Source: Bacteroidota bacterium (lineage in GTDB: Bacteria > Bacteroidota > Bacteroidia > Chitinophagales > Saprospiraceae). From it: 64,000 nucleotides of DNA. A program made the translations under genes and the position numbers. This document shows, piece by piece, positions 1 through 64,000 of the stretch. Numbering within the stretch: the first letter of the stretch is position 1; each line of letters begins with the position of its first letter. The stretch lies in assembly GCA_017857395.1 (NCBI GenBank), contig JAFMDF010000006.1, positions 1 to 64,000 of the forward strand, given 5' to 3'. Below the pieces are notes generated by a model. It was given only the letters and a program-made list of their open reading frames with translations, ran no database searches and was not told the origin of the DNA.

Positions 1-146
1 GGAAAGCAAAAAAGGTATTATATTATGACTAATTATTTCTTTCTTTTTGCCTTAGTAACAATCAAAAAATAATTTCCGCATTTTGCTTACAGACCTCCAA
101 GCGTCTTTAAGACCTTGGAGTGTCTAGATGAGGAACTTATTTTAAA

Positions 147-3100
147 TCAATTAACTAATTTATCCTTATCTATTTTCTCTTCATGTGGATGTTCTTTTAA
201 GAGTTCAGCCGCAATATAAAACCCTTCTTTATCCGCTATTTCCGCTCGTACGGTTTTCACTTGCTCAGGCGTAATTGCACCAGATCTATTATCAAAAGTA
301 TTTCGGACATAAGTCAAGACCGCTGCAATTTCTTCATCATTCATCAATCCTTCAAAAGGCGTCATTGGGACGTTACCTGGATAATCTCGATTCATAACTG
401 TTATGGGGCCATACATACCTTTTAAGGTCAATTTTATCAAACGTTCTGCATCTTTTCTCACCCATTTAGATTGTTTTAAAGGCGGGTAGCCTGCTGCTGC
501 CAAACCTTGTCCATGTTCTTGGTGACAAGTACCACAATAGGCTTCTCGCTCGTATAACTCTTTGCCTTTGACAAATAAATCTCGTTCTGCACCTTTTAAA
601 TGTGTCCGAATTTCTTTATTCTTTCGTTGAACATTTTCCCCATTTAAATGTGCCACTGCTGTTTCATGTGCATGTACCATCCATTCATCCAATTCGTGCT
701 TTCCCGCTTCATTGACCACTTTCAAACCATCTTCCTTGTCTAGCCAAGAAGCAGCTACTAAGGCTTCCAAACGCACTCTACCTTCTGGGTCTTTAGCCGC
801 CTCCAATAATAAATCTGCCTGATTATCAATTTGATGTCCTGCATACCGCAAGACTTTTACAGCCGCAGTTCTTGCTCTAAAATCTTTAGCTTTTAATACT
901 TTTTCTAATAAGCCTTTATCAATTTTATTTAAAGCCCAAGTTACCCAAAGTGCCTCTAAAAGTTGATGTTCATACGCTGAATCATTTTCATAATTTTCAT
1001 CATTCTCTCCCAAATTAGTCACCCAAGTTTGCAATTTAGTTAACACTTCATCCGCATTTCTAGCCCGTAACTCTCGTCGAGTTCTATAGCGAGTTCTATA
1101 TTCTGGCAATTTCAAATTATCTAATAATTCCTCAATACTCGCATCCACTATTTTTGCAGGCTCAACTAAAGGTCTAGAAGGATAAGTAATTCGATATACC
1201 CGACCATGTACATGATCCCGTAGCGGATCCCGAGCATTATGTTGCATGTGACCAATCAAGACATTATGCCAATCCAAGAAATACAGCGAACCATCAGGCG
1301 CAAATTCCATATCTACAGGTCGGAAATTGGTATCGCTACCTTGAATTAAATCCTGTCTAAATTTAAATTTATAGCCTGTTCCATCATCAATGACCTGATG
1401 TTGTTTCATCCCCAAAAAGCCAATGTCATTATTAATTAATAAATCACCTTGTACTTCATCTGGAAAATGGCGACTGGAGACAAATTCTAAGCCAGAAGTA
1501 GGCCGCACTTTATGTTCTTGTTCCACCAAATCAAAAGATTTATGCGTCGCTTTTCCATATCTAGGTTTCACAGAACCTGGCATCATCCATCGAACGGCAG
1601 GCCCAGAAGTTTCTGCAAAAATATTCTGTCCCCAATCATCAAAAGCAATCCCCCAAGGATTAGGAATCGATAATTGAGCCGTTCTTTCTAAATGTCTTCT
1701 TTGCGGACTAAAGCGATAAAAACCACCATTCGTTCCCCTAACAGGTCCATAAGAAGTCTCTACATTGGTGTGCAAAAACACCCCTTCGCCCATATATAAA
1801 GCCCCCGAAGGATCGGCACAAAAAGCAGAAATAACATGGTGCGTATCATGGTCATCAAACCCACTCATTATGATTTCTATCTTATCGGCTTTGTCATCAC
1901 CATCAGTATCGGTGTATAATTTTAGATTCGTTCCTTGAGAAATATAAACCCCTTCTGGTGCAAATTCGAACCCTACGGGAATGTGCAAATTGTCTGCCCA
2001 TATAATTTGTTTATCCGCTTTATAATCGCCGTCCGTATCTTCCAAAATGATTAATTTATCATTCGGTTTTGGGTCACCTGGCTTATAATGAGGATAAGTC
2101 GGCATCACTGCTACCCAAAGCCGCCCTTTATTATCAAAGGACATTTGAACAGGATTGGCTAAATCTGGAAATTCTTTTTCACTGGCAAATAATTCCACCT
2201 TATACCCTGGTGCAGTAGTTAATTGATCTAAAGCATCTTGTCCGTATAAATAGGTATTCTCTCCTCTGCCATAATCCCCTGGTTTATAGTTGGTTTTAAC
2301 AGGCGCTAATGGATGGGTTTTTGCATCGGCTGCCGCTAAATCCATTTTTTTGCCTTTCGTTGCTTGCCAAATAGCTTGATCTCGAACTGCGGTCATTTCT
2401 CCTTTTTTCTTAATTTCATCTGGATAGTTATCTGGGCCAAAAGGGTTATATCTTCTACCAAAAACGTGTACACCATTGGGGCTTTTAAAATCATCATGCC
2501 AGAACCAGTTTTTCTCCATTACCGCATCGTGCACTAATTGTTCATGACTTTTATTAGGCTTGCCGCCAAATACTTTTGATGCTAATAAATTCCCTAGTTT
2601 TTTATACCCTTCGTCATTTAATTGAGACCCATCAATAGTCAATTGTTCTCCTGTTGCGAACCATTTTTTAGAAGGCGTAAAAGCATCTACATAGGGGATA
2701 TTATTTTTTGCGGCTATTTCTTTAATAGCTGCTGCATACATTGCTAGATTAGCATTCTCCTTTTCGCCATTAGGCAAATCGTATTTGTCAGATAGGTTTT
2801 GGAAAGCAATGGGCGAAACTAATACTAGTTGAGGCGCACCTTCTCCATTATATTCTTGGATGGAGGTATGTTGGATAAAAGCATCCAATTCTCCTTTAAA
2901 ATTGTCTAATCCTGCTGCGCCTTCAAAGGATTCATTATAGCCAAAAAAGGCCAAAATAATATCGGCCTCTAATTTAGTTAACCATTGGTCAGGGGTCTCA
3001 AAATGACCTTGACTATTGGAAAAATTAGCTAATTCCGTTTGAAATTTTTCTGCACCGGGAAATGCCCAAGGCGAAAATCGCCCTGAATGCGGTCTAAAAC

Positions 3101-3362
3101 CTGGCGTATTCCCTCCATCACACATATTCCTAATAAACAATTGATTAGCTGGGTAACGAAGATGCATTTCTGTTTCGAAATGCCCGAAATTCAGCATCCG
3201 AGAACATAAATTGTTCCCCAATAAAACAATATGATCTTCTTTTTGAATGGTAAGGATGGGTTTTTCTTCAGCAGTACATTGCCAGAAGGAAGAAACACAA
3301 AGTGTTAATAAAAAAATTAACGTAAAAAATGGAAGGCGATTTATTTGGTAATTGTTAATCAT
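147..3362 (-). CDS. SGNH hydrolase / PVC-type dehydrogenase / cytochrome c fusion protein
   Basis: The 1071-residue protein is probably exported and has four parts. A hydrophobic leader covers about residues 8-28. An SGNH/GDSL-like hydrolase region spans about 42-265. A beta-propeller of the PVC-type membrane-bound dehydrogenase (sorbosone dehydrogenase-like) family follows at about 385-730, with calcium-type DTDGD stretches near 442 and 485. Alpha-helical HEAT-like repeats (800-905) lead into a C-terminal cytochrome c domain with heme motif CGTCH at 943-947 and a likely axial Met at 1000. The family is thought to oxidise sugars or alcohols in the periplasm and pass electrons to the heme; the substrate cannot be read from sequence. 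It stands alone on the minus strand. The fused N-terminal hydrolase is the less usual element and may deacylate a polysaccharide-derived substrate. Confidence 0.85.
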   Translation of the reverse strand: MINNYQINRLPFFTLIFLLTLCVSSFWQCTAEEKPILTIQKEDHIVLLGNNLCSRMLNFGHFETEMHLRYPANQLFIRNMCDGGNTPGFRPHSGRFSPWAFPGAEKFQTELANFSNSQGHFETPDQWLTKLEADIILAFFGYNESFEGAAGLDNFKGELDAFIQHTSIQEYNGEGAPQLVLVSPIAFQNLSDKYDLPNGEKENANLAMYAAAIKEIAAKNNIPYVDAFTPSKKWFATGEQLTIDGSQLNDEGYKKLGNLLASKVFGGKPNKSHEQLVHDAVMEKNWFWHDDFKSPNGVHVFGRRYNPFGPDNYPDEIKKKGEMTAVRDQAIWQATKGKKMDLAAADAKTHPLAPVKTNYKPGDYGRGENTYLYGQDALDQLTTAPGYKVELFASEKEFPDLANPVQMSFDNKGRLWVAVMPTYPHYKPGDPKPNDKLIILEDTDGDYKADKQIIWADNLHIPVGFEFAPEGVYISQGTNLKLYTDTDGDDKADKIEIIMSGFDDHDTHHVISAFCADPSGALYMGEGVFLHTNVETSYGPVRGTNGGFYRFSPQRRHLERTAQLSIPNPWGIAFDDWGQNIFAETSGPAVRWMMPGSVKPRYGKATHKSFDLVEQEHKVRPTSGLEFVSSRHFPDEVQGDLLINNDIGFLGMKQHQVIDDGTGYKFKFRQDLIQGSDTNFRPVDMEFAPDGSLYFLDWHNVLIGHMQHNARDPLRDHVHGRVYRITYPSRPLVEPAKIVDASIEELLDNLKLPEYRTRYRTRRELRARNADEVLTKLQTWVTNLGENDENYENDSAYEHQLLEALWVTWALNKIDKGLLEKVLKAKDFRARTAAVKVLRYAGHQIDNQADLLLEAAKDPEGRVRLEALVAASWLDKEDGLKVVNEAGKHELDEWMVHAHETAVAHLNGENVQRKNKEIRTHLKGAERDLFVKGKELYEREAYCGTCHQEHGQGLAAAGYPPLKQSKWVRKDAERLIKLTLKGMYGPITVMNRDYPGNVPMTPFEGLMNDEEIAAVLTYVRNTFDNRSGAITPEQVKTVRAEIADKEGFYIAAELLKEHPHEEKIDKDKLVN

Positions 3363-3557
3363 TAGTAATTATTTTTCGTTAGGTCATAAATGTACACAAA
3401 ATTTATAATTTATTAACTTCTTGTATTTAAATTGACATAAATTCTAAGCGATTTTCAAAAACTGACTTTTTATTAATTGTAGATTGCCCTAATTTGCAAT
3501 CAACTCGAATAAATCTAAAAACCAAGCGTTAAAATATATACTAACAAAAATAACTTT

Positions 3558-4004
3558 ATGAAAAACTGGAAATCATACCCAATATTACTTGCTTCCTTCT
3601 TTGTTATTTCTTTAGGTCTACTTAGTTGTGGTGAAGACCGAGAAGCCGAAGAAAATGCAGCGTATATTGTTGATATTGAAATCATCACCCCTACTAATAA
3701 TGCCACGATGGCAGTTGGCGAAGATTTTAATGTAGAGGTGGATTATGCTAGAAAGGAAAATACGATTCATAATATCAAAGTAGAAATTGTGGATGAACAG
3801 GGAGTGACGGTGCATAAATTAGTAGAAAGACATGCGCATGTGGCTGATGAATTTACTTTTCAATCAGAAGCTGTTAGTATTGGACAAGCGGGTACTTATT
3901 TTGTTCGGGCATCTAGTACAGATTTACAGATAGAAGGAGATAATGATAACCATGGAAGTGGTGATGTAGATAATATGGTGGAGCATGTACTTGTTGTGCA
4001 GTAG
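3558..4004 (+). CDS. small lipoprotein with Ig-like domain
   Basis: This 148-residue protein has a lipoprotein signal peptide ending in lipobox LLSC, with the lipidated Cys at residue 24. The mature part is a single predicted beta-sandwich beginning with VDIEIITPT, and it is rich in acidic residues and in His near the C-terminus (HAHV, DNDNHGSG). The layout recalls the DUF4625 class of Bacteroidota lipoproteins, but I cannot confirm membership. It faces the next gene (4129-4653) tail to tail across a strong hairpin. The function is unknown and it is probably anchored in the outer membrane. Confidence 0.7.
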   Translation: MKNWKSYPILLASFFVISLGLLSCGEDREAEENAAYIVDIEIITPTNNATMAVGEDFNVEVDYARKENTIHNIKVEIVDEQGVTVHKLVERHAHVADEFTFQSEAVSIGQAGTYFVRASSTDLQIEGDNDNHGSGDVDNMVEHVLVVQ

Positions 4005-4050
4005 GTTTGTTCAGGGTTAAAAAAATTATAAATCTAAAATCATACATCAC

Positions 4051-4094
4051 AAATCATAAATCCATCTAAAAAAAACGTGATGGATTTATGATTT
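4051..4094. terminator. bidirectional terminator hairpin
   Basis: A perfect 16-bp stem (AAATCATAAATCCATC at 4051-4066 with its complement at 4079-4094) encloses a short A-rich loop between two convergent genes. Further AAATCATA/TATGATTT half-repeats flank the stem, so it may also be a repeat element. Confidence 0.6.
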
Positions 4095-4128
4095 AAGATT
4101 TATGAACTATGATTTCTGATTTAAAATA

Positions 4129-4653
4129 CTACCCAGGCAACCAACCCACAAAAACGTCCTCAAATATTTCTTCTGGTAAATTAGCTACCTCTTTTTCTTC
4201 GTTCTCTAGCACCATATCTTTCAATTTTACCGTCATTTTAAAAGTCGTTCCCCAAGGGTCAACCGAAATACTATCTTCTGTAATTTGGATGGTTACTGCT
4301 CCTGAAATGGCAGTCCAGGTAGTACTAATCTCTCCTTGGTCGTTTGCTACATCATCGCAAGCATAATTACCAATTTCATCTTTAAACAAATGTATTTGAA
4401 TCTTTAAACTTGGTGCGTTTACATCAAAAGTTTGCGCTGTCAGGTTTAAGCCTAAATCGGAACGTTTTCCAGATACAGATAGGTGTAATCTTTCTTCGGG
4501 GAGCTCTTTATAAACGTAAAAATCCGAACAACCTTGAGCAGTTGCTGCCTCGAAAGAATAATTTACGGAAGGGGGTAATACACAGCAGTCTTCTTCTTTG
4601 TTACAATTGATTAAAAATAAACAGACACTTAAAATGCCTAATAACTTTTTCAT
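4129..4653 (-). CDS. hypothetical lipoprotein
   Basis: This is a 174-residue protein with a lipoprotein signal peptide (lipobox LINC, Cys17) followed by a second Cys cluster (EEDCC). The rest is predicted beta-rich with alternating hydrophobic residues, and it contains the stretch TTWTAISGAVTIQI. I do not recognise a family. Similar small beta-sandwich lipoproteins are common on Bacteroidota cell surfaces. It is convergent with the lipoprotein gene at 3558-4004 and shares its hairpin terminator. No functional residues can be assigned. Confidence 0.65.
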   Translation of the reverse strand: MKKLLGILSVCLFLINCNKEEDCCVLPPSVNYSFEAATAQGCSDFYVYKELPEERLHLSVSGKRSDLGLNLTAQTFDVNAPSLKIQIHLFKDEIGNYACDDVANDQGEISTTWTAISGAVTIQITEDSISVDPWGTTFKMTVKLKDMVLENEEKEVANLPEEIFEDVFVGWLPG

Positions 4654-4840
4654 GTTGAATGATTTGGTGATTGCTAAAATAGGGAAGTCATTTTTATAGA
4701 CGACTAAATAATCGGAATGGTTGGGTTGGTAGAGTAGAGAATAGAGACCATTTCATTGAGAGAAGAGAGAGGTTTTAGGGACATTGACAAAATTAGAGAT
4801 GAATCAAACTCTAGTAGACATTTTAGGAGGTTTTTATTTT

Positions 4841-4962
4841 TTAACACATAGTCACAGAGTTTTACACATAGTTCATATAGTCTTTATAGTATGACTAAAA
4901 TAGCTTAAATCTTAAACTATGTTTTCTATTGTGTGTGTTTAAACTCTGTGACTATGTGTTAA
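4841..4962. repeat. long-armed inverted repeat
   Basis: Perfect 22-bp arms (4841-4862, starting TTAACACATAGTCACAG, and 4941-4962) flank 78 nt. The element fills most of the 342-bp gap between 4653 and 4995, in which I see no gene. It may act as a terminator for the phosphatase gene at 4995-5549. Confidence 0.7.
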
Positions 4963-4994
4963 CTACTTTTACTAATTATTGATACCCTTCTCAA

Positions 4995-5549
4995 CTATTT
5001 TAATCTTTTAACCTTACCATCTTTAATTTCAAAAACGACTCCAAAACCAAACTGTTCATCAAAGGCATTGTCTAGAGGAATCCCTTGTAAATGACACAAA
5101 AAAGCACGAATCACCCCCGAATGATTGACTAAAAAAACTTGGTCGGCGTCCATTTGTAAAACTTCCTCATACAATTCTTTTGCTCTATCAAAAACCGATT
5201 GAAACGCTTCTCCATTTGGACAAGGCGTATGCACAAAATTAGCTTTCCATTTGATTAAAGTTTCTTTTCCAAAAGAGCGCCAAGGTTGCAATTCCCAATC
5301 GCCGAAACTGATTTCTGTTAAGCGTTGCTCTATGGTTATAGGGTATTCCTTCGCTATAAATTGCGCTAATTTATGGCAGCGTTGTAATGGGCTAGATAAT
5401 ATCTTTGTATTGGTCGTAATAGTTGGCAAAACTGCTTTTACTGCTGTCGCTTCGACTGGAAAAGTAGTTGCTACATCTAAATCAGAACTGCCATAACAAA
5501 TGCCTTTTGCAATATCAGGTTGCGTATGTCGGATTAAGTAAATTTTCAT
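4995..5549 (-). CDS. histidine phosphatase, alpha-ribazole phosphatase-like
   Basis: This 184-residue histidine phosphatase carries the N-terminal catalytic motif LIRHTQPD with Arg7-His8 (His8 is the expected phospho-acceptor). It has the second-arginine region SSPLQRCHKLAQ near residue 52, a catalytic acidic residue in the region ISFGDWELQPW and the distal histidine in LVNHSGVIRAF. The start IRHTQPDIAKGICYG matches the CobC/alpha-ribazole phosphatase branch, which removes the phosphate from alpha-ribazole 5'-phosphate in cobalamin assembly. No other cobalamin genes are nearby, so a general small-molecule phosphatase is also possible. It is divergent from the NUDIX regulator at 5640 with 90 bp between, so that regulator could control it. 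Confidence 0.8.
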   Translation of the reverse strand: MKIYLIRHTQPDIAKGICYGSSDLDVATTFPVEATAVKAVLPTITTNTKILSSPLQRCHKLAQFIAKEYPITIEQRLTEISFGDWELQPWRSFGKETLIKWKANFVHTPCPNGEAFQSVFDRAKELYEEVLQMDADQVFLVNHSGVIRAFLCHLQGIPLDNAFDEQFGFGVVFEIKDGKVKRLK

Positions 5550-5639
5550 GGCGCAAATTTAGGATAAAAACTTACAAAAAATCATCCTCAAATTTGAAAA
5601 ACCACGCCATTCCTTTTATTATTGTAAAAATTACACAAA

Positions 5640-6323
5640 ATGTTTCAACAAAATCTAAGCCTCACAGTCGATGCAGTTGTTTTTGGGTATGACGCCAAAG
5701 ATGGATTATCGGTACTCTTAATCAAGCGTTTATTAGCACCATTCAAAGGACATTGGGCCCTTCCAGGCGGATTTTTATTAGCTGGCGAAAGTTTGGAAAA
5801 AGCAGTTGAACGAGAATTAGAAGAAGAGACAGGCATCAAAGTTAATTATTTGGAACAATTATACACTTTTGGCAAACCAGATAGAGATCCTCGAAAACAT
5901 GTAGTTACGGTAGCCTATTATGGACTTGTTCGTCGAAATTTATTTGAACTCTATGCTGCTACAGATGCGGAAGATGCACAATGGTTTAATATAAAGGAAT
6001 TGCCCCCATTAGCTTTTGATCATAACGACATTTTCAAGATGGCTTTAGAGCGATTAAGGGGCAAAATTGCCTACCAGCCTATTGGTTTTGAACTTTTAGA
6101 TGAAGAATTTCCACTACCAGATTTGCATCGTTTGTACGAAACGCTTTATGGCAAAAAAATTGACCGCCGCAACTTTAGTAAAAAGATTTTACAATTAGAC
6201 ATTTTGGAAGATTTGAATAAATTTCAGCCACACGCTGGTCGTGGGCGACCGAGCAAATTATATAAATTTAATCGAGCAAAATATTTTGCTTTGAAAGCAG
6301 AGGGGATGGTTTTTGAGGTCTGA
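5640..6323 (+). CDS. NUDIX domain transcriptional regulator (NrtR-like)
   Basis: The 227-residue protein has an N-terminal NUDIX domain with a complete box GX5EX7REUXEEXGU at residues 44-66 (G44, E50, R58, E59, E62, E63, G65). A C-terminal winged helix-turn-helix follows at about 150-222, with the basic segment GRGRPSKLYKFN. This architecture is that of NrtR-type regulators, which sense an ADP-ribose-like or sugar metabolite and repress NAD or sugar pathways. The intact NUDIX box means hydrolysis is still possible; many NrtR proteins have lost it. The target is unknown. The divergent phosphatase gene at 4995-5549 shares the promoter region and is the closest candidate. Confidence 0.85.
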   Translation: MFQQNLSLTVDAVVFGYDAKDGLSVLLIKRLLAPFKGHWALPGGFLLAGESLEKAVERELEEETGIKVNYLEQLYTFGKPDRDPRKHVVTVAYYGLVRRNLFELYAATDAEDAQWFNIKELPPLAFDHNDIFKMALERLRGKIAYQPIGFELLDEEFPLPDLHRLYETLYGKKIDRRNFSKKILQLDILEDLNKFQPHAGRGRPSKLYKFNRAKYFALKAEGMVFEV

Positions 6324-6593
6324 AATCAATAAAAGTTAGTAAAACTAAATCCCTGATTTTGGTCTAAAAGAGGTTTACTAAATTTTGAAGATTTAGCAAA
6401 TCGGGAGTTTACCGTACTTAGCGACCTCCCTGCTAGACTTATCTTCTGCTAAATTTGTCTTAAGAACACACTCTAACATTAGTTGGCATATTTTATGCAT
6501 TTCTCCGTATATACTATAATGTATAACCACATTCCCCTCTAGTATATTAATAAGCGCAATTTTTTTCAACTACACATTACACTAAGACCAACT

Positions 6594-8639
6594 ATGGGGA
6601 TCTGGCAAACAAGATATATTCCATTGGCTATTTATACAGCCATCCTATCCTTATGCCTGTTCCCTAATAGCGCTTTCTATGCGCAAACCTTCCAAGAAAC
6701 AGTTGATAGTTTAATCAAACAACTACCTAACGTACAAGCAGCAGAAGCCCATGTTGATTTATTAAATGAAATCAGTTACACCAATAGACGGATTTCGGGT
6801 GATTCTACTTTAAAATATGGTCGCATGGCACGAAAGGCCGCTATAGAAGTCGACTATTTCAGAGGGCAATCTATAGCGCATAAAAATATCGGGATAGGTC
6901 ATTATAAAATGGCGGCTCCAAGAGACAGTATGGTTTATCACTATGAAAAAGCAATCACATTTGCAGAAAAAATTAACGATTACTATACACAAGCAGCCTG
7001 TTATAATAATTTAGCCCTCTTATTTTCTTATAAAGAGAAACCGTATACTGTTATTCAGTACTATTTAATAGGAATTGACATTTTTGATACGCACATTAAA
7101 GAGGAGAAAAGTTTAAAAGCTTTAATGTTAGCTAATTTGGCTCAATTTCATGGTGCTTTAGAAGAATACGATAAAGGTTTAGGGTATATGGAAAGAGCTT
7201 TTGATATTGCTAGAAGGAATAATTATACCCAAATCCTTAGCATTTATGCGGATGATTATGGCAGGATTTTAATTAAAAAGAAACAGTTTGAAAGAGCAGC
7301 TGAAATTTTTGCAGAAGGGTTGAGACTAAATGAGGCCTTAGCAGATAAATCCTCAAAAGCGTGGAATTGGAGCTATCAAGTAGATTTGGCAATTGCACAG
7401 CAAGAATGCGAAAAAGCAGAAAAGCAAGCCAAATTAGCTTATGACTATGCTGTACAAGAGAAAATGGCGGAACCAGCTACTTATAATACTCTTGGTTTCG
7501 CAAAGGTTGCGCTTTGTAAAAAGGAATATGATAAGGTCTTGGAGTATGGCAAACAAATGCTAGAAGAACATGGGGCTCAAAATGCAGACTTAATCATTAA
7601 GACCGTCAATATTAAGCAAGAAGCCCGCCTACTATTAGCGAAAGCTATGGAGGGGAAAGGCAAATTCGAGGAAGCTTATTTTTACACACAAACGTATCAT
7701 GCTATAAATGATAGTATCTTGCAAAAGCAAAAATTAGCGCATGCTGCCGAAATGGAAACTAAATACCAATTGGTAGAAAAAGAAAAGGCTATAAATTTTT
7801 TGCAAGGAGAACAAAGCATTACGAATCGTTTTATCCGTCGATTATGGACTTTTCTGGGAATTATCGCTTTAGCAGGTTTATATATCTTTTATTTACTTTT
7901 TAAAAGGAAAGAGGCAAACGAATTGATTAAAACTAAAAATGAAGAATTAGAAAAATACATTGCTTCGAATTTACAATTAGAAAACTTTGCCTACATTGCT
8001 TCTCATGATTTAAGGTCACCACTCTCTAATATAACAAGTTTTGCGCAATTACTTAAAAAAGAGACAAAAAATCGTTTAGCCGATGTTGAAATAGAATACC
8101 TCAACTTTATTGATAGTAGTGCCGAAAACATGATGGTCTTATTAGAGGATATTATGAAGTTTTCTATGTTACAAAAAAGCCTAATCAGCAAAGAGAAGAT
8201 TCATTTGTCTGAGTTTGTTATGGATTTTTTGGAGGGGAATAAAAAATTGATAAAAGAGCATCAGGTAGAGGTTACGACTGAAATAGATGTCGCTTACTTA
8301 AACGCAGACCGTTCTAAATTACAGCAATTGATGCAAAATTTATTAGCCAACGCTATTAAATATAGAAAAGTAGACGAAATTCCTAAGGTTGCTATTTCCA
8401 TTTTATCTAAAAAAGGAGCTGCTGTATTCAGTATGAAAGATAATGGAATAGGTATAGAACCAACCTATTTTGAGCGGATATTTCTACTTTTTAAACGCTT
8501 ACATAATAAAACAGAATATCAGGGTACAGGTATCGGTTTAGCAATTTGTAAAAAAATTGTCGATATGCATGGTGGTAAAATCTGGGTAGAATCTACTTTC
8601 GGAGAAGGGGCAAATTTTTCTTTCTCTTTGCCAAAATAG
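6594..8639 (+). CDS. TPR-containing membrane sensor histidine kinase
   Basis: This 681-residue protein has a signal-like N-terminus (1-31) and a periplasmic tetratricopeptide region of about 40-390. A transmembrane helix at about 417-436 is followed by a coiled coil and the kinase core. The H-box is SHDLRSPLSN with His471, the N-box NLLANAIKYR lies at 582-591, the G1 box DNGIGI at 616-621 and the G2 box GTGIGLAI at 644-651. It should autophosphorylate on His471. No response regulator gene is adjacent, so its partner is elsewhere, possibly the LytTR protein at 61.7 kb, but that is a guess. An FtsX permease gene follows after 175 bp, with no sign of a shared operon. Confidence 0.9.
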   Translation: MGIWQTRYIPLAIYTAILSLCLFPNSAFYAQTFQETVDSLIKQLPNVQAAEAHVDLLNEISYTNRRISGDSTLKYGRMARKAAIEVDYFRGQSIAHKNIGIGHYKMAAPRDSMVYHYEKAITFAEKINDYYTQAACYNNLALLFSYKEKPYTVIQYYLIGIDIFDTHIKEEKSLKALMLANLAQFHGALEEYDKGLGYMERAFDIARRNNYTQILSIYADDYGRILIKKKQFERAAEIFAEGLRLNEALADKSSKAWNWSYQVDLAIAQQECEKAEKQAKLAYDYAVQEKMAEPATYNTLGFAKVALCKKEYDKVLEYGKQMLEEHGAQNADLIIKTVNIKQEARLLLAKAMEGKGKFEEAYFYTQTYHAINDSILQKQKLAHAAEMETKYQLVEKEKAINFLQGEQSITNRFIRRLWTFLGIIALAGLYIFYLLFKRKEANELIKTKNEELEKYIASNLQLENFAYIASHDLRSPLSNITSFAQLLKKETKNRLADVEIEYLNFIDSSAENMMVLLEDIMKFSMLQKSLISKEKIHLSEFVMDFLEGNKKLIKEHQVEVTTEIDVAYLNADRSKLQQLMQNLLANAIKYRKVDEIPKVAISILSKKGAAVFSMKDNGIGIEPTYFERIFLLFKRLHNKTEYQGTGIGLAICKKIVDMHGGKIWVESTFGEGANFSFSLPK

Positions 8640-8814
8640 TTGATTTTAATAGACTTTTTTCTGCCTTTCATCGAAAACCTCCTTTCTTTTCCTTACTTTT
8701 CCCTACCTTCACTAAGGAAAGTGTAAGGAATAACTTCGTCATTTAGGTTGTTTATTTTGACTTTATTTCATACACGTTTCTAACCGACTTTTATCACCTG
8801 ACACCTGTATTAAC

Positions 8815-11211
8815 ATGTTAAAAAATTATTTTCAAATTGCCCTGCGCAATTTTAGACGCCAACCTGGGTATACTTTACTTAATATTCTAGGATTAACTAT
8901 AGGTATTACTGCCACATTATTCATCCTTTTGTACATTACAGAAGAAAGCCGCTTTGACACCTATCACGAAAAAGCGAATCGAATATATAGAGTTTCGTCA
9001 GATTTAACAGAACCTGATGACGCCTTTAAATGGGCTTCTACGCAAGCACCTTTGGCGCCTCAATTAAAAAAAGATTACCCCGAAGTAGAAGAATATGTCC
9101 GATTTAACGGAAATGGGCGAACGCAATTTGAGCGGAATGGTCAATTTCATTTTGTAGAAAAAGTATTTGTGGTGGATTCCACAGTTTGTGATGTTTTCTC
9201 TTTTAATTTTATCAAAGGAGACAAAAAAACGGCATTAAGAGACCCTAATTCAGTCGCTTTAGATGCTTCTTCGGCTAAAAAAATATTTGGTAAAAATGAC
9301 CCAATTGGGGAAATACTCAAAACACCTAGCGGTCGAGAATATACCGTCACAGGCGTATATGAAGATATGCCGAGTCATTCCCATTTGATTGCCGAAGCCA
9401 TGATTTCATTAAATACGATGACTCGGTTAAATAATTCGAATAATTGGGGCGGATTTAATTTGTATAGCTATGTTTTGTTAAAAGAAGGGACGGATGCGGC
9501 TAGTTTTGCGGCAAAATTACCACAAGTGATAGAAAAGTATGTAGCAGTCATATTTGACCAATTTGATATAAAAATTAAATATGAGCTACTACCTTTAACG
9601 GATATTCACTTAAAATCCGATTTTGAAGGCGAACCAGAACCCGTTGGCGAAATGGGTTTCTTGTATATTTTTGGGGCAGTTGGCCTATTCTTATTGCTCC
9701 TTGCCTGTATCAATTATATGAATTTATCGACAGCAAGGGCTACCAAAAGAGCAATGGAAGTAGGGATTAGAAAAGTCTTAGGGTCAGACCGTAGTCAATT
9801 AATCGTACAGTTCTTATCAGAATCCATTTTATTTACTTTAGTCGCTTTACTCCTAAGCGTACTTCTAGTTTTTTTATTCCTACCCATTTTTAATACCACC
9901 TTTGATTTAAACTTAACGACTAGTTTACTAGGAACACCTGCGGTATTGAGTGCGATTCTAGGAATTGTTATTTTAGTAGGCATCGCTGGAGGTAGTTATC
10001 CCGCTTTTTTCCTTTCTGCTTTCCAACCAATTAGTGTGCTAAAAGGTAGTTTGGCAAAAGGAACGGGTAATCCAAATCTTAGAAAAACATTGGTTGGTAT
10101 TCAGTTTGCGATTACCTTATTTATGTTAATCGGCACAGGAATTATTTACGACCAAATGAATTATTTATCAAATAAAGATTTAGGGTTTGATAAAGAACAT
10201 ATTATGACTTTTGCCTTACCAGGTAGAGCTGCGAGGGCAAAATATCCAGTTATTCGAGAGAAATTATTGCAGAATCCTCAAATCACAAAAGTAGGGTCTG
10301 CTTCAAATTCTCCTGGTAACGGTTATGGTAAAAACCTAATGAATGTAGAGACCGCAGATGGTACAATGAACCAATTAGGGGTTAATTTATATGCAGTTGA
10401 TTATGATTACTTTAATACTTTAGGCGTAGATATGGTGGCAGGCCGAGGCTTTAGTTTAGAATTTGGGTCGGATACAATTGCTGCCGTTTTAGTCAATGAA
10501 GCCATGGTGAAACGAATGGGGTGGACAGACCCAATAGGTAAAAAAGTACAATTTGGGACAGATGATACTTTAGCGGTTTCAAGAGTAGTTGGAGTAGTCA
10601 AAGACTTTCACCAACGTTCCTTATATGACCCTATAGAGTCTTTGCTTTTTGCCCCTAATTTTAATAATGGACAAATACATGTACGGATTAATCCTGCCAA
10701 TAAAGCAGCAGTGACTTCTATTATTGCTTTTGTAGAAAACGAATGGAAAGGTTTATTTCCGAATACCCCTTTTGAATTTGATTTTGTAGATGCTGCTTTT
10801 ATGGAATTATACGAAGCAGACCAGAAACGAGCCAATATTTTTACCTTATTTAGCCTCCTAATGATTTTTATTGCCTGTTTAGGTTTATTTGGCTTGGCTT
10901 CTTTTACAGCGGAACAAAGAACGAAAGAAATTGGGGTGAGAAAGATACTTGGCGCCAATACAGGGGATATTATTTTCTTATTGACCCGTAATTTTTTAAT
11001 TTTAGTAGGCATAGCAGCAATTCCTGCTTTTATAGCTGTCTGGTATTTTATGAAACAATGGCTGGGAACATTTGCTTATCACACCGAAATGAACTATTTA
11101 TTATTTGGTGCAGCTTTGGTTATCGTTTTATTGATTACTTTAATGACCACAGGGTTTCATGCTTTACGAGCAGCGAAGGGGAATCCAATTGAATCTTTGC
11201 GGTATGAATGA
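8815..11211 (+). CDS. FtsX/MacB-family ABC transporter permease
   Basis: The 798-residue permease has the duplicated FtsX/MacB layout: TM1 (about 20-45), a periplasmic MacB-like core domain, three TM helices near 285-405, a short central TM, a second periplasmic domain and three C-terminal TM helices from about 680. Both FtsX cytoplasmic coupling signatures are present (AMEVGIRKVLGS and TKEIGVRKILGA). Members of this Bacteroidota subfamily are mechanotransmission-type exporters for small peptides, lipids or antimicrobials; the substrate is unknown. No ATPase gene is adjacent, which is usual for this group. A strong hairpin follows the stop codon. Confidence 0.9.
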   Translation: MLKNYFQIALRNFRRQPGYTLLNILGLTIGITATLFILLYITEESRFDTYHEKANRIYRVSSDLTEPDDAFKWASTQAPLAPQLKKDYPEVEEYVRFNGNGRTQFERNGQFHFVEKVFVVDSTVCDVFSFNFIKGDKKTALRDPNSVALDASSAKKIFGKNDPIGEILKTPSGREYTVTGVYEDMPSHSHLIAEAMISLNTMTRLNNSNNWGGFNLYSYVLLKEGTDAASFAAKLPQVIEKYVAVIFDQFDIKIKYELLPLTDIHLKSDFEGEPEPVGEMGFLYIFGAVGLFLLLLACINYMNLSTARATKRAMEVGIRKVLGSDRSQLIVQFLSESILFTLVALLLSVLLVFLFLPIFNTTFDLNLTTSLLGTPAVLSAILGIVILVGIAGGSYPAFFLSAFQPISVLKGSLAKGTGNPNLRKTLVGIQFAITLFMLIGTGIIYDQMNYLSNKDLGFDKEHIMTFALPGRAARAKYPVIREKLLQNPQITKVGSASNSPGNGYGKNLMNVETADGTMNQLGVNLYAVDYDYFNTLGVDMVAGRGFSLEFGSDTIAAVLVNEAMVKRMGWTDPIGKKVQFGTDDTLAVSRVVGVVKDFHQRSLYDPIESLLFAPNFNNGQIHVRINPANKAAVTSIIAFVENEWKGLFPNTPFEFDFVDAAFMELYEADQKRANIFTLFSLLMIFIACLGLFGLASFTAEQRTKEIGVRKILGANTGDIIFLLTRNFLILVGIAAIPAFIAVWYFMKQWLGTFAYHTEMNYLLFGAALVIVLLITLMTTGFHALRAAKGNPIESLRYE

Positions 11212-11302
11212 GGTAAGTAGTTGTAGGATGGCCGCCCCTGATGGACATTCAATTTTAATAGGCCAGCATGTTTAATGTATGTAAAATGTTGGATGTAACT
11301 CA

Positions 11303-11349
11303 AACGCCCAAATTGCTAGTAGTTTTAGCAATTTGGGCGTTGTGTTTTT
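11303..11349 (+). terminator. intrinsic terminator of the permease gene
   Basis: A perfect 15-bp stem starting AACGCCCAAATTGCT (11303-11317 with 11327-11341) has a 9-nt loop and is followed by TGTGTTTTT. This is a standard rho-independent layout, 90 bp after the permease stop codon. Confidence 0.85.
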
Positions 11350-11512
11350 AGGAATAATGAAGGTAGGAAATTTCAAATTAGCCGATTAAACTTGGCGCTA
11401 AAATTTTAAATTCCGTGACTTTTCGTGACTTTTAATTTATACCAGTTCAAAATCTTAATATTTTCCTGTATATTTAGTTGTTTATTCCAAGCAAAACACA
11501 ACAAAACACAAA

Positions 11513-12409
11513 ATGGGAAACATTAAAAATGTTTTTACAACTACTGATTTTGAGAATATAACAGGTATCAAAGCACATACGATTCGAATCTGGGAGAAGC
11601 GATATAATCTATTTAATCCAGAAAAGACGACTCGAAATGTTCGACATTATAGTTTGCAAGAATTACAAAAATTGTTAAATGTTGCATTATTACAAAAACA
11701 AGGCTATAAAATATCTAAAATTGCTAAATTAACTGAAGCAGAGATAGCACTAAAGGCTAGCCATTTTATTAATGCCAAAATTGAAAATGATTATATACTT
11801 AACCAACTCAAATTGGCGATGTTTGGATTCGATACGGCACTATTTAACCAAGCCTATCAACAGAGTTTGGAGGGAAGTACATTTAGGGAAGTATTTATAA
11901 AAAATTTTACACCATTTCTGTATTTTTTGGGAGAGTTATGGCATACTCAATGTATTACTGCTGCTCATGAACATTTTATTACGAATCTGATTTATCAGAA
12001 AATTCAAGTGGAGATAGAAAAATTACCAACCAATAAAAAACAAGCAGATAAACCTACCTATATTTTATACCTACCTGAAGAAGAAATGCATGAGATTGGA
12101 CTACTATTTCTTAATTATGAATTGAAACAAAGAGGTTTCCATACGATATATTTGGGAAGAAGCATTCCTTTTGATGATTTATGTAAACTAAGAACGATTT
12201 CTCCAGTAATCCATTGGGTGGGTATATTTACGATGACACCCGTTACACCTGTCGTACTTGATTATCTAGATCAAGTTAATACCTCTTTAGTAAATAATAC
12301 ACATCAATTTTGGGCAGTTGGACATAACCTAAAAAATATTGAAAACCATTCCTTTTCCCCGCAAATTAAGTTATTCCCTTCTATAAAGGCAGTCATTGAA
12401 CAATTATAG
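11513..12409 (+). CDS. MerR-type regulator with B12-binding domain (CarH-like)
   Basis: The 298-residue regulator has an N-terminal MerR winged helix (residues 8-75, core IRIWEKRYNLF), a helical B12-cap domain (about 90-165) and a Rossmann-type B12-binding domain (about 180-298). The cap carries Trp143 followed ten residues later by Glu153-His154, the W-x9-EH spacing of the light-sensing CarH regulators that bind adenosylcobalamin. The Rossmann domain has E191-x-H193-x-x-G196, a variant of DxHxxG in which His193 would be the lower axial ligand. Such proteins repress carotenoid or photoprotection genes in the dark and release DNA on illumination. No carotenoid gene is nearby. It is convergent with the R2lox gene at 12524-13420. 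Confidence 0.85.
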   Translation: MGNIKNVFTTTDFENITGIKAHTIRIWEKRYNLFNPEKTTRNVRHYSLQELQKLLNVALLQKQGYKISKIAKLTEAEIALKASHFINAKIENDYILNQLKLAMFGFDTALFNQAYQQSLEGSTFREVFIKNFTPFLYFLGELWHTQCITAAHEHFITNLIYQKIQVEIEKLPTNKKQADKPTYILYLPEEEMHEIGLLFLNYELKQRGFHTIYLGRSIPFDDLCKLRTISPVIHWVGIFTMTPVTPVVLDYLDQVNTSLVNNTHQFWAVGHNLKNIENHSFSPQIKLFPSIKAVIEQL

Positions 12410-12472
12410 TTATATGTTTTGTTTCGTTATTATTAATATTCCCTTATCTTATTTGTGTATTTCGTAGGTGGT

Positions 12473-12511
12473 ATAACAAATTTTGCCGTATTGAACGACA
12501 AAATTTGTTAT
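12473..12511. terminator. bidirectional terminator hairpin
   Basis: A 13-bp stem (ATAACAAATTTTG with CAAAATTTGTTAT) sits between two convergent genes. Confidence 0.65.
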
Positions 12512-12523
12512 CAAAAAGTAGGA

Positions 12524-13420
12524 TTAAACCAATACCGTTTCCGCATTAATTTCTGCTAAAGTCTGCGTTCTAGCCCGTTCAATTCTAGCAAATCGCTTCA
12601 TAAATTGGTCTTGTGCATAAGTGGTAAAAGCACCCTTGACTAAACCGAAAGGCATATTATCATCATCATACAAATCATCCCCTTGTTGGATTTGTGCAGC
12701 GGCTAAGACCATCATTTTTTGCATTTGATCTTGCACGGTATCCCAAACAGAAGGCCCGTTTTCGGAAATTAATCTGGATAATAAGAAGATGCCATAAGCA
12801 ATATGTCGAGATTCATCTTGCTTCAATTTAGCCGTAAATTCTACCATGCCGGGCATAATTTTATTGGCTTCCAAAGTTTGATTAAAAGCTAAATAGCCTG
12901 TTTCTGCCAATACGCCTTCGATAATCATATTATAAGTAACCGAAGCTCTTGCCATATTTTCTGGCGAGGCATCGGTTGTTAAGGCATTTAAAGTATTGGG
13001 TAATACTTCATAAAATATGGTTTGATAAGCAGGCACTAAAGCATCTTTTTTAGCTTCCTCGAATATCTCCTCACCAATTACTTCGGTTATAAACCGACTA
13101 AATCCTTCGACATGCTTAGCTTCTTCCCATAGAAAAGAGGTTAGAAACATTTCTTCTTCTATTCTCCCTTCTTTCGAAATTGCCATAATTAAAGGCAATA
13201 AATCTAGGGTAACTGCTTCTTCTCCTGCTTGAAATTGAGTAACAATTCGAGCAATAAATAATTTATGCAAATGGCTTAAATTATCCCAGTCTTTTTTGTC
13301 TTGGGAAAAATCAATGGCAGCAGGGTCCCAAATACCATATTTTTTGGCTTTCGCCCATAATTTCATTGGAAAGGAATCAAAATCTAGCCCTTTTGCAACC
13401 GTTTTAAATGAGGTTCTCAT
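12524..13420 (-). CDS. R2-like ligand-binding oxidase (R2lox)
   Basis: This 298-residue ferritin-like protein resembles ribonucleotide reductase R2 but has the hallmarks of R2lox, a Mn/Fe oxidase that binds a long-chain fatty-acid-like ligand. Metal ligands are Glu67, Glu100-x-x-His103, Glu168 and Glu203-x-x-His206, with the spacings known for the family. The residues that form the Val-Tyr ether crosslink in characterised R2lox proteins are both present: Val70 (three after Glu67) and Tyr163 (five before Glu168). The physiological reaction of the family is unknown. It is monocistronic, convergent with the B12 regulator, and no ribonucleotide reductase large subunit gene is nearby, which argues against a true R2 subunit. 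Confidence 0.9.
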   Translation of the reverse strand: MRTSFKTVAKGLDFDSFPMKLWAKAKKYGIWDPAAIDFSQDKKDWDNLSHLHKLFIARIVTQFQAGEEAVTLDLLPLIMAISKEGRIEEEMFLTSFLWEEAKHVEGFSRFITEVIGEEIFEEAKKDALVPAYQTIFYEVLPNTLNALTTDASPENMARASVTYNMIIEGVLAETGYLAFNQTLEANKIMPGMVEFTAKLKQDESRHIAYGIFLLSRLISENGPSVWDTVQDQMQKMMVLAAAQIQQGDDLYDDDNMPFGLVKGAFTTYAQDQFMKRFARIERARTQTLAEINAETVLV

Positions 13421-13643
13421 GATTTATAATTTTGTGCTAATTAGTGATTATAGCAATTAAAAATGGGTGTTTAAGAATATTATCCAAATATAAGTATAAT
13501 ATATTGAAAAATAACCGATAAAAAAGATTGTGGAAGGCTAATTATAAATTCAGAGCGAAAGATTAAACTTTACAATATCAATTTTTTAACTGACTATCTA
13601 TATACGTATAGCTAAAATTTGGATAAATTCAAATATTCTTGAA

Positions 13644-14138
13644 TCATTTAATCAAGAAGCGCCCAAGCCCAAATCGCCGCAACATCTTCTTTTCAAATTC
13701 CCAAAAAAAAGTAAATTGTCCCAATAACCAACCAAATACAACCAATAAAATTTGATAAAAAATAATACACAAAAGAATATTAAACAACCAGTAAAATATA
13801 CCTAAATTCGCTTGTGTAATGCCAAGTAATTTAATAATTGGTCGCCCGATAAAAACAGCCGAAGAACCCGTTAAAGTAAAGACAATAAAAATGCGAATCA
13901 TTTCCCATTTATACTGCACCACCCATTTTTTTTCTAGTTTTTGAAAAAGGAATAAACAAGCTTTTAATAAAAAAAAGGTAATGCCAAGACTTGCTAAAAT
14001 AGTTACGCTAGGGGAGGAATTTCCCGTAACCAGTGTAGCTAATTTAAATGCGGAGTAACCTAATAATATCAAGCCTGTCAAAGGGAATATTAATTGCCAA
14101 TTTTCTTGAATTTCCCAGTGTTCTTTAAATTTTTTCAT
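13644..14138 (-). CDS. DUF6787-like membrane protein
   Basis: The protein has 164 residues and four predicted transmembrane helices (about 16-36, 44-64, 80-100 and 115-140), with charged ends. The second half, with its IFIVFTLTGSS segment followed by GRPIIKLLGI, resembles Bacteroidota proteins labelled DUF6787; this recall is only moderately certain. No catalytic residues are evident. It is a single gene on the minus strand, and the 267 bp upstream contain no gene. Confidence 0.6.
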   Translation of the reverse strand: MKKFKEHWEIQENWQLIFPLTGLILLGYSAFKLATLVTGNSSPSVTILASLGITFFLLKACLFLFQKLEKKWVVQYKWEMIRIFIVFTLTGSSAVFIGRPIIKLLGITQANLGIFYWLFNILLCIIFYQILLVVFGWLLGQFTFFWEFEKKMLRRFGLGRFLIK

Positions 14139-14405
14139 TTATATATGATTTCTTTGCTCCTTTAATCAATGCTTCTTTTCAGCAGACAAAATTAGGTAAA
14201 AATTCGTGTACTCAAGTAAACCTAAAGTCAAAATTCGGCGCAAAAATAAACTTAAATTAATGGTCTTAGGATAATTAATGAATGGAAAATGTTCCTGCTT
14301 GTTATAAACCTGTTAAACGTATTTAAAAGCATCCTTTCGGATGGTTAATCTGCTAACTTGTGGCGTAGGGTTTATTAATTTATTTTTTAAAAATCTTCAC
14401 CATCA

Positions 14406-15494
14406 ATGCAGGAATACAATATTTTAAATCTTTACGGCTGGCTTTGCTTATTTATTTTAATGGGTTCCTGTAGCGAACAAAATACAGCAATTCAAAACCA
14501 GACAGAGGCAAAAGGCGAATCTGTTTTCGGATTAGACCATAAAACTTGGCACATATATCAAGACCAAAAAGACAATTATTGGTTTGGCAGCAATGGAAAT
14601 GGCGTCTTTCATTACGATGGAAAAAAGCTAATCCAGTTCACCCAAAAAGATGGGGTAGTGGATAATGCGATTCGGGGAATTCAAGGAGACCATTTAGGGA
14701 ATGTGTTTATCGAAACACCTAAAGGAGTCAGTAAGTATGATGGAAACACCTTTGCCACTTTACAGCCCATTATTGCAGCTTCCAATGAATGGAAATTGGA
14801 ACCAACTGATTTATGGTTTAATTGTAATGGAAATCCAAATGAAGTATATCGGTATGATGGGGACAACCTTTTTGAACTAACCTTGCCGAGACAAAAATTA
14901 AAAGAAACATTTGGTACAGAAGCACAAGGTTTGTCTTTTAGCGGTATGAATTCCAGTCCTTATTCCGTTTTTGGTATAGATAAAGATAAAGCAGGGAATC
15001 TTTGGATAGGAACGATTGTAGCAGGGGCGTTTCGATACGATGGAAACGCCTTTTTATGGGTTGGAGAAAAAGAGTTGTCCACCTTGCCTGATGGTCGAGT
15101 ACCTGGTGTTCGGTCGATGCTAGAAGATAAAGAGGGGAATATGTGGTTAAGTAATTTTATCAGCAAATATAAGCTAACGGACAATGGTTCAACTTACGAA
15201 AAATTAGTAGGCATCGACCCCGCTAACGAATTATTACAAGACCAACTCCCTTATTTTAATTCAGGATTATCCGATCAAGAAGGCAATTTATGGATGACGA
15301 CCTACGGAGGTGGCGTTTGGAAATATGACGGAGAGGAACTCCTTAATTTTCCTGTTATAAATGGGATAACCGAAGCTTTATTAGTCTCCATCTACCAAGA
15401 TAATCAAGGCGTTTTGTGGTTAGGGACGGATAATGTTGGGGTGTTCCGATATAATGGGGAGACATTTGAGAAATTTGAGCCGATGAGGAAGTAG
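14406..15494 (+). CDS. lipoprotein with two-component-regulator propeller repeats
   Basis: The 362-residue lipoprotein has lipid attachment at about Cys22 (LMGSC) and a beta-propeller made of ligand-binding propeller repeats. Each blade contains a D..GN.W.G or GNLWIGT type motif followed by a YDG/YNG motif; for example GNLWIGTIVAG, GNMWLSNFIS, GNLWMTTYGG and GVLWLGTDNVG. These repeats usually form the sensor half of hybrid two-component proteins. Here there is no kinase domain, so the protein may be a surface-exposed binding or adaptor protein. No regulatory partner is adjacent. Confidence 0.8.
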   Translation: MQEYNILNLYGWLCLFILMGSCSEQNTAIQNQTEAKGESVFGLDHKTWHIYQDQKDNYWFGSNGNGVFHYDGKKLIQFTQKDGVVDNAIRGIQGDHLGNVFIETPKGVSKYDGNTFATLQPIIAASNEWKLEPTDLWFNCNGNPNEVYRYDGDNLFELTLPRQKLKETFGTEAQGLSFSGMNSSPYSVFGIDKDKAGNLWIGTIVAGAFRYDGNAFLWVGEKELSTLPDGRVPGVRSMLEDKEGNMWLSNFISKYKLTDNGSTYEKLVGIDPANELLQDQLPYFNSGLSDQEGNLWMTTYGGGVWKYDGEELLNFPVINGITEALLVSIYQDNQGVLWLGTDNVGVFRYNGETFEKFEPMRK

Positions 15495-15867
15495 GTTGGC
15501 AATTTTCAATTTTCAAAAGGGATAAATGCCAAATTTTGAACTAAAAGAACAATGGTTTATCTCGTTTTGATGGGGAATGATTTACTACTTTTTCTGGAAA
15601 GCGTGCAAAATTTTAAATCCTGCCCCGTACTCTAAGTCCTTTCTACCAATTACTAAATTACAAGATGATTGTTATTGAAATTGCTCTTATATTGTTATTC
15701 ACTCCAAGGTTAATTTATTTTTAATCAAGGATTTAGAACAACCTAACACCTAATTCTTCAAATGGATACTGATTTGCCTTTCTTGCTGTGCAAGCCTGCA
15801 TGGTTTTGGTTTTCTTTTCTTTTTGGTGGGATTTAATGATTGAAATACAGCGTCTAGTGTATGTATC

Positions 15868-16010
15868 TATACTCTGAACGGTCAAGTATTTTGATTTTAA
15901 ATCCAAGATTTATGCTTGCAAAACGTTAGTTTTAACATTGATAATCAAATAGTTATATTTTTGTTAAGATTTTCTTAACAATTCACAAAACTTGACCGTT
16001 TCTAGTATAG
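15868..16010. repeat. inverted-repeat element in gene-free stretch
   Basis: The 610-bp stretch from 15495 to 16104 has no convincing gene. It contains outer arms CTATACTCTGAACGGTCAAG (from 15868) and ACTTGACCGTTTCTAGTATA (from 15990), about 20 nt each with a few mismatches, around roughly 100 nt. Inside is a second palindrome, TTGTTAAGATTTTCTTAACA (15961-15980). The size and nested symmetry resemble a small non-autonomous element just upstream of the orphan GIY-YIG gene. Confidence 0.55.
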
Positions 16011-16104
16011 ATGGAATTTATTACTTTTTGATATTGAAAAATAGCGCTACTTGGGTCGTAATATGAACAAGTTCATTGCAACCAAAAAGAAAAAACCAAT
16101 CATA

Positions 16105-16986
16105 ATGAATAAATTTTATGTTTATGCTCATGTAGATAAAGAAACTCAAACTCCGTTCTACATCGGAATTGGTCAAGGGAAAAGAGCGTTTGATAAATCC
16201 AGAAATGATTTTTGGGAGATGTTTGTGAGCAAATACGCCAGAAATTATGAAATGAGATTTATCGCAGAGAATATTGATGAAGGAACAGCAAGAGAGATTG
16301 AAAATCTACTCATTAAAAAATTTGGGAAAATACAAACAGGTAATGGAATACTTTTGAATTGGACTGACGGTGGCTACGGAGAAGGTGTATTTGTTCAATT
16401 GTCTTTTGAAGATAATTCAAATGATTTGATTAATAGGATGACTGAATACGGAAAGTTGTTGAACTCGAAAGAAGTCAAAGAATTTAAAGTTAAAAAAATC
16501 CATTCGTTCCTAAACGAAATATTGGAAGACAAGTCCGAAGAATTAAGAGAGAAGACGATTACCGAAATCGAAAAAAAAATAAAGCCCAGAAATTCGTTGA
16601 CAATTCCATTTTGCTTGAATGAATCAGTAAAAAAGTCAGATTCATTTACTCTGAACTTAACGGAATTAGAAACCCTAAAAAAAATAGTCAATGAACCAAT
16701 AAAGTGGGAAAATTTACCATATCGAGAATATGTTGATTTTCTAATCCATAGAATCATGATTCATTTTGATTTGATACTACAAGAAAATGTGGTACTCGAA
16801 AGAAATGGAAAAAGTATTTCAAAAGCAGATTCAGATTGGTATTTCTATAAAGATTATTGGAAAGGATATATCAAAATCATACAAGCAAAAAATAGAGGGT
16901 TAGAGTTCGAAGTCAAATACGTTGGTAGAAATAAGAAAGACAGAAACCGAAAAGACATTCACGATTTTGAAATTGAATTTAAATAA
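16105..16986 (+). CDS. GIY-YIG nuclease-like protein
   Basis: I place the start at the ATG at 16105, giving 293 residues beginning MNKFYVYAHVD; the frame is open 54 bp further up to 16051, but the GIY-YIG strand begins right after 16105. The N-terminal 85 residues carry the two strand signatures (FYVYAH and PFYIGIGQGKRA), a helix with conserved Arg and a Glu in AREIENLLIKKFGK, as in GIY-YIG endonucleases. The C-terminal 200 residues are charged, Lys/Glu-rich and not recognised. The gene stands alone in a region of AT-rich, repeat-bearing sequence, so it may be an accessory or transferred gene. The role could be DNA cleavage or nucleic-acid processing; nothing in the context decides. Confidence 0.7.
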   Translation: MNKFYVYAHVDKETQTPFYIGIGQGKRAFDKSRNDFWEMFVSKYARNYEMRFIAENIDEGTAREIENLLIKKFGKIQTGNGILLNWTDGGYGEGVFVQLSFEDNSNDLINRMTEYGKLLNSKEVKEFKVKKIHSFLNEILEDKSEELREKTITEIEKKIKPRNSLTIPFCLNESVKKSDSFTLNLTELETLKKIVNEPIKWENLPYREYVDFLIHRIMIHFDLILQENVVLERNGKSISKADSDWYFYKDYWKGYIKIIQAKNRGLEFEVKYVGRNKKDRNRKDIHDFEIEFK

Positions 16987-17394
16987 AAAAGAAGGCTGCA
17001 CGGGACGTTGGCAGCAAGTAAAAAAACAAAAAGAAAAGAACCCGATGTCTGAAGAATACATCAGTCGTTTATTTTTCCTAGTGAACGATTTTAGCATAAT
17101 AGCTAACCAAAGCACAGTTTCCGATTTTTGAAGTTTTCAACTTCAAAACAATATCCATCATTTTTTCGAAATGTCTAGCTACCGTATTATTTTCGTAAAA
17201 TATAAAAAAGAAAATTATCCTTTCAAATAAGCAAATTGTAAAAAGGTTTTCAAATAATTTTGGCTGATAAAAAAGTAATGATAACTTACAATCAGCTGAA
17301 AAAATTACAACCCTCAAAAACAATAGAAAACAAATCAATTCACGTCAACTACTGATGAATTCAAAAGAATCTTTAACGTTAAAAATCAGGTAAC
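16987..17394. other. gene-free AT-rich stretch
   Basis: About 400 bp between the GIY-YIG gene and a small membrane-protein gene. Short open frames occur on both strands but none shows protein-like composition or a plausible start. I see no clear structure. Confidence 0.5.
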
Positions 17395-17574
17395 ATGGAA
17401 AATACTAACACAACCTCGGATAAAATATTTTTAGGATTTGGCATACTAACGATACTTAGTGGACTATATTTAATCGTTCAGGAAGATTACCTAATTGGAA
17501 TCTCTGGGTCAGTGGTTGGCGTTTGGTTGTTTTTACAAAATTGGAAGAAAATCAAAGATAAGCATAGTGAATAA
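17395..17574 (+). CDS. small membrane protein, 59 residues
   Basis: The open frame from ATG 17395 to TAA 17572-17574 encodes 59 residues. A polar N-terminus (MENTNTTSDK) is followed by two predicted transmembrane segments (about 11-27 and 31-48) and a basic tail (NWKKIKDKHSE). The codon usage and hydrophobic pattern look protein-like, and the positive-inside rule fits the C-terminus in the cytoplasm. No family is recognised. It lies 105 bp upstream of the cyclase gene on the same strand and could be co-transcribed. Confidence 0.5.
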   Translation: MENTNTTSDKIFLGFGILTILSGLYLIVQEDYLIGISGSVVGVWLFLQNWKKIKDKHSE

Positions 17575-17678
17575 GGCTTTTAAAGCAACAGCCAAAATGC
17601 CCCTAATTAGGACATGTCCATAAATTTGATTTTATTTGTTTTAGATTAATCGAACAACCATTATTAATTTAAAACATC

Positions 17679-18491
17679 ATGAAAAACCCTAGTTTTATTT
17701 ACTTACTCTTTGGTCTTTTTTGCCTAGCCTGTAACGCTCCAAAAGTAGAAGAAAAAGCAGGTACTACTTTCCCAACAGGCAATTGGATAGACCTTACCCA
17801 CAGCTTCGACGAAAACACGATCTTCTGGCCAACCGCTGAATCTTTCCATTTAGATACGGTATTTGAAGGAACAGCCGCAGGCGGTTATTATTATTCCGCT
17901 TTTCAATTCTGTTTAGCAGAACATGGTGGTACGCATTTGGATGCACCCATTCATTTTTCAGAAGGCAAATGGTCGGTAGAACAAATTCCAGTAGATAGAG
18001 GAATAGGGGAGGCGGTGGTCATTGATGTGTCGGAAAATGCTTTAAAAGACTCCGATTATCAAATTTCCGTAGCAGATGTAACGAATTGGGAAGCGATTAA
18101 CGGGCAAATTCCAACCGATGGATTAGTTTTATTTAAAACAGGCTATGGACAATATTGGCCAGACAGGGTAAAATATATGGGGACGGCTGAAAGAGGGCAA
18201 GATGCAGTCGCTAAGTTACATTTTCCTGGTATTCACCCAGATTTAGCGACTTGGTTTACTAAAAATAGAAAGATTAAGGCGGTAGGTTTAGATACGCCTA
18301 GTATAGATTACGGGCAATCCACTTTATTTGAAAGCCACCAAATTTTATATGAACAAAATATTCTCGGTTTTGAGAATTTGGCGAATTTGAATAAACTGCC
18401 GACTAAGGGCAGTTGGGTGATAGCACTCCCGATGAAGATTAAAGGCGGTAGTGGTGGACCTCTACGAATTGTTGCCTTGGTGAATGATTAA
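17679..18491 (+). CDS. exported cyclase-family (kynurenine formamidase-like) hydrolase
   Basis: The protein has 270 residues and a lipoprotein-like signal (LACN, Cys18) followed by a cyclase/formamidase domain. The signature HGGTHLDAPIHF begins at His82 and supplies His82, His86 and Asp88 as metal ligands, with His92 nearby. The later stretches GLDTPSIDYG and ALPMKIKGGSGGPLR are also typical. Family members hydrolyse N-formyl-kynurenine or related amides and lactones. The lipid anchor puts this one outside the cytoplasm, so tryptophan catabolism is unlikely to be its only role. It is monocistronic and a palindromic repeat follows its stop codon. Confidence 0.85.
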   Translation: MKNPSFIYLLFGLFCLACNAPKVEEKAGTTFPTGNWIDLTHSFDENTIFWPTAESFHLDTVFEGTAAGGYYYSAFQFCLAEHGGTHLDAPIHFSEGKWSVEQIPVDRGIGEAVVIDVSENALKDSDYQISVADVTNWEAINGQIPTDGLVLFKTGYGQYWPDRVKYMGTAERGQDAVAKLHFPGIHPDLATWFTKNRKIKAVGLDTPSIDYGQSTLFESHQILYEQNILGFENLANLNKLPTKGSWVIALPMKIKGGSGGPLRIVALVND

Positions 18492-18519
18492 CTTCTTAGG
18501 CATGAGAAAACCATAAATC

Positions 18520-18634
18520 CGATATTTTAAGTCTCCAGACTTGAAATGGTTATCTCGTCGTCTCCAGACGACCGATGCAATTACGGTCGTCTGGAGACGA
18601 CGAGATAGTGTGTTCCAGTCTGGAGACTGAAACC
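18520..18634. repeat. GTCTCCAGAC palindromic element, copy 1
   Basis: This is a nested inverted repeat. Outer arms contain AAGTCTCCAGACTT (from 18529) and CAGTCTGGAGACTG. Inner arms of about 24 nt run from 18550 (starting TATCTCGTCGTCTCCAGACG) and from 18584 to 18607. Each arm is itself a short palindrome. It sits between convergent genes. Related copies lie at 39167-39302, 43303-43358 (half) and 59321-59449. Confidence 0.85.
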
Positions 18635-18641
18635 TTCGACA

Positions 18642-19790
18642 TTACTTCAATTCCCCCTCCACTAAAGCCACCCAATACCGAACCCCAGTCATCAAAATCC
18701 CGTCATTAAAATCATAATGCGCATTATGCAAAGGTTGACCACAATTGCCCCCAAAACCATTCCCAATTAGAATATAACAACCTTTAACTTTGTCCAACAT
18801 AAAAGCAAAATCTTCGCTAAAGGTGATGGGGGCACAATTTCCATTAACCTTAGCCGCCCCAACGACTTTGGTAGCCGCAGCAATAGCTTGGGTTGTTTCG
18901 GTAGCGGTATTAACGGTCGTAGCAAAACTAGTAGAAATCTTAAATTTGTAATCCACGCCAGCGGAGAGGCATTGCCCTGCGACGATTCGTTTCATAGCTG
19001 CTTCAATTTTCTGTAAAGTTGCATCGGTATAGCAACGGGTATCGCCTTTAATTTTGACATGAGAAGGCACCACATTGACCGTTCCATTGGTAATAAATTC
19101 GGTAACCGATAAAACAGCCGCTTCTTCCGTAACACTTAAATTTCGAGAGACAATGGTTTGTAAAGCAGTTACAATTTGTGCGCCTACGACCATAGGATCG
19201 GTATATCTATGCGGCATGGCAGCATGACCACCTGTGGCTAGAATATCAATTTCAAAATTGCTTTCACTAGCCATAATAAAATGAGGTCGGATGGCAAAAT
19301 GCCCTGCATCCAGACCGGGTAAATTATGCATCCCATAAACGGCATCTATTTGCCAACGAGTAAATAAGCCATCAGCTATCATGGCTTTTGCGCCTAAACC
19401 ATGTTCTTCTGCTGGTTGAAAAATGAAATAAACCGTTCCATCGAAATTTGGATTTTTGGCTAATTCGTGTGCTGCACCCAATAACATCGTCGTATGCCCA
19501 TCATGCCCACAAGCATGCATCATTCCTTTATGGGTAGAACTATGCGCAAAATCGTTTTGTTCTTCAATTTTAAGGGCATCTATGTCTGCCCTTAAACCAA
19601 TCGAGCGTTGGCTAGTGCCATTTCTTAGAATGCCAACGACCCCCGTTTTACCAATATTTTGATGGACTTCTACCCCAAATTCGTTTAGTTTTTCAGCAAT
19701 AAAAGCAGCCGTTTTTGTTTCTTCAAAACCGAATTCTGGGTGTTGGTGTAGGTGATGTCGCCATTGGATGACTTTTTGTGTTATAGGCAT
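18642..19790 (-). CDS. M20-family amidohydrolase
   Basis: The 382-residue M20D-type metallopeptidase is similar to N-acyl-amino-acid amidohydrolases and hippurate hydrolases. Visible active-site parts are RADIDAL (Asp69 and Asp71), HACGHDGHT with His93, Cys95 and His97, and QPAEEHGLGA with the general base and ligand pair Glu128-Glu129. His155 lies in GMHN, and the terminal metal-site His is in PLHNAHYDF. The lid and dimerisation domain lies at about 175-285. There is no signal peptide, so it is cytoplasmic. It probably removes acyl groups from amino acids and may use two metal ions. It is a single gene, separated from the cyclase gene by a palindromic element. Confidence 0.9.
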   Translation of the reverse strand: MPITQKVIQWRHHLHQHPEFGFEETKTAAFIAEKLNEFGVEVHQNIGKTGVVGILRNGTSQRSIGLRADIDALKIEEQNDFAHSSTHKGMMHACGHDGHTTMLLGAAHELAKNPNFDGTVYFIFQPAEEHGLGAKAMIADGLFTRWQIDAVYGMHNLPGLDAGHFAIRPHFIMASESNFEIDILATGGHAAMPHRYTDPMVVGAQIVTALQTIVSRNLSVTEEAAVLSVTEFITNGTVNVVPSHVKIKGDTRCYTDATLQKIEAAMKRIVAGQCLSAGVDYKFKISTSFATTVNTATETTQAIAAATKVVGAAKVNGNCAPITFSEDFAFMLDKVKGCYILIGNGFGGNCGQPLHNAHYDFNDGILMTGVRYWVALVEGELK

Positions 19791-19963
19791 AGGTTCGCTT
19801 TTTTTTACGAAGATAATTATAAAATTGGAATAGGCTATGCTACTAAAATAATTTTGTGATTTTCGTTGCTGTAGTGCGACAATTAGAACCCTGTCGAAAT
19901 TAATACCTAAGTCTATCGTAAGACCTTAAGGTTCAATATTACCTGTATTTCATAATGCGCGTA

Positions 19964-19994
19964 CAAAAAAAGCATCGAGAATTAACTCGATGCT
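19964..19994 (-). terminator. terminator downstream of the broken HTH gene
   Basis: A 9-bp stem (AGCATCGAG with CTCGATGCT) and 6-nt loop are followed, reading the minus strand, by a T-run (19965-19970). It ends minus-strand transcription coming from the disrupted HTH gene at 20066-20374. The GCATCGA stem recurs in imperfect form near 56580, 57655 and 57731. Confidence 0.6.
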
Positions 19995-20065
19995 TGGAGC
20001 ACGCTGTTGATAATATATGTTTAATTTAGTTTTTTGGAATAGTGTTTCACAGCGTAGGACTAATT

Positions 20066-20374
20066 TTATTCATTGGGTTTTTTGTTGCTTTTTCGGAGCA
20101 TAGACCAAATAGCTCGATCAGAAATTCGGAACTTTTCAGATAGTCGCTTTACAATATTGGTTTTTTTGATGGTCTTGGTTTGATGAACTTCTATAAATTC
20201 ATTAATAATGGTGTATTTTCTAATGTCACTTTAATTAATCAGGTCATTGTCAATAAGGTACAAAAGAAAGTTTTTCAAGCTGGCATCTACTTTAGATACT
20301 TCGCAATAACCTTCATAATTTTGTTGCAATCGAATAAAAAATTGCTCTACTAATATTTGGTTAAATACTTTCAT
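20066..20374 (-). pseudogene. small HTH protein gene broken by one in-frame TAA
   Basis: Reading the minus strand from ATG 20374, 47 codons (MKVFNQILVEQFFIRLQQNY...) end at TAA 20233-20231. The same frame then continues without interruption for another 54 codons to a TAA at 20068-20066. The second half reads TKTIKKTNIVKRLSEKFRIS, then DRAIWSMLRK, a typical helix-turn-helix pattern for a small Bacteroidota DNA-binding protein. The two halves together make one protein of about 102 residues. A minus-strand terminator lies just downstream. The stop is either a nonsense mutation (preferred) or a readthrough site. I do not know the family name. Confidence 0.6.
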
Positions 20375-20785
20375 AATCGCTTATTTAATGATGAGGCGAC
20401 ATACAACTTATTGAGCGCCATCTGTGGATTCAAAAATACAACATAATCTAGGTTTTTAATAATTTAATGTCCTCACAAAAAATAGCTATTTCCTTTCTTT
20501 ATTTGAAGAATATTTCTTATTTGTTTTGAGAAAAAAACAAAGTAGTTTAAAAAATGAATAATTTAATTGATTGTATACCAGTTATTTAGTGTGTTGTAGT
20601 AGCCTGTTTTTGTTATTTAATATTTTTTAGTACTTTACTGCTTGAAAAAATGCTTCCTTCTATTTTTTGCTAAAAAGAACAGGGTTTTTCCATTAGAGAA
20701 ATATGGAGTATTGGATTAAAAGACTAAGAAATTCATTTTTACTGAAGTAGTAAGCAAAAAATAAAATAATAAAGTACCGCCAAAA
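20375..20785. other. gene-free AT-rich stretch
   Basis: About 410 bp lie between the divergent HTH pseudogene and the 457-residue protein gene. The sequence is very AT-rich and no gene or strong hairpin is seen. It must hold both promoters. Confidence 0.5.
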
Positions 20786-22159
20786 ATGCAGGAATCTAAA
20801 TATGTTCAACTTGTACAAACTTTATCTAAGTCTGAAAGGATAGCCTTTAAAAAATATTTGTATAATTTTTATGAAAATCGGCAAAAGGCAATTGCCATTT
20901 ATACCTATGTGGATAAGTTTAAAAAGGATAAGTTTAAGCATCCCAAATTGGAAGATGCTTACGTTCGAGGGAAAGTCTTCAATACGCCCACTTATGAAGG
21001 GAAAGGATTGAGTAATCCACTATCAGCGTTAAATTTATATTTAGAAGAATTCCTGAGGTGGCAGAAAATTAGATATTCTGCGGATACCTATGAGAAAAAT
21101 AAGATGCAATTGGATATTTATCGAGAAAGGAAACTAGACAAAGCTTTTTTTCAAGAAGCATTGGCATTAAAAGAGCGCATTCGAGCAGCACCACTAGATA
21201 TGTGGCGACACTTAAAAATGGCAGAGGTTGAAAGTAGTATTCACTATAATCCGAGTAGTCTAAAATTGACTAAAAAGAAAATTGCTTTACCTGCGTTTCG
21301 TTATCATATTAATCGTTTTTGCGAAGATGTATTAATGAAAACTAGTTGTGAAAAAAGTCAACGATTAGAAATGCTAGATCAAGATGTTGAATATACAACA
21401 GAAAGTCAACATTATTTTTTTGATGCTTATCAACTTATTAAAAGATTAATTGACAGTAAAGATGAAAAGAGCTTTGTAATAGCAAAAAACTTTGCCTTAG
21501 AAAAACTAACAGGTTTTAGTGACGAAGATTTTTCTATTTTTATTGCCCATTTAATCAATTATTGCAACCAAAAAATCCGAATAGGTCAATTAAAATTTAT
21601 ACAAGACATTTTTGATTTATATCGCTTTTTGCTAAAAGAAGGTAAGATTCTCAATGGTGGTTATATTTCCTATACAGACTTTAATAATGTAGTAGAATTG
21701 GGCGTTAAATTAGGAGAAAAAGATTGGATTATTCAGTTTATAAAAGACTATGAATCTCTAATCGCACCTAAGCAACTTAAACAAGACAGCCTTCATATAG
21801 CTAAGGCAATCATTGCATTTGAAGCAAAAGATTATGATCAAGTATTTTTCTTATTAAATACCGTCAAAGCACTAGATTTGGACCATGCACAACGGATAAG
21901 ATGGTTGTTATTATGTACCCATTTCGAGAAACATCCTAATAGTACGCAATTCAAAAATTACTGCAAGGCTTATAAAATCTATTTTGAAAGAAATGAGACA
22001 CTTCACCCTGCGACTATAACAGGCTCATTAAATTTATTGAATTTCGTTAAGAAAATGACCCAAGCATTTAATGAAAAAATATTAAGAGAAGAGATTATTA
22101 ATACGACTCTTTTAGTCTACAGGGTTTGGTTATTAAAAAAGGTAGCACCGACCTTTTAA
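20786..22159 (+). CDS. hypothetical all-helical protein
   Basis: The protein has 457 residues, no signal peptide and no transmembrane segment. It is predicted almost wholly alpha-helical with Lys, Glu and aromatic residues spaced as in TPR-like solenoids. The N-terminal stretch LVQTLSKSERIAFKKYLYNF resembles the opening (SL-SKSEKR-FK pattern) of a Bacteroidota protein family whose function I do not know. No catalytic motif is visible. It stands alone with long gene-free flanks on both sides. It may be a cytoplasmic scaffold or interaction protein. Confidence 0.65.
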   Translation: MQESKYVQLVQTLSKSERIAFKKYLYNFYENRQKAIAIYTYVDKFKKDKFKHPKLEDAYVRGKVFNTPTYEGKGLSNPLSALNLYLEEFLRWQKIRYSADTYEKNKMQLDIYRERKLDKAFFQEALALKERIRAAPLDMWRHLKMAEVESSIHYNPSSLKLTKKKIALPAFRYHINRFCEDVLMKTSCEKSQRLEMLDQDVEYTTESQHYFFDAYQLIKRLIDSKDEKSFVIAKNFALEKLTGFSDEDFSIFIAHLINYCNQKIRIGQLKFIQDIFDLYRFLLKEGKILNGGYISYTDFNNVVELGVKLGEKDWIIQFIKDYESLIAPKQLKQDSLHIAKAIIAFEAKDYDQVFFLLNTVKALDLDHAQRIRWLLLCTHFEKHPNSTQFKNYCKAYKIYFERNETLHPATITGSLNLLNFVKKMTQAFNEKILREEIINTTLLVYRVWLLKKVAPTF

Positions 22160-22488
22160 ATTAATAAAAGGAAGGCACTAGTTTTTTTAGTATAGGATTA
22201 TAGACCTAATACATCGGTCGTGATAATCGACCAAGCTAACCAAAATGTAGGTAACATATTGTTTGATTTTTGTAAATTAAAAGGGAGTTATTAAGGTCGA
22301 AAGCTCGTTTTTACCATGCTGCAGCTAGATAAAACCAGTCCTTTCCACCTTAAAAAAAGGCATAGCAATACAGGGTGAAGCAGGCACGTTACCTGCATAC
22401 CGGTAGGTGAAGTCAGTAGTTAATAGAGATCATTTTTATAGAAAATGGTCGCTGTTTAACCAATTACAAATCCTTAAAAAAGCGTGTA
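22160..22488. other. gene-free stretch with small hairpins
   Basis: The gap of 330 bp between convergent genes holds several modest hairpins, for example GCAGGcacgttaCCTGC near 22381 and GATCATTTTTATAGAAAATGGTC near 22428 read as an imperfect stem. I recognise no RNA family. Confidence 0.4.
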
Positions 22489-22986
22489 CTAGTCTTTAAA
22501 AGGAAGTAGTGTTTGAGTGATAGTGTGAGGACGATGAATAAAAGCATCTTGTGGAATCATACTTTTATGCTGTTCTTTAAATGTTCGTGCCGAGGCCCAT
22601 GAATCCCCAGCATTACCAATAATTAGTTTAAAAGGGTAGGGGGCTGTTTTTTCTATAATCAGGTAAACCACAAACCCCATTTCTTGAAAAAAAGCAGCTA
22701 ACTCTCGAATGCGCACTTCGTTTCGGGAGGCGCTAATTTGTAATAAAAACTCCTCATATCCATTAGCTAAGGGCTTTACAGGAACGGAACCAATTATATT
22801 GGTAGGTATTGTAGTTCTATTGTTTTTTACGGTGTATATAGTTTCTTTTTGTACAGTAATATTTACGGAGACCATTGTAAGCGCATTCACAGAAGAACTA
22901 GTGAAGCATGCTGCTGTTAAGGCAATTGCTAAAAAAGACATTTTAGTTGATTGCCATTTTTGGAATAGAATTTGAATAGATTTCAT
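22489..22986 (-). CDS. SPOR-like domain protein, exported
   Basis: The 165-residue protein has an N-terminal hydrophobic segment (about 18-38) that acts as a signal or anchor. The C-terminal half (about 80-155) looks like a SPOR domain: FLLQISASRNEVRI, a helix ending in FFQEMGF, a strand FKLIIGNAGD, then a helix and the closing QDAFIHR. SPOR domains bind denuded septal peptidoglycan, which would place it in the periplasm. The match is by pattern only, and the linker is short. It is convergent with the gene at 20786-22159. Confidence 0.5.
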   Translation of the reverse strand: MKSIQILFQKWQSTKMSFLAIALTAACFTSSSVNALTMVSVNITVQKETIYTVKNNRTTIPTNIIGSVPVKPLANGYEEFLLQISASRNEVRIRELAAFFQEMGFVVYLIIEKTAPYPFKLIIGNAGDSWASARTFKEQHKSMIPQDAFIHRPHTITQTLLPFKD

Positions 22987-23459
22987 GGAAGTTGTTCATT
23001 TTTTAATTAAACATGTTGTTTTATAGAAATGTCATTAAGTTCAGCGCTAAACATTAATGAATAGCACAAAGCTAAAGCTAGATAGTAGTTATTTTTTCCT
23101 ACCTGTATTTCCCACGAATTAAAATTCTCCCAAGTTTTCTCCTAGTTATTTTCTCTATTTTAAATGAAAAATTATAATATTTATAATATTCTATTTAGTA
23201 AGTTGTTACGAATAAAATAATATTTAATATATTTGCTAAAAAAGAGAAAAAATAGAATTTAATTTTTCTCTCCTGATGAGACATTACAAGAGTTTTTTTT
23301 CTCTTACAATTCTCTCCTTTCTTATAAGCTGTTGATAATTAATTAATTAGGGGTGTGTAAATCAATCTGATGTATTGATTTATATCGAAAAAGATTTGCC
23401 GAAAGCCAAAAAAAGAAACACTATTAACCAACATATACACAAGAAAAGGGAATTTCTTT
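22987..23459. other. gene-free AT-rich stretch between divergent genes
   Basis: About 470 bp of AT-rich sequence sit between the SPOR-like gene and the 472-residue gene, which are transcribed away from each other. It should hold both promoters. No gene or clear repeat was found. Confidence 0.45.
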
Positions 23460-24878
23460 ATGAAGGATATAACCATTCCAGCAAAAGACATTAAAAAGTA
23501 CATCGACAACTGCTTAAAAAGACATCAAAAAGATTTATTGAAATTCTGCGATGCCAAAAAAATTAAATTAAAGAAGTATGCTAATTCAATGGCTTTCGCC
23601 GCTAGCGGAAAGGATATTTATAAAAAATATCCACTTGCCCAAGCAATGGTAGCAGACAAGGATTGTCGAGAGTATTTATTGATTGAAGAAAATAAGAGAG
23701 CGGTAGAAGAAATAAGATTGCGATTGGAATTAAATAACAATAATACGGAAGATTCAAAAGTCTTAGCCAGTCTAGCAAAACTAATAAATAGTAAAAAAAT
23801 TGGCACCTATTATAGCGGAGCTAAGAAGATTCTGGAAAAGGAGGAGGAAGGAAATTTTACCTTGGATAAGGTCTTATACAATCTAATTAAGCGATACGGA
23901 GTTGACCAACCACCAGTTGAATTTGATTATTATTGCTATTATTTTAGTACGAACTTAGATGTTTTTGAAGTAAAATGTTTTGATTTAAGGATGAATCAAG
24001 TAGAAAAAAAAGCAGTAATTGAGAAATTTCATAATAAAGAGTCCAAGAATATTTATGGAGGACCATTAAAACAAACCAACAATATTATTGACCTTTCCCT
24101 AACAAGAAATGACGCGGAGAAAGCACACCAACTATTTTTGAAAATAGATACCCAGCGTAAAAAATTGATAGATGTAGATTTATTAACTGGCACTTTATTA
24201 GGCGTATCTTTAAAGAATGAAGAACCTATATTTTCAGAAGTGTTCTTGGTTAAAAAAGATTTGATAGATGAATCGATTCCTTTAGCGGAGAATCCTTTAT
24301 TACTTTCTATTCATCGACATTTAAACTTAAATCGGGAACGCTATAGAGGGTATCCTATAGAATTAATTGATGAAGCTCCTTTTTTTAAAGTGCCAGGGAA
24401 TGGTTATAAATTATCAGATTTAGAAGATTTTATAGGCACTTATATTGTATATAAGGTGCTTACGCCAAAAAAAGATAATGTAGAACAAAAGAAGGTGTGG
24501 ATTTCTATTTTTAGATTAAATAAGGATTATAGCGCTATATTAGAACATAAACGTGGAGGAAAAGTGCGACAATTACGATGCTTAGTAAACCTTTCCCATA
24601 CCTCTAAGCAGGGAACTGCAATGGTTATTCAGTTATTAGATCATTTCTCAAAAAAGCCATTAAGTTTTTCGACGATTAATGTTTTGGAGGCTCCACAAGA
24701 AAATAAAAAATTCTATTCGCCTTATATTGACAATTCCAGACGAGTTGCTGCTGGAGGGCAGCTAAAATTACATTATTTAGGCGAAGACACAACTATGGAA
24801 ACGATAGCGCCAGGAGAACATGATGCTACCTCAGATTCTATCCAAGCCTTGAAAGAGTTGGATTTAGCAGAGGATTAA
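23460..24878 (+). CDS. hypothetical 472-residue protein
   Basis: I do not recognise this protein. It has no signal peptide or membrane segment. The N-terminal 130 residues are Lys-rich and helical (DIKKYIDNCLKRHQKDLLKF), while residues about 150-420 alternate strands and helices. A basic patch HKRGGKVRQLR follows a run of strands at about 340-365 (KKVWISIFRLNKDYSAIL). The C-terminus is acidic (ALKELDLAED). Nucleic-acid binding is possible from the basic N-terminus but is only inference. Its last codons overlap those of the convergent gene 24875-25381 by 4 bp. Confidence 0.6.
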   Translation: MKDITIPAKDIKKYIDNCLKRHQKDLLKFCDAKKIKLKKYANSMAFAASGKDIYKKYPLAQAMVADKDCREYLLIEENKRAVEEIRLRLELNNNNTEDSKVLASLAKLINSKKIGTYYSGAKKILEKEEEGNFTLDKVLYNLIKRYGVDQPPVEFDYYCYYFSTNLDVFEVKCFDLRMNQVEKKAVIEKFHNKESKNIYGGPLKQTNNIIDLSLTRNDAEKAHQLFLKIDTQRKKLIDVDLLTGTLLGVSLKNEEPIFSEVFLVKKDLIDESIPLAENPLLLSIHRHLNLNRERYRGYPIELIDEAPFFKVPGNGYKLSDLEDFIGTYIVYKVLTPKKDNVEQKKVWISIFRLNKDYSAILEHKRGGKVRQLRCLVNLSHTSKQGTAMVIQLLDHFSKKPLSFSTINVLEAPQENKKFYSPYIDNSRRVAAGGQLKLHYLGEDTTMETIAPGEHDATSDSIQALKELDLAED

Positions 24879-25381
24879 TAACTTTCTGAAATTAGTACCA
24901 ATTCTTTTACTTGAATAGTAGATTTAGTTGGAATATTAAAGAATTGAACACCAACTGAGAAATCTTTTAAAAAAGAGGCAAAAACAGAAGTATTCTGAAA
25001 ATAAAATTCAGGTATATGATAAGTACTGTTTTCATCTAGAATTAAGTATTTATCGAGTTGTGCAATATTTTCTATTTCCTTATCAATTGGTTTAAAATAA
25101 TTTAAGATTCTTTGATGTAATTTTGTTTCAGATTTCAAATACTTTAAATAAAATCCAAAAGGAAAAGTTTGAATAGGTATTTTTTGCTTTAGTTTCTCTG
25201 CACAATAATGTAGATTCTTTCCCATTCTAATTTGAACCGTCACTTTCGATGTTGTTTCCATATTTTCTTCTCTTCGTGTTGATAATAAGTAATTAAAAGA
25301 ACTATGGGTAAGTGTGGTGTTTAATGCATTGTCTAAGGAAGGCAGTTTTGTTTTTATTGCGTATCGTGCTTTAAAAGCCAT
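24875..25381 (-). CDS. hypothetical 168-residue protein
   Basis: This is an unrecognised protein without signal peptide or membrane segments. It has a strand VTVQIRMGKNLHY near residue 48, a helical middle (KLHQRILNYFKPIDKEIENI) and a beta-rich end that finishes KELVLISESY. The length and mixed fold suggest a small globular domain. It is tail to tail with the 472-residue gene, overlapping by 4 bp. Convergent overlap does not imply joint function, but both sit alone between long gene-free stretches. Confidence 0.5.
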   Translation of the reverse strand: MAFKARYAIKTKLPSLDNALNTTLTHSSFNYLLSTRREENMETTSKVTVQIRMGKNLHYCAEKLKQKIPIQTFPFGFYLKYLKSETKLHQRILNYFKPIDKEIENIAQLDKYLILDENSTYHIPEFYFQNTSVFASFLKDFSVGVQFFNIPTKSTIQVKELVLISESY

Positions 25382-25807
25382 TCTATAAATTGATATTACA
25401 AATACTATTCCAGTCCATCTAGATTCTTTGTTGAATCTTATGGAAAGGTCATTTCTGGGTTAACGAATATATTTTATATTATATTTTGGCTTGTTGCATA
25501 GAACAAGCTGTTCAGGAGGGATTTCTTTTTTTAGCAATTAGTTTGGAAGTGTGCAATAATTGAGCGTGTAAATATAATTATTTTATCTAATATATTAAAG
25601 GGGCTTTTCATGAAAAAATTGAAAAACTGACAAGTTTACCCAATAGGTTGATAATAAATTAGTTTTTAAAATTACGAAGTAATGGGAAGTTAGTCCGTAA
25701 TAGCAGACTTTTTCAGGTAACTACCCAATATGGGGAAAATAACTGTTCACTACTTTTGACACCTTAAAAAACTTATCAAAAAACTTGAATATTAGTGAAA
25801 CTAATCT
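25382..25807. other. gene-free stretch upstream of padR
   Basis: About 425 bp with no convincing gene. At 25716-25740 the sequence CAGGTAACTACCCAATATGG resembles the CAGGCAAC leader motif found upstream of other genes in this window, but weakly. Confidence 0.35.
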
Positions 25808-25866
25808 ATTTGTTTGGCAATTACGGATAATATAAACTATATTTGTTTGGCAATTACGGATAATAT
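25808..25866 (+). promoter_or_regulatory. tandem direct repeat, probable PadR operator and promoter
   Basis: A 26-bp sequence beginning ATTTGTTTGGCAATTACGG occurs twice, at 25808-25833 and 25841-25866, exactly 33 bp apart, and the second copy ends one base before the padR ATG. A TAnnTTTG box (TATATTTG, 25838-25845) lies 21 nt after a TTTG (25813-25816), close to the Bacteroidota -33/-7 promoter layout. Three-turn spacing suggests two operator sites on one DNA face, so autoregulation is likely. That role is inference. Confidence 0.65.
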
Positions 25867-25867
25867 T

Positions 25868-26200
25868 ATGAAAGGAACAAATTTAGGCGAATTCGAAGAG
25901 CTAATTTTATTAGCAGTTGGCATCTTAAACGGTGAAGCGTATGGCATCACGGTGATGGATGAAATAGCGACCCATACTAACCGAAAGGCAAGTGTGAGTA
26001 CCATTCATGCGACCTTAAATAGGTTGGAGAAAAAAGGGTTTATAGAATCTTTTAAAGGTCCAGCATCACCCGTTAGGGGAGGGCGGAGCAAACGCTTGTA
26101 TCGAATTAATTTGGCTGGGGAGCAGACCTTAAGAAGGGTAAGGGAGCAACGAGAAAAGTTGTGGAATTTAATGCCTAAAACCTCTTTCGGTTATGAATGA
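25868..26200 (+). CDS. PadR-family transcriptional regulator
   Basis: The frame is open from 25814, but the first 18 codons would be encoded by the upstream direct repeats. The protein most likely starts at ATG 25868 (MKGTNLGEFEELI), giving 110 residues. It has the PadR winged helix: LGEFEELILLAV, GEAYGITVMDEIA, a recognition helix STIHATLNRLEKKGFIES, then the wing and the GGRSKRLYRI segment. PadR proteins of this type repress a neighbouring membrane transporter gene. Its 3' end overlaps the start of the permease gene by 8 bp, so the two are co-expressed. Confidence 0.9.
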   Translation: MKGTNLGEFEELILLAVGILNGEAYGITVMDEIATHTNRKASVSTIHATLNRLEKKGFIESFKGPASPVRGGRSKRLYRINLAGEQTLRRVREQREKLWNLMPKTSFGYE

Positions 26201-28790
26201 ACAACCACCCAAATGGGCTTTATGGTTTTTAGAAAAGACCTGTGCCGATTCTTTTTTGGATGAACTAGAAGGCGACCTTTTAGAACTCTTTGATAGAGAT
26301 GTCGCCGAATTTGGGTTGCCAAAAGCAAGACGCAAATTTATTTGGAATACCTTTTTCTCCCTTCGTTGGTATCGACTTCCTGGATTTAAGCACCTTCAAA
26401 CTATGACTATGTACAATCACCATTTAAAAGTAGCCATTCGACATGCCGCTAAATATAAGTCGGCGACTACTGTTCAGTTTTTAGGCTTATTATTAGGGAT
26501 AGCCGCCGCTTTTTATATTGGCTTATTTTTAAAAAGTGAATTGGCTTTTGACCAAATGCATACCCAGAGTGATAGCCTCTATCGAGTACTTCGATATGAC
26601 CCAACTTCGGGCACAAGAGGTCAGGCGACTTCTTCTTTACACGGGGCAACCTTGAAAGAGGAATTTCCCTTTATTTCGGTTTGTAGATTTGGCAACGACC
26701 CTGTGAAAATTGGAGAGGTGAAGCCTATTTTAGTAGAAGATTTTTTCTGGGCAGATTCCACATTTTTTGAATTATTTACCTTTAAGTTTATTCATGGTGA
26801 CCCAGCGACTTGTTTAGATAAAGTCAATAGTTTGGTGATCACTAGAAGTAAAAGTTTACAGTTATTTAATACTGAAAATGCGTTGGGAAAAACCATAAAG
26901 GTCAAAGTTTATGATGGCAATCAAGAATTTATAATGGTCGTCAATGGGATAGTAGAAGACCCGCCTAAAAACTCCCATATTCAATTTAGTGGACTTGGAG
27001 CTATGGCAAATGCGGAAAATTTGTATGGTAATTTATTAACCCAATGGGGTTTCTCTTGGTTGCGTACTTATATTCAAGTACCCGATAATCGGATAGCAGA
27101 AATAGAAGCAGGCATTCCTACCTTATTAAAAAAACGCCTCGGAGACGATTTTCCTGCACAGTTTGGAATGGCTTTTCAACCGTTTAATAAAGTTTATTTA
27201 TATTCCCAAGATATTGCTAAAAGTAGTTTTGCAGGCAGCATTAAAAACTTAACAATTTTTGCAGCCATAGGTATCTTAATTTTATTGATTTCACTAATGA
27301 ATTATGTGAATTTAGCAACAGCAAGGGCGGTTACTAGAACTAAAGAAATCGGCGTTAGAAAAGTCTTAGGTTCTCAAAAAGGCAGCATTATCTCGCAATT
27401 TATGGCGGAGTCTATCTTATTTATGGTCGTTAGTGGTTTGGGCGCTATCGCTTTGGTTAGTTTTTTCTTGCCTCAATTAAATAGCTTAGTCAGCCTAGAT
27501 TTATCGCTAGGATTATTAACTTGGAGTGATTGGGCAATGATTGTTTTAGCACTAATAAGTTTAGGTTTTATGGTAGGTATATTGCCCGCTTTGGCGATGG
27601 CAAAACTACCTTCCTTATCAGACAACAATTCGACTATTCAATTTAAAGTAACTCAATGGTCATTGACTAGAAAATTATTTGTAGGCGTTCAATATGCGGT
27701 AACTTTGGTTTTATTGGTCGCCACTTTAGTCATTTATAATCAGTACGAATACCTGAAAAATTTTGATAAAGGATTTGATTCCAGTCAATTGCTCCATCTT
27801 GCGGTGGACGACCGAGATGTTCAGGACAAACTAAATTTATTAAAAGAAAAAATAAGTCAAATTCCGAATGTTTTAGCCGTGACTGCAACAGGAGAAGATT
27901 TACCAAGTGCCTTAAATAACACTTGGGATTTAAACTGGAATGGGTCGAATTTAAAACAGCCTATTCCAATAGACATCATTGGGGTAGACCAAGATTATTT
28001 TAATCTTTTAGCCATTGATTTAAAAGCAGGTCGGAATTTCACCAATGATTACATAGTTGATTCAGCAAGAAGTGTTATTCTAAACGAAAAAGCTTTTTCC
28101 TTAATCAATAAATCGGATATGCTTGGTCAACAAGTAACCATTGCAGGACGAGCGAGAACCATTATTGGTGTAGCCGAAGACCATCATCATACTACGCTGC
28201 ATGCGCAAGTTGCGCCAACTGCCTATTTCATTTTTCCAAGTGGCGCTCGGGTAAGCCCTGACAACTTATTTATAAAATTAAAAACCGATAATATTCCTAA
28301 TTTACTAAGCGAAGTAGAAGAAATCTGGCAAACCTTTTCTCCTGATCCATTGGTCTATAATTTTGTAGATGAAGCTTTTGCGGCTGCTTATGCTACAGAG
28401 CGAAAATTTAGCGTCTTGATTGGTGCGTTCACTTTCTTAGCCATCATTATTTCCATCATTGGTTTATTTGGGCTGATTAACTTCGTTGCCCAACTCAAAC
28501 TTAAAGAAATTAGCATCCGCCGAATTTTGGGTGCGACCCAATTTAGTTTACTTCACTTGCTTGGCAAAGATTTTTTGAAGGTTTTTCTAGTGGCATTGCT
28601 TATTGCTTTACCGACCGCTTATTATTTTGCGAATGACTGGTTAACTAATTATGCGTATCATATTGAGTTAAATGGGACGCTATTATTACTGGCAACTTTT
28701 GTTTGCATTGGCATTTCTATATTGGTTATTTTTTACCAGTTGTTACGGACTACTCGAAGGAATCCTTCGGAGGTGTTGGCATCTGAATAA
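26193..28790 (+). CDS. FtsX-like permease with N-terminal prefix domain
   Basis: The permease has 865 residues. A soluble prefix of about 75 residues (PPKWALWFLEKTCADSFLDE and on), typical of permeases paired with PadR, precedes the usual MacB/FtsX layout: TM near 105-125, a periplasmic core, three TM helices at about 350-470, a second periplasmic domain and three TM helices from 745 onwards. FtsX coupling signatures TKEIGVRKVLGS and LKEISIRRILGA are present. It is translationally coupled to padR by an 8-bp overlap. No ATPase gene is adjacent. Stress- or drug-induced export under PadR control is the likely theme, with unknown substrate. Confidence 0.88.
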   Translation: MNEQPPKWALWFLEKTCADSFLDELEGDLLELFDRDVAEFGLPKARRKFIWNTFFSLRWYRLPGFKHLQTMTMYNHHLKVAIRHAAKYKSATTVQFLGLLLGIAAAFYIGLFLKSELAFDQMHTQSDSLYRVLRYDPTSGTRGQATSSLHGATLKEEFPFISVCRFGNDPVKIGEVKPILVEDFFWADSTFFELFTFKFIHGDPATCLDKVNSLVITRSKSLQLFNTENALGKTIKVKVYDGNQEFIMVVNGIVEDPPKNSHIQFSGLGAMANAENLYGNLLTQWGFSWLRTYIQVPDNRIAEIEAGIPTLLKKRLGDDFPAQFGMAFQPFNKVYLYSQDIAKSSFAGSIKNLTIFAAIGILILLISLMNYVNLATARAVTRTKEIGVRKVLGSQKGSIISQFMAESILFMVVSGLGAIALVSFFLPQLNSLVSLDLSLGLLTWSDWAMIVLALISLGFMVGILPALAMAKLPSLSDNNSTIQFKVTQWSLTRKLFVGVQYAVTLVLLVATLVIYNQYEYLKNFDKGFDSSQLLHLAVDDRDVQDKLNLLKEKISQIPNVLAVTATGEDLPSALNNTWDLNWNGSNLKQPIPIDIIGVDQDYFNLLAIDLKAGRNFTNDYIVDSARSVILNEKAFSLINKSDMLGQQVTIAGRARTIIGVAEDHHHTTLHAQVAPTAYFIFPSGARVSPDNLFIKLKTDNIPNLLSEVEEIWQTFSPDPLVYNFVDEAFAAAYATERKFSVLIGAFTFLAIIISIIGLFGLINFVAQLKLKEISIRRILGATQFSLLHLLGKDFLKVFLVALLIALPTAYYFANDWLTNYAYHIELNGTLLLLATFVCIGISILVIFYQLLRTTRRNPSEVLASE

Positions 28791-28792
28791 TA

Positions 28793-28859
28793 AATCCGTT
28801 GTCCTTTAATTATCCGTTGTATTAATTTTCTACAGCGGATAATTAAAGGACAACGGATT
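28793..28859. repeat. ATCCGTTG-type palindrome, possible terminator
   Basis: Perfect 24-bp arms (28793-28816, starting AATCCGTTGTCCTTTAA, with 28836-28859) and a 19-nt loop form one of the strongest stems in the window, right after the permease stop codon. Related elements occur at 53939-53983 and 62495-62556. Confidence 0.8.
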
Positions 28860-28936
28860 GGAGATTTTCTTTTATAGAATAGTGAAAAACACTATTTTTT
28901 TAGTTGATTATCTAATAAGTTATAACTGTTCATCCG

Positions 28937-30061
28937 CTAAACAATCCCCATAGTTCCCAAATCTAGTGAAATCTTCTTCCCACCTTCCTGAATAGACTGA
29001 TAAATAGCCTCGACAATAATCATATCCCGTTTGCCCATTTCCCCAGGCGCAACATTCGGTGTGCCTTGCATGATATGCTTAGAAAAATCATCCATTTGCA
29101 AACCTTGTTGTCGTTGATGTGAAAATTTCAATACGGTTCCATCAGAAGTTCGACCACTCAAAGGGCCATAATTATTAGCAGGACTGAGTTCTACCCAACC
29201 TTTATCAAAATTAGAATAATGCCGATTGACATTCACATTATGAGAGGTGAAAATATTGCCAACTGCACCGTTAGGAAATTCAAATTGTGCAGTAATCGTT
29301 TCATCTGTCTCTTTAAAATAGTCAGGTCGAGTACTAAATTCTTGGGCAGCAACAGCAATAGGATTCATGCCACTTCCATAAATAGCACTTTGAATGGAAT
29401 AGACGCCCATGTTCATCAAAGCACCACCACCCGATAATTTTCTATCTAACCGCCATTGATTCGGATTCCCTCTAGAAATATAGGCCGCCTCGGCAGTAAC
29501 ATAACGAACTTCGCCATACGTTTTCTCTTTGACGATACGCATCAATTCTTGGGTATAAGGCTCAGAATGTAAGCGATAGCCAACACTCAATTTTACACCT
29601 GCCTTTTCACACGCCTCCATAATCGCATCGCATTCAGCCACACTTACCGCCATTGGTTTTTCACAAATAACATGTTTACCCGCCTTAGCTGCTCGGATAC
29701 AAAAATCGGCATGCATGGAATTAGGTAGCACTACATAAACGATGTCAATATCCTTATTATCAGCTATCGTATCAAAATTGTCGTAATTATAAATATTGGC
29801 TGCTGGGATATTATATTTTTCTGCCCATTTTTTTTCCTTGGCAGGGGTGCCCGTTACGATACCTGCTAAACGACAATGGTTGGTTTCTTGCAAAGAAGGC
29901 GCTAATTGATATTCACTATAACTGCCTAAACCAACCAAAGCGATGCCTAATTGCTTTTCACTTTTAGATTCTGTAACGGCACATGCAGAAGGCATACTAG
30001 CTGCCAAACCAATGCCTAAAGTAAAGGTGGCAGTAAACGTTCTTCTATTCATTTTTTTCAT
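28937..30061 (-). CDS. Gfo/Idh/MocA-family oxidoreductase, exported
   Basis: The 374-residue NAD(P)-dependent sugar oxidoreductase has the Rossmann motif GIALVGLGSYSEY near residue 38 and the EKP signature (CEKPMAVS, near 131) that carries the catalytic Lys. The C-terminal alpha/beta domain includes GGGALMNMGVYSI. The N-terminus has NRRTF followed by a hydrophobic run and SAC, which looks like a twin-arginine signal; this fits family members that fold with a bound cofactor before export, such as glucose-fructose oxidoreductase. The start could be the first Met or Met4. The substrate is unknown. No sugar-pathway neighbour is present. Confidence 0.85.
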   Translation of the reverse strand: MKKMNRRTFTATFTLGIGLAASMPSACAVTESKSEKQLGIALVGLGSYSEYQLAPSLQETNHCRLAGIVTGTPAKEKKWAEKYNIPAANIYNYDNFDTIADNKDIDIVYVVLPNSMHADFCIRAAKAGKHVICEKPMAVSVAECDAIMEACEKAGVKLSVGYRLHSEPYTQELMRIVKEKTYGEVRYVTAEAAYISRGNPNQWRLDRKLSGGGALMNMGVYSIQSAIYGSGMNPIAVAAQEFSTRPDYFKETDETITAQFEFPNGAVGNIFTSHNVNVNRHYSNFDKGWVELSPANNYGPLSGRTSDGTVLKFSHQRQQGLQMDDFSKHIMQGTPNVAPGEMGKRDMIIVEAIYQSIQEGGKKISLDLGTMGIV

Positions 30062-30115
30062 AAATCAGTTAATTTTGGTGTTAAATGATTTCATTTATTC
30101 GGAATGTTTTAGATG

Positions 30116-30400
30116 GTGCTTAGATATGCCAAATCTTTGAGATCTACGAAATGCACACAAATAGACAATAGACGGTGACGACGCGATGCGCCTTAGAAAA
30201 AGTCGGAAAATTGGAAATTCTACAGACGGTATCGAAGCTAAAGCTCCTATTATTAGCCAAAAGAGCATCGCTCTGGTGCTGTCTGTAGTACAAAATTTAC
30301 AAAGAATTCCCAAAGGAGCATCGCTTCGACCCCGTATTTCTGTATTTACCCATTTGTCTGCATACGGTAGATCTTTAAAATTTGGCATATCTTTTCCCTG
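30116..30400. repeat. ATATGCC inverted-repeat element
   Basis: The gap from 30062 to 30547 holds no convincing gene. It contains a left arm from 30120 (AGATATGCCAAATCTTTGAG, then ATCTAC) and a right arm (30365-30395) whose complement reads AAGATATGCCAAATTTTAAA, then GATCTAC. Together they make an imperfect pair of about 33 nt around some 220 bp. Inside is a smaller hairpin, CTACAGACGGT (near 30220) with CTGTCTGTAG (near 30281), and two AGCATCGC repeats. The 15-nt core recurs as the palindrome at 43260-43290. Confidence 0.65.
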
Positions 30401-30547
30401 TCTAAAGGCAAATGAATTCATTTAACCGCTTATTTTTAAAGGAGTGAAGTAAGTGTTAAAAAAGAAGAAAGTTAATAAGGAGCATTCGTAAAACCTAAGT
30501 TTTTTTATTTAATTCCCAAATTGATGTTAATGGAGTATGTTTGCAGG

Positions 30548-31405
30548 ATGAAAAATACGAATATCCAGCATATCCTCTTACTTAATTTTTCCATGTTATG
30601 CTTGTCTACCTCGGGCGCATTAGGTAGATTTATCAATTTGCCGCCGCCGCTAATCATCTGGTATCGCGCTTTTCTTGCCTTATTATTTATCGGTGCTTTT
30701 TGTTGGTGGAAAAACTATGATTTTCGATTTGATGTGAAAGAACACGGTTTAACCATTTTTCTGTCGGGTGTATTTTTGGCAGGTAACTTTGTATGCTATT
30801 TTTATGCTTTACAATGGTCGAATGTAGCAATCGGTATGTTGGCGCTTTTTACTTTTCCTGCAATGACCACTTTATTGGAACCGCTTTTTTTTAAAACGCC
30901 CTTTCAAATAGTCCATTTGTTGATGGCAGGGATGGTCTTATTGGGCATTTATTTTTTAGCGCCTACTTTTGATATTGACAATAGCTTAACGCAAGGTTTA
31001 TTTATGGGTTTAGTAGCTGCTTTTTCCTGGACTATCAGAAATTTAATTCTCAAAAGAAAAATCACTAGTTTCAATAGTTCGATATTAATGTTTTATCAAT
31101 TGTTCGTGTGTGCAGTAATATTATTGCCTGTTTTGTTTATTTTTCCAACAGAAACCGTAAGTACTCAATTGCCTTACTTAATTTTTCTAGGCTTAGTCAC
31201 TACTGCTGTTGGACATACCTTATTTTTAAGCAGCTTGAATCATTTTTCGGTAAGTACCGCTAGTATTATGTCTAGTGTTCAACCCATTTTTGGGATTATC
31301 GTGGCGATACTATTTTTAGGAGAAATTCCAAGTGGGCGTAGTTTGATTGGTGGGAGTTTGATTTTGTTGACGGTGGTGATTGAGAGTCGGCGGTCTTTGA
31401 GGTAA
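30548..31405 (+). CDS. EamA/DMT-superfamily transporter
   Basis: I take ATG 30548 (MKNTNIQHILLL) as the start, giving 285 residues; an in-frame ATG at 30521 is less likely because the first helix begins right after 30548. Ten transmembrane helices in two EamA halves are visible, with the typical SGALGRF and PLIIWYRAF in the first half. In the second half VQPIFGIIVAILFLGEIP is the hallmark segment of the family. Members export or import amino acids, nucleosides or other metabolites. The substrate is unknown. It is monocistronic. Confidence 0.88.
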   Translation: MKNTNIQHILLLNFSMLCLSTSGALGRFINLPPPLIIWYRAFLALLFIGAFCWWKNYDFRFDVKEHGLTIFLSGVFLAGNFVCYFYALQWSNVAIGMLALFTFPAMTTLLEPLFFKTPFQIVHLLMAGMVLLGIYFLAPTFDIDNSLTQGLFMGLVAAFSWTIRNLILKRKITSFNSSILMFYQLFVCAVILLPVLFIFPTETVSTQLPYLIFLGLVTTAVGHTLFLSSLNHFSVSTASIMSSVQPIFGIIVAILFLGEIPSGRSLIGGSLILLTVVIESRRSLR

Positions 31406-31864
31406 ATGCCGCTTAAGCTTAAGTTGAATCTAAAAGGGGAGAAGTGCGCATAAAAAAAGAAGCTGCCTAACAGACAGCTTCTCGAAATTGCGATGCAATA
31501 AAGACTACTACATTTAACTATGAACTATTTTAATGTCTTTTGTTAAACCATGCGATAAAGGTAGGCATAGTGTCAGCTCGTAACAAATACACTTTTTAAA
31601 TAAGTTCAACATTTTTAAAATTTAAAATAGGATTTGTTGTCGGTTTTTAATTTAGTAGTTTAAGTATAAATGTTTGAAAATCAATTAATTAAACTAATTT
31701 AAATTAGTAAAAATAAAAATGTGTTTTGGTGAATAGTCAAGTATATTTACTTTTTAGGAGAAAAATGAGGAAGGTCTATTTTATCTATTCTCTTACTTTA
31801 TCAATCTTTTAATGATGGGTATTTAATCAAGTACTTGCAGATTAACTAAATATAAATAACGAAA
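31406..31864. other. gene-free stretch with one hairpin
   Basis: About 460 AT-rich bases. A 7-bp stem GAAGCTG/CAGCTTC (31459-31481) with an A-run on its left side could terminate minus-strand transcripts. Nothing else was recognised. Confidence 0.45.
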
Positions 31865-32974
31865 ATGAATTACCAATACTTAGAAAAAGAAAAGCGGCAA
31901 AAATGGTTTATTCGGTTTGCCGAAAAGGAATGTTTAAATGTCTCGCCCTTTTATTATGCACTATCCACCCAAATAGCAGCAGATGAAGAACTCCTAAATT
32001 TAGCTTCCTTTTGCCGACAAGGACAACCGATGCCCAATCTTTTTTTAGGCGCAGTTCATTTTTTGTTATTAAAAAATCCGAGTGCTGAATTAGCCAACTA
32101 TTATCCTTCTATAAATACTACTACGAAAAGCAAATTACCTTTTAAACGGTTCAAAGACTTCTGTATTTTCAATGCGGAATCCATTAAAAATATACTAACC
32201 ACTAAAATTGTTCAAACCAATGCCCTGAATCGGTCAGCTTATTTGATGCCCATTATTTTTTCTTTATTTGAAGATAAGACAACAATTAACTTAATTGATA
32301 TTGGCACAAGTGCAGGTTTGACTTTGAATTTTGATTTATATGAATATGATTATGGTACAAAAGGAAAATTTGGCAATAGCCCAGTTAAAATCAATAGTGA
32401 AATTAGGGTAGGGGAGTTGCCGAATTTTTCTACTATGAAAAGAGCTTCCAGAACTTCAAGTTCTGGAAGCTCTAAACACTTCAAAAGAAAGCGAATTACC
32501 ATTAAAAACAAAATTGGCATTGACCAAAATCCTTTGGATATAAAAGTGCCTGAAAATGCCCTATGGTTAAAAGCATTGATTTGGCCCGATAGGCAACAAC
32601 GGTTTCAGCGCATGGAACAAGCCATTGAATTAGCGCAAAATTCTACGGTTGAATTGATAAAAGCAGTTGAGATAAGCGATTTTAAACGAATCATTCAGAA
32701 CCAAGATCCAGCCATTCCATTGGTGATTTATCATACACATGTGTTGTATCAATTTACGCAAGCTGCTAAGACTGAATTTTGGGCGATGTTGGATGAAATT
32801 GGACAGGAGCGAGATTTTTATTACTTGGCTGCTGAAGCGGCTAGTGTTTTGAGGCATGATTATGGGCGGACGGGTGTTTTAGTGGTGTTGACGGCTTATA
32901 AAGATGGGGAGAAATCTAGTGAGTTGGTCGCTTTGACGAATGGGCATGCGGATTGGGTGGAGTGGGAAGTTTGA
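31865..32974 (+). CDS. DUF2332-family protein carrying an in-frame palindrome
   Basis: The 369-residue protein matches the DUF2332 pattern: FIRFAEKECLNVSPFYYALS, an IAADEELL segment, then GQPMPNLFLGAVHFLLLKNP and a Rossmann-like stretch INLIDIGTSAGLTLNFD near residue 141. The methyltransferase-like glycine loop (DIGTSAG) is notable, but the activity of the family is unknown. Residues 193-203 (RASRTSSSGSS) are encoded exactly by a 33-bp palindrome at 32441-32473. They interrupt an otherwise ordinary sequence, with a basic stretch KHFKRKR right after. The insertion keeps the frame, so the gene is probably still functional. Confidence 0.8.
   Translation: MNYQYLEKEKRQKWFIRFAEKECLNVSPFYYALSTQIAADEELLNLASFCRQGQPMPNLFLGAVHFLLLKNPSAELANYYPSINTTTKSKLPFKRFKDFCIFNAESIKNILTTKIVQTNALNRSAYLMPIIFSLFEDKTTINLIDIGTSAGLTLNFDLYEYDYGTKGKFGNSPVKINSEIRVGELPNFSTMKRASRTSSSGSSKHFKRKRITIKNKIGIDQNPLDIKVPENALWLKALIWPDRQQRFQRMEQAIELAQNSTVELIKAVEISDFKRIIQNQDPAIPLVIYHTHVLYQFTQAAKTEFWAMLDEIGQERDFYYLAAEAASVLRHDYGRTGVLVVLTAYKDGEKSSELVALTNGHADWVEWEV
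32441..32473. repeat. TTCCAGAACTT palindrome inside a coding region
   Basis: Perfect 16-bp arms (AGAGCTTCCAGAACTT and complement) around one base make 33 nt, or 11 codons, in frame within the DUF2332 gene. A close relative with 15-bp arms lies between genes at 50466-50498. Confidence 0.9.
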
Positions 32975-33035
32975 TTAGGGAAAATATCTTTAGTAACTAA
33001 AAGATAAATTTTTAAATTTGCCTAAAAAATTAACA

Positions 33036-34544
33036 ATGGCAATATCAAAATCTACCAATTTTTACCATACTGTTGTGAAGAAGACAACACTTAAACAACA
33101 GACAACTTTTTTAGAACAATTATTTGCTAAAGATGCCGATTTGCGCAAGCAATTTCAAAAATTCATTACTAATTGGGAGAAGGAAGTTCAAATGGTCAAA
33201 TCGCCTGTGCTGAGTTTTATAGATATAGAAAAATATCGTAAAAAAGTACGTAAGAAATTAAGCGGAATGCAGTTCGATATGGAGTCGGTTTATGAATACT
33301 TTGACCAAGGTGACCGAAGTTATGTGCCTCAATACGAAGCTGCTTGGGAAGGGGCAGAGATGATGTTAAGGAAAAAAGGTTTTGGGGCATTTACTAAAGA
33401 AGCCAAAGGGTTTTTCAAAAAAGGCAATTTACTAGATGGGATAAAAGTATTATTAGCCATGTATGAGGGGCATAATGATGTTTTTGAACCAGGCTACGAC
33501 GAGGAAGACGTTTTTGAAGACTATAATGATAATTGTTCCGATATTTTTCAAGAAAAAATGCACGAATTATTACCTTTTATTTCAGAGATTAATAAAACAG
33601 ATATTGCGATAACCTCAGTCTTTGACCTTATAATGGAAAGAGTGCAATATTGGAAGTCAAAATACAAAGAAAGTCTAGTAGAAAATGATTGGTTCGATAG
33701 GAATATTGTGTATGATTTAGAAGTATTCGAGCCGCTTTTTTTAACTTTACTAACAAACGGAGAAACGGCTACTCATTTAGAACAATTATTATTAAAGCAT
33801 GATTTAAAAAATAAAGATACTGCTAAGGTTTTTCTGAATATTGCTCAACTAAAAGGAAGTAAAAAAGATTGGGTGGTGACAGCAGAATCTTTTGCCGAAA
33901 ATGATGAAACCATTATGCGGCAATTGCTCGAACGTTATGCTAAAGAAAGAAGCGAAAAGGATTTATACCGAATTGCTAAAAAAGCTTTTCAATTATTTCC
34001 TTTAAAAATGTATGCAACTATTCTTGAAGTCATTCAACCAGAAGTAGATAAAGAGTTCTATATCAAAGTGCTATCTTTCTACGTTGGAGCTTCTAGAAAT
34101 ATAGAAAAATACCGAACGCTTCAAACTTATTTAAATCAAGACGAACGTATATATTTTGTTGTCAAAAATAAAAAATGGATGGATTTCCATGTAGAAATGC
34201 TAGCCGAAGAAGGGCAATACGAAAAAATATTAGCAATTGTTAAAAAACATCCTAGCCAAGCAGATGGCTGGTCTTCTTCTGAGGGTAATTTAAATAATAT
34301 AATCCCTCTTATTTTAAATGTATATCCAGAAGATTGTTTCGAGATACTTCAGACTCGGGTGAAAGAAGCACTTCGAACAGGCCGAGGTCGAGGAGTATAT
34401 GCTGGAGTAGCAAAGTGGATGCAGCATCTATTGAAAATAAAAGGCTATGAAGCAGAAGCTCGTCAATTTATTGATGATTTGGTCGTAGAATTTCGTAATT
34501 TTAGAGCATTGAAGGAGGAAATGCGGGAAGCAGGACTTATTTGA
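33036..34544 (+). CDS. hypothetical helical-repeat protein
   Basis: The ATG at 33036 gives 502 residues; an upstream in-frame TTG at 33018 is less likely. The protein is soluble and almost wholly alpha-helical, with an acidic central stretch (EPGYDEEDVFEDYND near 155) and TPR/HEAT-like helical pairs afterwards (KEFYIKVLSFYVGASRNIEK, for example). I do not recognise a family. The acidic patch and solenoid resemble the C-terminal part of some SWIM zinc-finger proteins, but no zinc finger is present. The gene at 34552 starts 7 bp after its stop codon, so the two form an operon. Confidence 0.6.
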   Translation: MAISKSTNFYHTVVKKTTLKQQTTFLEQLFAKDADLRKQFQKFITNWEKEVQMVKSPVLSFIDIEKYRKKVRKKLSGMQFDMESVYEYFDQGDRSYVPQYEAAWEGAEMMLRKKGFGAFTKEAKGFFKKGNLLDGIKVLLAMYEGHNDVFEPGYDEEDVFEDYNDNCSDIFQEKMHELLPFISEINKTDIAITSVFDLIMERVQYWKSKYKESLVENDWFDRNIVYDLEVFEPLFLTLLTNGETATHLEQLLLKHDLKNKDTAKVFLNIAQLKGSKKDWVVTAESFAENDETIMRQLLERYAKERSEKDLYRIAKKAFQLFPLKMYATILEVIQPEVDKEFYIKVLSFYVGASRNIEKYRTLQTYLNQDERIYFVVKNKKWMDFHVEMLAEEGQYEKILAIVKKHPSQADGWSSSEGNLNNIIPLILNVYPEDCFEILQTRVKEALRTGRGRGVYAGVAKWMQHLLKIKGYEAEARQFIDDLVVEFRNFRALKEEMREAGLI

Positions 34545-34551
34545 TATTGCT

Positions 34552-34947
34552 ATGGTTAAAAAATCCAAATCTATGAATCTAGGTGTTGCCAAGTCAGAAG
34601 CAGTATTAGCCTTTATGCTTTTTAAAGGATGGAAATTAGCGGATACAAATGAAATGTATTACATTTTAAAACCTACAGGAACTAAAAAAACGGAGGAAGA
34701 ACAACCTCGTTTCCATATTCCTCGGAATGACCAAGCAGAAGATTTTAACTTTCAGATAAATAATGTAGTTAGCCATTTAGCCCGCCTTTATAATTGGGAC
34801 AAAACTTTACTATTGTTATTCTTAGCGGTAAAACCAGATGATATTGATGTTTTATTTCAGAAATGGTTAAAATCTAGTTTAGAAACTAATCAGAAACAAG
34901 CTAGTGGAGATGGTACTAAAATTCAAATTTCTTTGTCGGCAGCATAA
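34552..34947 (+). CDS. hypothetical protein, operon partner of the helical-repeat gene
   Basis: The protein has 131 residues, no signal peptide and no membrane segment. A basic start (MVKKSKSMN) leads to a compact alpha/beta region (AVLAFMLFKGWKLADTNEMY) and a helical part with FNFQINNVVSHLARLYNWDK. The tail is polar (QKQASGDGTKIQ). I recognise no family. It lies 7 bp after the 502-residue gene on the same strand and both end at a hairpin (34975-35002). The pair probably works together. Confidence 0.55.
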   Translation: MVKKSKSMNLGVAKSEAVLAFMLFKGWKLADTNEMYYILKPTGTKKTEEEQPRFHIPRNDQAEDFNFQINNVVSHLARLYNWDKTLLLLFLAVKPDDIDVLFQKWLKSSLETNQKQASGDGTKIQISLSAA

Positions 34948-34974
34948 ACTGTAAGGAAATTTTATTCACAAAAA

Positions 34975-35002
34975 AACAGGCAATACATAGTATTACCTGT
35001 TA
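34975..35002. terminator. bidirectional terminator hairpin
   Basis: An approximately 12-bp stem with one mismatch (AACAGGCAATAC with GTATTACCTGTT) sits between convergent genes, with an A-run to its left serving the minus strand. Confidence 0.65.
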
Positions 35003-35053
35003 GTTTAATTGAGAGAATTGTCAAAATGAATGTGTTATTTCTACTAATATTTT

Positions 35054-38000
35054 TTACGCCTTCTTAAAAACCGAATTCCGCCACCCAGCCAACAAACTAA
35101 TAATCGTCAAAATCGCCACCGCATAATAAACAAAACTAGGAATCGGCACAGGGTCACCAGCAGCATAAGAGTGCAAACCAGATAAATAATAATTCACCCC
35201 AAAATAAGTCATAATAACGGAAGCCCAGCCAAAAAGAGTACCTACATTATAGGCATAAGCCCCTCGTAAACCAGGGATAAAACGCATGTGTAAGATAAAA
35301 GCATAAACTAAAATAGTCACCAATGCCCATGTCTCTTTGGCATCCCAACCCCAGTATCTACCCCAAGATTCATTCGCCCAAACTCCTCCTAAATACGTAC
35401 CGACGCTGACCATAAATAAACCACCCATTAAGGTCATTTCGCTAATTTGACCGAGTTCTTTGATCATTCGATTGACATTCTTGGCGTTTTTTTGATTTCT
35501 AAAAATCATAAACAACAAATTGATGACGCCAATAATTGCGCCTAACATCAAAAAGCCATAACTGCCAGCCTCTAGGGAAACGTGAATCGTCAACCAATAA
35601 GACTTTAAAACGGGTACTAAAGGCGTGATTTCTGGATCTAACCAACTTAAACCTGCAACCAATAGAATAGTGGAAGATAGGATACAAGTGGCGGCTAATC
35701 CACCCGTTGATTTTCGACTGAATAATAAGCCCGCTAGGGTAGTGGTAAACGCAATGTAAATCATGGATTCATACCCATTACTCCAAGGCGCTCGACCAGA
35801 AACATACCAACGCAAGCCCAAGCCTAAAGTATGCAACAAAAAACAAGTGGTAAATAAACCTAAGGTGATTTTGGTTGCTGTCTTGATATTAATCGTGGGC
35901 TTAAAAACCGTAGCAAATAATAGTCCTAAAAAAGAAAATCCCAATAAAGCATAAGCACTTGCTAAACGACTAAAAACGCTCATTTCATTGAGTAATAATT
36001 CTGCTTTAATTTTAGTTTCTGAAGGAATGACTGTAGCGCCAAATTTTTGTTGGTATTGCCCTAATTCATCAATCAAGCGATTGGCTAAATTCCAATCTCT
36101 ATCAGCCATCGCTGTTTTAAGGGTTGGGATATAAGCGGAATAGAATTTTCTACTAAAGGAATCACCAGCCTGCCCGTTTCCATGACTACCAACAGGCGCT
36201 TCCCAAGTATTATTTTCATCGCCTGGAACAGGAAACACCTTCATGAAATTACCCGAAAAAACCATACTCACAATATTGATTTTTTCATCCAATTTCATCA
36301 TTTCTTTTTCAAAAACACCCCGATCTTTCTTAGGCGTATTATACGCATCTCGAACCGCTTGTTTTAGTTTATACGCACCATTGGTGTCAAAAAAATCGCT
36401 GTATTTGGCTAAATCTCCTTTGACTGGAATCAACCTCAAGGTCTCTTGATGCTTACCCATTTTAATTAAGGGCACGTGGTACCAGTTTTTAGAATGCGCT
36501 GCCATACCTAAAATAATCTGCTCGGAAGTGAGCCCGTACAATGCCGATTTACGGGATAATTTTCTAAGAATTTCACTTGTATAGGTATTCATAGGCTTCA
36601 TCCGACCTCGATGGTCTTGCATCACCAAATAACCAAATTTGGTAGCGTGATTCAAGTCAATTTGCGGGGTATTTTTTAAAGGCGGCGGTGCGTTTGCTTG
36701 TAGCGGAGAACCAATATGTAGCAGCAAGCCAATGATTAATATCGTCGCCACTTTAGGCACACCTTGTAATTTTTTATTATTCCTAGCCAACTGTTGGAAA
36801 CGACTATTCTTTGTAAAGAAAGTTAGAAACATACCAATGGTCAAAATACCATAGCCTAAATAAGAAATCCAAGTCCCCCAGAAATCATAATTGACACTCA
36901 AATAAGTCCCTAATTCATCTTGGTCAAAAGAAGATTGGAAAAAGCGATAACCGTCATGGTCCATAATATTATTCATGAAAATTCGCTGCTCTCTTTCTAT
37001 CCCTGTTCTTGGGTCAATTAAAGTGACTTCGCTGGCATAAGAAGAAGCGGAATTGGTACCTGGATATTTTTCTAAAATAAATTCTCGTAAGTATAAAGAG
37101 AAAGGCAATTGCATTCTTTTTGCCCCATAAGAAATCGCTAATTGGGTATTGCCAACTGCAAACATTCTCGGTCTACCTTCTAAGCCTTTTGCGCCAAAAA
37201 TCAACTGTTCTTGTACCTTGTCTCCGTTACTTACTTTGACTCGAATCCCACCCATACTGTTACTCTTCATTTTCTGGGATTCAGAAATCATTTCCACTCT
37301 AGCATTCGGAGAAAACTGTCCAAAAACAAAGCTTTGTCGCCCATTATTATATAAACTACGCAACTTTAAGGGATGATAAACCCCTGCTTCTAAAGTACTT
37401 TGAGTTTGCGAAGCCATCACCGTTTGTTTGTATTCTACACTCGCTTTGGCAAACAATTCGTCATTCTCATATTTAATATTAAAAGCATTGGGCATTTCTG
37501 GTGTAGCAAAATTGAAGAGTGTACCTCTAATTCTGCTACGAGTGCCTTGTTTGACATAATATTCTTCTCGTCCATTTGCCCCACCAATCACCACTTTTAA
37601 GGTAGGTAAACCTTCGTCATCGTCTACCATTTTTTCTTTTGGATTGGGCATGAATTCGGTTACTTCTACTTTGAATTCCTGACCGCCAACGCTGTATTCT
37701 TCTTCAAAAGAATTATCCCCTAACGTGGCAAATAAAACAGGTTCATCAAAGACAAATTTTTCGCCCTTTTGGGTCGCTTCAAAATTAAGGTAAGTATCTG
37801 CGGAAAGGAAATAACTCGAACTGCTATCTTGTCGGATATGCATCATGCCTTCAAAGCCAAAGTAACGCGTTACCCCAGCGCCTAATAAGATGATAGTCAT
37901 GGAGGCATGAAAGGCTAAAGTCGCCCATTTTTTTTGTTTGATTAGGTTAAATTTGAGCATATTAACCAAATTTGCCATCGCAAATAAAGCCAATAATAAT

Positions 38001-38161
38001 TCAAACCACCTCGCCTTAAAAATGATTTTTTGAGCAGAACTAGTCCCAAAATCATTTTCGACAAAAGTGGCCGCCGCAATAGCAATGGCAAAGATTATCA
38101 TATACATACCAGATGCGGTGGTGGAAAAGAGTTTATTCGATATTTTTTTTAACACATTCAT
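35054..38161 (-). CDS. fused ResB-CcsA (CcsBA) cytochrome c assembly protein
   Basis: This 1035-residue membrane protein is a System II cytochrome c synthetase. The N-terminal half is ResB/CcsB-like, with four transmembrane helices and a large periplasmic domain. The C-terminal half is CcsA-like, with about eight helices and the heme-handling WWD motif WGRYWGWD at residues 933-940. Conserved flanking histidines lie in the loops HVSLEAG and GLHSYAAG. It moves heme to the periplasm and attaches it to CxxCH motifs. It ends the minus-strand electron-transfer cluster, which carries 51 CxxCH motifs in two genes, so its presence there is functionally sensible. Fused CcsBA proteins are common in Bacteroidota and Epsilonproteobacteria. 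Confidence 0.92.
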   Translation of the reverse strand: MNVLKKISNKLFSTTASGMYMIIFAIAIAAATFVENDFGTSSAQKIIFKARWFELLLALFAMANLVNMLKFNLIKQKKWATLAFHASMTIILLGAGVTRYFGFEGMMHIRQDSSSSYFLSADTYLNFEATQKGEKFVFDEPVLFATLGDNSFEEEYSVGGQEFKVEVTEFMPNPKEKMVDDDEGLPTLKVVIGGANGREEYYVKQGTRSRIRGTLFNFATPEMPNAFNIKYENDELFAKASVEYKQTVMASQTQSTLEAGVYHPLKLRSLYNNGRQSFVFGQFSPNARVEMISESQKMKSNSMGGIRVKVSNGDKVQEQLIFGAKGLEGRPRMFAVGNTQLAISYGAKRMQLPFSLYLREFILEKYPGTNSASSYASEVTLIDPRTGIEREQRIFMNNIMDHDGYRFFQSSFDQDELGTYLSVNYDFWGTWISYLGYGILTIGMFLTFFTKNSRFQQLARNNKKLQGVPKVATILIIGLLLHIGSPLQANAPPPLKNTPQIDLNHATKFGYLVMQDHRGRMKPMNTYTSEILRKLSRKSALYGLTSEQIILGMAAHSKNWYHVPLIKMGKHQETLRLIPVKGDLAKYSDFFDTNGAYKLKQAVRDAYNTPKKDRGVFEKEMMKLDEKINIVSMVFSGNFMKVFPVPGDENNTWEAPVGSHGNGQAGDSFSRKFYSAYIPTLKTAMADRDWNLANRLIDELGQYQQKFGATVIPSETKIKAELLLNEMSVFSRLASAYALLGFSFLGLLFATVFKPTINIKTATKITLGLFTTCFLLHTLGLGLRWYVSGRAPWSNGYESMIYIAFTTTLAGLLFSRKSTGGLAATCILSSTILLVAGLSWLDPEITPLVPVLKSYWLTIHVSLEAGSYGFLMLGAIIGVINLLFMIFRNQKNAKNVNRMIKELGQISEMTLMGGLFMVSVGTYLGGVWANESWGRYWGWDAKETWALVTILVYAFILHMRFIPGLRGAYAYNVGTLFGWASVIMTYFGVNYYLSGLHSYAAGDPVPIPSFVYYAVAILTIISLLAGWRNSVFKKA

Positions 38162-38183
38162 ATTATAGAGGTTTCAAGGTTTA

Positions 38184-38319
38184 GAGGCTGAAAGGTAACA
38201 AGGTGTCAAGGTTACAGGGTTGCGAGGTATAGAGGTTAAAAGAACGGAAGGGGTTGACAGACAGACAATATCCTAGCGTCCTTCCTTTATACCTTGTAAC
38301 CTCGTCACCTCTATACCTT
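38184..38319. repeat. imperfect long inverted repeat
   Basis: AAGGT/GAGGTATAGAGGT-type runs on the left (to about 38236) pair with ACCTTGTAACC and ACCTCTATACC runs on the right (38290-38319). The element lies between the CcsBA and OB-fold lipoprotein genes. Confidence 0.5.
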
Positions 38320-38323
38320 TCTT

Positions 38324-39136
38324 TCACTTCATCTCCGCCCCTTCCATAATTATATCATAGCGATAGCCAGAACCAAAATCTTTATCCAAAGCAATCACTC
38401 CTTCTACCGTTAAGACGGCACCTAGCGGAATATCTTGCGCAGTAGTGATAGTTAAATCCAATTCGTCGCCTGAACCATCTTGTAGGTGTATCCAATTACG
38501 GCCCATAATTTTAGGATTGACTTTGACACATTTGCCTGTAATTTTGACGGATTGATTCTTATATTTTTCTTTATTTTTAAACAATTTGGCGATGGAGATA
38601 GCTCCTTCTGCTTGTTTAACTTTGCCTACTTTTACATCTAGTGAAGCCCCAACTTTGGTTTTAGATAATGCTTCTTCTAAAGCTGAATTATTACCATTTG
38701 TACCGCCCCTTACTTTTCTAATTTTAGAGACTAAATAAATTGTTTCAAAAGTTCGGTCGTATTCTCTACTGAAGAAATTTTTCTTTAATAAACCACCTTG
38801 GTAAATGTAGGTTTCGCCTACTGCAACTTCATTTTTTGGAATAGCAATCCAATGTTTTTTGCCGTTTTCCTTTACATTCATGTAGGTGTATTTTTTGGTA
38901 TTGAGGACTTCTTCTACGACTACTTTATGTTCGTTTGCGTTAGCATGATTATGCCCGTCTCCAGCCGAATGACCCGTTTTGCCCAACTCTTGTAAAGCAG
39001 GAATGCTATTGGCAGTAATTTCTGCTTTTGCGGTTTGAGTAGACTGACTTTCAATGACTTTTGGACCAGAATCGCAAGCGTTTATCATAATTAAGATTAA
39101 GCCTGCTAGGAGTATTTTTGCTTTTTTTATGGACAT
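38324..39136 (-). CDS. OB-fold lipoprotein of the electron-transfer cluster
   Basis: The 270-residue lipoprotein has a signal peptide ending MINAC (Cys21). A His-rich linker (GHSAGDGHNHANANEH) follows and could bind metal or heme. A first beta domain of about 70-135 contains NVKENGKKHWIAIP, and a C-terminal nucleic-acid-type OB fold of about 180-265 contains KITGKCVKVNPKIMGRNWIH, then LQDGSGDELD. OB folds of this sort occur in periplasmic proteins linked to cytochrome c maturation or electron transfer, where their role is not DNA binding. Its place between the barrel and CcsBA genes suggests a role in assembling or anchoring the cytochrome complex; that is inference. Confidence 0.65.
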   Translation of the reverse strand: MSIKKAKILLAGLILIMINACDSGPKVIESQSTQTAKAEITANSIPALQELGKTGHSAGDGHNHANANEHKVVVEEVLNTKKYTYMNVKENGKKHWIAIPKNEVAVGETYIYQGGLLKKNFFSREYDRTFETIYLVSKIRKVRGGTNGNNSALEEALSKTKVGASLDVKVGKVKQAEGAISIAKLFKNKEKYKNQSVKITGKCVKVNPKIMGRNWIHLQDGSGDELDLTITTAQDIPLGAVLTVEGVIALDKDFGSGYRYDIIMEGAEMK

Positions 39137-39166
39137 GATGTTTTGATTTTAAATAATTTTAAAAAC

Positions 39167-39302
39167 CGATATTTTAAGTCTCCAGACTTGAAATCACTAT
39201 CTTGTCGTCTCCAGACGACTGTAATAAAATTGCATTCCAATTTTCGGTCGTCAGGAGGAGACGACCAGATACCCCGTTGAGTCTGGAGACTTCAACAATC
39301 GG
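39167..39302. repeat. GTCTCCAGAC palindromic element, copy 2
   Basis: This copy has the same nested design as 18520-18634: outer AAGTCTCCAGACTTGAAAT (from 39175) with its partner ending near 39292, and inner CGTCGTCTCCAGACGAC-type arms. The right inner arm carries an extra AGG (TCGTCAGGAGGAGACGAC). Confidence 0.8.
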
Positions 39303-39319
39303 TGAATTGGAATTGAGCA

Positions 39320-40927
39320 TCAAAATCGCTTAATAATCCGCATATTTATTCGAGTAAAAGTTGGATTCCTTTTATCAAAAGTGCCTTCATAAAACAAATG
39401 CCAACTTAATTTTTTAGACAATCTATAAGATAAACTTGCCCCACCAATATGCTGCCGAACCGCCGTTCCAGATTCACTATTTCGGTATAAATAATTGACA
39501 TTTCGGTAATACAATTCAGCGTTCAGTTTTTTCTTAACCAACGGCTTAGAAAAGCGGATACCATAAATTCTACTATTCAAAAAATCTGTCTCTAAAATAC
39601 TGGCTCGGATGGTCGTTCTAAATGGTAACCAAGACGTCTTACTCAAACTGACGTAAGTATTAATATTTCTAGCCGTATTATTTTGACTCTTTTGGAAACG
39701 CATCCCTGCATTAATGCCCCAAGTAATATTTTTGGTTGGTCGGAAAGAAAATCCAAACCGTAATCCTTGTCGAGTTTCATCTTCGATTAATTGGTCGATG
39801 AAATTTTTATAAGATTCATAGTAAATAATATTTTTTCTAGAATCAAAAGAAGCCGATAGCCGCAAGGTTCGAGATACTCGAAAACGCATGGACACATATA
39901 AATTGGTCAATTGCGGCTGATTATTGACCGTATTATTTAGTTTCTCATACAAGTCTACTTCAAAGGAACTGAACAAATGTAATTGCTTGGTCAATTGTCC
40001 AGAATGCTGGAAATAAGCAAATCTACGGTCAATTAAACCATTATTCGTCTGTTCCATAAAACCCAAAGTGGTATGCCTAAAACTGGATTTTTTACTAGGC
40101 GTTAAACTCGCATAAGCACCATATTGAAACAAGCCTGAATTAAAACCATAATTGGAATAATCTGGTCGAGTACCTGCGACTGCCCCTATAGTGAAATTAC
40201 CAAATCCTTTCTCAAATTGCGCCCCATCAATTGCCCCTACACTAGACAATCTAGGATTAATTTTTCGCCCTAAAGTCAAGCGAGTACTTGGCGTGAAGTC
40301 ATAACTAGCTGATAAAGAATAAATTTTTAAAGCTCGTCCTAAATTATTTTTCACTTCATCCCATTTGCCAACCGTATGCCGAAAAGTAACATAAGCATCC
40401 GTAGAAAATTTAGAGCCTCCTAAGTTATTTCCACGAAAAGACATCGCATACCGCATCCGATGGCTATTTCTATAATTGGACAAACTGCTATAAGAAGCGG
40501 CAGAAATTCGCCCTCTTATTTGTTGTTTGGTAGCGGGTTCTTCATCCTCTTCAGGAGTGATAATCGGGGCATTAGGTGGAGTTACGGCCACTTCATCATT
40601 GGGTAACACGTCTTCTATGACCACTTCCTTTTCTACCACCGTATTAGCAATTATTTCGTCTCCTTTTTGAAATTTCCGCTCCGTCAATTTTGTGCAAACT
40701 GTAGAAGTAGAAGATTTATTGGTAATTACTAAAGACGGAATTATGTTACTATTTTCATTAAAAAACAGCGTGTCTCCAATTTTTAATGCCTTGGTATTAT
40801 CAAATTTGACATACACATTCTTCGTAGACACAAAGGAAACCGTCCCTTTTTGGGTCAATATTTCCGATTGCCCTTGGAGCGAACCAATAGCTATCCCTAG
40901 CAATAATATGGGAATTATATACTTCAT
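39320..40927 (-). CDS. outer-membrane beta-barrel of the electron-transfer cluster
   Basis: The 535-residue protein has a Sec signal peptide (1-19) and a small N-terminal SH3-like beta domain (about 22-100). A Pro/Glu-rich linker (PPNAPIITPEEDEEPA) leads to a C-terminal beta-barrel of about 390 residues. The barrel shows alternating hydrophobic and polar residues, many aromatic girdle residues and a terminal Phe, the classic outer-membrane signal. No CxxCH motif is present. In porin-cytochrome conduits such a barrel sheathes a multiheme protein across the outer membrane. Its position directly after two giant cytochrome genes makes that role plausible here, but no sequence similarity to MtrB can be claimed by eye. 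Confidence 0.75.
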   Translation of the reverse strand: MKYIIPILLLGIAIGSLQGQSEILTQKGTVSFVSTKNVYVKFDNTKALKIGDTLFFNENSNIIPSLVITNKSSTSTVCTKLTERKFQKGDEIIANTVVEKEVVIEDVLPNDEVAVTPPNAPIITPEEDEEPATKQQIRGRISAASYSSLSNYRNSHRMRYAMSFRGNNLGGSKFSTDAYVTFRHTVGKWDEVKNNLGRALKIYSLSASYDFTPSTRLTLGRKINPRLSSVGAIDGAQFEKGFGNFTIGAVAGTRPDYSNYGFNSGLFQYGAYASLTPSKKSSFRHTTLGFMEQTNNGLIDRRFAYFQHSGQLTKQLHLFSSFEVDLYEKLNNTVNNQPQLTNLYVSMRFRVSRTLRLSASFDSRKNIIYYESYKNFIDQLIEDETRQGLRFGFSFRPTKNITWGINAGMRFQKSQNNTARNINTYVSLSKTSWLPFRTTIRASILETDFLNSRIYGIRFSKPLVKKKLNAELYYRNVNYLYRNSESGTAVRQHIGGASLSYRLSKKLSWHLFYEGTFDKRNPTFTRINMRIIKRF

Positions 40928-40948
40928 TCTTTGGATTTTTACAGTTGC

Positions 40949-41081
40949 GAGTTGCGGGTTACGGGTTGCGAGTTAGGAAACAATTGATGTTTAATATTTA
41001 GGGAAAATTCAATTTATAGTTTCTTTCCTAATATATAACCATCATTGCTTAACCCAACTCGCAACCCGTAACCCGCAACTC
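40949..41081. repeat. perfect 26-bp inverted repeat
   Basis: Arms at 40949-40974 (starting GAGTTGCGGGTTACGGG) and 41056-41081 are exact complements around 81 nt, in the gap between the barrel gene and the 28-heme cytochrome gene. Confidence 0.85.
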
Positions 41082-41087
41082 GAGAAT

Positions 41088-43397
41088 TTAATCACTTTCT
41101 CCTCTAGGATGACATTCATAACAAGCATTACTTTCATACTTGTAGCCATTTACATCATTGTGTTCGTCTCGTAAATCGTTCGGGTCATTATGTTCGTGAC
41201 ATTGGATACAACTAAAGGCTTTAAAGTCGCCCGGTGTCGTGTGGCATTCTATACATTGTTGCCATTCACCTCTGTGCGGGCCACTATAAATTGGGAAATA
41301 CATGGCATCGTGGTCAAAATTTGCAGGTTCCCAAGCTACTTCGCTGTGACATTCGGTACAATCAGTTGGGAAACCAGCACTTCGGTGATTCGGGTCTCTG
41401 GCATTGTCAAAATCATTTTGGTGACAACCAATACATTCTGTTGGGGTGTTCGTGAAAGTGGAATTATGACAAGCGGCACAATCATTTTTTATAGCTGCAT
41501 GCGCTCCATTTAATGGATAGAATTGGTCGTGAATATCAAAAGAGGCTGGCATCCAATTCGGGTCAGTTGTATGACAGGAAGTACAGTCATTGGATAAACC
41601 CAATTTTTGATGGTCTGGACTTTTAGCATTATCAAAATCCAATTGGTGACAAGCGGCACAATCAGTTGGCGTTCCTGCATATCCATCGGCATGACATTCG
41701 ATACAATCTACCCCAATATGTCCGCCTGTTAATGGGAAATTGGTATTATTATGGTCAAAAGTGGCGGGTATCCAAGCTGTTTCTGTGTGACAAACTATAC
41801 AGTCTGTGCCGAATCCTAATTCTTTATGATTTGGATTAGTTGTTTGGTCATAATCTTCTTGATGACAAGCGGCACAATCTGTTGGTGTACCTGCATAACC
41901 ATCCGCATGACAAGCAATACAATCTACGCCAATATGTCCTCCTCGAAGTGGGAAATCGGTTTGGTCGTGGTCGAATATCGCAGGTTCCCAAGCCTGTTCT
42001 GAGTGGCATACTTGACATTCCATCGAGAAGCCACCTGCAACGTGGTCAGGGTCTTTGGCACTATTAAAATCATCGGTATGACAAGCTACACAATCCGTTG
42101 GCGTACCAGTATAACCATTGGCATGGCATTCAATACAATCTACGCCAATATGTGCACCTCTTAATGGAAAACGAGTTCGATTATGGTCAAAATTATCATC
42201 TTCGCTACCCGTTGGATGACAGGCCAAACAAGCGGGCGAACTATAAACATAACCATTGACCTCATCGTGGTCATTATCCGTTTCATTTCTTTCGTGACAA
42301 GTCGTACAAGTGAATTCGGAAAAGTCATTTGGATTTAAGTGACAATCCACACAAGCATCCCATTCGCCATTATGCGACCCACTATAAATTGGGAATAAAT
42401 TATCATGTGCTAAATATTCTGCGGGCATCCAATCTACCTCTAACGTATGACAATCTACACAATTCGTAGAGAAATCAGAAGCGATGTGATTCGGACTTTG
42501 CGCAGTATTAAAATCTTCTTGGTGACAAGCCACACAATCCGTTGGGGTATTTTTAAAATCTCCATTGGTATGACAAGCATTGCAATCATTAATATCATGC
42601 CCTTGCACTAAGGGGAAAAAATCGTGATTGATAAATTCGGAAGACCAATCAAAGCCTTCGACTAAATGACAATCGGTACATTCCAGAGAAAAACCAGATG
42701 CTGGGTGATTCGGATCCGTTGTGGCATTAAAATCTTCCAAGTGACAATTGATACATTCATTCCCAATTCTAGGAAATTGCAATCCAGTTTCCGATTCGTG
42801 GCATTCTATACAATTAATTTGCGCATGCACGCCTAATAATGGAAAGCCATTTTCTTGGTGTAATTCGGTAATATTATCGACCAACCAACTTTCCTCCGTA
42901 TGACATCTCGCACAATCTGAACCTACCGTTGTTTGGTGTAAATCAACGTGACAAGAAATACAATCGGTACTCGCTTCCTCAAAAACTAAATTTTCATGGC
43001 ATTCCCGACAATCCACGCCTTGATGTTGACCATTTAGTGGAAATAATGTATTATAATGATTGAATTTTGCCGTATCTGTGCCTAATGGCCAGCCCGTTGC
43101 TTGAGATAATTCAATTTTGGGGGCATCCTCAAAATTCCAACTATCCATGGCAATTTCCCAACCGTCAGAGTTATGACAGGCTTTGCAATCTAGTTTTAGA
43201 TTCTCGCCGTGTGGGTTTTGGGCTTGTAGATTAATAGTAAACCCTATTAGAAAGATGGAGATATGCCAAATTTTTAAAATTTGGCATATCTTTTTAGGGA
43301 GTTCGGTCGTCTGGAGACGACGAGATAGGCATTTCAAGTCTGGAGACTTAAAATATCGAATTTCTTTATGCTTGTTTATACCTTTACTATTGCTCAT
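41088..43397 (-). CDS. 28-heme multiheme cytochrome c
   Basis: The 769-residue protein has 28 CxxCH motifs, the first at Cys71. From residue 403 three units of 72 residues repeat almost unchanged (starting at 403, 475 and 547), each with three hemes and the core HIGVDCIECHADGYAGTPTD; a fourth, looser unit starts at 620. The protein ends CYECHPRGESD. A hydrophobic stretch that could serve as signal peptide lies at about 46-57 (HISIFLIGFTIN), far from the only Met start. Residues 14-32 and 36-46 are encoded by two palindromic repeats, so the N-terminus seems rebuilt by repeat insertion. The protein should act as a periplasmic or surface electron wire. It lies 144 bp after a 23-heme paralogue on the same strand. 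Confidence 0.88.
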   Translation of the reverse strand: MSNSKGINKHKEIRYFKSPDLKCLSRRLQTTELPKKICQILKIWHISIFLIGFTINLQAQNPHGENLKLDCKACHNSDGWEIAMDSWNFEDAPKIELSQATGWPLGTDTAKFNHYNTLFPLNGQHQGVDCRECHENLVFEEASTDCISCHVDLHQTTVGSDCARCHTEESWLVDNITELHQENGFPLLGVHAQINCIECHESETGLQFPRIGNECINCHLEDFNATTDPNHPASGFSLECTDCHLVEGFDWSSEFINHDFFPLVQGHDINDCNACHTNGDFKNTPTDCVACHQEDFNTAQSPNHIASDFSTNCVDCHTLEVDWMPAEYLAHDNLFPIYSGSHNGEWDACVDCHLNPNDFSEFTCTTCHERNETDNDHDEVNGYVYSSPACLACHPTGSEDDNFDHNRTRFPLRGAHIGVDCIECHANGYTGTPTDCVACHTDDFNSAKDPDHVAGGFSMECQVCHSEQAWEPAIFDHDQTDFPLRGGHIGVDCIACHADGYAGTPTDCAACHQEDYDQTTNPNHKELGFGTDCIVCHTETAWIPATFDHNNTNFPLTGGHIGVDCIECHADGYAGTPTDCAACHQLDFDNAKSPDHQKLGLSNDCTSCHTTDPNWMPASFDIHDQFYPLNGAHAAIKNDCAACHNSTFTNTPTECIGCHQNDFDNARDPNHRSAGFPTDCTECHSEVAWEPANFDHDAMYFPIYSGPHRGEWQQCIECHTTPGDFKAFSCIQCHEHNDPNDLRDEHNDVNGYKYESNACYECHPRGESD
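43260..43290. repeat. ATATGCC palindrome inside a coding region
   Basis: Perfect 15-bp arms (GATATGCCAAATTTT and complement) around one base encode residues 36-46 of the 28-heme cytochrome. It is the same core as the arms of the element at 30116-30400. Confidence 0.85.
43303..43358. repeat. GTCTCCAGAC element, half copy, inside a coding region
   Basis: This is one arm only of the nested element (CGGTCGTCTGGAGACGACGA from 43304, then AAGTCTGGAGACTT from 43336). It lies within the 5' end of the 28-heme cytochrome frame and encodes about residues 14-32. Confidence 0.85.
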
Positions 43398-43541
43398 TTA
43401 ATTGAATTATGTGCTTTAATTATTGGTATTTTTTCCATAGGGTTTACACCCTATGCTATGATATGTCGCCTTTTCAAGGCTTTAATTATCTTGAAAGTGG
43501 ACAACTCAGGAGAGTTGTGTTACCTTTTTATTATGTCTCAA

Positions 43542-45374
43542 TTAATCCCCATGACAAACGATACATTCAAAACTTGGAAATTTGTATTGAGTAATGGTTT
43601 CTCCGTTAACGTCTATCGGTTTGTGGCAAGATTCACAAGCCACTTCAACATGTTTCCCTTCTAGTGGGAAAGCGGTATTATCGTGATTAAAATCGTCCAT
43701 GCCCCAGTTATTGACGCCGTGACAACGAGCGCAATCGGTAATGCCTGCGACTTCAAATTGAGTACCGTGGACATTTTCGTGACAACTCGCACATTCCATC
43801 GGAGTTTCTACAAAACCAGCCCATTGATTTTCTCCATTGGCGACATCTGCCGTATGACATTCCAAGCAAGCCACTTCGGCATGTGCGCCTTCTAGGGCAA
43901 ATTCAGTTAGGGTATGGTCGAACAAATTATCCGTCCAATTATCATTGGTATGACAAGTGGTGCATTCTTGATTAGGGTAAAATTCGGCGGCAATAAATCC
44001 TTCGTGTACATCTTCATGACAATCGACACAACGTTCCCCAATATTTCGGAATTCCCATTTGTCATCTGGTAAATGACAAGCAAAACAAGGCGTTGCAATA
44101 TGCGCACCTTCTAATGGGAACTTCGTTTCTTGGTGATTTTCTATCGTAAATAAAGACCCTTTAAAACCATCTACGGTATGACATTCCGCACAATCTGGCG
44201 TAAACCCTGTAGCCGCTACCATAAATTGTCCTTCGTGATAATCCTCATGACAATCTACACATTGACTATGCGCTAAAGGGTCGGTCAAATTAGTGGTATG
44301 GCATTCTTTACAATCTACTTCTCGGTGTATTCCTTCTAGTGGATAATCGGTTCTGTTGTGGTCAAAAACGTCCAAATCCACCGAGACCCAAGCCTGTTCA
44401 TTATGACATTCGATACAGTTTGTCCCAAATTTATTATCATGCACATCTTCGTGACATTCGACACAATCATTCGTTTGGATGCCCATTCTATCTTGGAACA
44501 TGTCTACTAAACTTTCATTTTGACTATGACATTCAAAGCAATCCGTTTGCTGATGCGCTCCTTTTAATGGAAAATTGGTGGTATTATGGTCAAACCGACG
44601 AATTCTCCGCAGAGAGGTAAAAGACTCTGTGGAGTGACATTGTTTGCAATTGGTGCCTAAGTTATTCTCATGCACATCATCGTGACAACTGATACAATTG
44701 TTAAATTCTAAGCCTGTGAAAACTTGGAATTCTTTGCCATTCCTCGTCTCTTTTTGGTGGCATTCAATACATTCTACGTCAACATGTTTACCTGTTAATG
44801 GATATTCTGTGTCATCATGGTCAAAAAAAGTAGCAGGTGCAAAAGCTTCTGTATCATGACAGGAAGCACAATCTTGTGTCGATAAAGTATTTTGGTGGAC
44901 ATCTTCGTGACAGGAAATACAATCGTGTTCCAAGCCTAAAAAAGTATCTTCCCGTTTCTTAATGTCCGCATCTGCAATAAATTCAGGAATATGACATTCT
45001 CGACAATCAATTTTAAGATGGCCTCCTGTTAATTCATAGCTCGTCAAATCATGGTCGAAATTATCTTCATCAAATCTGGACATATCAAATTTTCGACCGT
45101 GGTGTTCACTATGACAGGTGGCGCAATCTTTACCCTTCACTTCTTTCGAAGCGTGAAATCCTCTATTTTGGTCTGTTAAGTCTTGAATTTCTTCGTGACA
45201 AGCCAGACATTTGGTATTCGTTACTTTATTTCCTAAATCATGGCATTGGGTACAGTTTCTAATTCCTTCTAAATCGGCATGGGCGGTTGTTAAATCCCCT
45301 GGAGAGATTTGTCCGCTCGCATTTGTTAGGAACAAGATGCTTAATAGAATGATATTTAAAATGCCTTTTTTCAT
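43542..45374 (-). CDS. 23-heme multiheme cytochrome c
   Basis: The 610-residue protein has a clean Sec signal peptide (MKKGILNIILLSILFLTNAS) and 23 CxxCH motifs from Cys41 to the C-terminus. Repeated units carry FPLxGxH...C..CH and CHEDVH motifs, which supply distal His ligands for bis-His hemes. It is homologous to the 28-heme protein but more diverged between units. The family is probably periplasmic or surface-attached and conducts electrons between the inner membrane and outer partners. Upstream at 45444-45496 is a conserved leader motif shared with the b-type cytochrome gene, which suggests common regulation. Confidence 0.92.
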   Translation of the reverse strand: MKKGILNIILLSILFLTNASGQISPGDLTTAHADLEGIRNCTQCHDLGNKVTNTKCLACHEEIQDLTDQNRGFHASKEVKGKDCATCHSEHHGRKFDMSRFDEDNFDHDLTSYELTGGHLKIDCRECHIPEFIADADIKKREDTFLGLEHDCISCHEDVHQNTLSTQDCASCHDTEAFAPATFFDHDDTEYPLTGKHVDVECIECHQKETRNGKEFQVFTGLEFNNCISCHDDVHENNLGTNCKQCHSTESFTSLRRIRRFDHNTTNFPLKGAHQQTDCFECHSQNESLVDMFQDRMGIQTNDCVECHEDVHDNKFGTNCIECHNEQAWVSVDLDVFDHNRTDYPLEGIHREVDCKECHTTNLTDPLAHSQCVDCHEDYHEGQFMVAATGFTPDCAECHTVDGFKGSLFTIENHQETKFPLEGAHIATPCFACHLPDDKWEFRNIGERCVDCHEDVHEGFIAAEFYPNQECTTCHTNDNWTDNLFDHTLTEFALEGAHAEVACLECHTADVANGENQWAGFVETPMECASCHENVHGTQFEVAGITDCARCHGVNNWGMDDFNHDNTAFPLEGKHVEVACESCHKPIDVNGETITQYKFPSFECIVCHGD

Positions 45375-45443
45375 GTAATGCTGATTGCTTGTTTTAATTT
45401 TTGGACAGGGTGTTTAGAAATTATCCTAATATGGACATACGAT

Positions 45444-45496
45444 AACCCATTACGGAGTGGAAGTTAGGGGGGGTTGCCTGAGTAGAAAATATATTA
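45444..45496 (-). promoter_or_regulatory. CAGGCAAC leader motif upstream of the 23-heme cytochrome
   Basis: Read on the minus strand: TATATTTTC (possible -7 box), then CAGGCAACC, a C-rich tract CCCTAACTTCC, then CCGTAATGGG. The motif ends 70 nt before the start codon. Similar sequences lie at 49729-49785, 57561-57600, 61093-61130 and, on the plus strand, 61341-61385. Confidence 0.5.
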
Positions 45497-45628
45497 GTGA
45501 AATAATTATAATCTTGAAAAGTAATCTATTATTGAGAAGCCTTTGATGTTTTAAATATAGTTGAAACTAAATATATTTAAATTAGTAAGAAGACTGATAA
45601 ATTACCTTTTATTTAAAAGCAACCCAAT

Positions 45629-46753
45629 ATGGATAACAAAGAAAATAAGCGTTTCAATATTTTTAATATCATTCCTAAAGGATACTTAAGAGAAGAATTC
45701 CACAGCACTTTTCTGAAAAGTTTGTTATCGAGCGAAGACAATCCACAATATGGATAAGATTTATTCTTTTTATTTATCAATTGTTTAAATAATGCTAAAA
45801 AGAAAGATTGTCCTGTAATCGAACTCGATGACTTTTCAAGCTACAAAATAGAAACTGAAAAGAAAAAAATTGATATTTTAATTACAGGTAAAAAGAAAGA
45901 CAAAGACGATAAGAAATCCTTTATCATAATAGAAAATAAAATTAACGATGCTCCAGACAGACCTCGCCAGTTAATAAGATATTTTGAGGGAAAAGAAGAA
46001 GATGGTGATGTAAAAGCTATTGTTTATTTACCATTAACAGAATATAAAACCCCAAATGATAAAGAGGTCTTTCCTGAAAAATTAGCTAGCCGACTTATAG
46101 AACTTCCTGTTTTTAAAGAAAATGGGAAATCATTAATTAATGGATGGATTGAAAAAAGTATAGAGTTCATTAAGACGAATAAAAATAACTCTTTTGGTGC
46201 TCATTGTATTCTAGAAAACTACAAATCTTTCTTAGATAAGAAACTTGAAAAAGAAAAAGAGTTACTGAAATTAGGACAAGAATTGGGAAAATTAAATACC
46301 ACAGGAAGTTATGAACATCTTATGCCAGAATTCATAGTAAAAACGATTGGAAAAGAATCTGGTTTATATGATTTTTATAATAATTATGGGTTTGAGGTAC
46401 AAAAAGATTGGACAAAGAAAACATGTTATTTTAAATTCTATACACCTAAAACGTCGCTAAATAAAATCATTCCCAATGTGATTAGAATATCATCTAATCA
46501 GAAAGAATCAATTATCCACTTATGGGCTAGTATTGATGGAATAGCGAGTCTCGAAAAGATAAAAGAATTTTTAGAAAATGTGAATGCACTTTCTGATTTT
46601 GATGAAGAGGAATATAGTATTAAAAAAGGTAAAAAACAACGAGGCTATATCAGAGAATTTAAGACTACTCCACAAGGTTTTGAAAAGATGAGAGATTTTA
46701 TGATAAATGACTTTGTTCCTAAAATATTATCAATCAAGCCGCCAACTGAATAG
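45629..46753 (+). pseudogene. PD-(D/E)XK nuclease-family gene broken by one TAA
   Basis: Starting at ATG 45629, 42 codons (MDNKENKRFNIFNIIPKGYL...) reach TAA 45755-45757. The same frame then runs on as DLFFLFINCLNNAKKKD and stays open to 46753, 374 codons in all. The second part has a PD-(D/E)XK nuclease core: KKIDILI, then FIIIENKIN (Asp, and Glu-x-Lys). Family members have FLKxLLDP..HGLGDLFLKLFL around the break, so the TAA removes one residue from a conserved segment. The C-terminal 157 residues could be made separately from ATG 46283. It is the only plus-strand gene inside the electron-transfer cluster, so it looks inserted. A restriction or defence role is possible but unproven. Confidence 0.75.
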
Positions 46754-47312
46754 TCTCCAAAGTAATCACGCCTAAAGGATTAGTTTTTCCTTCAATAGTG
46801 ACCAAAGCAGACCAATAAGATTTGACAATATCATTAATGAGGTGTTCTGGAACATAAATAAAATAAACGGCTTTGCTTTCGGGGTCTTGTAAATAAATTT
46901 CTCCTTGTTGAGCATTAGCTTGTGTTAAAATACCTTTTAATTGAATAGGTATTTCCGTATCTGAAACTACGTTGTCCTTAGTAGTAGCTTTTAATTGAGC
47001 AAGTAATGCTTCAAATTGTAGCTTCAAATCTTCTGGCGGATGATTATTAAGGCCTAGTTTAGCAAAATAAGCAGCTTGTTCCTGATTACCTGCTTGTAAA
47101 GCTAGCCAACCTGCACTTCGTAATAAAACGAATTTCCAAAACCTATTTTTTTCATTTCCACTGTAAAACATTTTAAGTGCGGCTTCTTTTTCTAATAAAT
47201 AAGCTTTATTAATTAGTGTAGTATAAGTGGACATATCTCCTTTGTTCTTTGCTCTATCCGCAAAGTCAACAAATTCCATAGCTGTTTCATGTAATACTTT
47301 AATCAGATTCAT
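46734..47312 (-). CDS. hypothetical helical protein
   Basis: The protein has 192 residues. The N-terminal 110 residues are helical and TPR-like (KVLHETAMEFVDFADRAKNK and LLRSAGWLALQAGNQEQAAY), and the C-terminal 60 form a beta-rich part (GILTQANAQQGEIYLQDPES and VTIEGKTNPLGVITLE). There is no signal peptide. I do not recognise a family. Its 3' end overlaps the nuclease pseudogene by 20 bp on the opposite strand. It follows the Fe-S flavoprotein gene by 71 bp on the same strand and may be co-transcribed with it, but it has no visible redox motif. Confidence 0.55.
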   Translation of the reverse strand: MNLIKVLHETAMEFVDFADRAKNKGDMSTYTTLINKAYLLEKEAALKMFYSGNEKNRFWKFVLLRSAGWLALQAGNQEQAAYFAKLGLNNHPPEDLKLQFEALLAQLKATTKDNVVSDTEIPIQLKGILTQANAQQGEIYLQDPESKAVYFIYVPEHLINDIVKSYWSALVTIEGKTNPLGVITLETIQLAA

Positions 47313-47383
47313 TTTTGAACGATTTTAGTTTTTGGCTGACCAAATTCTGTAACTATTACAAATGTACAGAAAAAGTAGCTACA

Positions 47384-48709
47384 TCAATACTTCTTCATCG
47401 TATACCCAAACCGCTTGGTAATCTCCACCCCAGCTTTCTGCAAAAACTGAGTAGGCAACTCCCCACCTGCAAAAATGAAAACCATATCGTTTTTAAGTAC
47501 TTCTGCCGTTTCTTTACCAGTAGTAGATAACAAAATATTTGCTGGATTAATTTTCAATAAATTACTATTATACTTCACGACCAATCTCTTTTGTTCAATG
47601 GCGGCTAATACTTTATCTCGATTTTTGGGCTTCAATCGGCTAAACTTATCTTTTCGATAAGATAAAGTCACTTCATTTTCGTCCATCAGCGAAAGTGCCG
47701 CTTCAATCGCCGAATCTCCACCACCAACTACGACCACTTTTTTGTCATTAATATTTTCAGGTTCTAATAAACGATAAGCTACTTTTTCAGAAATCTCCCC
47801 CGGAATATTTAATTTTCTAGGACTACCTCTTCTGCCAATCGCTATCAAGACATTTTTGGTTGAAATGACCTCGCCGTGAATGGTGATAATTTTAAAATAA
47901 TCCTTCACAGGTTTAATTTCTTCCACCTTCGTTTTATCCCGAATTGTAATGTCATTTTTAGTTAAAGCATCCTCCCAAATTTTCAATAATTCGCCTTTAT
48001 TGGTGTCAAATAGTTTGACTTTTCCATATAAGGGCAAATCCATTGGAGCGGTCATCACAATTTTGGAACGAGGAAAAGTAAAGACCGTACCACCCAAAGT
48101 ATCTTGCTCTAAAGTCAAAAATTTTATGCCCAACTTTTTGGCCATTAAGGAACCTGAAATACCAGCTGGTCCTGCGCCAATAATGATTAAGTCATACTCC
48201 GCTTCCCCTCTTTTGGTTTTCAGTTTAGCAATATTTTCTACCGCATTTTTTCCCTGCTCTACACTATTTTTTATCAACCCCATGCCGCCCAATTCTCCTG
48301 CTATATAAACGCCTCCAACATTCGTCTCGTACTTTTCGTTGACATGTGGGAGGTCAACCCCGCGTTTTGCAGTGCCAATCACCAAAGATATCGCCTCAAC
48401 TGGGCAAGAATGGAAACAAGCTCCATGCCCCACACAGTTAGAAGATTGGATTAAAGTCGCTTGTCCGTCCACAATTCCGATAATGTCCTTCTCTGGACAG
48501 GCAGTCACACAAGCAGCACTTTTGATGCAAGTGTTTAAGTCGATGACTGGATGCAAAGAGACAGGTTCATGTAAGCCTTCTTCTTTTGCTTTTTCAATTT
48601 TGGCTTTTACTCTTTGGGACTCTTGCTTTAATTTTTTTAGGTAGAAATAAACGATTCCACCACAAAAAAGAAAGACTGACCCGTATATGATTAATTGTTC
48701 TAAAAGCAT
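47384..48709 (-). CDS. membrane-anchored Fe-S / FAD oxidoreductase
   Basis: I use ATG 48709, giving 441 residues; an in-frame ATG further up would make the N-terminus from a heptamer repeat. It has one N-terminal transmembrane helix (about 5-24) and a ferredoxin-like domain. A thioredoxin-reductase-like flavin domain follows, with FAD motif DLIIIGAGPAGISG (near 174) and an NAD(P) motif VVVGGGDSAIEAAL. In both Fe-S motifs the second canonical Cys is replaced (C61-x2-S-x2-C67-x3-C71-P and C92-x2-H-x2-C98-x3-C102-P), which I believe is usual for this subfamily. It should pass electrons from NAD(P)H through FAD and Fe-S clusters to the membrane partner encoded 76 bp upstream. Confidence 0.82.
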   Translation of the reverse strand: MLLEQLIIYGSVFLFCGGIVYFYLKKLKQESQRVKAKIEKAKEEGLHEPVSLHPVIDLNTCIKSAACVTACPEKDIIGIVDGQATLIQSSNCVGHGACFHSCPVEAISLVIGTAKRGVDLPHVNEKYETNVGGVYIAGELGGMGLIKNSVEQGKNAVENIAKLKTKRGEAEYDLIIIGAGPAGISGSLMAKKLGIKFLTLEQDTLGGTVFTFPRSKIVMTAPMDLPLYGKVKLFDTNKGELLKIWEDALTKNDITIRDKTKVEEIKPVKDYFKIITIHGEVISTKNVLIAIGRRGSPRKLNIPGEISEKVAYRLLEPENINDKKVVVVGGGDSAIEAALSLMDENEVTLSYRKDKFSRLKPKNRDKVLAAIEQKRLVVKYNSNLLKINPANILLSTTGKETAEVLKNDMVFIFAGGELPTQFLQKAGVEITKRFGYTMKKY

Positions 48710-48714
48710 ATTAT

Positions 48715-48754
48715 AGTGATGAGTGATGAGTGATGAGTGATGAGTGATGAGTGG
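48715..48754. repeat. heptamer tandem repeat AGTGATG
   Basis: Five exact copies of AGTGATG run from 48715 to 48749, followed by a partial copy, immediately upstream of the Fe-S flavoprotein start codon. Length changes here could alter spacing to the ribosome or promoter. Confidence 0.9.
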
Positions 48755-48785
48755 TTGAACATTCATCATTTATCTTTCATCGTTT

Positions 48786-49634
48786 TTAAAAAATCCACTT
48801 ATAGCCAAAAGCCAAAGTAATCCCTACATGAATGACCATAATCACCAACATAATAATAGCAAACGGTAAATGTGCCACATGCCAATATTTGAACAATTGT
48901 TTCATCGTTTGGAGTCGCCCAATTCTATTATTGAGTGCCAATTCATTTTTTACCAATTGGATAATCTCTTTAGATTCCTTTTTGGGTAAATTATTGGTTT
49001 TTAAAGTTTGCTTCACTCGATTAATAGTTTGTCTATCTGCAAAATAACGACCAAAAATACCCGAATTGCTAGCCGAACCATTGCCGACTAAAACGCCATT
49101 AAATAGAGCCATATCCAACTGATAATTTTGACTTAAAATTTGGTCAATCTCTGATTTTAGTGCTTGGACCTCTTCCAAACTCATTTCTTTTCCTTCTTCT
49201 GTATGTGGAATTTGCACATATATATACCTGCCAATCACGCCACTTGCAACCACCGCTACCATACTCCAAAAAGAAATCGAAACAATACCACCAAACTTAA
49301 AAGCGGTATGAAATAAAACCATAATAGGCCCAAGTGTACACAAGAAAATGTGAAACTCCAGCCAATATTTTAAACGCCCAAGACGTGCTAAAAACTTATA
49401 TCTTTTTTTTGCGATATAGCCAAAAACGCCAATTAGAATCAATAAAGTGCCGACAATGCCAAGCCCATGTCCGAACAAACCACTTGGTTTGAAATAATCG
49501 TGATTGGGATGATAAAACCGTTCTTCCATAGGTGTCACATAATAAGGCAAGCCTATGTAAAAGAGGTAAATAGTTGTAATGACCACAATTATTACCAAAG
49601 TGGAAATATACATCTGATGTGCTAGTTTAGACAT
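48786..49634 (-). CDS. b-type membrane cytochrome-like protein
   Basis: The 282-residue protein has about five transmembrane helices: 8-28, 55-75, 90-110, 118-140 and 255-277. Histidines that could bind heme b sit in or near helices: HGLG, EFHIFL, VLFHTAFK and, in the last helix, YWHVAHLPFAIIM followed by VIHVG. A cytoplasmic loop (about 145-235) links helices 4 and 5. The pattern fits ferric-reductase-like or NapH/cytochrome b-type quinol or electron carriers. It is the first gene of the cluster, 76 bp before the Fe-S flavoprotein gene, so the two likely form an inner-membrane electron entry point. A conserved leader motif lies upstream. Confidence 0.7.
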   Translation of the reverse strand: MSKLAHQMYISTLVIIVVITTIYLFYIGLPYYVTPMEERFYHPNHDYFKPSGLFGHGLGIVGTLLILIGVFGYIAKKRYKFLARLGRLKYWLEFHIFLCTLGPIMVLFHTAFKFGGIVSISFWSMVAVVASGVIGRYIYVQIPHTEEGKEMSLEEVQALKSEIDQILSQNYQLDMALFNGVLVGNGSASNSGIFGRYFADRQTINRVKQTLKTNNLPKKESKEIIQLVKNELALNNRIGRLQTMKQLFKYWHVAHLPFAIIMLVIMVIHVGITLAFGYKWIF

Positions 49635-49728
49635 AACACTTTCTGATTTTAGGATTTAAAACATTCGATAAATAATAGACTTCTAAATTGAATTATAATG
49701 AAAATTCCTATTTAGATTTTTTCGATTG

Positions 49729-49785
49729 TAGCCCAATACGGAAGGTAGGGTAGGGCAGGTTGCCTAGTGGGAAAATATATTTTAG
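49729..49785 (-). promoter_or_regulatory. CAGGCAAC-type leader motif upstream of the b-type cytochrome
   Basis: Read on the minus strand: TATATTTTC, then TAGGCAACC, a CCCTACCCTACCTT tract and CCGTATTGGGC. It is closely similar to 45444-45496 and ends 95 nt before the start codon. The rest of the 447-bp gap (49635-50080) shows no gene. Confidence 0.5.
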
Positions 49786-50080
49786 TAATCGGGAATCAGG
49801 AAGTGAAAAAAGAGGCTGGAAGCCATGGTGATGTGAAGGACATAATCAAAAAACTCTAGCTATTTTATTGCTATGCTTAGTTTAAATTATTATAAAATTC
49901 ATGCCCTAAGTAATAGATTTATTGGAAGTATATAGGCTATTGAAAAAGCTAGCATTTTTTTCTTTTTGAACAGAAGTATGCTATTAGCGTCAGGTACTAT
50001 TAATAATTGTTTACCTTTATTTGCATTACCTCAGTTTTTTAATTATTGAATCTCCTTTTTGTTAACTAAAAAAAGTATTG

Positions 50081-50407
50081 ATGAAACGTAAACACTTATA
50101 CCTCTTACTAGCAATTCTCGGCATTTCTTGGACATGGTATTATAATATTCAATTTTTTCAAACGGCAACAGACACTTCCCTATCGAATTTCATTGCGCAA
50201 TGTTTAACGACGCTGCCAGCTCAATCTATTGGAGCAGATATTACGGTTGTTTGCCTTACTTTTTTTGCTTGGATGATTCCAGAAGCACTTCGCTTAAAAA
50301 TGAAATTTTGGTGGGTATTTATTCCGTTAACTTTTCTGATTGCCATTGCTTTTTCCTTTCCTTTATTTTTATATTTTAGAGAACGAAAATTGGAAAAAGC
50401 CCTGTAA
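50081..50407 (+). CDS. DUF2834 membrane protein
   Basis: The protein has 108 residues starting at ATG 50081 and three transmembrane helices (about 5-22, 50-70 and 78-98). It carries the DUF2834 pattern: YYNIQFFQ, PAQSIGADITVV, MIPEALRLKMKFWW and FPLFLYFRE. The family is widespread in cyanobacteria and Bacteroidota, and its function is unknown. Its stop codon is inside a terminator hairpin. It is convergent with the large propeller-protein gene at 50539-53766. Confidence 0.8.
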   Translation: MKRKHLYLLLAILGISWTWYYNIQFFQTATDTSLSNFIAQCLTTLPAQSIGADITVVCLTFFAWMIPEALRLKMKFWWVFIPLTFLIAIAFSFPLFLYFRERKLEKAL

Positions 50408-50430
50408 AGATGGACTTTACAAGGCTTTTT
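50394..50430. terminator. bidirectional terminator hairpin
   Basis: The stem AAAAAGCC-TGTAAAG with CTTTACA-GGCTTTTT (one mismatch) overlaps the DUF2834 stop codon and is followed by a T-run. The A-run on the left serves the minus strand. Confidence 0.8.
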
Positions 50431-50465
50431 AATTAAAATAGAATGGACGCTATTCCAAAAGAATT

Positions 50466-50498
50466 AGTGCTTCCAGAACTCTAAGTTCTGGAAGCACT
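50466..50498. repeat. TTCCAGAACTT palindrome, intergenic copy
   Basis: Perfect 15-bp arms (AGTGCTTCCAGAACT and complement) around CTA lie between convergent genes. This is the same family as the palindrome inside the DUF2332 gene (32441-32473). Confidence 0.85.
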
Positions 50499-50538
50499 TT
50501 CCATCTTATTTACTGATGTTCTAGAAGGCTATAAATAG

Positions 50539-53500
50539 CTATTCCAAACCAAACAAATCAAACTCCATCGCTTTCACTTTTGCCTGATATTCTACCCAAT
50601 CTCCCTTAAAAAAAGCGTCAATCTCCGCCAACGATTTAGTGACCGCTTTTTCTGCTTTATCAATTGCTATCTGTGCATTAGGGGTTGGTTTGCCATAAGA
50701 ACTTCTCAAATACCGCTGTGCTGTTCCCATCACTGCATTAAGTGTATTAGGATTTCGTTGAATGCCTTTTAAGTTTTCTTTATCCACATAGCTAATAATC
50801 AAATCTTCCAATTGTTTTTTGGTCGATTTATTCAATTTAGCCATTGCTTTTTTAGTGGTATCTTGCACCGTTTCGGTCAGTTTTTCAATCAACTCCACCT
50901 TCTTTTTCGCCTTTTTCAATTTATTAAAAGCAGTCGTTGCTTTTTCCATCATGGATACCAAATTATCATAAGCTACGCCTAAATCTTTCACATCTTGTTC
51001 GGTCACATCTGTAACTCTTGGGTCTAATTTTACTTCAACCTCCGCTTGACCAGTTGCCTCGCCATATTGTGCAACCAAGGTATATTTACCAGGTAAAACA
51101 TTCATACCGCTTGGCAAATCTTGGTCTGGTTTTGGGTCTCTTCTGCTAGGTCTTTGCAAACCATCTGCTCGCATATTCCATCCAATTTGTACCAAACCTT
51201 TTTTATCTACTTTTCTAGAAAATTTTCGGATAGTATCTCCTTTGACATCAATCACAAAACATTTGATTTTATCTGCCTTCTTCTTTTTATCTTTTTTAGG
51301 CGTATCATCCGCTTTATCCACCATTACTTCTTTAGCCCCTTTTTTCTTCTTTTTGCGGTTCTTTTTAGGTGCTACTTTATCTACCATTTTCTTCTTATCA
51401 GCATCTTTTGCATCAGGCTTAATCCAAAGATTTAAACCAGCATTTGTCCCTTTATTATCACCCACAAATTCTGCTTGTCCGATAAAACGGATTCCTTGAT
51501 AAGAACGATAATTGGATAAATAACCATCCGTCCCAGATAATACGGCAAAGTCTTTAGTGCTATATTTTGCTTTTGCATATTCTCGTAGCGGAGAAATATC
51601 ATCTATGACCCAAAAAGCACGACCGAAAGTTCCCAATACTAAATCATCAAAAGTGGATTGAATTTTCATATCTCGAATCTGTACCGAAGGCAAGCCATTA
51701 TTCCATTTATGCCACTTTCCACCTTTATCAAAGGAAATATATAAACCAGCATCCGTTCCTAAAAATAATAGATTCGGTTCTTTTTGGTCTTGTACTACTG
51801 AAGTGACAAAACTAGTCACATCATTATCATCTACTAATCGACGCCAAGTTGCTCCATAATCCGTCGTATGGTATAAGTAAGCCGACCAGTCATTTTGTCG
51901 ATAATTATTCACGACAACAAAAGCTTCGCCTGCATTTTTGGTAGACACTTCAATTTGTGGAATCCAAGCCGTTTTAGGTAATTGCGGCATCCGACTAATT
52001 AAATTCGTCCAATTTGCGCCGCCATCTTTGGTAATTTGCACATTGCCATCATCTGTTCCAACCCAAATCACTTTTTCATCAACTGGACTTGGCGCAATCA
52101 CGATAATACAAGTATTATTTTCTGCATTGGTCGCATCAATCGTCAATCCACCAGAAATATCTTGATGTTGTTTGCTGGTATCGTTGGTTGTTAAATCAGG
52201 CGAAATAATATCCCAACTTTCTCCACAATCCGTACTATAGTGCACAAATTGACTACCAAAATAAATCCCACAATTCGTATTTGGTTTGATGGCAAAAGCT
52301 GCATTCCAATTATATCTAAGCGCAGTTGTATCCGGACTATTCGGCTTAATAAATCGACTTACACCCGTTTCTCTATCCACTAATCCCATATTGCCACCTT
52401 GCGACATGGCATAGACATAACGATTGTCATCTGGTTTAGGGGCAGAATCAAATCCATCTCCAAAAAAGATTTCTTGCCAGTCGGCATTGGTAATCCCTCC
52501 TCTTTTTAAAGTAAAAGCAGGCCCTGCCCAAGTTCCATTATCTTGCATGCCACCATAAATATTATACGGAAAATCATCATCTACATTCACATGGTAAAAC
52601 TGGCCAACAGGTAAATTGGTTACAAAGCGCCAAGTATCTCCGCCATCTTTAGAAATATTCATTCCCCCATCATTTCCATCAATTAAATACATTGGATTGG
52701 TTGGCGAAATCCAGAAAGCATGGTGGTCAGGGTGGACGTTATTGCCATAATCAGCGATAATATCAAACGTTTTTCCACCATCCGTACTTCGAGAAACATA
52801 AGTATATAAACTGTAAACTCGATTTTCATTTTTATGGTCAACAAAAATATCGTAGTAATAAAAAGGTCGATTCCCAATATTTCGGTGAGAAGAATGCTTT
52901 TTCCAAGTTGCACCACCATCCATAGATTTAAATAGGGCATTTTCTTTCGCTTCAATTAAAGCATAGACCACTTTGGGATTAGAAGGGGCAAAAGACAAGC
53001 CCATTCGACCTAAATTTCCTTTCGGTAAACCTTCTTTGTCGGTTAATTTCTTCCAACTCGCTCCACCATCATAGGTAATATACATGCCTGAACCTGGACC
53101 ACCACTATTAAAAAAAGCAGGGGTTCGACCAAATTCCCACATCGCCGCAATCAATTTATTTGGATTATTTGGGTCCACCACCAAATCGGCAATTCCAACG
53201 CCTTCATTTACATATAGGACTTTATCCCAATTATTGCCACCGTCGGTTGTTTTAAAAACACCTCGACTTTCGCTAGTTCCCCATTGTGCGCCTTGTGCGC
53301 CCACATACACCGTTCCCGGTCGAGTTTCATCAATAATTATTCGGTGAATCACTCTGGTTTCTTTCAAACCTTTAAAGGTCCACGTCTTCCCTCCATCAAT
53401 AGATTTGAAAATTCCAGCGCCACTATTTTGCGAGTTTCGAGGGTTTCCTTCTCCTGTTCCGACCCAAATTTCCGCAGGATTGGCTTGATTAATTTTAACA

Positions 53501-53766
53501 GCCCCAATCGACAATACATGTTGTTTGTCAAAAACAGGTACCCAAGAAATACCGCCATTTTCACTTAACCAAACGCCACCAGAGGCCGTTCCCGCAAAGA
53601 TTCGATTCTCATCCGATAAATCGACATCAATAGCGGTGACTCGACCACTCATACCAGCTGGTCCAATATTTCTGGCTTTCATGGATTTGAAATGCTCGGC
53701 ATTAAAATCTTGCGCCGTTAGTAAAAAGGTAAGGCTTAAAAAAACTAGGGTGATTAGTTTATTCAT
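50539..53766 (-). CDS. sortilin/VPS10-like BNR propeller protein, exported
   Basis: The 1075-residue protein has a Sec signal peptide (1-18) and about eleven Asp-box (BNR) motifs of the S/T-x-D-G-G-x-T/S-W type (for example SENGGISW, SIDGGKTW, TYDGGASW, SMDGGATW and TKDGGANW), spread over residues 60-720. These form one or two large beta-propellers. The opening SMKARNIGPAGMSGRVTAID is typical of a Bacteroidota family often labelled glycosyl hydrolase, but no glycosidase active site is evident. A low-complexity Lys-rich stretch (about 800-850, with KKNRKKKKKG) separates the propeller from a beta domain and a helical C-terminus (about 930-1075). The role is probably extracellular binding or peptidase-like. 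Confidence 0.85.
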   Translation of the reverse strand: MNKLITLVFLSLTFLLTAQDFNAEHFKSMKARNIGPAGMSGRVTAIDVDLSDENRIFAGTASGGVWLSENGGISWVPVFDKQHVLSIGAVKINQANPAEIWVGTGEGNPRNSQNSGAGIFKSIDGGKTWTFKGLKETRVIHRIIIDETRPGTVYVGAQGAQWGTSESRGVFKTTDGGNNWDKVLYVNEGVGIADLVVDPNNPNKLIAAMWEFGRTPAFFNSGGPGSGMYITYDGGASWKKLTDKEGLPKGNLGRMGLSFAPSNPKVVYALIEAKENALFKSMDGGATWKKHSSHRNIGNRPFYYYDIFVDHKNENRVYSLYTYVSRSTDGGKTFDIIADYGNNVHPDHHAFWISPTNPMYLIDGNDGGMNISKDGGDTWRFVTNLPVGQFYHVNVDDDFPYNIYGGMQDNGTWAGPAFTLKRGGITNADWQEIFFGDGFDSAPKPDDNRYVYAMSQGGNMGLVDRETGVSRFIKPNSPDTTALRYNWNAAFAIKPNTNCGIYFGSQFVHYSTDCGESWDIISPDLTTNDTSKQHQDISGGLTIDATNAENNTCIIVIAPSPVDEKVIWVGTDDGNVQITKDGGANWTNLISRMPQLPKTAWIPQIEVSTKNAGEAFVVVNNYRQNDWSAYLYHTTDYGATWRRLVDDNDVTSFVTSVVQDQKEPNLLFLGTDAGLYISFDKGGKWHKWNNGLPSVQIRDMKIQSTFDDLVLGTFGRAFWVIDDISPLREYAKAKYSTKDFAVLSGTDGYLSNYRSYQGIRFIGQAEFVGDNKGTNAGLNLWIKPDAKDADKKKMVDKVAPKKNRKKKKKGAKEVMVDKADDTPKKDKKKKADKIKCFVIDVKGDTIRKFSRKVDKKGLVQIGWNMRADGLQRPSRRDPKPDQDLPSGMNVLPGKYTLVAQYGEATGQAEVEVKLDPRVTDVTEQDVKDLGVAYDNLVSMMEKATTAFNKLKKAKKKVELIEKLTETVQDTTKKAMAKLNKSTKKQLEDLIISYVDKENLKGIQRNPNTLNAVMGTAQRYLRSSYGKPTPNAQIAIDKAEKAVTKSLAEIDAFFKGDWVEYQAKVKAMEFDLFGLE

Positions 53767-53938
53767 GTTCGTGCTTTATGTAATATGATTTGATAGGGCA
53801 AAGGTAGTAAAAGAAATGAATTTTGAGGCGTGGGGATTTTGAGGATATTCTGATTATTGTACGCGTGGACGCAAAGTATTGATTGATAATCGGTAATTCA
53901 TATATTAGACTAGATAAAATTGATAATTATCCGTGACT

Positions 53939-53983
53939 CTTAATTAATCTGCGGCAGTAATTTTATACCGCAGATTAATTAAG
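53939..53983. repeat. ATCCGTG-type palindrome
   Basis: Perfect 16-bp arms (CTTAATTAATCTGCGG, 53939-53954, with 53968-53983) are extended outward by imperfect ATCCGTG/CACAGAT. The design is related to 28793-28859 and 62495-62556. Confidence 0.7.
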
Positions 53984-54026
53984 GAACACAGATATTAGAA
54001 CGGGTAGTAATTTTTGTTTTATCTAG

Positions 54027-54098
54027 TAAACCTATCCAGAATCGAACTGGAATCTTCTGGCTCAAAACCAGACGTGATAACCATTATACCATAGGTTT
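54027..54098 (-). tRNA. tRNA-Gln (TTG)
   Basis: The 72-nt cloverleaf has acceptor AAACCTA/TAGGTTT, anticodon stem TCTGG/CCAGA around loop TTTTGAG (anticodon TTG) and T-stem TCCAG/CTGGA with loop TTCGATT. The discriminator is A. CCA is not encoded. The D-stem is short. Confidence 0.85.
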
Positions 54099-54102
54099 AG
54101 TT

Positions 54103-54150
54103 AGAGCTTGTTGGGAATTTATCTCCAAAAACAAACTCCCAACAAGCTCT
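54103..54150. repeat. AGAGCTTGTTGGGA inverted repeat between tRNAs
   Basis: Perfect 14-bp arms (54103-54116 and 54137-54150) around 20 nt separate tRNA-Gln from tRNA-His. A related copy with a longer loop lies at 57454-57530. Confidence 0.85.
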
Positions 54151-54152
54151 TG

Positions 54153-54226
54153 GGTGTAAGACGAGACTCGAACTCGCATCTTTCATCTTCACAGGATGAC
54201 GCATTAACCAATTATGCTACCTACAC
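54153..54226 (-). tRNA. tRNA-His (GTG) without encoded G-1
   Basis: Acceptor GTGTAGG/CTTACAC (one G-U pair), D-stem GCAT/ATGC, anticodon stem TCATC/GATGA around CTGTGAA (anticodon GTG), and T-stem GCGAG/CTCGT. The discriminator is C73 as in standard tRNA-His, but the base at -1 is T, not the usual G. CCA is not encoded. Only two bases separate it from tRNA-Pro upstream. Confidence 0.88.
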
Positions 54227-54228
54227 AG

Positions 54229-54301
54229 TCGGGAAGACCCGAATCGAACGGACTAGTCCATGTTTCCAAAACACAGATGCTTAAACCTTAGTCACTTCCC
54301 G
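54229..54301 (-). tRNA. tRNA-Pro (TGG)
   Basis: Acceptor CGGGAAG/CTTCCCG, anticodon stem TGTGT/ACATG (with wobble pairs) around TTTGGAA (anticodon TGG), T-stem GTCCG/CGGGT with loop TTCGATT, discriminator A. CCA is not encoded. It is the first tRNA of the minus-strand trio. Confidence 0.85.
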
Positions 54302-54314
54302 ATATTTTAATCAT

Positions 54315-54354
54315 AAAAAAAGCCTCATAGAGACGAACTCTACAAGGCTTTTTT
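54315..54354. terminator. terminator-like hairpin upstream of the tRNA trio
   Basis: The stem AAAAAAGCCT with AGGCTTTTTT encloses a second stem TAGAG/CTCTA. A T-run is present for both strands. It is nearly the same design as the hairpin at 50394-50430. Confidence 0.65.
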
Positions 54355-54596
54355 AGTATTGCACATACAATAACCGTTACCATAGAGTTGCCCTATCGTT
54401 TATCGGTTGCGGTTGATGTGTATTGCTGAAATTCATTTTTTATTCTTTTTAAATGCTTATTTTTTGATGATGGTTTTATGGGATTCGAGGGTATAACTTT
54501 TGTTTTTTGGAAATAGTTCCTTTTAGAGGAAAACCAATGAAAATAGAGTTAGCCGTCAGTTTATTCTTGATGTATAGTTTTTGAAACTAGATGGTA

Positions 54597-56279
54597 TCAT
54601 TTAGGAAACAAAATACAAAAAACAGTCCCCTCCCCATAAACAGACCTTAAAGAAATAGTCGCTTGATATCGACGCAATATTTTTTGCACGGTAGACAGAC
54701 CAATACCCGAACCTTCATAAGTATCTTTGCTATGTAAGCGGGTAAAGAGTTGAAAAATTTTTTGTTGGTCTTTCTCTTGAATGCCAATCCCATTATCTGC
54801 AAATTTAAAAGTATAATGAGTGGGAGATTCCGTACAGGTCACCTTAATAATCGGGTCAATTGTTGGGCGTTTAAATTTGATGGCGTTGGAAATAATATTT
54901 TGGAAAACCTGCAAAATTAGGGTGGAGTGTGCTTGGATTTTAGGTAGGTTGGTATAGTGGAGTTGCACTTTATTTTCCTTTATTTGAATAGCTAATCGGT
55001 TTTTAATTGTATCCAGAATGGCCATCGTATCAACCATTTCTAAGGGTTGTTTACTTTGGTCAGATTTCGCATATAATAAAATTTCATCAATAAACTTTAC
55101 CACATCTTTGGCAGAAGTCGTAATGAATTGCATATAAGCTAAACTATTTTTAGAAAGTTGGTCTTTTAAATCCCTTTCCAATAAATAGGTGAAACTATTG
55201 ATAGTTCGGATAGGCTGTTTTAAATCATGGGCAATTCTATGAGCAAATTCCGTTAATTCTTGATTGACGGACTGGAGTTGAATAGATTTTATTTCTAAAT
55301 CCTTTTTTTGTGCAACTATTTTTGCATTGGCTAATTGTAGTTCTTCATTTTGATTGGCTAAAAAAACACGCTCTTTTTCTATTTCATTAATTTCAAATTG
55401 GAACTGCAGATTTTTAGTGGTTCGATTACTAAATGCTGCGTTCAATTCTTTATTTAAAGCGATATATTTTTTAAAGTAATACTTAAGGTTTTGCTGGTCA
55501 TTAATTTCTGTTAAACCTTTTAAATAGACTTCCATCATCACCCTTAATTCCTTTCTTAAAATGCCCTTTTTATCTAAGGTATCTACTGCTTTTTTTAAAT
55601 AATTGACGGCTGATTTAAAATTTCCTTCTCCCAAAAGAATAGCACCAAACAAATAATCACAGGCGATTAGGTATTTAATTAACTGATGTTTTTTAACCGA
55701 AGTTTCTGTTGCTTTATGCACAAGTCTAGCCTGTGCGTAATTTTCTTGTTTCAGATAAACCTTAGTCAAATTCTTTAAAGAAACCGCTTTTAAATCGGGT
55801 GTTAAATGTGGGTGTTCTAAATTATTTTTAAAAATGGTTGCTGCTTTTTCAAGTTGTTCTAATTCAAAATAAGCATGGCCGATATTATTTAAAATTTTGA
55901 TTGTTTGGATGGGTTGATTCAAGGTCTGTGTAATGTGGAGACATTTTTTATTAAACGCTAATTGCTTAGTCCTATCCCCTAAATTACCATAAATGAGTGC
56001 CATATTTTTCCAGCATTGAGCTTCTTTTCCTAAATCTCCTGAATCGGAAAAGTATTGCAGCGCTTGGAGGTTTTTAGCTAAAGCTTCTTTATAAGCGCCA
56101 TTTTCCATCAATACTTTGGTCAAAGCAATTCTAACAATGGCAATCTCTTGTTCATCTTGACGAGCAAGTGCTAAAGCTTCATTTTTGGTAAAAAATTGAT
56201 AAGCTTCTATTGGATTGGTGAAGGTATCTTCTGCTTGATTGACAAGGTTTTCGATTTTTATGGTATTGGTAGTTGTCAT
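54597..56279 (-). CDS. soluble TPR sensor histidine kinase
   Basis: I take the ATG at 56279 (MTTTNTIKIENL), giving 560 residues; an in-frame ATG six codons up is possible. About 290 residues of tetratricopeptide repeats and a coiled coil (about 295-350) precede the kinase core. Counted from the longer start, the H-box is HRIAHDLKQPIRT with His357, the N-box NIISNAIKF is at 467-475, G1 DNGIGI at 501-506 and G2 GSGIGLS at 529-535. No signal peptide or transmembrane helix is seen, so it is cytoplasmic, unlike the TPR kinase at 6.6 kb. No response regulator is adjacent; the LytTR regulator at 61.7 kb is the nearest orphan. Confidence 0.88.
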   Translation of the reverse strand: MTTTNTIKIENLVNQAEDTFTNPIEAYQFFTKNEALALARQDEQEIAIVRIALTKVLMENGAYKEALAKNLQALQYFSDSGDLGKEAQCWKNMALIYGNLGDRTKQLAFNKKCLHITQTLNQPIQTIKILNNIGHAYFELEQLEKAATIFKNNLEHPHLTPDLKAVSLKNLTKVYLKQENYAQARLVHKATETSVKKHQLIKYLIACDYLFGAILLGEGNFKSAVNYLKKAVDTLDKKGILRKELRVMMEVYLKGLTEINDQQNLKYYFKKYIALNKELNAAFSNRTTKNLQFQFEINEIEKERVFLANQNEELQLANAKIVAQKKDLEIKSIQLQSVNQELTEFAHRIAHDLKQPIRTINSFTYLLERDLKDQLSKNSLAYMQFITTSAKDVVKFIDEILLYAKSDQSKQPLEMVDTMAILDTIKNRLAIQIKENKVQLHYTNLPKIQAHSTLILQVFQNIISNAIKFKRPTIDPIIKVTCTESPTHYTFKFADNGIGIQEKDQQKIFQLFTRLHSKDTYEGSGIGLSTVQKILRRYQATISLRSVYGEGTVFCILFPK

Positions 56280-56756
56280 AGTACTAACTATTATCAAGGG
56301 GAGAGCTATGGTAGATTAAGCGTTGGTTTAGATACTGTTTTTGTTTAGGATGCGAAACTAGAAAAAATCAGTTACCAAGAAGGGGTTTTAACTTTAGTAT
56401 ACTTACAAATTTTATACCTAAAATTTTTCAACAGCTAATAATAAGGATTTCTATTCCGGTTGTTTAGCGGTCGAAAAACTTTATTAAATAGGAACTGAAT
56501 TCAGAAAAGTGAATTGTTTTTCATATTTCATTACATTGTTTAGAAAGTGAATACAGGCAATTCCAATAAGCCTTAAATGAAAAACATCGAACCCCCAAAG
56601 AATCCGATGCATAGTATCCGTAAGAAATAGAAAACTATTTTATCCTTTTTCCATTTTGCAACTGGAAGTAGTTCGTTGATTAATAAACCCTTTTTTATAT
56701 TGCTGAAGGCGGTGTTTTCAAAAAAGGTACAGTAGCAAATCTCAAGAAATAGCGCA
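56280..56756. other. gene-free stretch with one imperfect hairpin
   Basis: The 477 bp between the kinase and sulfotransferase genes hold a short open frame overlapping the sulfotransferase stop codon that does not look real. An imperfect hairpin with CATCGAA/CCGATG (56583-56612) belongs to the GCATCGA stem group seen at 19971 and near 57655 and 57731. Confidence 0.4.
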
Positions 56757-57437
56757 TTACATTTCCAAGACCCCATCCATAATCAGTCTATCCATTTTTA
56801 CATTAAAAGTTTTTCGCTGATGCGTTTGCGGAAAAGGCGTTTCGGGGATGGGTAAATTTAAAAAAGTACATAAGGGGTTCCATCCATCTTTAACACTAAA
56901 AACTAGCAATTTATCCTTTGGGATAATAGTTTTGACCCGTTCCGTATGCGCCAAGTAAGTGTCAATCGCAAAAGCTTTATCCTCAAATTTATTTTGAAAT
57001 TGTTTGCCCCAAATCACTTTATCATTATATTGAAAAACTGGGGCTACCTTGCGCATATCGGAAGACCTCACTAAGTTATAGAACAATCTTAGCCCCTCTT
57101 TTACGTTTTTTGGTTTACCTCTATAAATAGTTTCCCGTACGCTGGCATACCATTTTTCAGGGTCTCTGATGGTATGTACAAACTTTGCATCGGGATATTT
57201 TTCTAATAAGGTTTCATAATATAGACAAATTGGATAATCTGTAACAGTATTAAATCCCTCAAATAACGCAGCCCAATCAGTTGTTCCATTCTTTTCAAAG
57301 GCTTTCAGGTATTTTATTCTTTTGGGTTGATTGAGTAATTCTGTCATGTGGAAACATTTACCACCATAAAGTTGCTCTAAAGCCTTTTTTAAGGACATCG
57401 TACCTGTCCTACCTAAACCAGTTCCTATTACTTTCAT
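56757..57437 (-). CDS. sulfotransferase-family protein
   Basis: The 226-residue protein begins with the PAPS-binding P-loop-like motif GTGLGRTGTMSLKKAL (residues 5-20). It has a DYPICLYY segment near 92 and the 3'-phosphate-binding region KFVHTIRDPEKWYASV near 110, all typical of the Sulfotransfer_4 group common in Bacteroidota. It would move sulfate from PAPS to a hydroxyl or amine of an unknown acceptor. There is no signal peptide. It is a single gene with a CAGGCAAC-type leader motif about 120 bp upstream. Confidence 0.85.
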   Translation of the reverse strand: MKVIGTGLGRTGTMSLKKALEQLYGGKCFHMTELLNQPKRIKYLKAFEKNGTTDWAALFEGFNTVTDYPICLYYETLLEKYPDAKFVHTIRDPEKWYASVRETIYRGKPKNVKEGLRLFYNLVRSSDMRKVAPVFQYNDKVIWGKQFQNKFEDKAFAIDTYLAHTERVKTIIPKDKLLVFSVKDGWNPLCTFLNLPIPETPFPQTHQRKTFNVKMDRLIMDGVLEM

Positions 57438-57453
57438 TATTATCTTTTTATTA

Positions 57454-57530
57454 AGAGCTTGTTGGAAATTTATCCTTTGGGCTAAAAAAGCGTCTTTTTA
57501 ATCTCCAAAAACAAACTCCCAACACGCTCT
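57454..57530. repeat. AGAGCTTGTTGGAA inverted repeat with insert
   Basis: This has the same arms as 54103-54150 (AGAGCTTGTTGG and CCAACACGCTCT) and the same inner TCTCCAAAAACAAACTCCC, but with about 29 extra bases in the loop. It lies upstream of the sulfotransferase gene. Confidence 0.75.
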
Positions 57531-57560
57531 AAGTTTTTGATGAATACTACCGCTTACTTT

Positions 57561-57600
57561 TTAGGATACGAGAAAAAGGATAGGCTGCGTTGCCTGCTAG
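57561..57600 (-). promoter_or_regulatory. CAGGCAAC leader motif upstream of the sulfotransferase gene
   Basis: Read on the minus strand: AGCAGGCAACGCAGCCTATC, then a T/C tract and CTCGTATCCTAA. It ends 124 nt before the start codon. The rest of the 353-bp gap up to 57790 also holds two GCACCGAAT hairpins (near 57655 and 57731). Confidence 0.4.
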
Positions 57601-57790
57601 GACATGCCTATGAAAAAAATAAACTAGCATTAATGCTTGCTATATTGAAAAAAAGCACCGAATCCAAAAAGAATCCGATGCTAATAACCCCAAAATATTA
57701 AATCTGTGCTTTAAAGTTAAGCTGTAAAAGGCACCGAATTCAAAAAAGAACTCGATGCTTCAAAACCCGTAAATAATAGATTACTATTTT

Positions 57791-59047
57791 TTAAAACCTA
57801 AAACTCAGCCCCAAACTCACAATATCCGCGGTCAACCCAGTACTCCGTTCATAATGGCTATATTTCAAATCAATACTTTTCAACATAAAAATCGGACGTT
57901 TTTTGAAAGGTAGTTTAAAACCGCCAATCCCTCCTGCGGGCGAATACCGAATACCTAAACCATAAGTCTGACTATTCAAAGCTGCTAAATCGTAATCGGA
58001 AGTTCGGAACTCGTCATTGACCGAATGTTCTTTATAGGGTTTAAAATAATCTACTGCCGTTTGGGTATGATAGCGATAAAACGGATAAACCGATAAAAAA
58101 CGATTGATTTTGACGGGCAATTCTACACTTGCAGTATGCGCCTGCATGCCCCAATCATCCTGGTAATAGCGGTAATAAAAGCGAGCAATAAGATTTTCTA
58201 ATACATGATAATTCAACCGAACCCCAATTGGGATTTTCAACCGTGAACTTGGAAGGATTTCTATATCTGCTCGATTGCGTTCCTGAAAATATACTCGATG
58301 AAATGGGGTAGATAATAAACCATTCATATAAGTAGCTTCTAATTGTATCGATGCTTGCATGCGTTTATTCAACACCTGAGAAATAGTCAAGGATGCATTA
58401 TAAGACTGCCGTTTATTTGTAGGTAAACTTACTCGTCGCCTAATTTCTCTAGGGAAAAAGAATTCCCATTGGTCAATAAAAGCTTGGGCATTTAAACCGA
58501 TGGAGGTATTCTGGCTTTTGGACGTCCAGTTATAATTAATGCCTGCTGTCAAAGATTGATAATCGTACTCGGTACTTCCACCAATTCTTGCGCCCCACGT
58601 CTGTTGGTCGTCTATTTTATAAGAGAAACCGATATTGCCATGAATCCTTGTATCATGTAGAGAATCAGATGATACTTCACTATCAATCGCATCGGTAGAA
58701 GCCGAAGAATAAAAGTCAGCACCTCCATCAATTTTCAATTTCAACTTTTCATTCATCGGTACGGACAAAATCACTTTGCTCGTATAATCAGTCAATAATT
58801 CAGTACCAATCCCACCTGTTACCGCCGAATTATTGCCATCTTGTTGGTAATAAGAAGCCAGAATATCTAACTCAACAGGTTCTATTTTAAAGCTCGGTAG
58901 CGCCGTAGAATCCAATTCAATTTTTGGCTTTTTATCCTTTTTGGAAAACACATTAAAGCGATTCCATTTAGTGGTTTGTGCCTTCATTTCTTGCGCCCAA
59001 AAGAGTAAGAACATCGCCAGGCTGACAATCGTTAATTGCATCCGCAC
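57791..59047 (-). CDS. DUF3570 outer-membrane beta-barrel protein
   Basis: The 418-residue protein has a Sec signal peptide (1-23), a short polar linker and a DUF3570 beta-barrel with the family sequence VELDILASYYQQDGNNSAVT, then GGIGTELLTDY near residue 57. It ends in SLGLSFRF with a terminal Phe, as expected for an outer-membrane barrel. It overlaps the DUF4266 gene by 16 bp and sits in the conserved thioredoxin, ApbE, DUF4266, DUF3570 cluster. The family function is not established. In this context it is likely the outer-membrane part of a redox or metal-handling complex. Confidence 0.92.
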   Translation of the reverse strand: MRMQLTIVSLAMFLLFWAQEMKAQTTKWNRFNVFSKKDKKPKIELDSTALPSFKIEPVELDILASYYQQDGNNSAVTGGIGTELLTDYTSKVILSVPMNEKLKLKIDGGADFYSSASTDAIDSEVSSDSLHDTRIHGNIGFSYKIDDQQTWGARIGGSTEYDYQSLTAGINYNWTSKSQNTSIGLNAQAFIDQWEFFFPREIRRRVSLPTNKRQSYNASLTISQVLNKRMQASIQLEATYMNGLLSTPFHRVYFQERNRADIEILPSSRLKIPIGVRLNYHVLENLIARFYYRYYQDDWGMQAHTASVELPVKINRFLSVYPFYRYHTQTAVDYFKPYKEHSVNDEFRTSDYDLAALNSQTYGLGIRYSPAGGIGGFKLPFKKRPIFMLKSIDLKYSHYERSTGLTADIVSLGLSFRF

Positions 59048-59250
59048 CCTCCTCCTACTTTACCTCCGTTTGCACCAGAAGCACCTTCTCGGTACGTTTG
59101 AAAATTCGTCTCAAAATATTCTACTTTTCGAGCCGCTAAATCCATTTCTTCGTCATTGAGGTACATTTTTTGGTACCCTTTGACGGATGCGCAAGACGTC
59201 AGGACGCTTGCTAGTACTCCGAAGAGGAGGAGTCTTTTTAATTTTTTCAT
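59032..59250 (-). CDS. DUF4266 small lipoprotein
   Basis: The start is chosen at ATG 59250 (MKKLKRLLLFGVLA), because an upstream Met at 59292 would add residues before the signal peptide. The 72-residue product has lipobox LTSC (Cys19), the family core GYQKMYLNDEEMDLAARKVE, and ends YREGASGANGGKVGGGCGCN. The EGASGAN stretch resembles the D-x-x-(S/T)-G-A-(S/T) flavinylation site used by ApbE, but with Asn at the acceptor position; the terminal CGC could be a metal or redox site. It is co-transcribed with ApbE and DUF3570. Confidence 0.9.
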   Translation of the reverse strand: MKKLKRLLLFGVLASVLTSCASVKGYQKMYLNDEEMDLAARKVEYFETNFQTYREGASGANGGKVGGGCGCN

Positions 59251-59320
59251 ATTCTTTACGGGTTGACAGGATTTGAGACCTTTTATGCTCAAATCTGTGG
59301 GTTAATAACTTTATTATTAT

Positions 59321-59449
59321 TCGATGAATCAAGTCTCCAGATTTGATTCGACTATCTGGTCGTCTCCAGACGACCGTTATCCATACTATTTACGGTCGTC
59401 TGGAGACGACGAGATAGGGATTTCAAGTCTGGAGACTTGAAATATCGGT
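59321..59449. repeat. GTCTCCAGAC palindromic element, copy 4
   Basis: The full nested form has outer AAGTCTCCAGATTTGA (from 59331) with TCAAGTCTGGAGACTTGA near 59423-59440, and inner CTGGTCGTCTCCAGACGACC with its partner near 59394-59414. It lies between the ApbE and DUF4266 genes, inside the likely operon. Confidence 0.85.
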
Positions 59450-59467
59450 ATCTAGGTGAATAGCTAT

Positions 59468-60412
59468 TTATACTTGCAAATTATCTGAGTACCGAATCTC
59501 GCCTTGATGATTGACCAACAAACATTCGATACCTTTTAAGCGGTTAATCAAAGCGAGGCCTTCTACTTCTCCTAAAACGGTAACGGTCGTCGCCAAAGCG
59601 TCCCCTAATTCTGGATTAGGACAAACGATACTCACACTTTTCACGCCTTCTGCTGGCTCACCTGTTCGGGGGTCAATGATGTGTGAATACCGTTTGCCGT
59701 TAATCAGCGCGTATTTTTCGTAGCCACCCGATGTGACCACCGAGCCATTTGGTATATTTAAGGACGCCAATACCATATCTGTTTTTTCTGGGTCAGGAAT
59801 TTTAATCGTCCAATGGTCTTTATTCATCGGTTGTCCCCAACATAATAAATCACCAGAAGCATTGACCAACCCATTTTCGATGCCCATTTGCCCCATGACC
59901 ACTCTTGCCCGCATGGCGGCATAGCCTTTGCCAATAGCGCCAAAACCGATTTTCATTCCTTTTTTTGCTAGTAAAACCGTTTGTCTATCTTCATCCAGAA
60001 TAATGTGTTGATAATTAATCAGTTCTCTTAATCGGGCTATAATAGCAGGAGAAGGCATGGTACTTTCTTCGTTCGTAATTTTCCAATAATCTCTAGCTAC
60101 CGTTCCGCTAATATCAAAAGCACCTCTGGTTATTTTAGAAACTTGAATACTTCTTTTGATTAATTCAAACAATTCTCTATCGACCTTAACCGATTGAATA
60201 CCCGCCTTTTTATTAATCTGCCCCGTTTGAGATGCTGGTCGCCAAGAGGAAATTAATCGCTCAATTCTTTCTATTTCTTTGACGCCTACTCGCAATGCAT
60301 CCCAAGCAACTTGTGGGTTATGATGAATGGCAGTTAAGGCAAATTTGCAACCCATTAAACCTAAATGATGGCGATGGGCTTTGGCTTTTGGTGGTGCTAA
60401 TGTTACGGGCAT
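59468..60412 (-). CDS. apbE: FAD:protein FMN transferase (ApbE)
   Basis: The 314-residue flavin transferase has the family landmarks: ISSWRPASQTGQIN (about 54), TRGAFDISGTVA, IGFGAIGKGYAAMRAR, LVNASGDLLCWG, VTSGGYEKYALINGKRYSHI followed by IDPRTG, and GDALATTVTVLG. It attaches FMN through a phosphoester to Ser or Thr of a target protein outside the cytoplasm. No clear signal peptide is visible (the N-terminus is MPVTLAPPKAKAHRHH), which is odd for a periplasmic enzyme. The neighbouring DUF4266 lipoprotein has a flavinylation-like motif and is the obvious candidate target, though with Asn at the acceptor position. Confidence 0.92.
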   Translation of the reverse strand: MPVTLAPPKAKAHRHHLGLMGCKFALTAIHHNPQVAWDALRVGVKEIERIERLISSWRPASQTGQINKKAGIQSVKVDRELFELIKRSIQVSKITRGAFDISGTVARDYWKITNEESTMPSPAIIARLRELINYQHIILDEDRQTVLLAKKGMKIGFGAIGKGYAAMRARVVMGQMGIENGLVNASGDLLCWGQPMNKDHWTIKIPDPEKTDMVLASLNIPNGSVVTSGGYEKYALINGKRYSHIIDPRTGEPAEGVKSVSIVCPNPELGDALATTVTVLGEVEGLALINRLKGIECLLVNHQGEIRYSDNLQV

Positions 60413-60461
60413 TTTTGCTTATTTTTTAGTTAGGAAGAATTGGTATTAGGTATCGGATAAC

Positions 60462-60517
60462 AGGTGTCGGGTGTCAGGTTAGATGCGTTCCTTCGCCTAA
60501 CCTGATACCTGATACCT
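60462..60517. repeat. AGGTGTCGGGTGTCAGGTTA imperfect inverted repeat
   Basis: Approximately 21-nt arms (60462-60482 and 60497-60517) with a few mismatches enclose 14 nt. Further AGGTATC/GACACCT half-repeats flank it. It lies between the ApbE and thioredoxin genes. Confidence 0.65.
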
Positions 60518-60531
60518 AGTACCTGACACCT

Positions 60532-60978
60532 TTAAATTTTCGGCTGCATCAATCGCACATATTCCTTCGCCGACAGCCTATTATTATAGTCCACTTCTGT
60601 AATCACAGAACCATCTGCATTGACCAATACCATGAGGGGGAATTGTCCTTTTGGATTATATTGTTCGGCTAATTTTTCATTATGTGCCTGTTGTTCTTTC
60701 GATAATCTATTTTTTCTTTTGTAAGGGAAATCTAATTCTAGGAGGACTAAATTTTCGTCCGCAAAAGCGGTAAAATCCTGCTGGGTAATTACTTTTTCTT
60801 TTAACTGGATACAGGGTTTGCACCAATCGGAACCAGAGAATATCATTAAAATCGGTTTATTGTCTGTTTGTGCGGCAGTTTTAGCAGCTTCTATATTATG
60901 CAAAAAGTTTTGAGCATAACTACTAAATGGCATTAATAAAAGGATGAAGGCGCTTAGGCTGATGATTTTGGATTTCAT
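60532..60978 (-). CDS. exported thioredoxin-fold protein
   Basis: The 148-residue protein has a Sec signal peptide (1-22) and a thioredoxin fold. The redox motif is WCKPC (Cys53 and Cys56) and the cis-Pro is in GQFPLMVLV. The context SGSDWCKPCIQLKEKV is typical of periplasmic thiol-disulfide proteins of Bacteroidota. It is the first gene of the ApbE/DUF4266/DUF3570 cluster and may reduce or oxidise Cys residues of those partners, for example the CGC tail of DUF4266. A CAGGCAAG-type leader motif lies about 115 bp upstream. Confidence 0.88.
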   Translation of the reverse strand: MKSKIISLSAFILLLMPFSSYAQNFLHNIEAAKTAAQTDNKPILMIFSGSDWCKPCIQLKEKVITQQDFTAFADENLVLLELDFPYKRKNRLSKEQQAHNEKLAEQYNPKGQFPLMVLVNADGSVITEVDYNNRLSAKEYVRLMQPKI

Positions 60979-60986
60979 ATTTACAG

Positions 60987-61058
60987 GATGAATGAGCGTT
61001 CCCGCAGGGTGAATGTTCGGGGAACATTCAAGCGAGTGAACCGCAAAGCGGACGGGAT
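60987..61058. repeat. GATGAATGAGC...GCGGACGGGAT element, copy 1
   Basis: The element runs GATGAATGAGC, CCCGCAGGGTGAA, an ATTC-rich hairpin, then GTGAACCGCAAAGCGGACGG. It is matched by the reverse complement at 61611-61684. Between them (61059-61610) there is no gene. Confidence 0.75.
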
Positions 61059-61092
61059 AGCTCAGGATTTATTCAAGATGAACAGGATTGTG

Positions 61093-61130
61093 TAGAAGTA
61101 GCTTAGGGATCTTGCCTGAGTAGTTATTTT
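61093..61130 (-). promoter_or_regulatory. CAGGCAAG leader motif upstream of the thioredoxin gene
   Basis: Read on the minus strand: ACTACTCAGGCAAGATCCCT, then AAGCTACTTC. The match to the sites at 45444 and 49729 is partial; the CCGTAT part is not clear. Confidence 0.35.
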
Positions 61131-61340
61131 ACTTAGGTTAGAAGGCTGAACTAGTAACACAAAATCTATTTTAGTATGTTAAATTCCCTGTTGGTTAAAA
61201 AATAATAACTGATTGTTTGGTAAATAAACGGAACTACTTTTCAAATCATTATATTCAAATCCATGATTGGGAATGAAACGGAGAATTGGTAGGATGAAAT
61301 GGAGAAATTGCCGATGAATTTAAAAAAAAACGCTTAAAAA

Positions 61341-61385
61341 TTACGAGCAGGCAACTGACCTCGCTTCTTTTACCGTATAGGGGAG
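61341..61385 (+). promoter_or_regulatory. CAGGCAAC leader motif in the gap before the LytTR gene
   Basis: Plus strand: TTACGAGCAGGCAACTGACC, then TCGCTTCTTTTACCGTATAG. It has the same order of CAGGCAAC, pyrimidine tract and CCGTAT as the minus-strand sites. It lies 287 bp before the likely regulator start. Confidence 0.4.
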
Positions 61386-61610
61386 TATTAACAAGAAAAT
61401 GGATTAGAAAATGGGAGTTCTTAAGGGGAGTAGCTTAATACTACTTTATAATAAATGAATTAGTCTATTTCCTTTTTTGAAGCCAACAAATTTTTTTATC
61501 CTAAAATAGGGGAAATCCTTTTAAGTATTGTCTAAGCAATAAGTCTTCTTAACATAAACAACTCACTTATTGATTAGAGCCTTTACTTTATAGAGAACTA
61601 TCCTAATGTA

Positions 61611-61684
61611 GCATCCCGTCCGCTTTGCGGTTCATTCGCATGAAGGTCTACTAGACCTTCACCCTTCGGGATTGCTCATTCATC
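61611..61684. repeat. GATGAATGAGC...GCGGACGGGAT element, copy 2 (inverted)
   Basis: This is the reverse complement of 60987-61058. Its right end runs into the first codons of the LytTR regulator, including the only available start codon (TTG 61672). Confidence 0.75.
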
Positions 61685-62463
61685 TTTTTGTTCACCTAAA
61701 CTTAAAGCTTATCAAAACGCTAATCATCGAAGACGAGGCATGGACTGCTAAGAAATTAGCCCATCAATTAGGACAAATTAATCCAGCTATTGAGGTCGTA
61801 AATACCTTTGATACGGTAGAAGATTCTGTAAAGTATCTGACTGATAACCAATCAGTTGATTTGATTTTTATGGACATTCATTTGGCGGATGGAACGAGTT
61901 TTGACATCTTCCGACAAGTAGAAGTCAATGCACCCGTGGTTTTTACTACGGCTTATGACCAATATATGGTAGATGCTTTTCAACATCATAGCATTGACTA
62001 TATTTTGAAGCCTACCAAAAAAGAAGCGCTAGAACAAAGTTTGAAGAAATATAATCGTTGGTATAATGCCCCAGATATGTCGAATTATGCGACTTTATTG
62101 CAATGGGATTCGGCGATTAAAAAAGTATATAAAGAACGTTTTTTAGTACAAGCAGGTAAAAAGTTATTGCCTATTTCTGTAAAAGATATGGCTTATTTCT
62201 ATGCGGATGCTAAATTTGTTATGGTTGCGTTGAAAAATGGTCGGGAGTATATCGTCAATCATACTTTAGCAGAATTAGAACAATTAATCGACCCTGTGCA
62301 ATTTTATAGAATTAACCGTAAAGCAATTGTTAATATTGATGCTGTAAAGAGTTTGCAAATGGGCAAAAATTATAAATGGATGTTGCATTTAGAGCCCGTA
62401 CCAGATTTTAAAGTGCCGATTCCTACTGATAAATTGACGGATTTTAAGGAGTGGGTGAGTTAG
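61672..62463 (+). CDS. LytTR-family response regulator
   Basis: The 263-residue product has an N-terminal receiver domain (IKTLIIEDEA with acidic pair, FMDIHLADG with phospho-acceptor Asp, FTTAYDQY, LKPTKK) and a C-terminal LytTR DNA-binding domain (about 155-262, with YFYADAKFVMVALKNGREYI and FYRINRKAIVNI). The gene has no ATG upstream of the receiver domain; TTG 61672 is the only candidate start codon I can see and it lies in a repeat element. Relatives would start MIKTLIIEDE, but the codon there is CTT. No kinase is adjacent; the two TPR histidine kinases of this window are possible partners. Confidence 0.85.
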   Translation: MLIHLFVHLNLKLIKTLIIEDEAWTAKKLAHQLGQINPAIEVVNTFDTVEDSVKYLTDNQSVDLIFMDIHLADGTSFDIFRQVEVNAPVVFTTAYDQYMVDAFQHHSIDYILKPTKKEALEQSLKKYNRWYNAPDMSNYATLLQWDSAIKKVYKERFLVQAGKKLLPISVKDMAYFYADAKFVMVALKNGREYIVNHTLAELEQLIDPVQFYRINRKAIVNIDAVKSLQMGKNYKWMLHLEPVPDFKVPIPTDKLTDFKEWVS

Positions 62464-62494
62464 TTGATTATTGATTATTAGTTGATTCATTATT

Positions 62495-62556
62495 ATCCGT
62501 TGGACAATCAATTTACTGGGCAAGAAAGTACCCAACGGATTGATTGCCCAACGGAT
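62495..62556. repeat. ATCCGTTGG-type palindrome
   Basis: Arms ATCCGTTGGACAATCAAT (62495-62512) and its complement at 62539-62556 match at 17 of 18 positions. It lies after the LytTR gene and may terminate it. It is related to 28793-28859. Confidence 0.75.
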
Positions 62557-62638
62557 TTTTAATTTTAAGAAAAAATGTTGATTTTGAGGCATTATTTTTT
62601 ACCTGACCATCTATTTAGTAACGCCTATTTTTCTAAAA

Positions 62639-63181
62639 ATGACCTTGTTAAAAGGAGAACGAATACACTTATTTCCTGCCAACCTTAGTAATCGCCGAAC
62701 AATTTTTAATTGGATGACAAAATCAGACATTGCTGCTCAAATGTTCGGTTTACCTACTTACCCAGAAATGCAAGCACCAGATTGGGAAGAATTTAAGGAG
62801 GATTACACCATCAATTATTTTACAGATGAGTTTCCTTTAAAAGGACGCTGCTTTATTATTAAAAAAGGGAAAAAGCATATTGGTCAAATCAATTATAACC
62901 CGATTAATATTGCCCAAAAATTAGTCGAATTAGATATTTGGTTGGCTAAAAGTGTTTTTACAGGAAAAGGATATGGAACAGAAGCCATTCAATTATTAGG
63001 CAACTATTTACACCAAACATTTAACTGCGAATTACTATTTTTGCAACCTTCTGCTAGAAATCCAAAAGCAATTAAAGTTTATCAAAAATTAGGGTTTAAA
63101 ATAAGCGAAGAAATACCAGTTGGAATGGAGGTAGATTATTTTGATTCCGTTTTTATGATTAAAAAGATAGCAAAAAAATGA
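62639..63181 (+). CDS. GNAT-family acetyltransferase
   Basis: The 180-residue protein is of the RimJ/RimL-like GNAT type: IHLFPANLSNRRTIFNWM at the start, a beta-bulge strand KLVELDIWL, the acetyl-CoA loop GKGYGTEA (109-116), and ARNPKAIKVYQKLGFK near the C-terminus. It acetylates an amine on an unknown acceptor such as a protein N-terminus, amino sugar or drug. Its stop codon overlaps the start of the P-loop kinase gene (ATGA), so the two are translationally coupled. Confidence 0.88.
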   Translation: MTLLKGERIHLFPANLSNRRTIFNWMTKSDIAAQMFGLPTYPEMQAPDWEEFKEDYTINYFTDEFPLKGRCFIIKKGKKHIGQINYNPINIAQKLVELDIWLAKSVFTGKGYGTEAIQLLGNYLHQTFNCELLFLQPSARNPKAIKVYQKLGFKISEEIPVGMEVDYFDSVFMIKKIAKK

Positions 63182-63717
63182 AAATTCACATCTTCGGCGC
63201 ATCTGGTTCTGGTACAACTACTTTAGGCAAGGCATTGCATCAAAAAACAGGATATCGACACCTCGATGCTGACAATTATTACTGGGAAAAAACAGATCCA
63301 CCTTTTCAAATAAAAATACCTTTAGCAAAACGCAATCAATTAATTACCAACCATTTTCTGGCACAAGCAAACTGTATTATTAGCGGGTCTATGGTCAGTT
63401 GGGGAACAGCATGGGCGAGTGCTTTTAACTTATATGTATTTCTCTATTTACCACCAGCAATTAGGATGCAACGATTAAGGGATAGAGAAATAGAACGCTA
63501 TGGAGATTCCTTAAAATCGAATGAAAAAATTAGAATGGAATCTAAGGCCTTTTTGGATTGGGCTAGTCAATATGATGATGGTACTTTTCAAGGACGCAGT
63601 TTAGCAATTCATTTAGATTGGATAAAAGTATTGGATGGGAAGGTTTTAAAAATTGAAGGGGATACGACGGTAGAGGAAAGAGTGGATTTGGTTATTAAAC
63701 AGTTAGATTTGGCATAA
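63178..63717 (+). CDS. small P-loop NTPase / adenylate-kinase-like protein
   Basis: The 179-residue protein has Walker A GASGSGTTT (7-15), a substrate-binding DAD near residue 30 (HLDADNYYW) and a lid-like arginine region RMQRLRDREIERYG. This is the pattern of adenylate or shikimate kinase-related proteins sometimes annotated as topology-modulation (FlaR-like) proteins. The substrate is unknown. It overlaps the acetyltransferase gene by 4 bp, and the pair may modify one small molecule in turn. Confidence 0.8.
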   Translation: MKIHIFGASGSGTTTLGKALHQKTGYRHLDADNYYWEKTDPPFQIKIPLAKRNQLITNHFLAQANCIISGSMVSWGTAWASAFNLYVFLYLPPAIRMQRLRDREIERYGDSLKSNEKIRMESKAFLDWASQYDDGTFQGRSLAIHLDWIKVLDGKVLKIEGDTTVEERVDLVIKQLDLA

Positions 63718-63722
63718 ATTGA

Positions 63723-64000
63723 TTATTTCAAAACTCGAAATTCAGATAAGTCTAACTCAAAACCTACTAATATATTTTCTCCTGATAATTTTTGATTAAA
63801 ATCAGTTATCGTTTCAATACTACCATCTATTCTATAAATATAAGCTTTTTCTTTGTAAGGGTCTATTAGCCAAGCCAGTTTTACGCCGTTAGCTATCCAT
63901 GATTTTTCCATTTTTTCTTTTACCTTTTTTAATCTATCACTTTTAGACCTTAATTCTACTACAAAGTCAGGAACAACTGGAATAAATTCATTTTCTATTT
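63723..64000 (-). CDS. Uma2-family protein, 5' end cut by the window
   Basis: The minus-strand frame is open from the right edge to TAA at 63723-63725. The visible part reads ENEFIPVVPDFVVELRSKSD, a helix, then WIANGVKLAWLIDPY and a C-terminal beta region. PDFVVEL and the spacing to LAWLID match the Uma2 (DUF820) group, a PD-(D/E)XK-like nuclease fold common in cyanobacteria and Bacteroidota. Whether it is an active nuclease is unknown. The N-terminal half lies outside the window. Confidence 0.8.
   Translation of the reverse strand, partial: IENEFIPVVPDFVVELRSKSDRLKKVKEKMEKSWIANGVKLAWLIDPYKEKAYIYRIDGSIETITDFNQKLSGENILVGFELDLSEFRVLK

Follow-up and report, generated by a model that had tools for sequence, protein, structure and literature searches.

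We examined a 64,000-nucleotide stretch of a Saprospiraceae genome (contig JAFMDF010000006.1, positions 1-64,000, of assembly GCA_017857395.1), the whole of which is called the window below. On its reverse strand it carries an open reading frame for a cytochrome with 28 CxxCH motifs (43397-41088; 769 residues from an ATG at 43397), whose Pfam matches are to multiheme cytochrome families (Cytochrome_C7 and Cytochrom_c3_2), and, upstream on the same strand, a further multiheme cytochrome gene (43542-45374; 610 residues, 23 CxxCH motifs). The gap between both genes contains on the forward strand a match to the Rfam RNA family Acido-Lenti-1 (RF01687; 43436-43481), a copy present in the window only: the corresponding locus of a sister species of the same genus (G006) gave no Rfam match. 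Acido-Lenti-1 has 25 over-threshold matches in the genome under study, ten of which form five inverted pairs about 150 nucleotides apart. Among the copies seen, which include L163 592-637 and the one in the window, one lies 79 nucleotides from a Y1_Tnp match on C383, and none was found at the other 10 Y1_Tnp loci scanned; the family may be a DNA repeat linked to a transposase instead of a small RNA. The gap 3' of the 28-heme gene (40939-41091) holds a long inverted repeat (GAGTTGCGGGTTACGGGTTGCGAGTT), in place of which G006 has unrelated A/T-rich repetitive sequence.

The front end of the 28-heme gene had been described in a first-pass annotation as built from repeats, and this is confirmed, with repeats making up most of the first 47 codons. 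Behind 13 pre-repeat codons (43359-43397; 37 of 39 nucleotides identical in G006) comes half of a dispersed element, 55 nucleotides long and read in frame as codons 14-32 (43304-43358; 83.2 bits with model R1; placed earlier at 43303-43358). A 12-nucleotide spacer separates it from a perfect palindrome of 33 nucleotides (43259-43291; earlier 43260-43290), which has two 16-nucleotide arms, 100% complementary, around a single centre base and is read in frame as codons 36-47. These positions agree with the earlier assignment of residues 14-46 to the repeats. As had also been noticed, the hydrophobic stretch appears only behind them: SIFLIGFTINLQA, residues 47-59 (43221-43259), all of these features being on the reverse strand. 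Judged by its sequence, SIFLIGFTINLQA followed by QNPHG resembles a Sec signal-peptide core with its cleavage site, the cut probably falling between ISIFLIGFTINLQA and QNPHG. The claim that 43397 offers the only Met start holds as well, the next in-frame ATG being codon 84, beyond the first heme motif at codon 71; the sole other ATG, GTG or TTG codon ahead of the signal peptide is a TTG at codon 21, inside the repeat.

The first of the two repeats belongs to an abundant family. Its motif GTCTCCAGAC, allowing at most one mismatch, occurs 15 times in the window against 1.1 occurrences expected, a number reached by none of 100 shuffles; 11 of these matches lie in three other elements, two in the cytochrome reading frame, and two are isolated one-mismatch occurrences (1472 and 38957). 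The three other elements are full copies, recognised with model R1 as inverted pairs in gaps between listed reading frames (18520-18638, 39167-39301 and 59322-59447). A full element is about 120 base pairs long and has the plan CGAT-hairpin-NNN-TATC-hairpin, a short loop, and then an inverted copy, so that each half consists of two TCCA-loop hairpins behind CGAT and TATC respectively. In an alignment of half copies (A2; 17 of 21 rows used, three out-of-register rows and L013, identical to the row from the window, having been dropped) the first hairpin covaries, with two-sided changes in 7 of its 10 pairs, which none of 500 shuffles reached. A covariance model recovered 103 matches at E<=0.01 in the same genome, where 150 of 3154 candidates were scored, and found matches in 6 of the 9 genomes of the genus that were compared.

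The arrangement of these copies was examined in 63 elements among the best matches listed, 43 from the genome under study and 20 from G006, excluding the G006 cytochrome copy and two weak R1 matches (L086 4-59, 26.7 bits, and window 17122-17168, 24.7 bits). Inverted pairs account for 47 of the 63 (26 in '+-' and 21 in '-+' order) and single halves for 16; the cytochrome copy is a single half. Eight of the 63 overlap a reading frame of at least 130 residues by at least 20 nucleotides, and four are read wholly through. On C151 (L066) a HupE/UreJ-like gene (PF13795) has a full element (2001-2124) in frame directly before a signal-peptide-like stretch, with no ATG between the two and one ATG inside the element; in the orthologue from G006, half an element is followed by 55 more codons before an ATG. 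An Ig_7-domain reading frame on C72 (L088) also reads through a full element, ahead of which stands a palindrome, GTGCTTCCAGAA...TTCTGGAAGCAC, like those at 32441-32473 and 50466-50498 of the window.

In two sister genomes this element is tied to a transposase gene. In G005 it stands on both sides of a 194-residue reading frame that matches the NCBIfam model for REP-associated tyrosine transposases (RAYTs; NF047646) with 86.6 bits at a cut-off of 80, and a G002 homologue of that protein, 78% identical, has element pairs on both flanks. The element is hence REP/REPIN-like and RAYT-linked in G005 and G002. In the genome that carries the cytochrome gene no RAYT flanked by the exact element was found among the three homologues examined: two longer ones on C496 (63% identical) have R1 scores of only 17-20 bits beside them, and near the third, which lies at the edge of C80, R1 gives no match. 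By eye, the C496 homologues adjoin different hairpins of the same plan, and RAYT homologues at L188, L189, L190 and L194 (G004, G008 and C496) are likewise flanked by a CGAT-hairpin-TATC-hairpin-like arrangement of different sequence, as if RAYT and flanking repeat had diverged together there. Alignment A2 has CGAT and TATCTC next to the stem and no GTAG tetranucleotide; therefore we file the element as REP-like and not as a GTAG REP.

The palindrome is a second dispersed family, distinct from the CGAT-TATC element. The first-pass annotation had both repeats recurring between genes; for the element this is borne out by the three gaps within the window, and for the palindrome it is true outside the window only, no second copy of it being found within. 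At up to three mismatches it occurs at 13 places in the genome, the cytochrome copy included, and at one place at least in 8 of the 9 genomes of the genus. The base at its centre varies freely, and many changes in the stem have a compensating partner. Only one of 36 fetched copies (12 from the same genome, 4 from G006 and 20 of 34 places in G001) overlaps a reading frame of at least 100 residues, and for 7 of the 16 copies from the first two genomes the reading frames found on either side are convergent. A terminator consensus matches the cytochrome palindrome once on the coding strand, where the T tract is interrupted; of the 36 copies fetched from elsewhere, most run on into CTA and lack such a tract, and a few run into CTTTT. 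The bare heptamer ATATGCC was dropped as evidence, as it occurs in the window at chance frequency, and an Rfam match of the palindrome to mir-5350 was taken as chance (18 bits against a gathering threshold of 90).

What the gene looked like without the repeats can be read from its relatives. A search of 199 genomes gave matches in 41, with loci listed for 30 (29 without the genome under study). In many relatives the start codon of a short signal peptide sits out of frame inside the codons for the last CxxCH motif of the upstream cytochrome, as where E-C-I-D-C-H is overlaid by M-Y-R-L-S-S. We surveyed this overlap at 41 loci, which came to 36 distinct relatives once four second copies (L206 of L014, L211 of L015, L210 of L056 and L222 of L054) and the same-genus orthologue L013 had been removed. 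The overlapping start, in frame with the downstream gene and with no stop between, is present in 21 of the 36 and is ATG in 17, GTG in three and TTG in one (L014, L015, L018, L019 and L054-L058; L201, L205, L207, L212, L214, L215, L217, L219, L223, L224, L227 and L229); named examples are Saprospiraceae metagenome-assembled genomes and one each from Lewinella and Draconibacterium. In the other 15 the upstream heme reading frame ends further upstream (3) or none was found by the script (12, including L017, with a gap of 234 nucleotides). Neither the element (E<=0.1; all 40 relative loci searched) nor the palindrome (up to three substitutions; 40 loci) was found among the relatives. Joined tblastn ranges begin at residue 7 in two of them and at residue 27 in one (L057, L060, L054), and the N-termini read at these three loci bear no resemblance to the repeats. 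L059 and L060, outside the overlap survey, had their N-termini read too; L060 is the same gene as L017, and the match at L059 is not N-terminal.

The window retains a trace of the ancestral start. Its upstream cytochrome gene closes with FECIVCHGD and a stop, and within the codons of that last CxxCH motif lies, on the reverse strand, an ATG that opens a dead frame of 11 codons, MYRLSWGLIET and a stop (43566-43531); in G006 the corresponding vestige reads MHSMSFVKINK and a stop. The inherited signal-peptide core resumes directly behind the palindrome. The overlap in the relatives together with the dead old start in the window indicates that the repeat-bearing DNA most likely entered just behind that start. 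This supports the earlier proposal of an in-frame insertion of repeats into the region of the signal peptide, many of the repeat-free orthologues having a short signal peptide whose start overlaps the upstream gene.

The gene is present in 2 of the 9 genomes of the genus, and the orthologue in the sister species, 96% identical over all 769 residues and with the full frame, has both repeats in the same frame. It is the only orthologue found that shares the N-terminal residues, and the observation that the first-pass annotation had named as a refutation, the same residues in orthologues without the palindromes, did not come to light. The half element is identical at 55 of 55 positions and the palindrome differs at its centre base only. 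Strong conservation between the two genomes starts at the ATG at 43397, the gap upstream being largely unlike, with patchy similarity. This bears on the notion that the N-terminus is the product of a sequencing or assembly error, such as the gain or loss of one base in the palindrome's A/T run that would hide a nearby ATGCC start. One base less in that run would indeed put the ATG of ATATGCC in the signal-peptide frame; however, G006, which was assembled separately, shows no difference in length there and has only the centre base changed, and 12 other places in the window's genome share the odd-length pattern. We therefore rejected a start hidden in this manner, unless the error is common to both assemblies, and give the error reading hardly any credence.

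Between these two genomes codons 1-47 differ by four nucleotides, all of them non-synonymous and none synonymous, whereas codons 48-770 show 135 synonymous and 30 non-synonymous changes (Fisher p = 0.0014). None of the 675 later windows of 47 codons has fewer than three synonymous changes. All four differences fall outside the three repeat hairpins; one of them is the centre base of the palindrome, and another, in codon 2, reaches the edge of a weak four-pair stem in the predicted fold. The low divergence alone is unexceptional, because 13 of 676 later 141-nucleotide windows have four differences or fewer; it is the ratio of zero to four that speaks against selection for the N-terminal residues. 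What is preserved is the nucleotide sequence of the block, and nothing points to selection on the encoded peptide. Nor did we accept its conservation as proof of a local function, as two of four orthologous intergenic element pairs are equally conserved (55/55 and 122/125 columns), so that the element itself may account for the conservation. The other two pairs are less conserved (97/110 positions before a contig end, and 130/148 columns with gaps); the pair on C151 and C221 sets a full element against a half element. Further downstream, codons 48-769 give a dS of 0.455 and a dN of 0.021. The loss of the ancestral start might suggest a dying pseudogene whose repeat-built front is debris, but this is very improbable given that low dN, the full frame in both species and the 28 CxxCH motifs of the window copy.

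The choice of start codon was approached through predicted RNA structure. A fold of 161 nucleotides has three hairpins within the repeats (z = -5.6), and the surroundings of the ATG at 43397 (15 nucleotides on either side) are the least structured of seven candidate starts, with a mean unpaired fraction of 0.53 and 0.54 against 0.22-0.42. In a longer fold, pairing predominates at the ATG codon (unpaired 13% in the genome under study and 39% in G006), and the ATC at codon 48, directly behind the palindrome, has an unpaired fraction of 84-89%; TTG-21 and the candidates inside the palindrome lie in predicted stems (0-2% unpaired). Translation most likely starts at 43397, an assignment that rests on two genomes, since one orthologue shares the block.

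The first-pass annotation had also allowed for a true start at a non-ATG codon inside the repeat. If starts just behind the repeats are included, this reading makes the repeats a 5' leader, with initiation at TTG-21 or at one of the ATA, ATT or ATC codons 37-48 and a signal peptide of normal length. It would account for the zero-to-four ratio of synonymous to non-synonymous changes, as expected of non-coding DNA, and for their position outside the hairpins; non-ATG starts do occur in the family at the ancestral place (GTG in 3 and TTG in 1 of the 36 relatives), and ATC-48 is itself accessible in the fold. Di Nocera et al. (PMC3733652) consider that many N-terminal REPs may be extragenic, with translation possibly starting behind them. 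Against this, only ATA, ATT and ATC codons are on offer behind the repeats, TTG-21 and the palindrome codons are buried in predicted stems, and the frame is open from 43397 over 47 codons in both genomes, with strong conservation beginning at that very ATG. ATA, ATT and ATC are very rare start codons. On balance we consider a non-ATG start possible but unlikely.

The same hairpins might instead, or in addition, serve as an mRNA attenuator or stability element for the second cytochrome gene after the ancestral overlap was lost, a suggestion compatible with any start codon, and so with translation from 43397 as well as with a non-ATG start. The folding z-score, the terminator-like form of the palindrome on the coding strand and the conservation, at nucleotide level, that extends over the block and the first codons of the signal peptide would fit such a structured leader; yet two of the four orthologous intergenic pairs are as conserved without a known role, and terminator-like consensus matches are not functional evidence. 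We regard this role as doubtful.

Taken together, we put at about two in three the probability that repeat insertion displaced an overlapping start and that the gene now starts at 43397 with a repeat-coded n-region. Against it stand the 15 of 36 relatives in which the overlap was not seen, the tblastn ranges that begin at residues 7 and 27, the zero-to-four ratio in codons 1-47, the pairing of the ATG codon next to an open ATC-48, and the failure to find a RAYT flanked by the exact element in the same genome. Ancestrally, the second cytochrome gene would have started inside the first, its start codon and n-region codons (e.g. MYRLS) being an out-of-frame reading of the codons for the first protein's last CxxCH motif. 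Within the lineage of this genus, DNA with half a REP-like element and the second palindrome would then have entered directly behind the MYRLS codons, splitting them from the signal-peptide core; this is the simplest reading, and the exact point of entry is approximate. Presumably a transposase moved the element. Since its bases are required by the heme motif, the old ATG would have stayed, in a frame now closed after 11 codons; and since an open frame runs through the repeats into the inherited core, the gene would have survived. Translation from the ATG at 43397 would yield a long n-region of about 46 residues encoded by the repeats, which would be removed with the signal peptide by cleavage after LQA, so that the mature cytochrome would be unchanged. 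A bolder version, in which a RAYT-mobilised element split overlapping cytochrome genes into a separately started pair and the block has been kept as a start region and structured, expression-setting leader, strikes us as improbable.

At this locus one can follow cleanly, before and after, how a palindromic repeat of mobile appearance rewrote the start of a working gene: the ancestral state, its remnant, the new repeat-coded front and the event shared with the sister species are all legible, and in sister genomes the repeat family is linked to a transposase gene. The case also calls for caution, since where repeats encode an N-terminus it may be the DNA and not the protein that is conserved. 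A literature search of titles and the beginnings of abstracts found no report of this element in the Saprospiraceae and none of REPs fused to signal peptides.

Among known systems, the element resembles REPs and REPINs in its short hairpins, high copy number, mostly inverted pairs, mainly extragenic location and position beside RAYT genes in sister genomes; it differs in lacking the GTAG tag, in having two hairpins per half, and in that no RAYT with the exact repeat was found in its own genome. The CGTC-tagged REPs have CGTC at one end, a stem of 8-9 base pairs starting with A-T pairs, and no link to a transposase (PMC3733652). We rejected membership in that class: in alignment A2 CGTC occurs only within the second stem, the stems differ by eye, and a RAYT is linked. 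With autotransporters bearing an ESPR, a long bacterial signal peptide with an extended n-region, the cytochrome would share an extended, charged n-region in front of an otherwise normal hydrophobic core, although here that region is derived from repeats and found in two species only. As a multiheme c-type cytochrome (Cytochrome_C7, Cytochrom_c3_2) the gene is an ordinary member, unusual only in its first 46 or so codons. A further parallel is with intragenic palindromic repeats, reported within reading frames for both REPs and the Rickettsia palindromic elements (RPE), N-termini included; according to the same source, Rickettsia conorii proteins with an N-terminal RPE-1 are expressed, and translation may start downstream of many N-terminal REPs (PMC3733652). 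As in those, a palindromic repeat is read in frame within a reading frame, N-terminus included. The phylum is unrelated, two repeat families stand in series, and the displaced start is still visible. Since intragenic and N-terminal REPs have been described, the front of this cytochrome gene is not a new kind of structure and is a well-documented new case of a known one.
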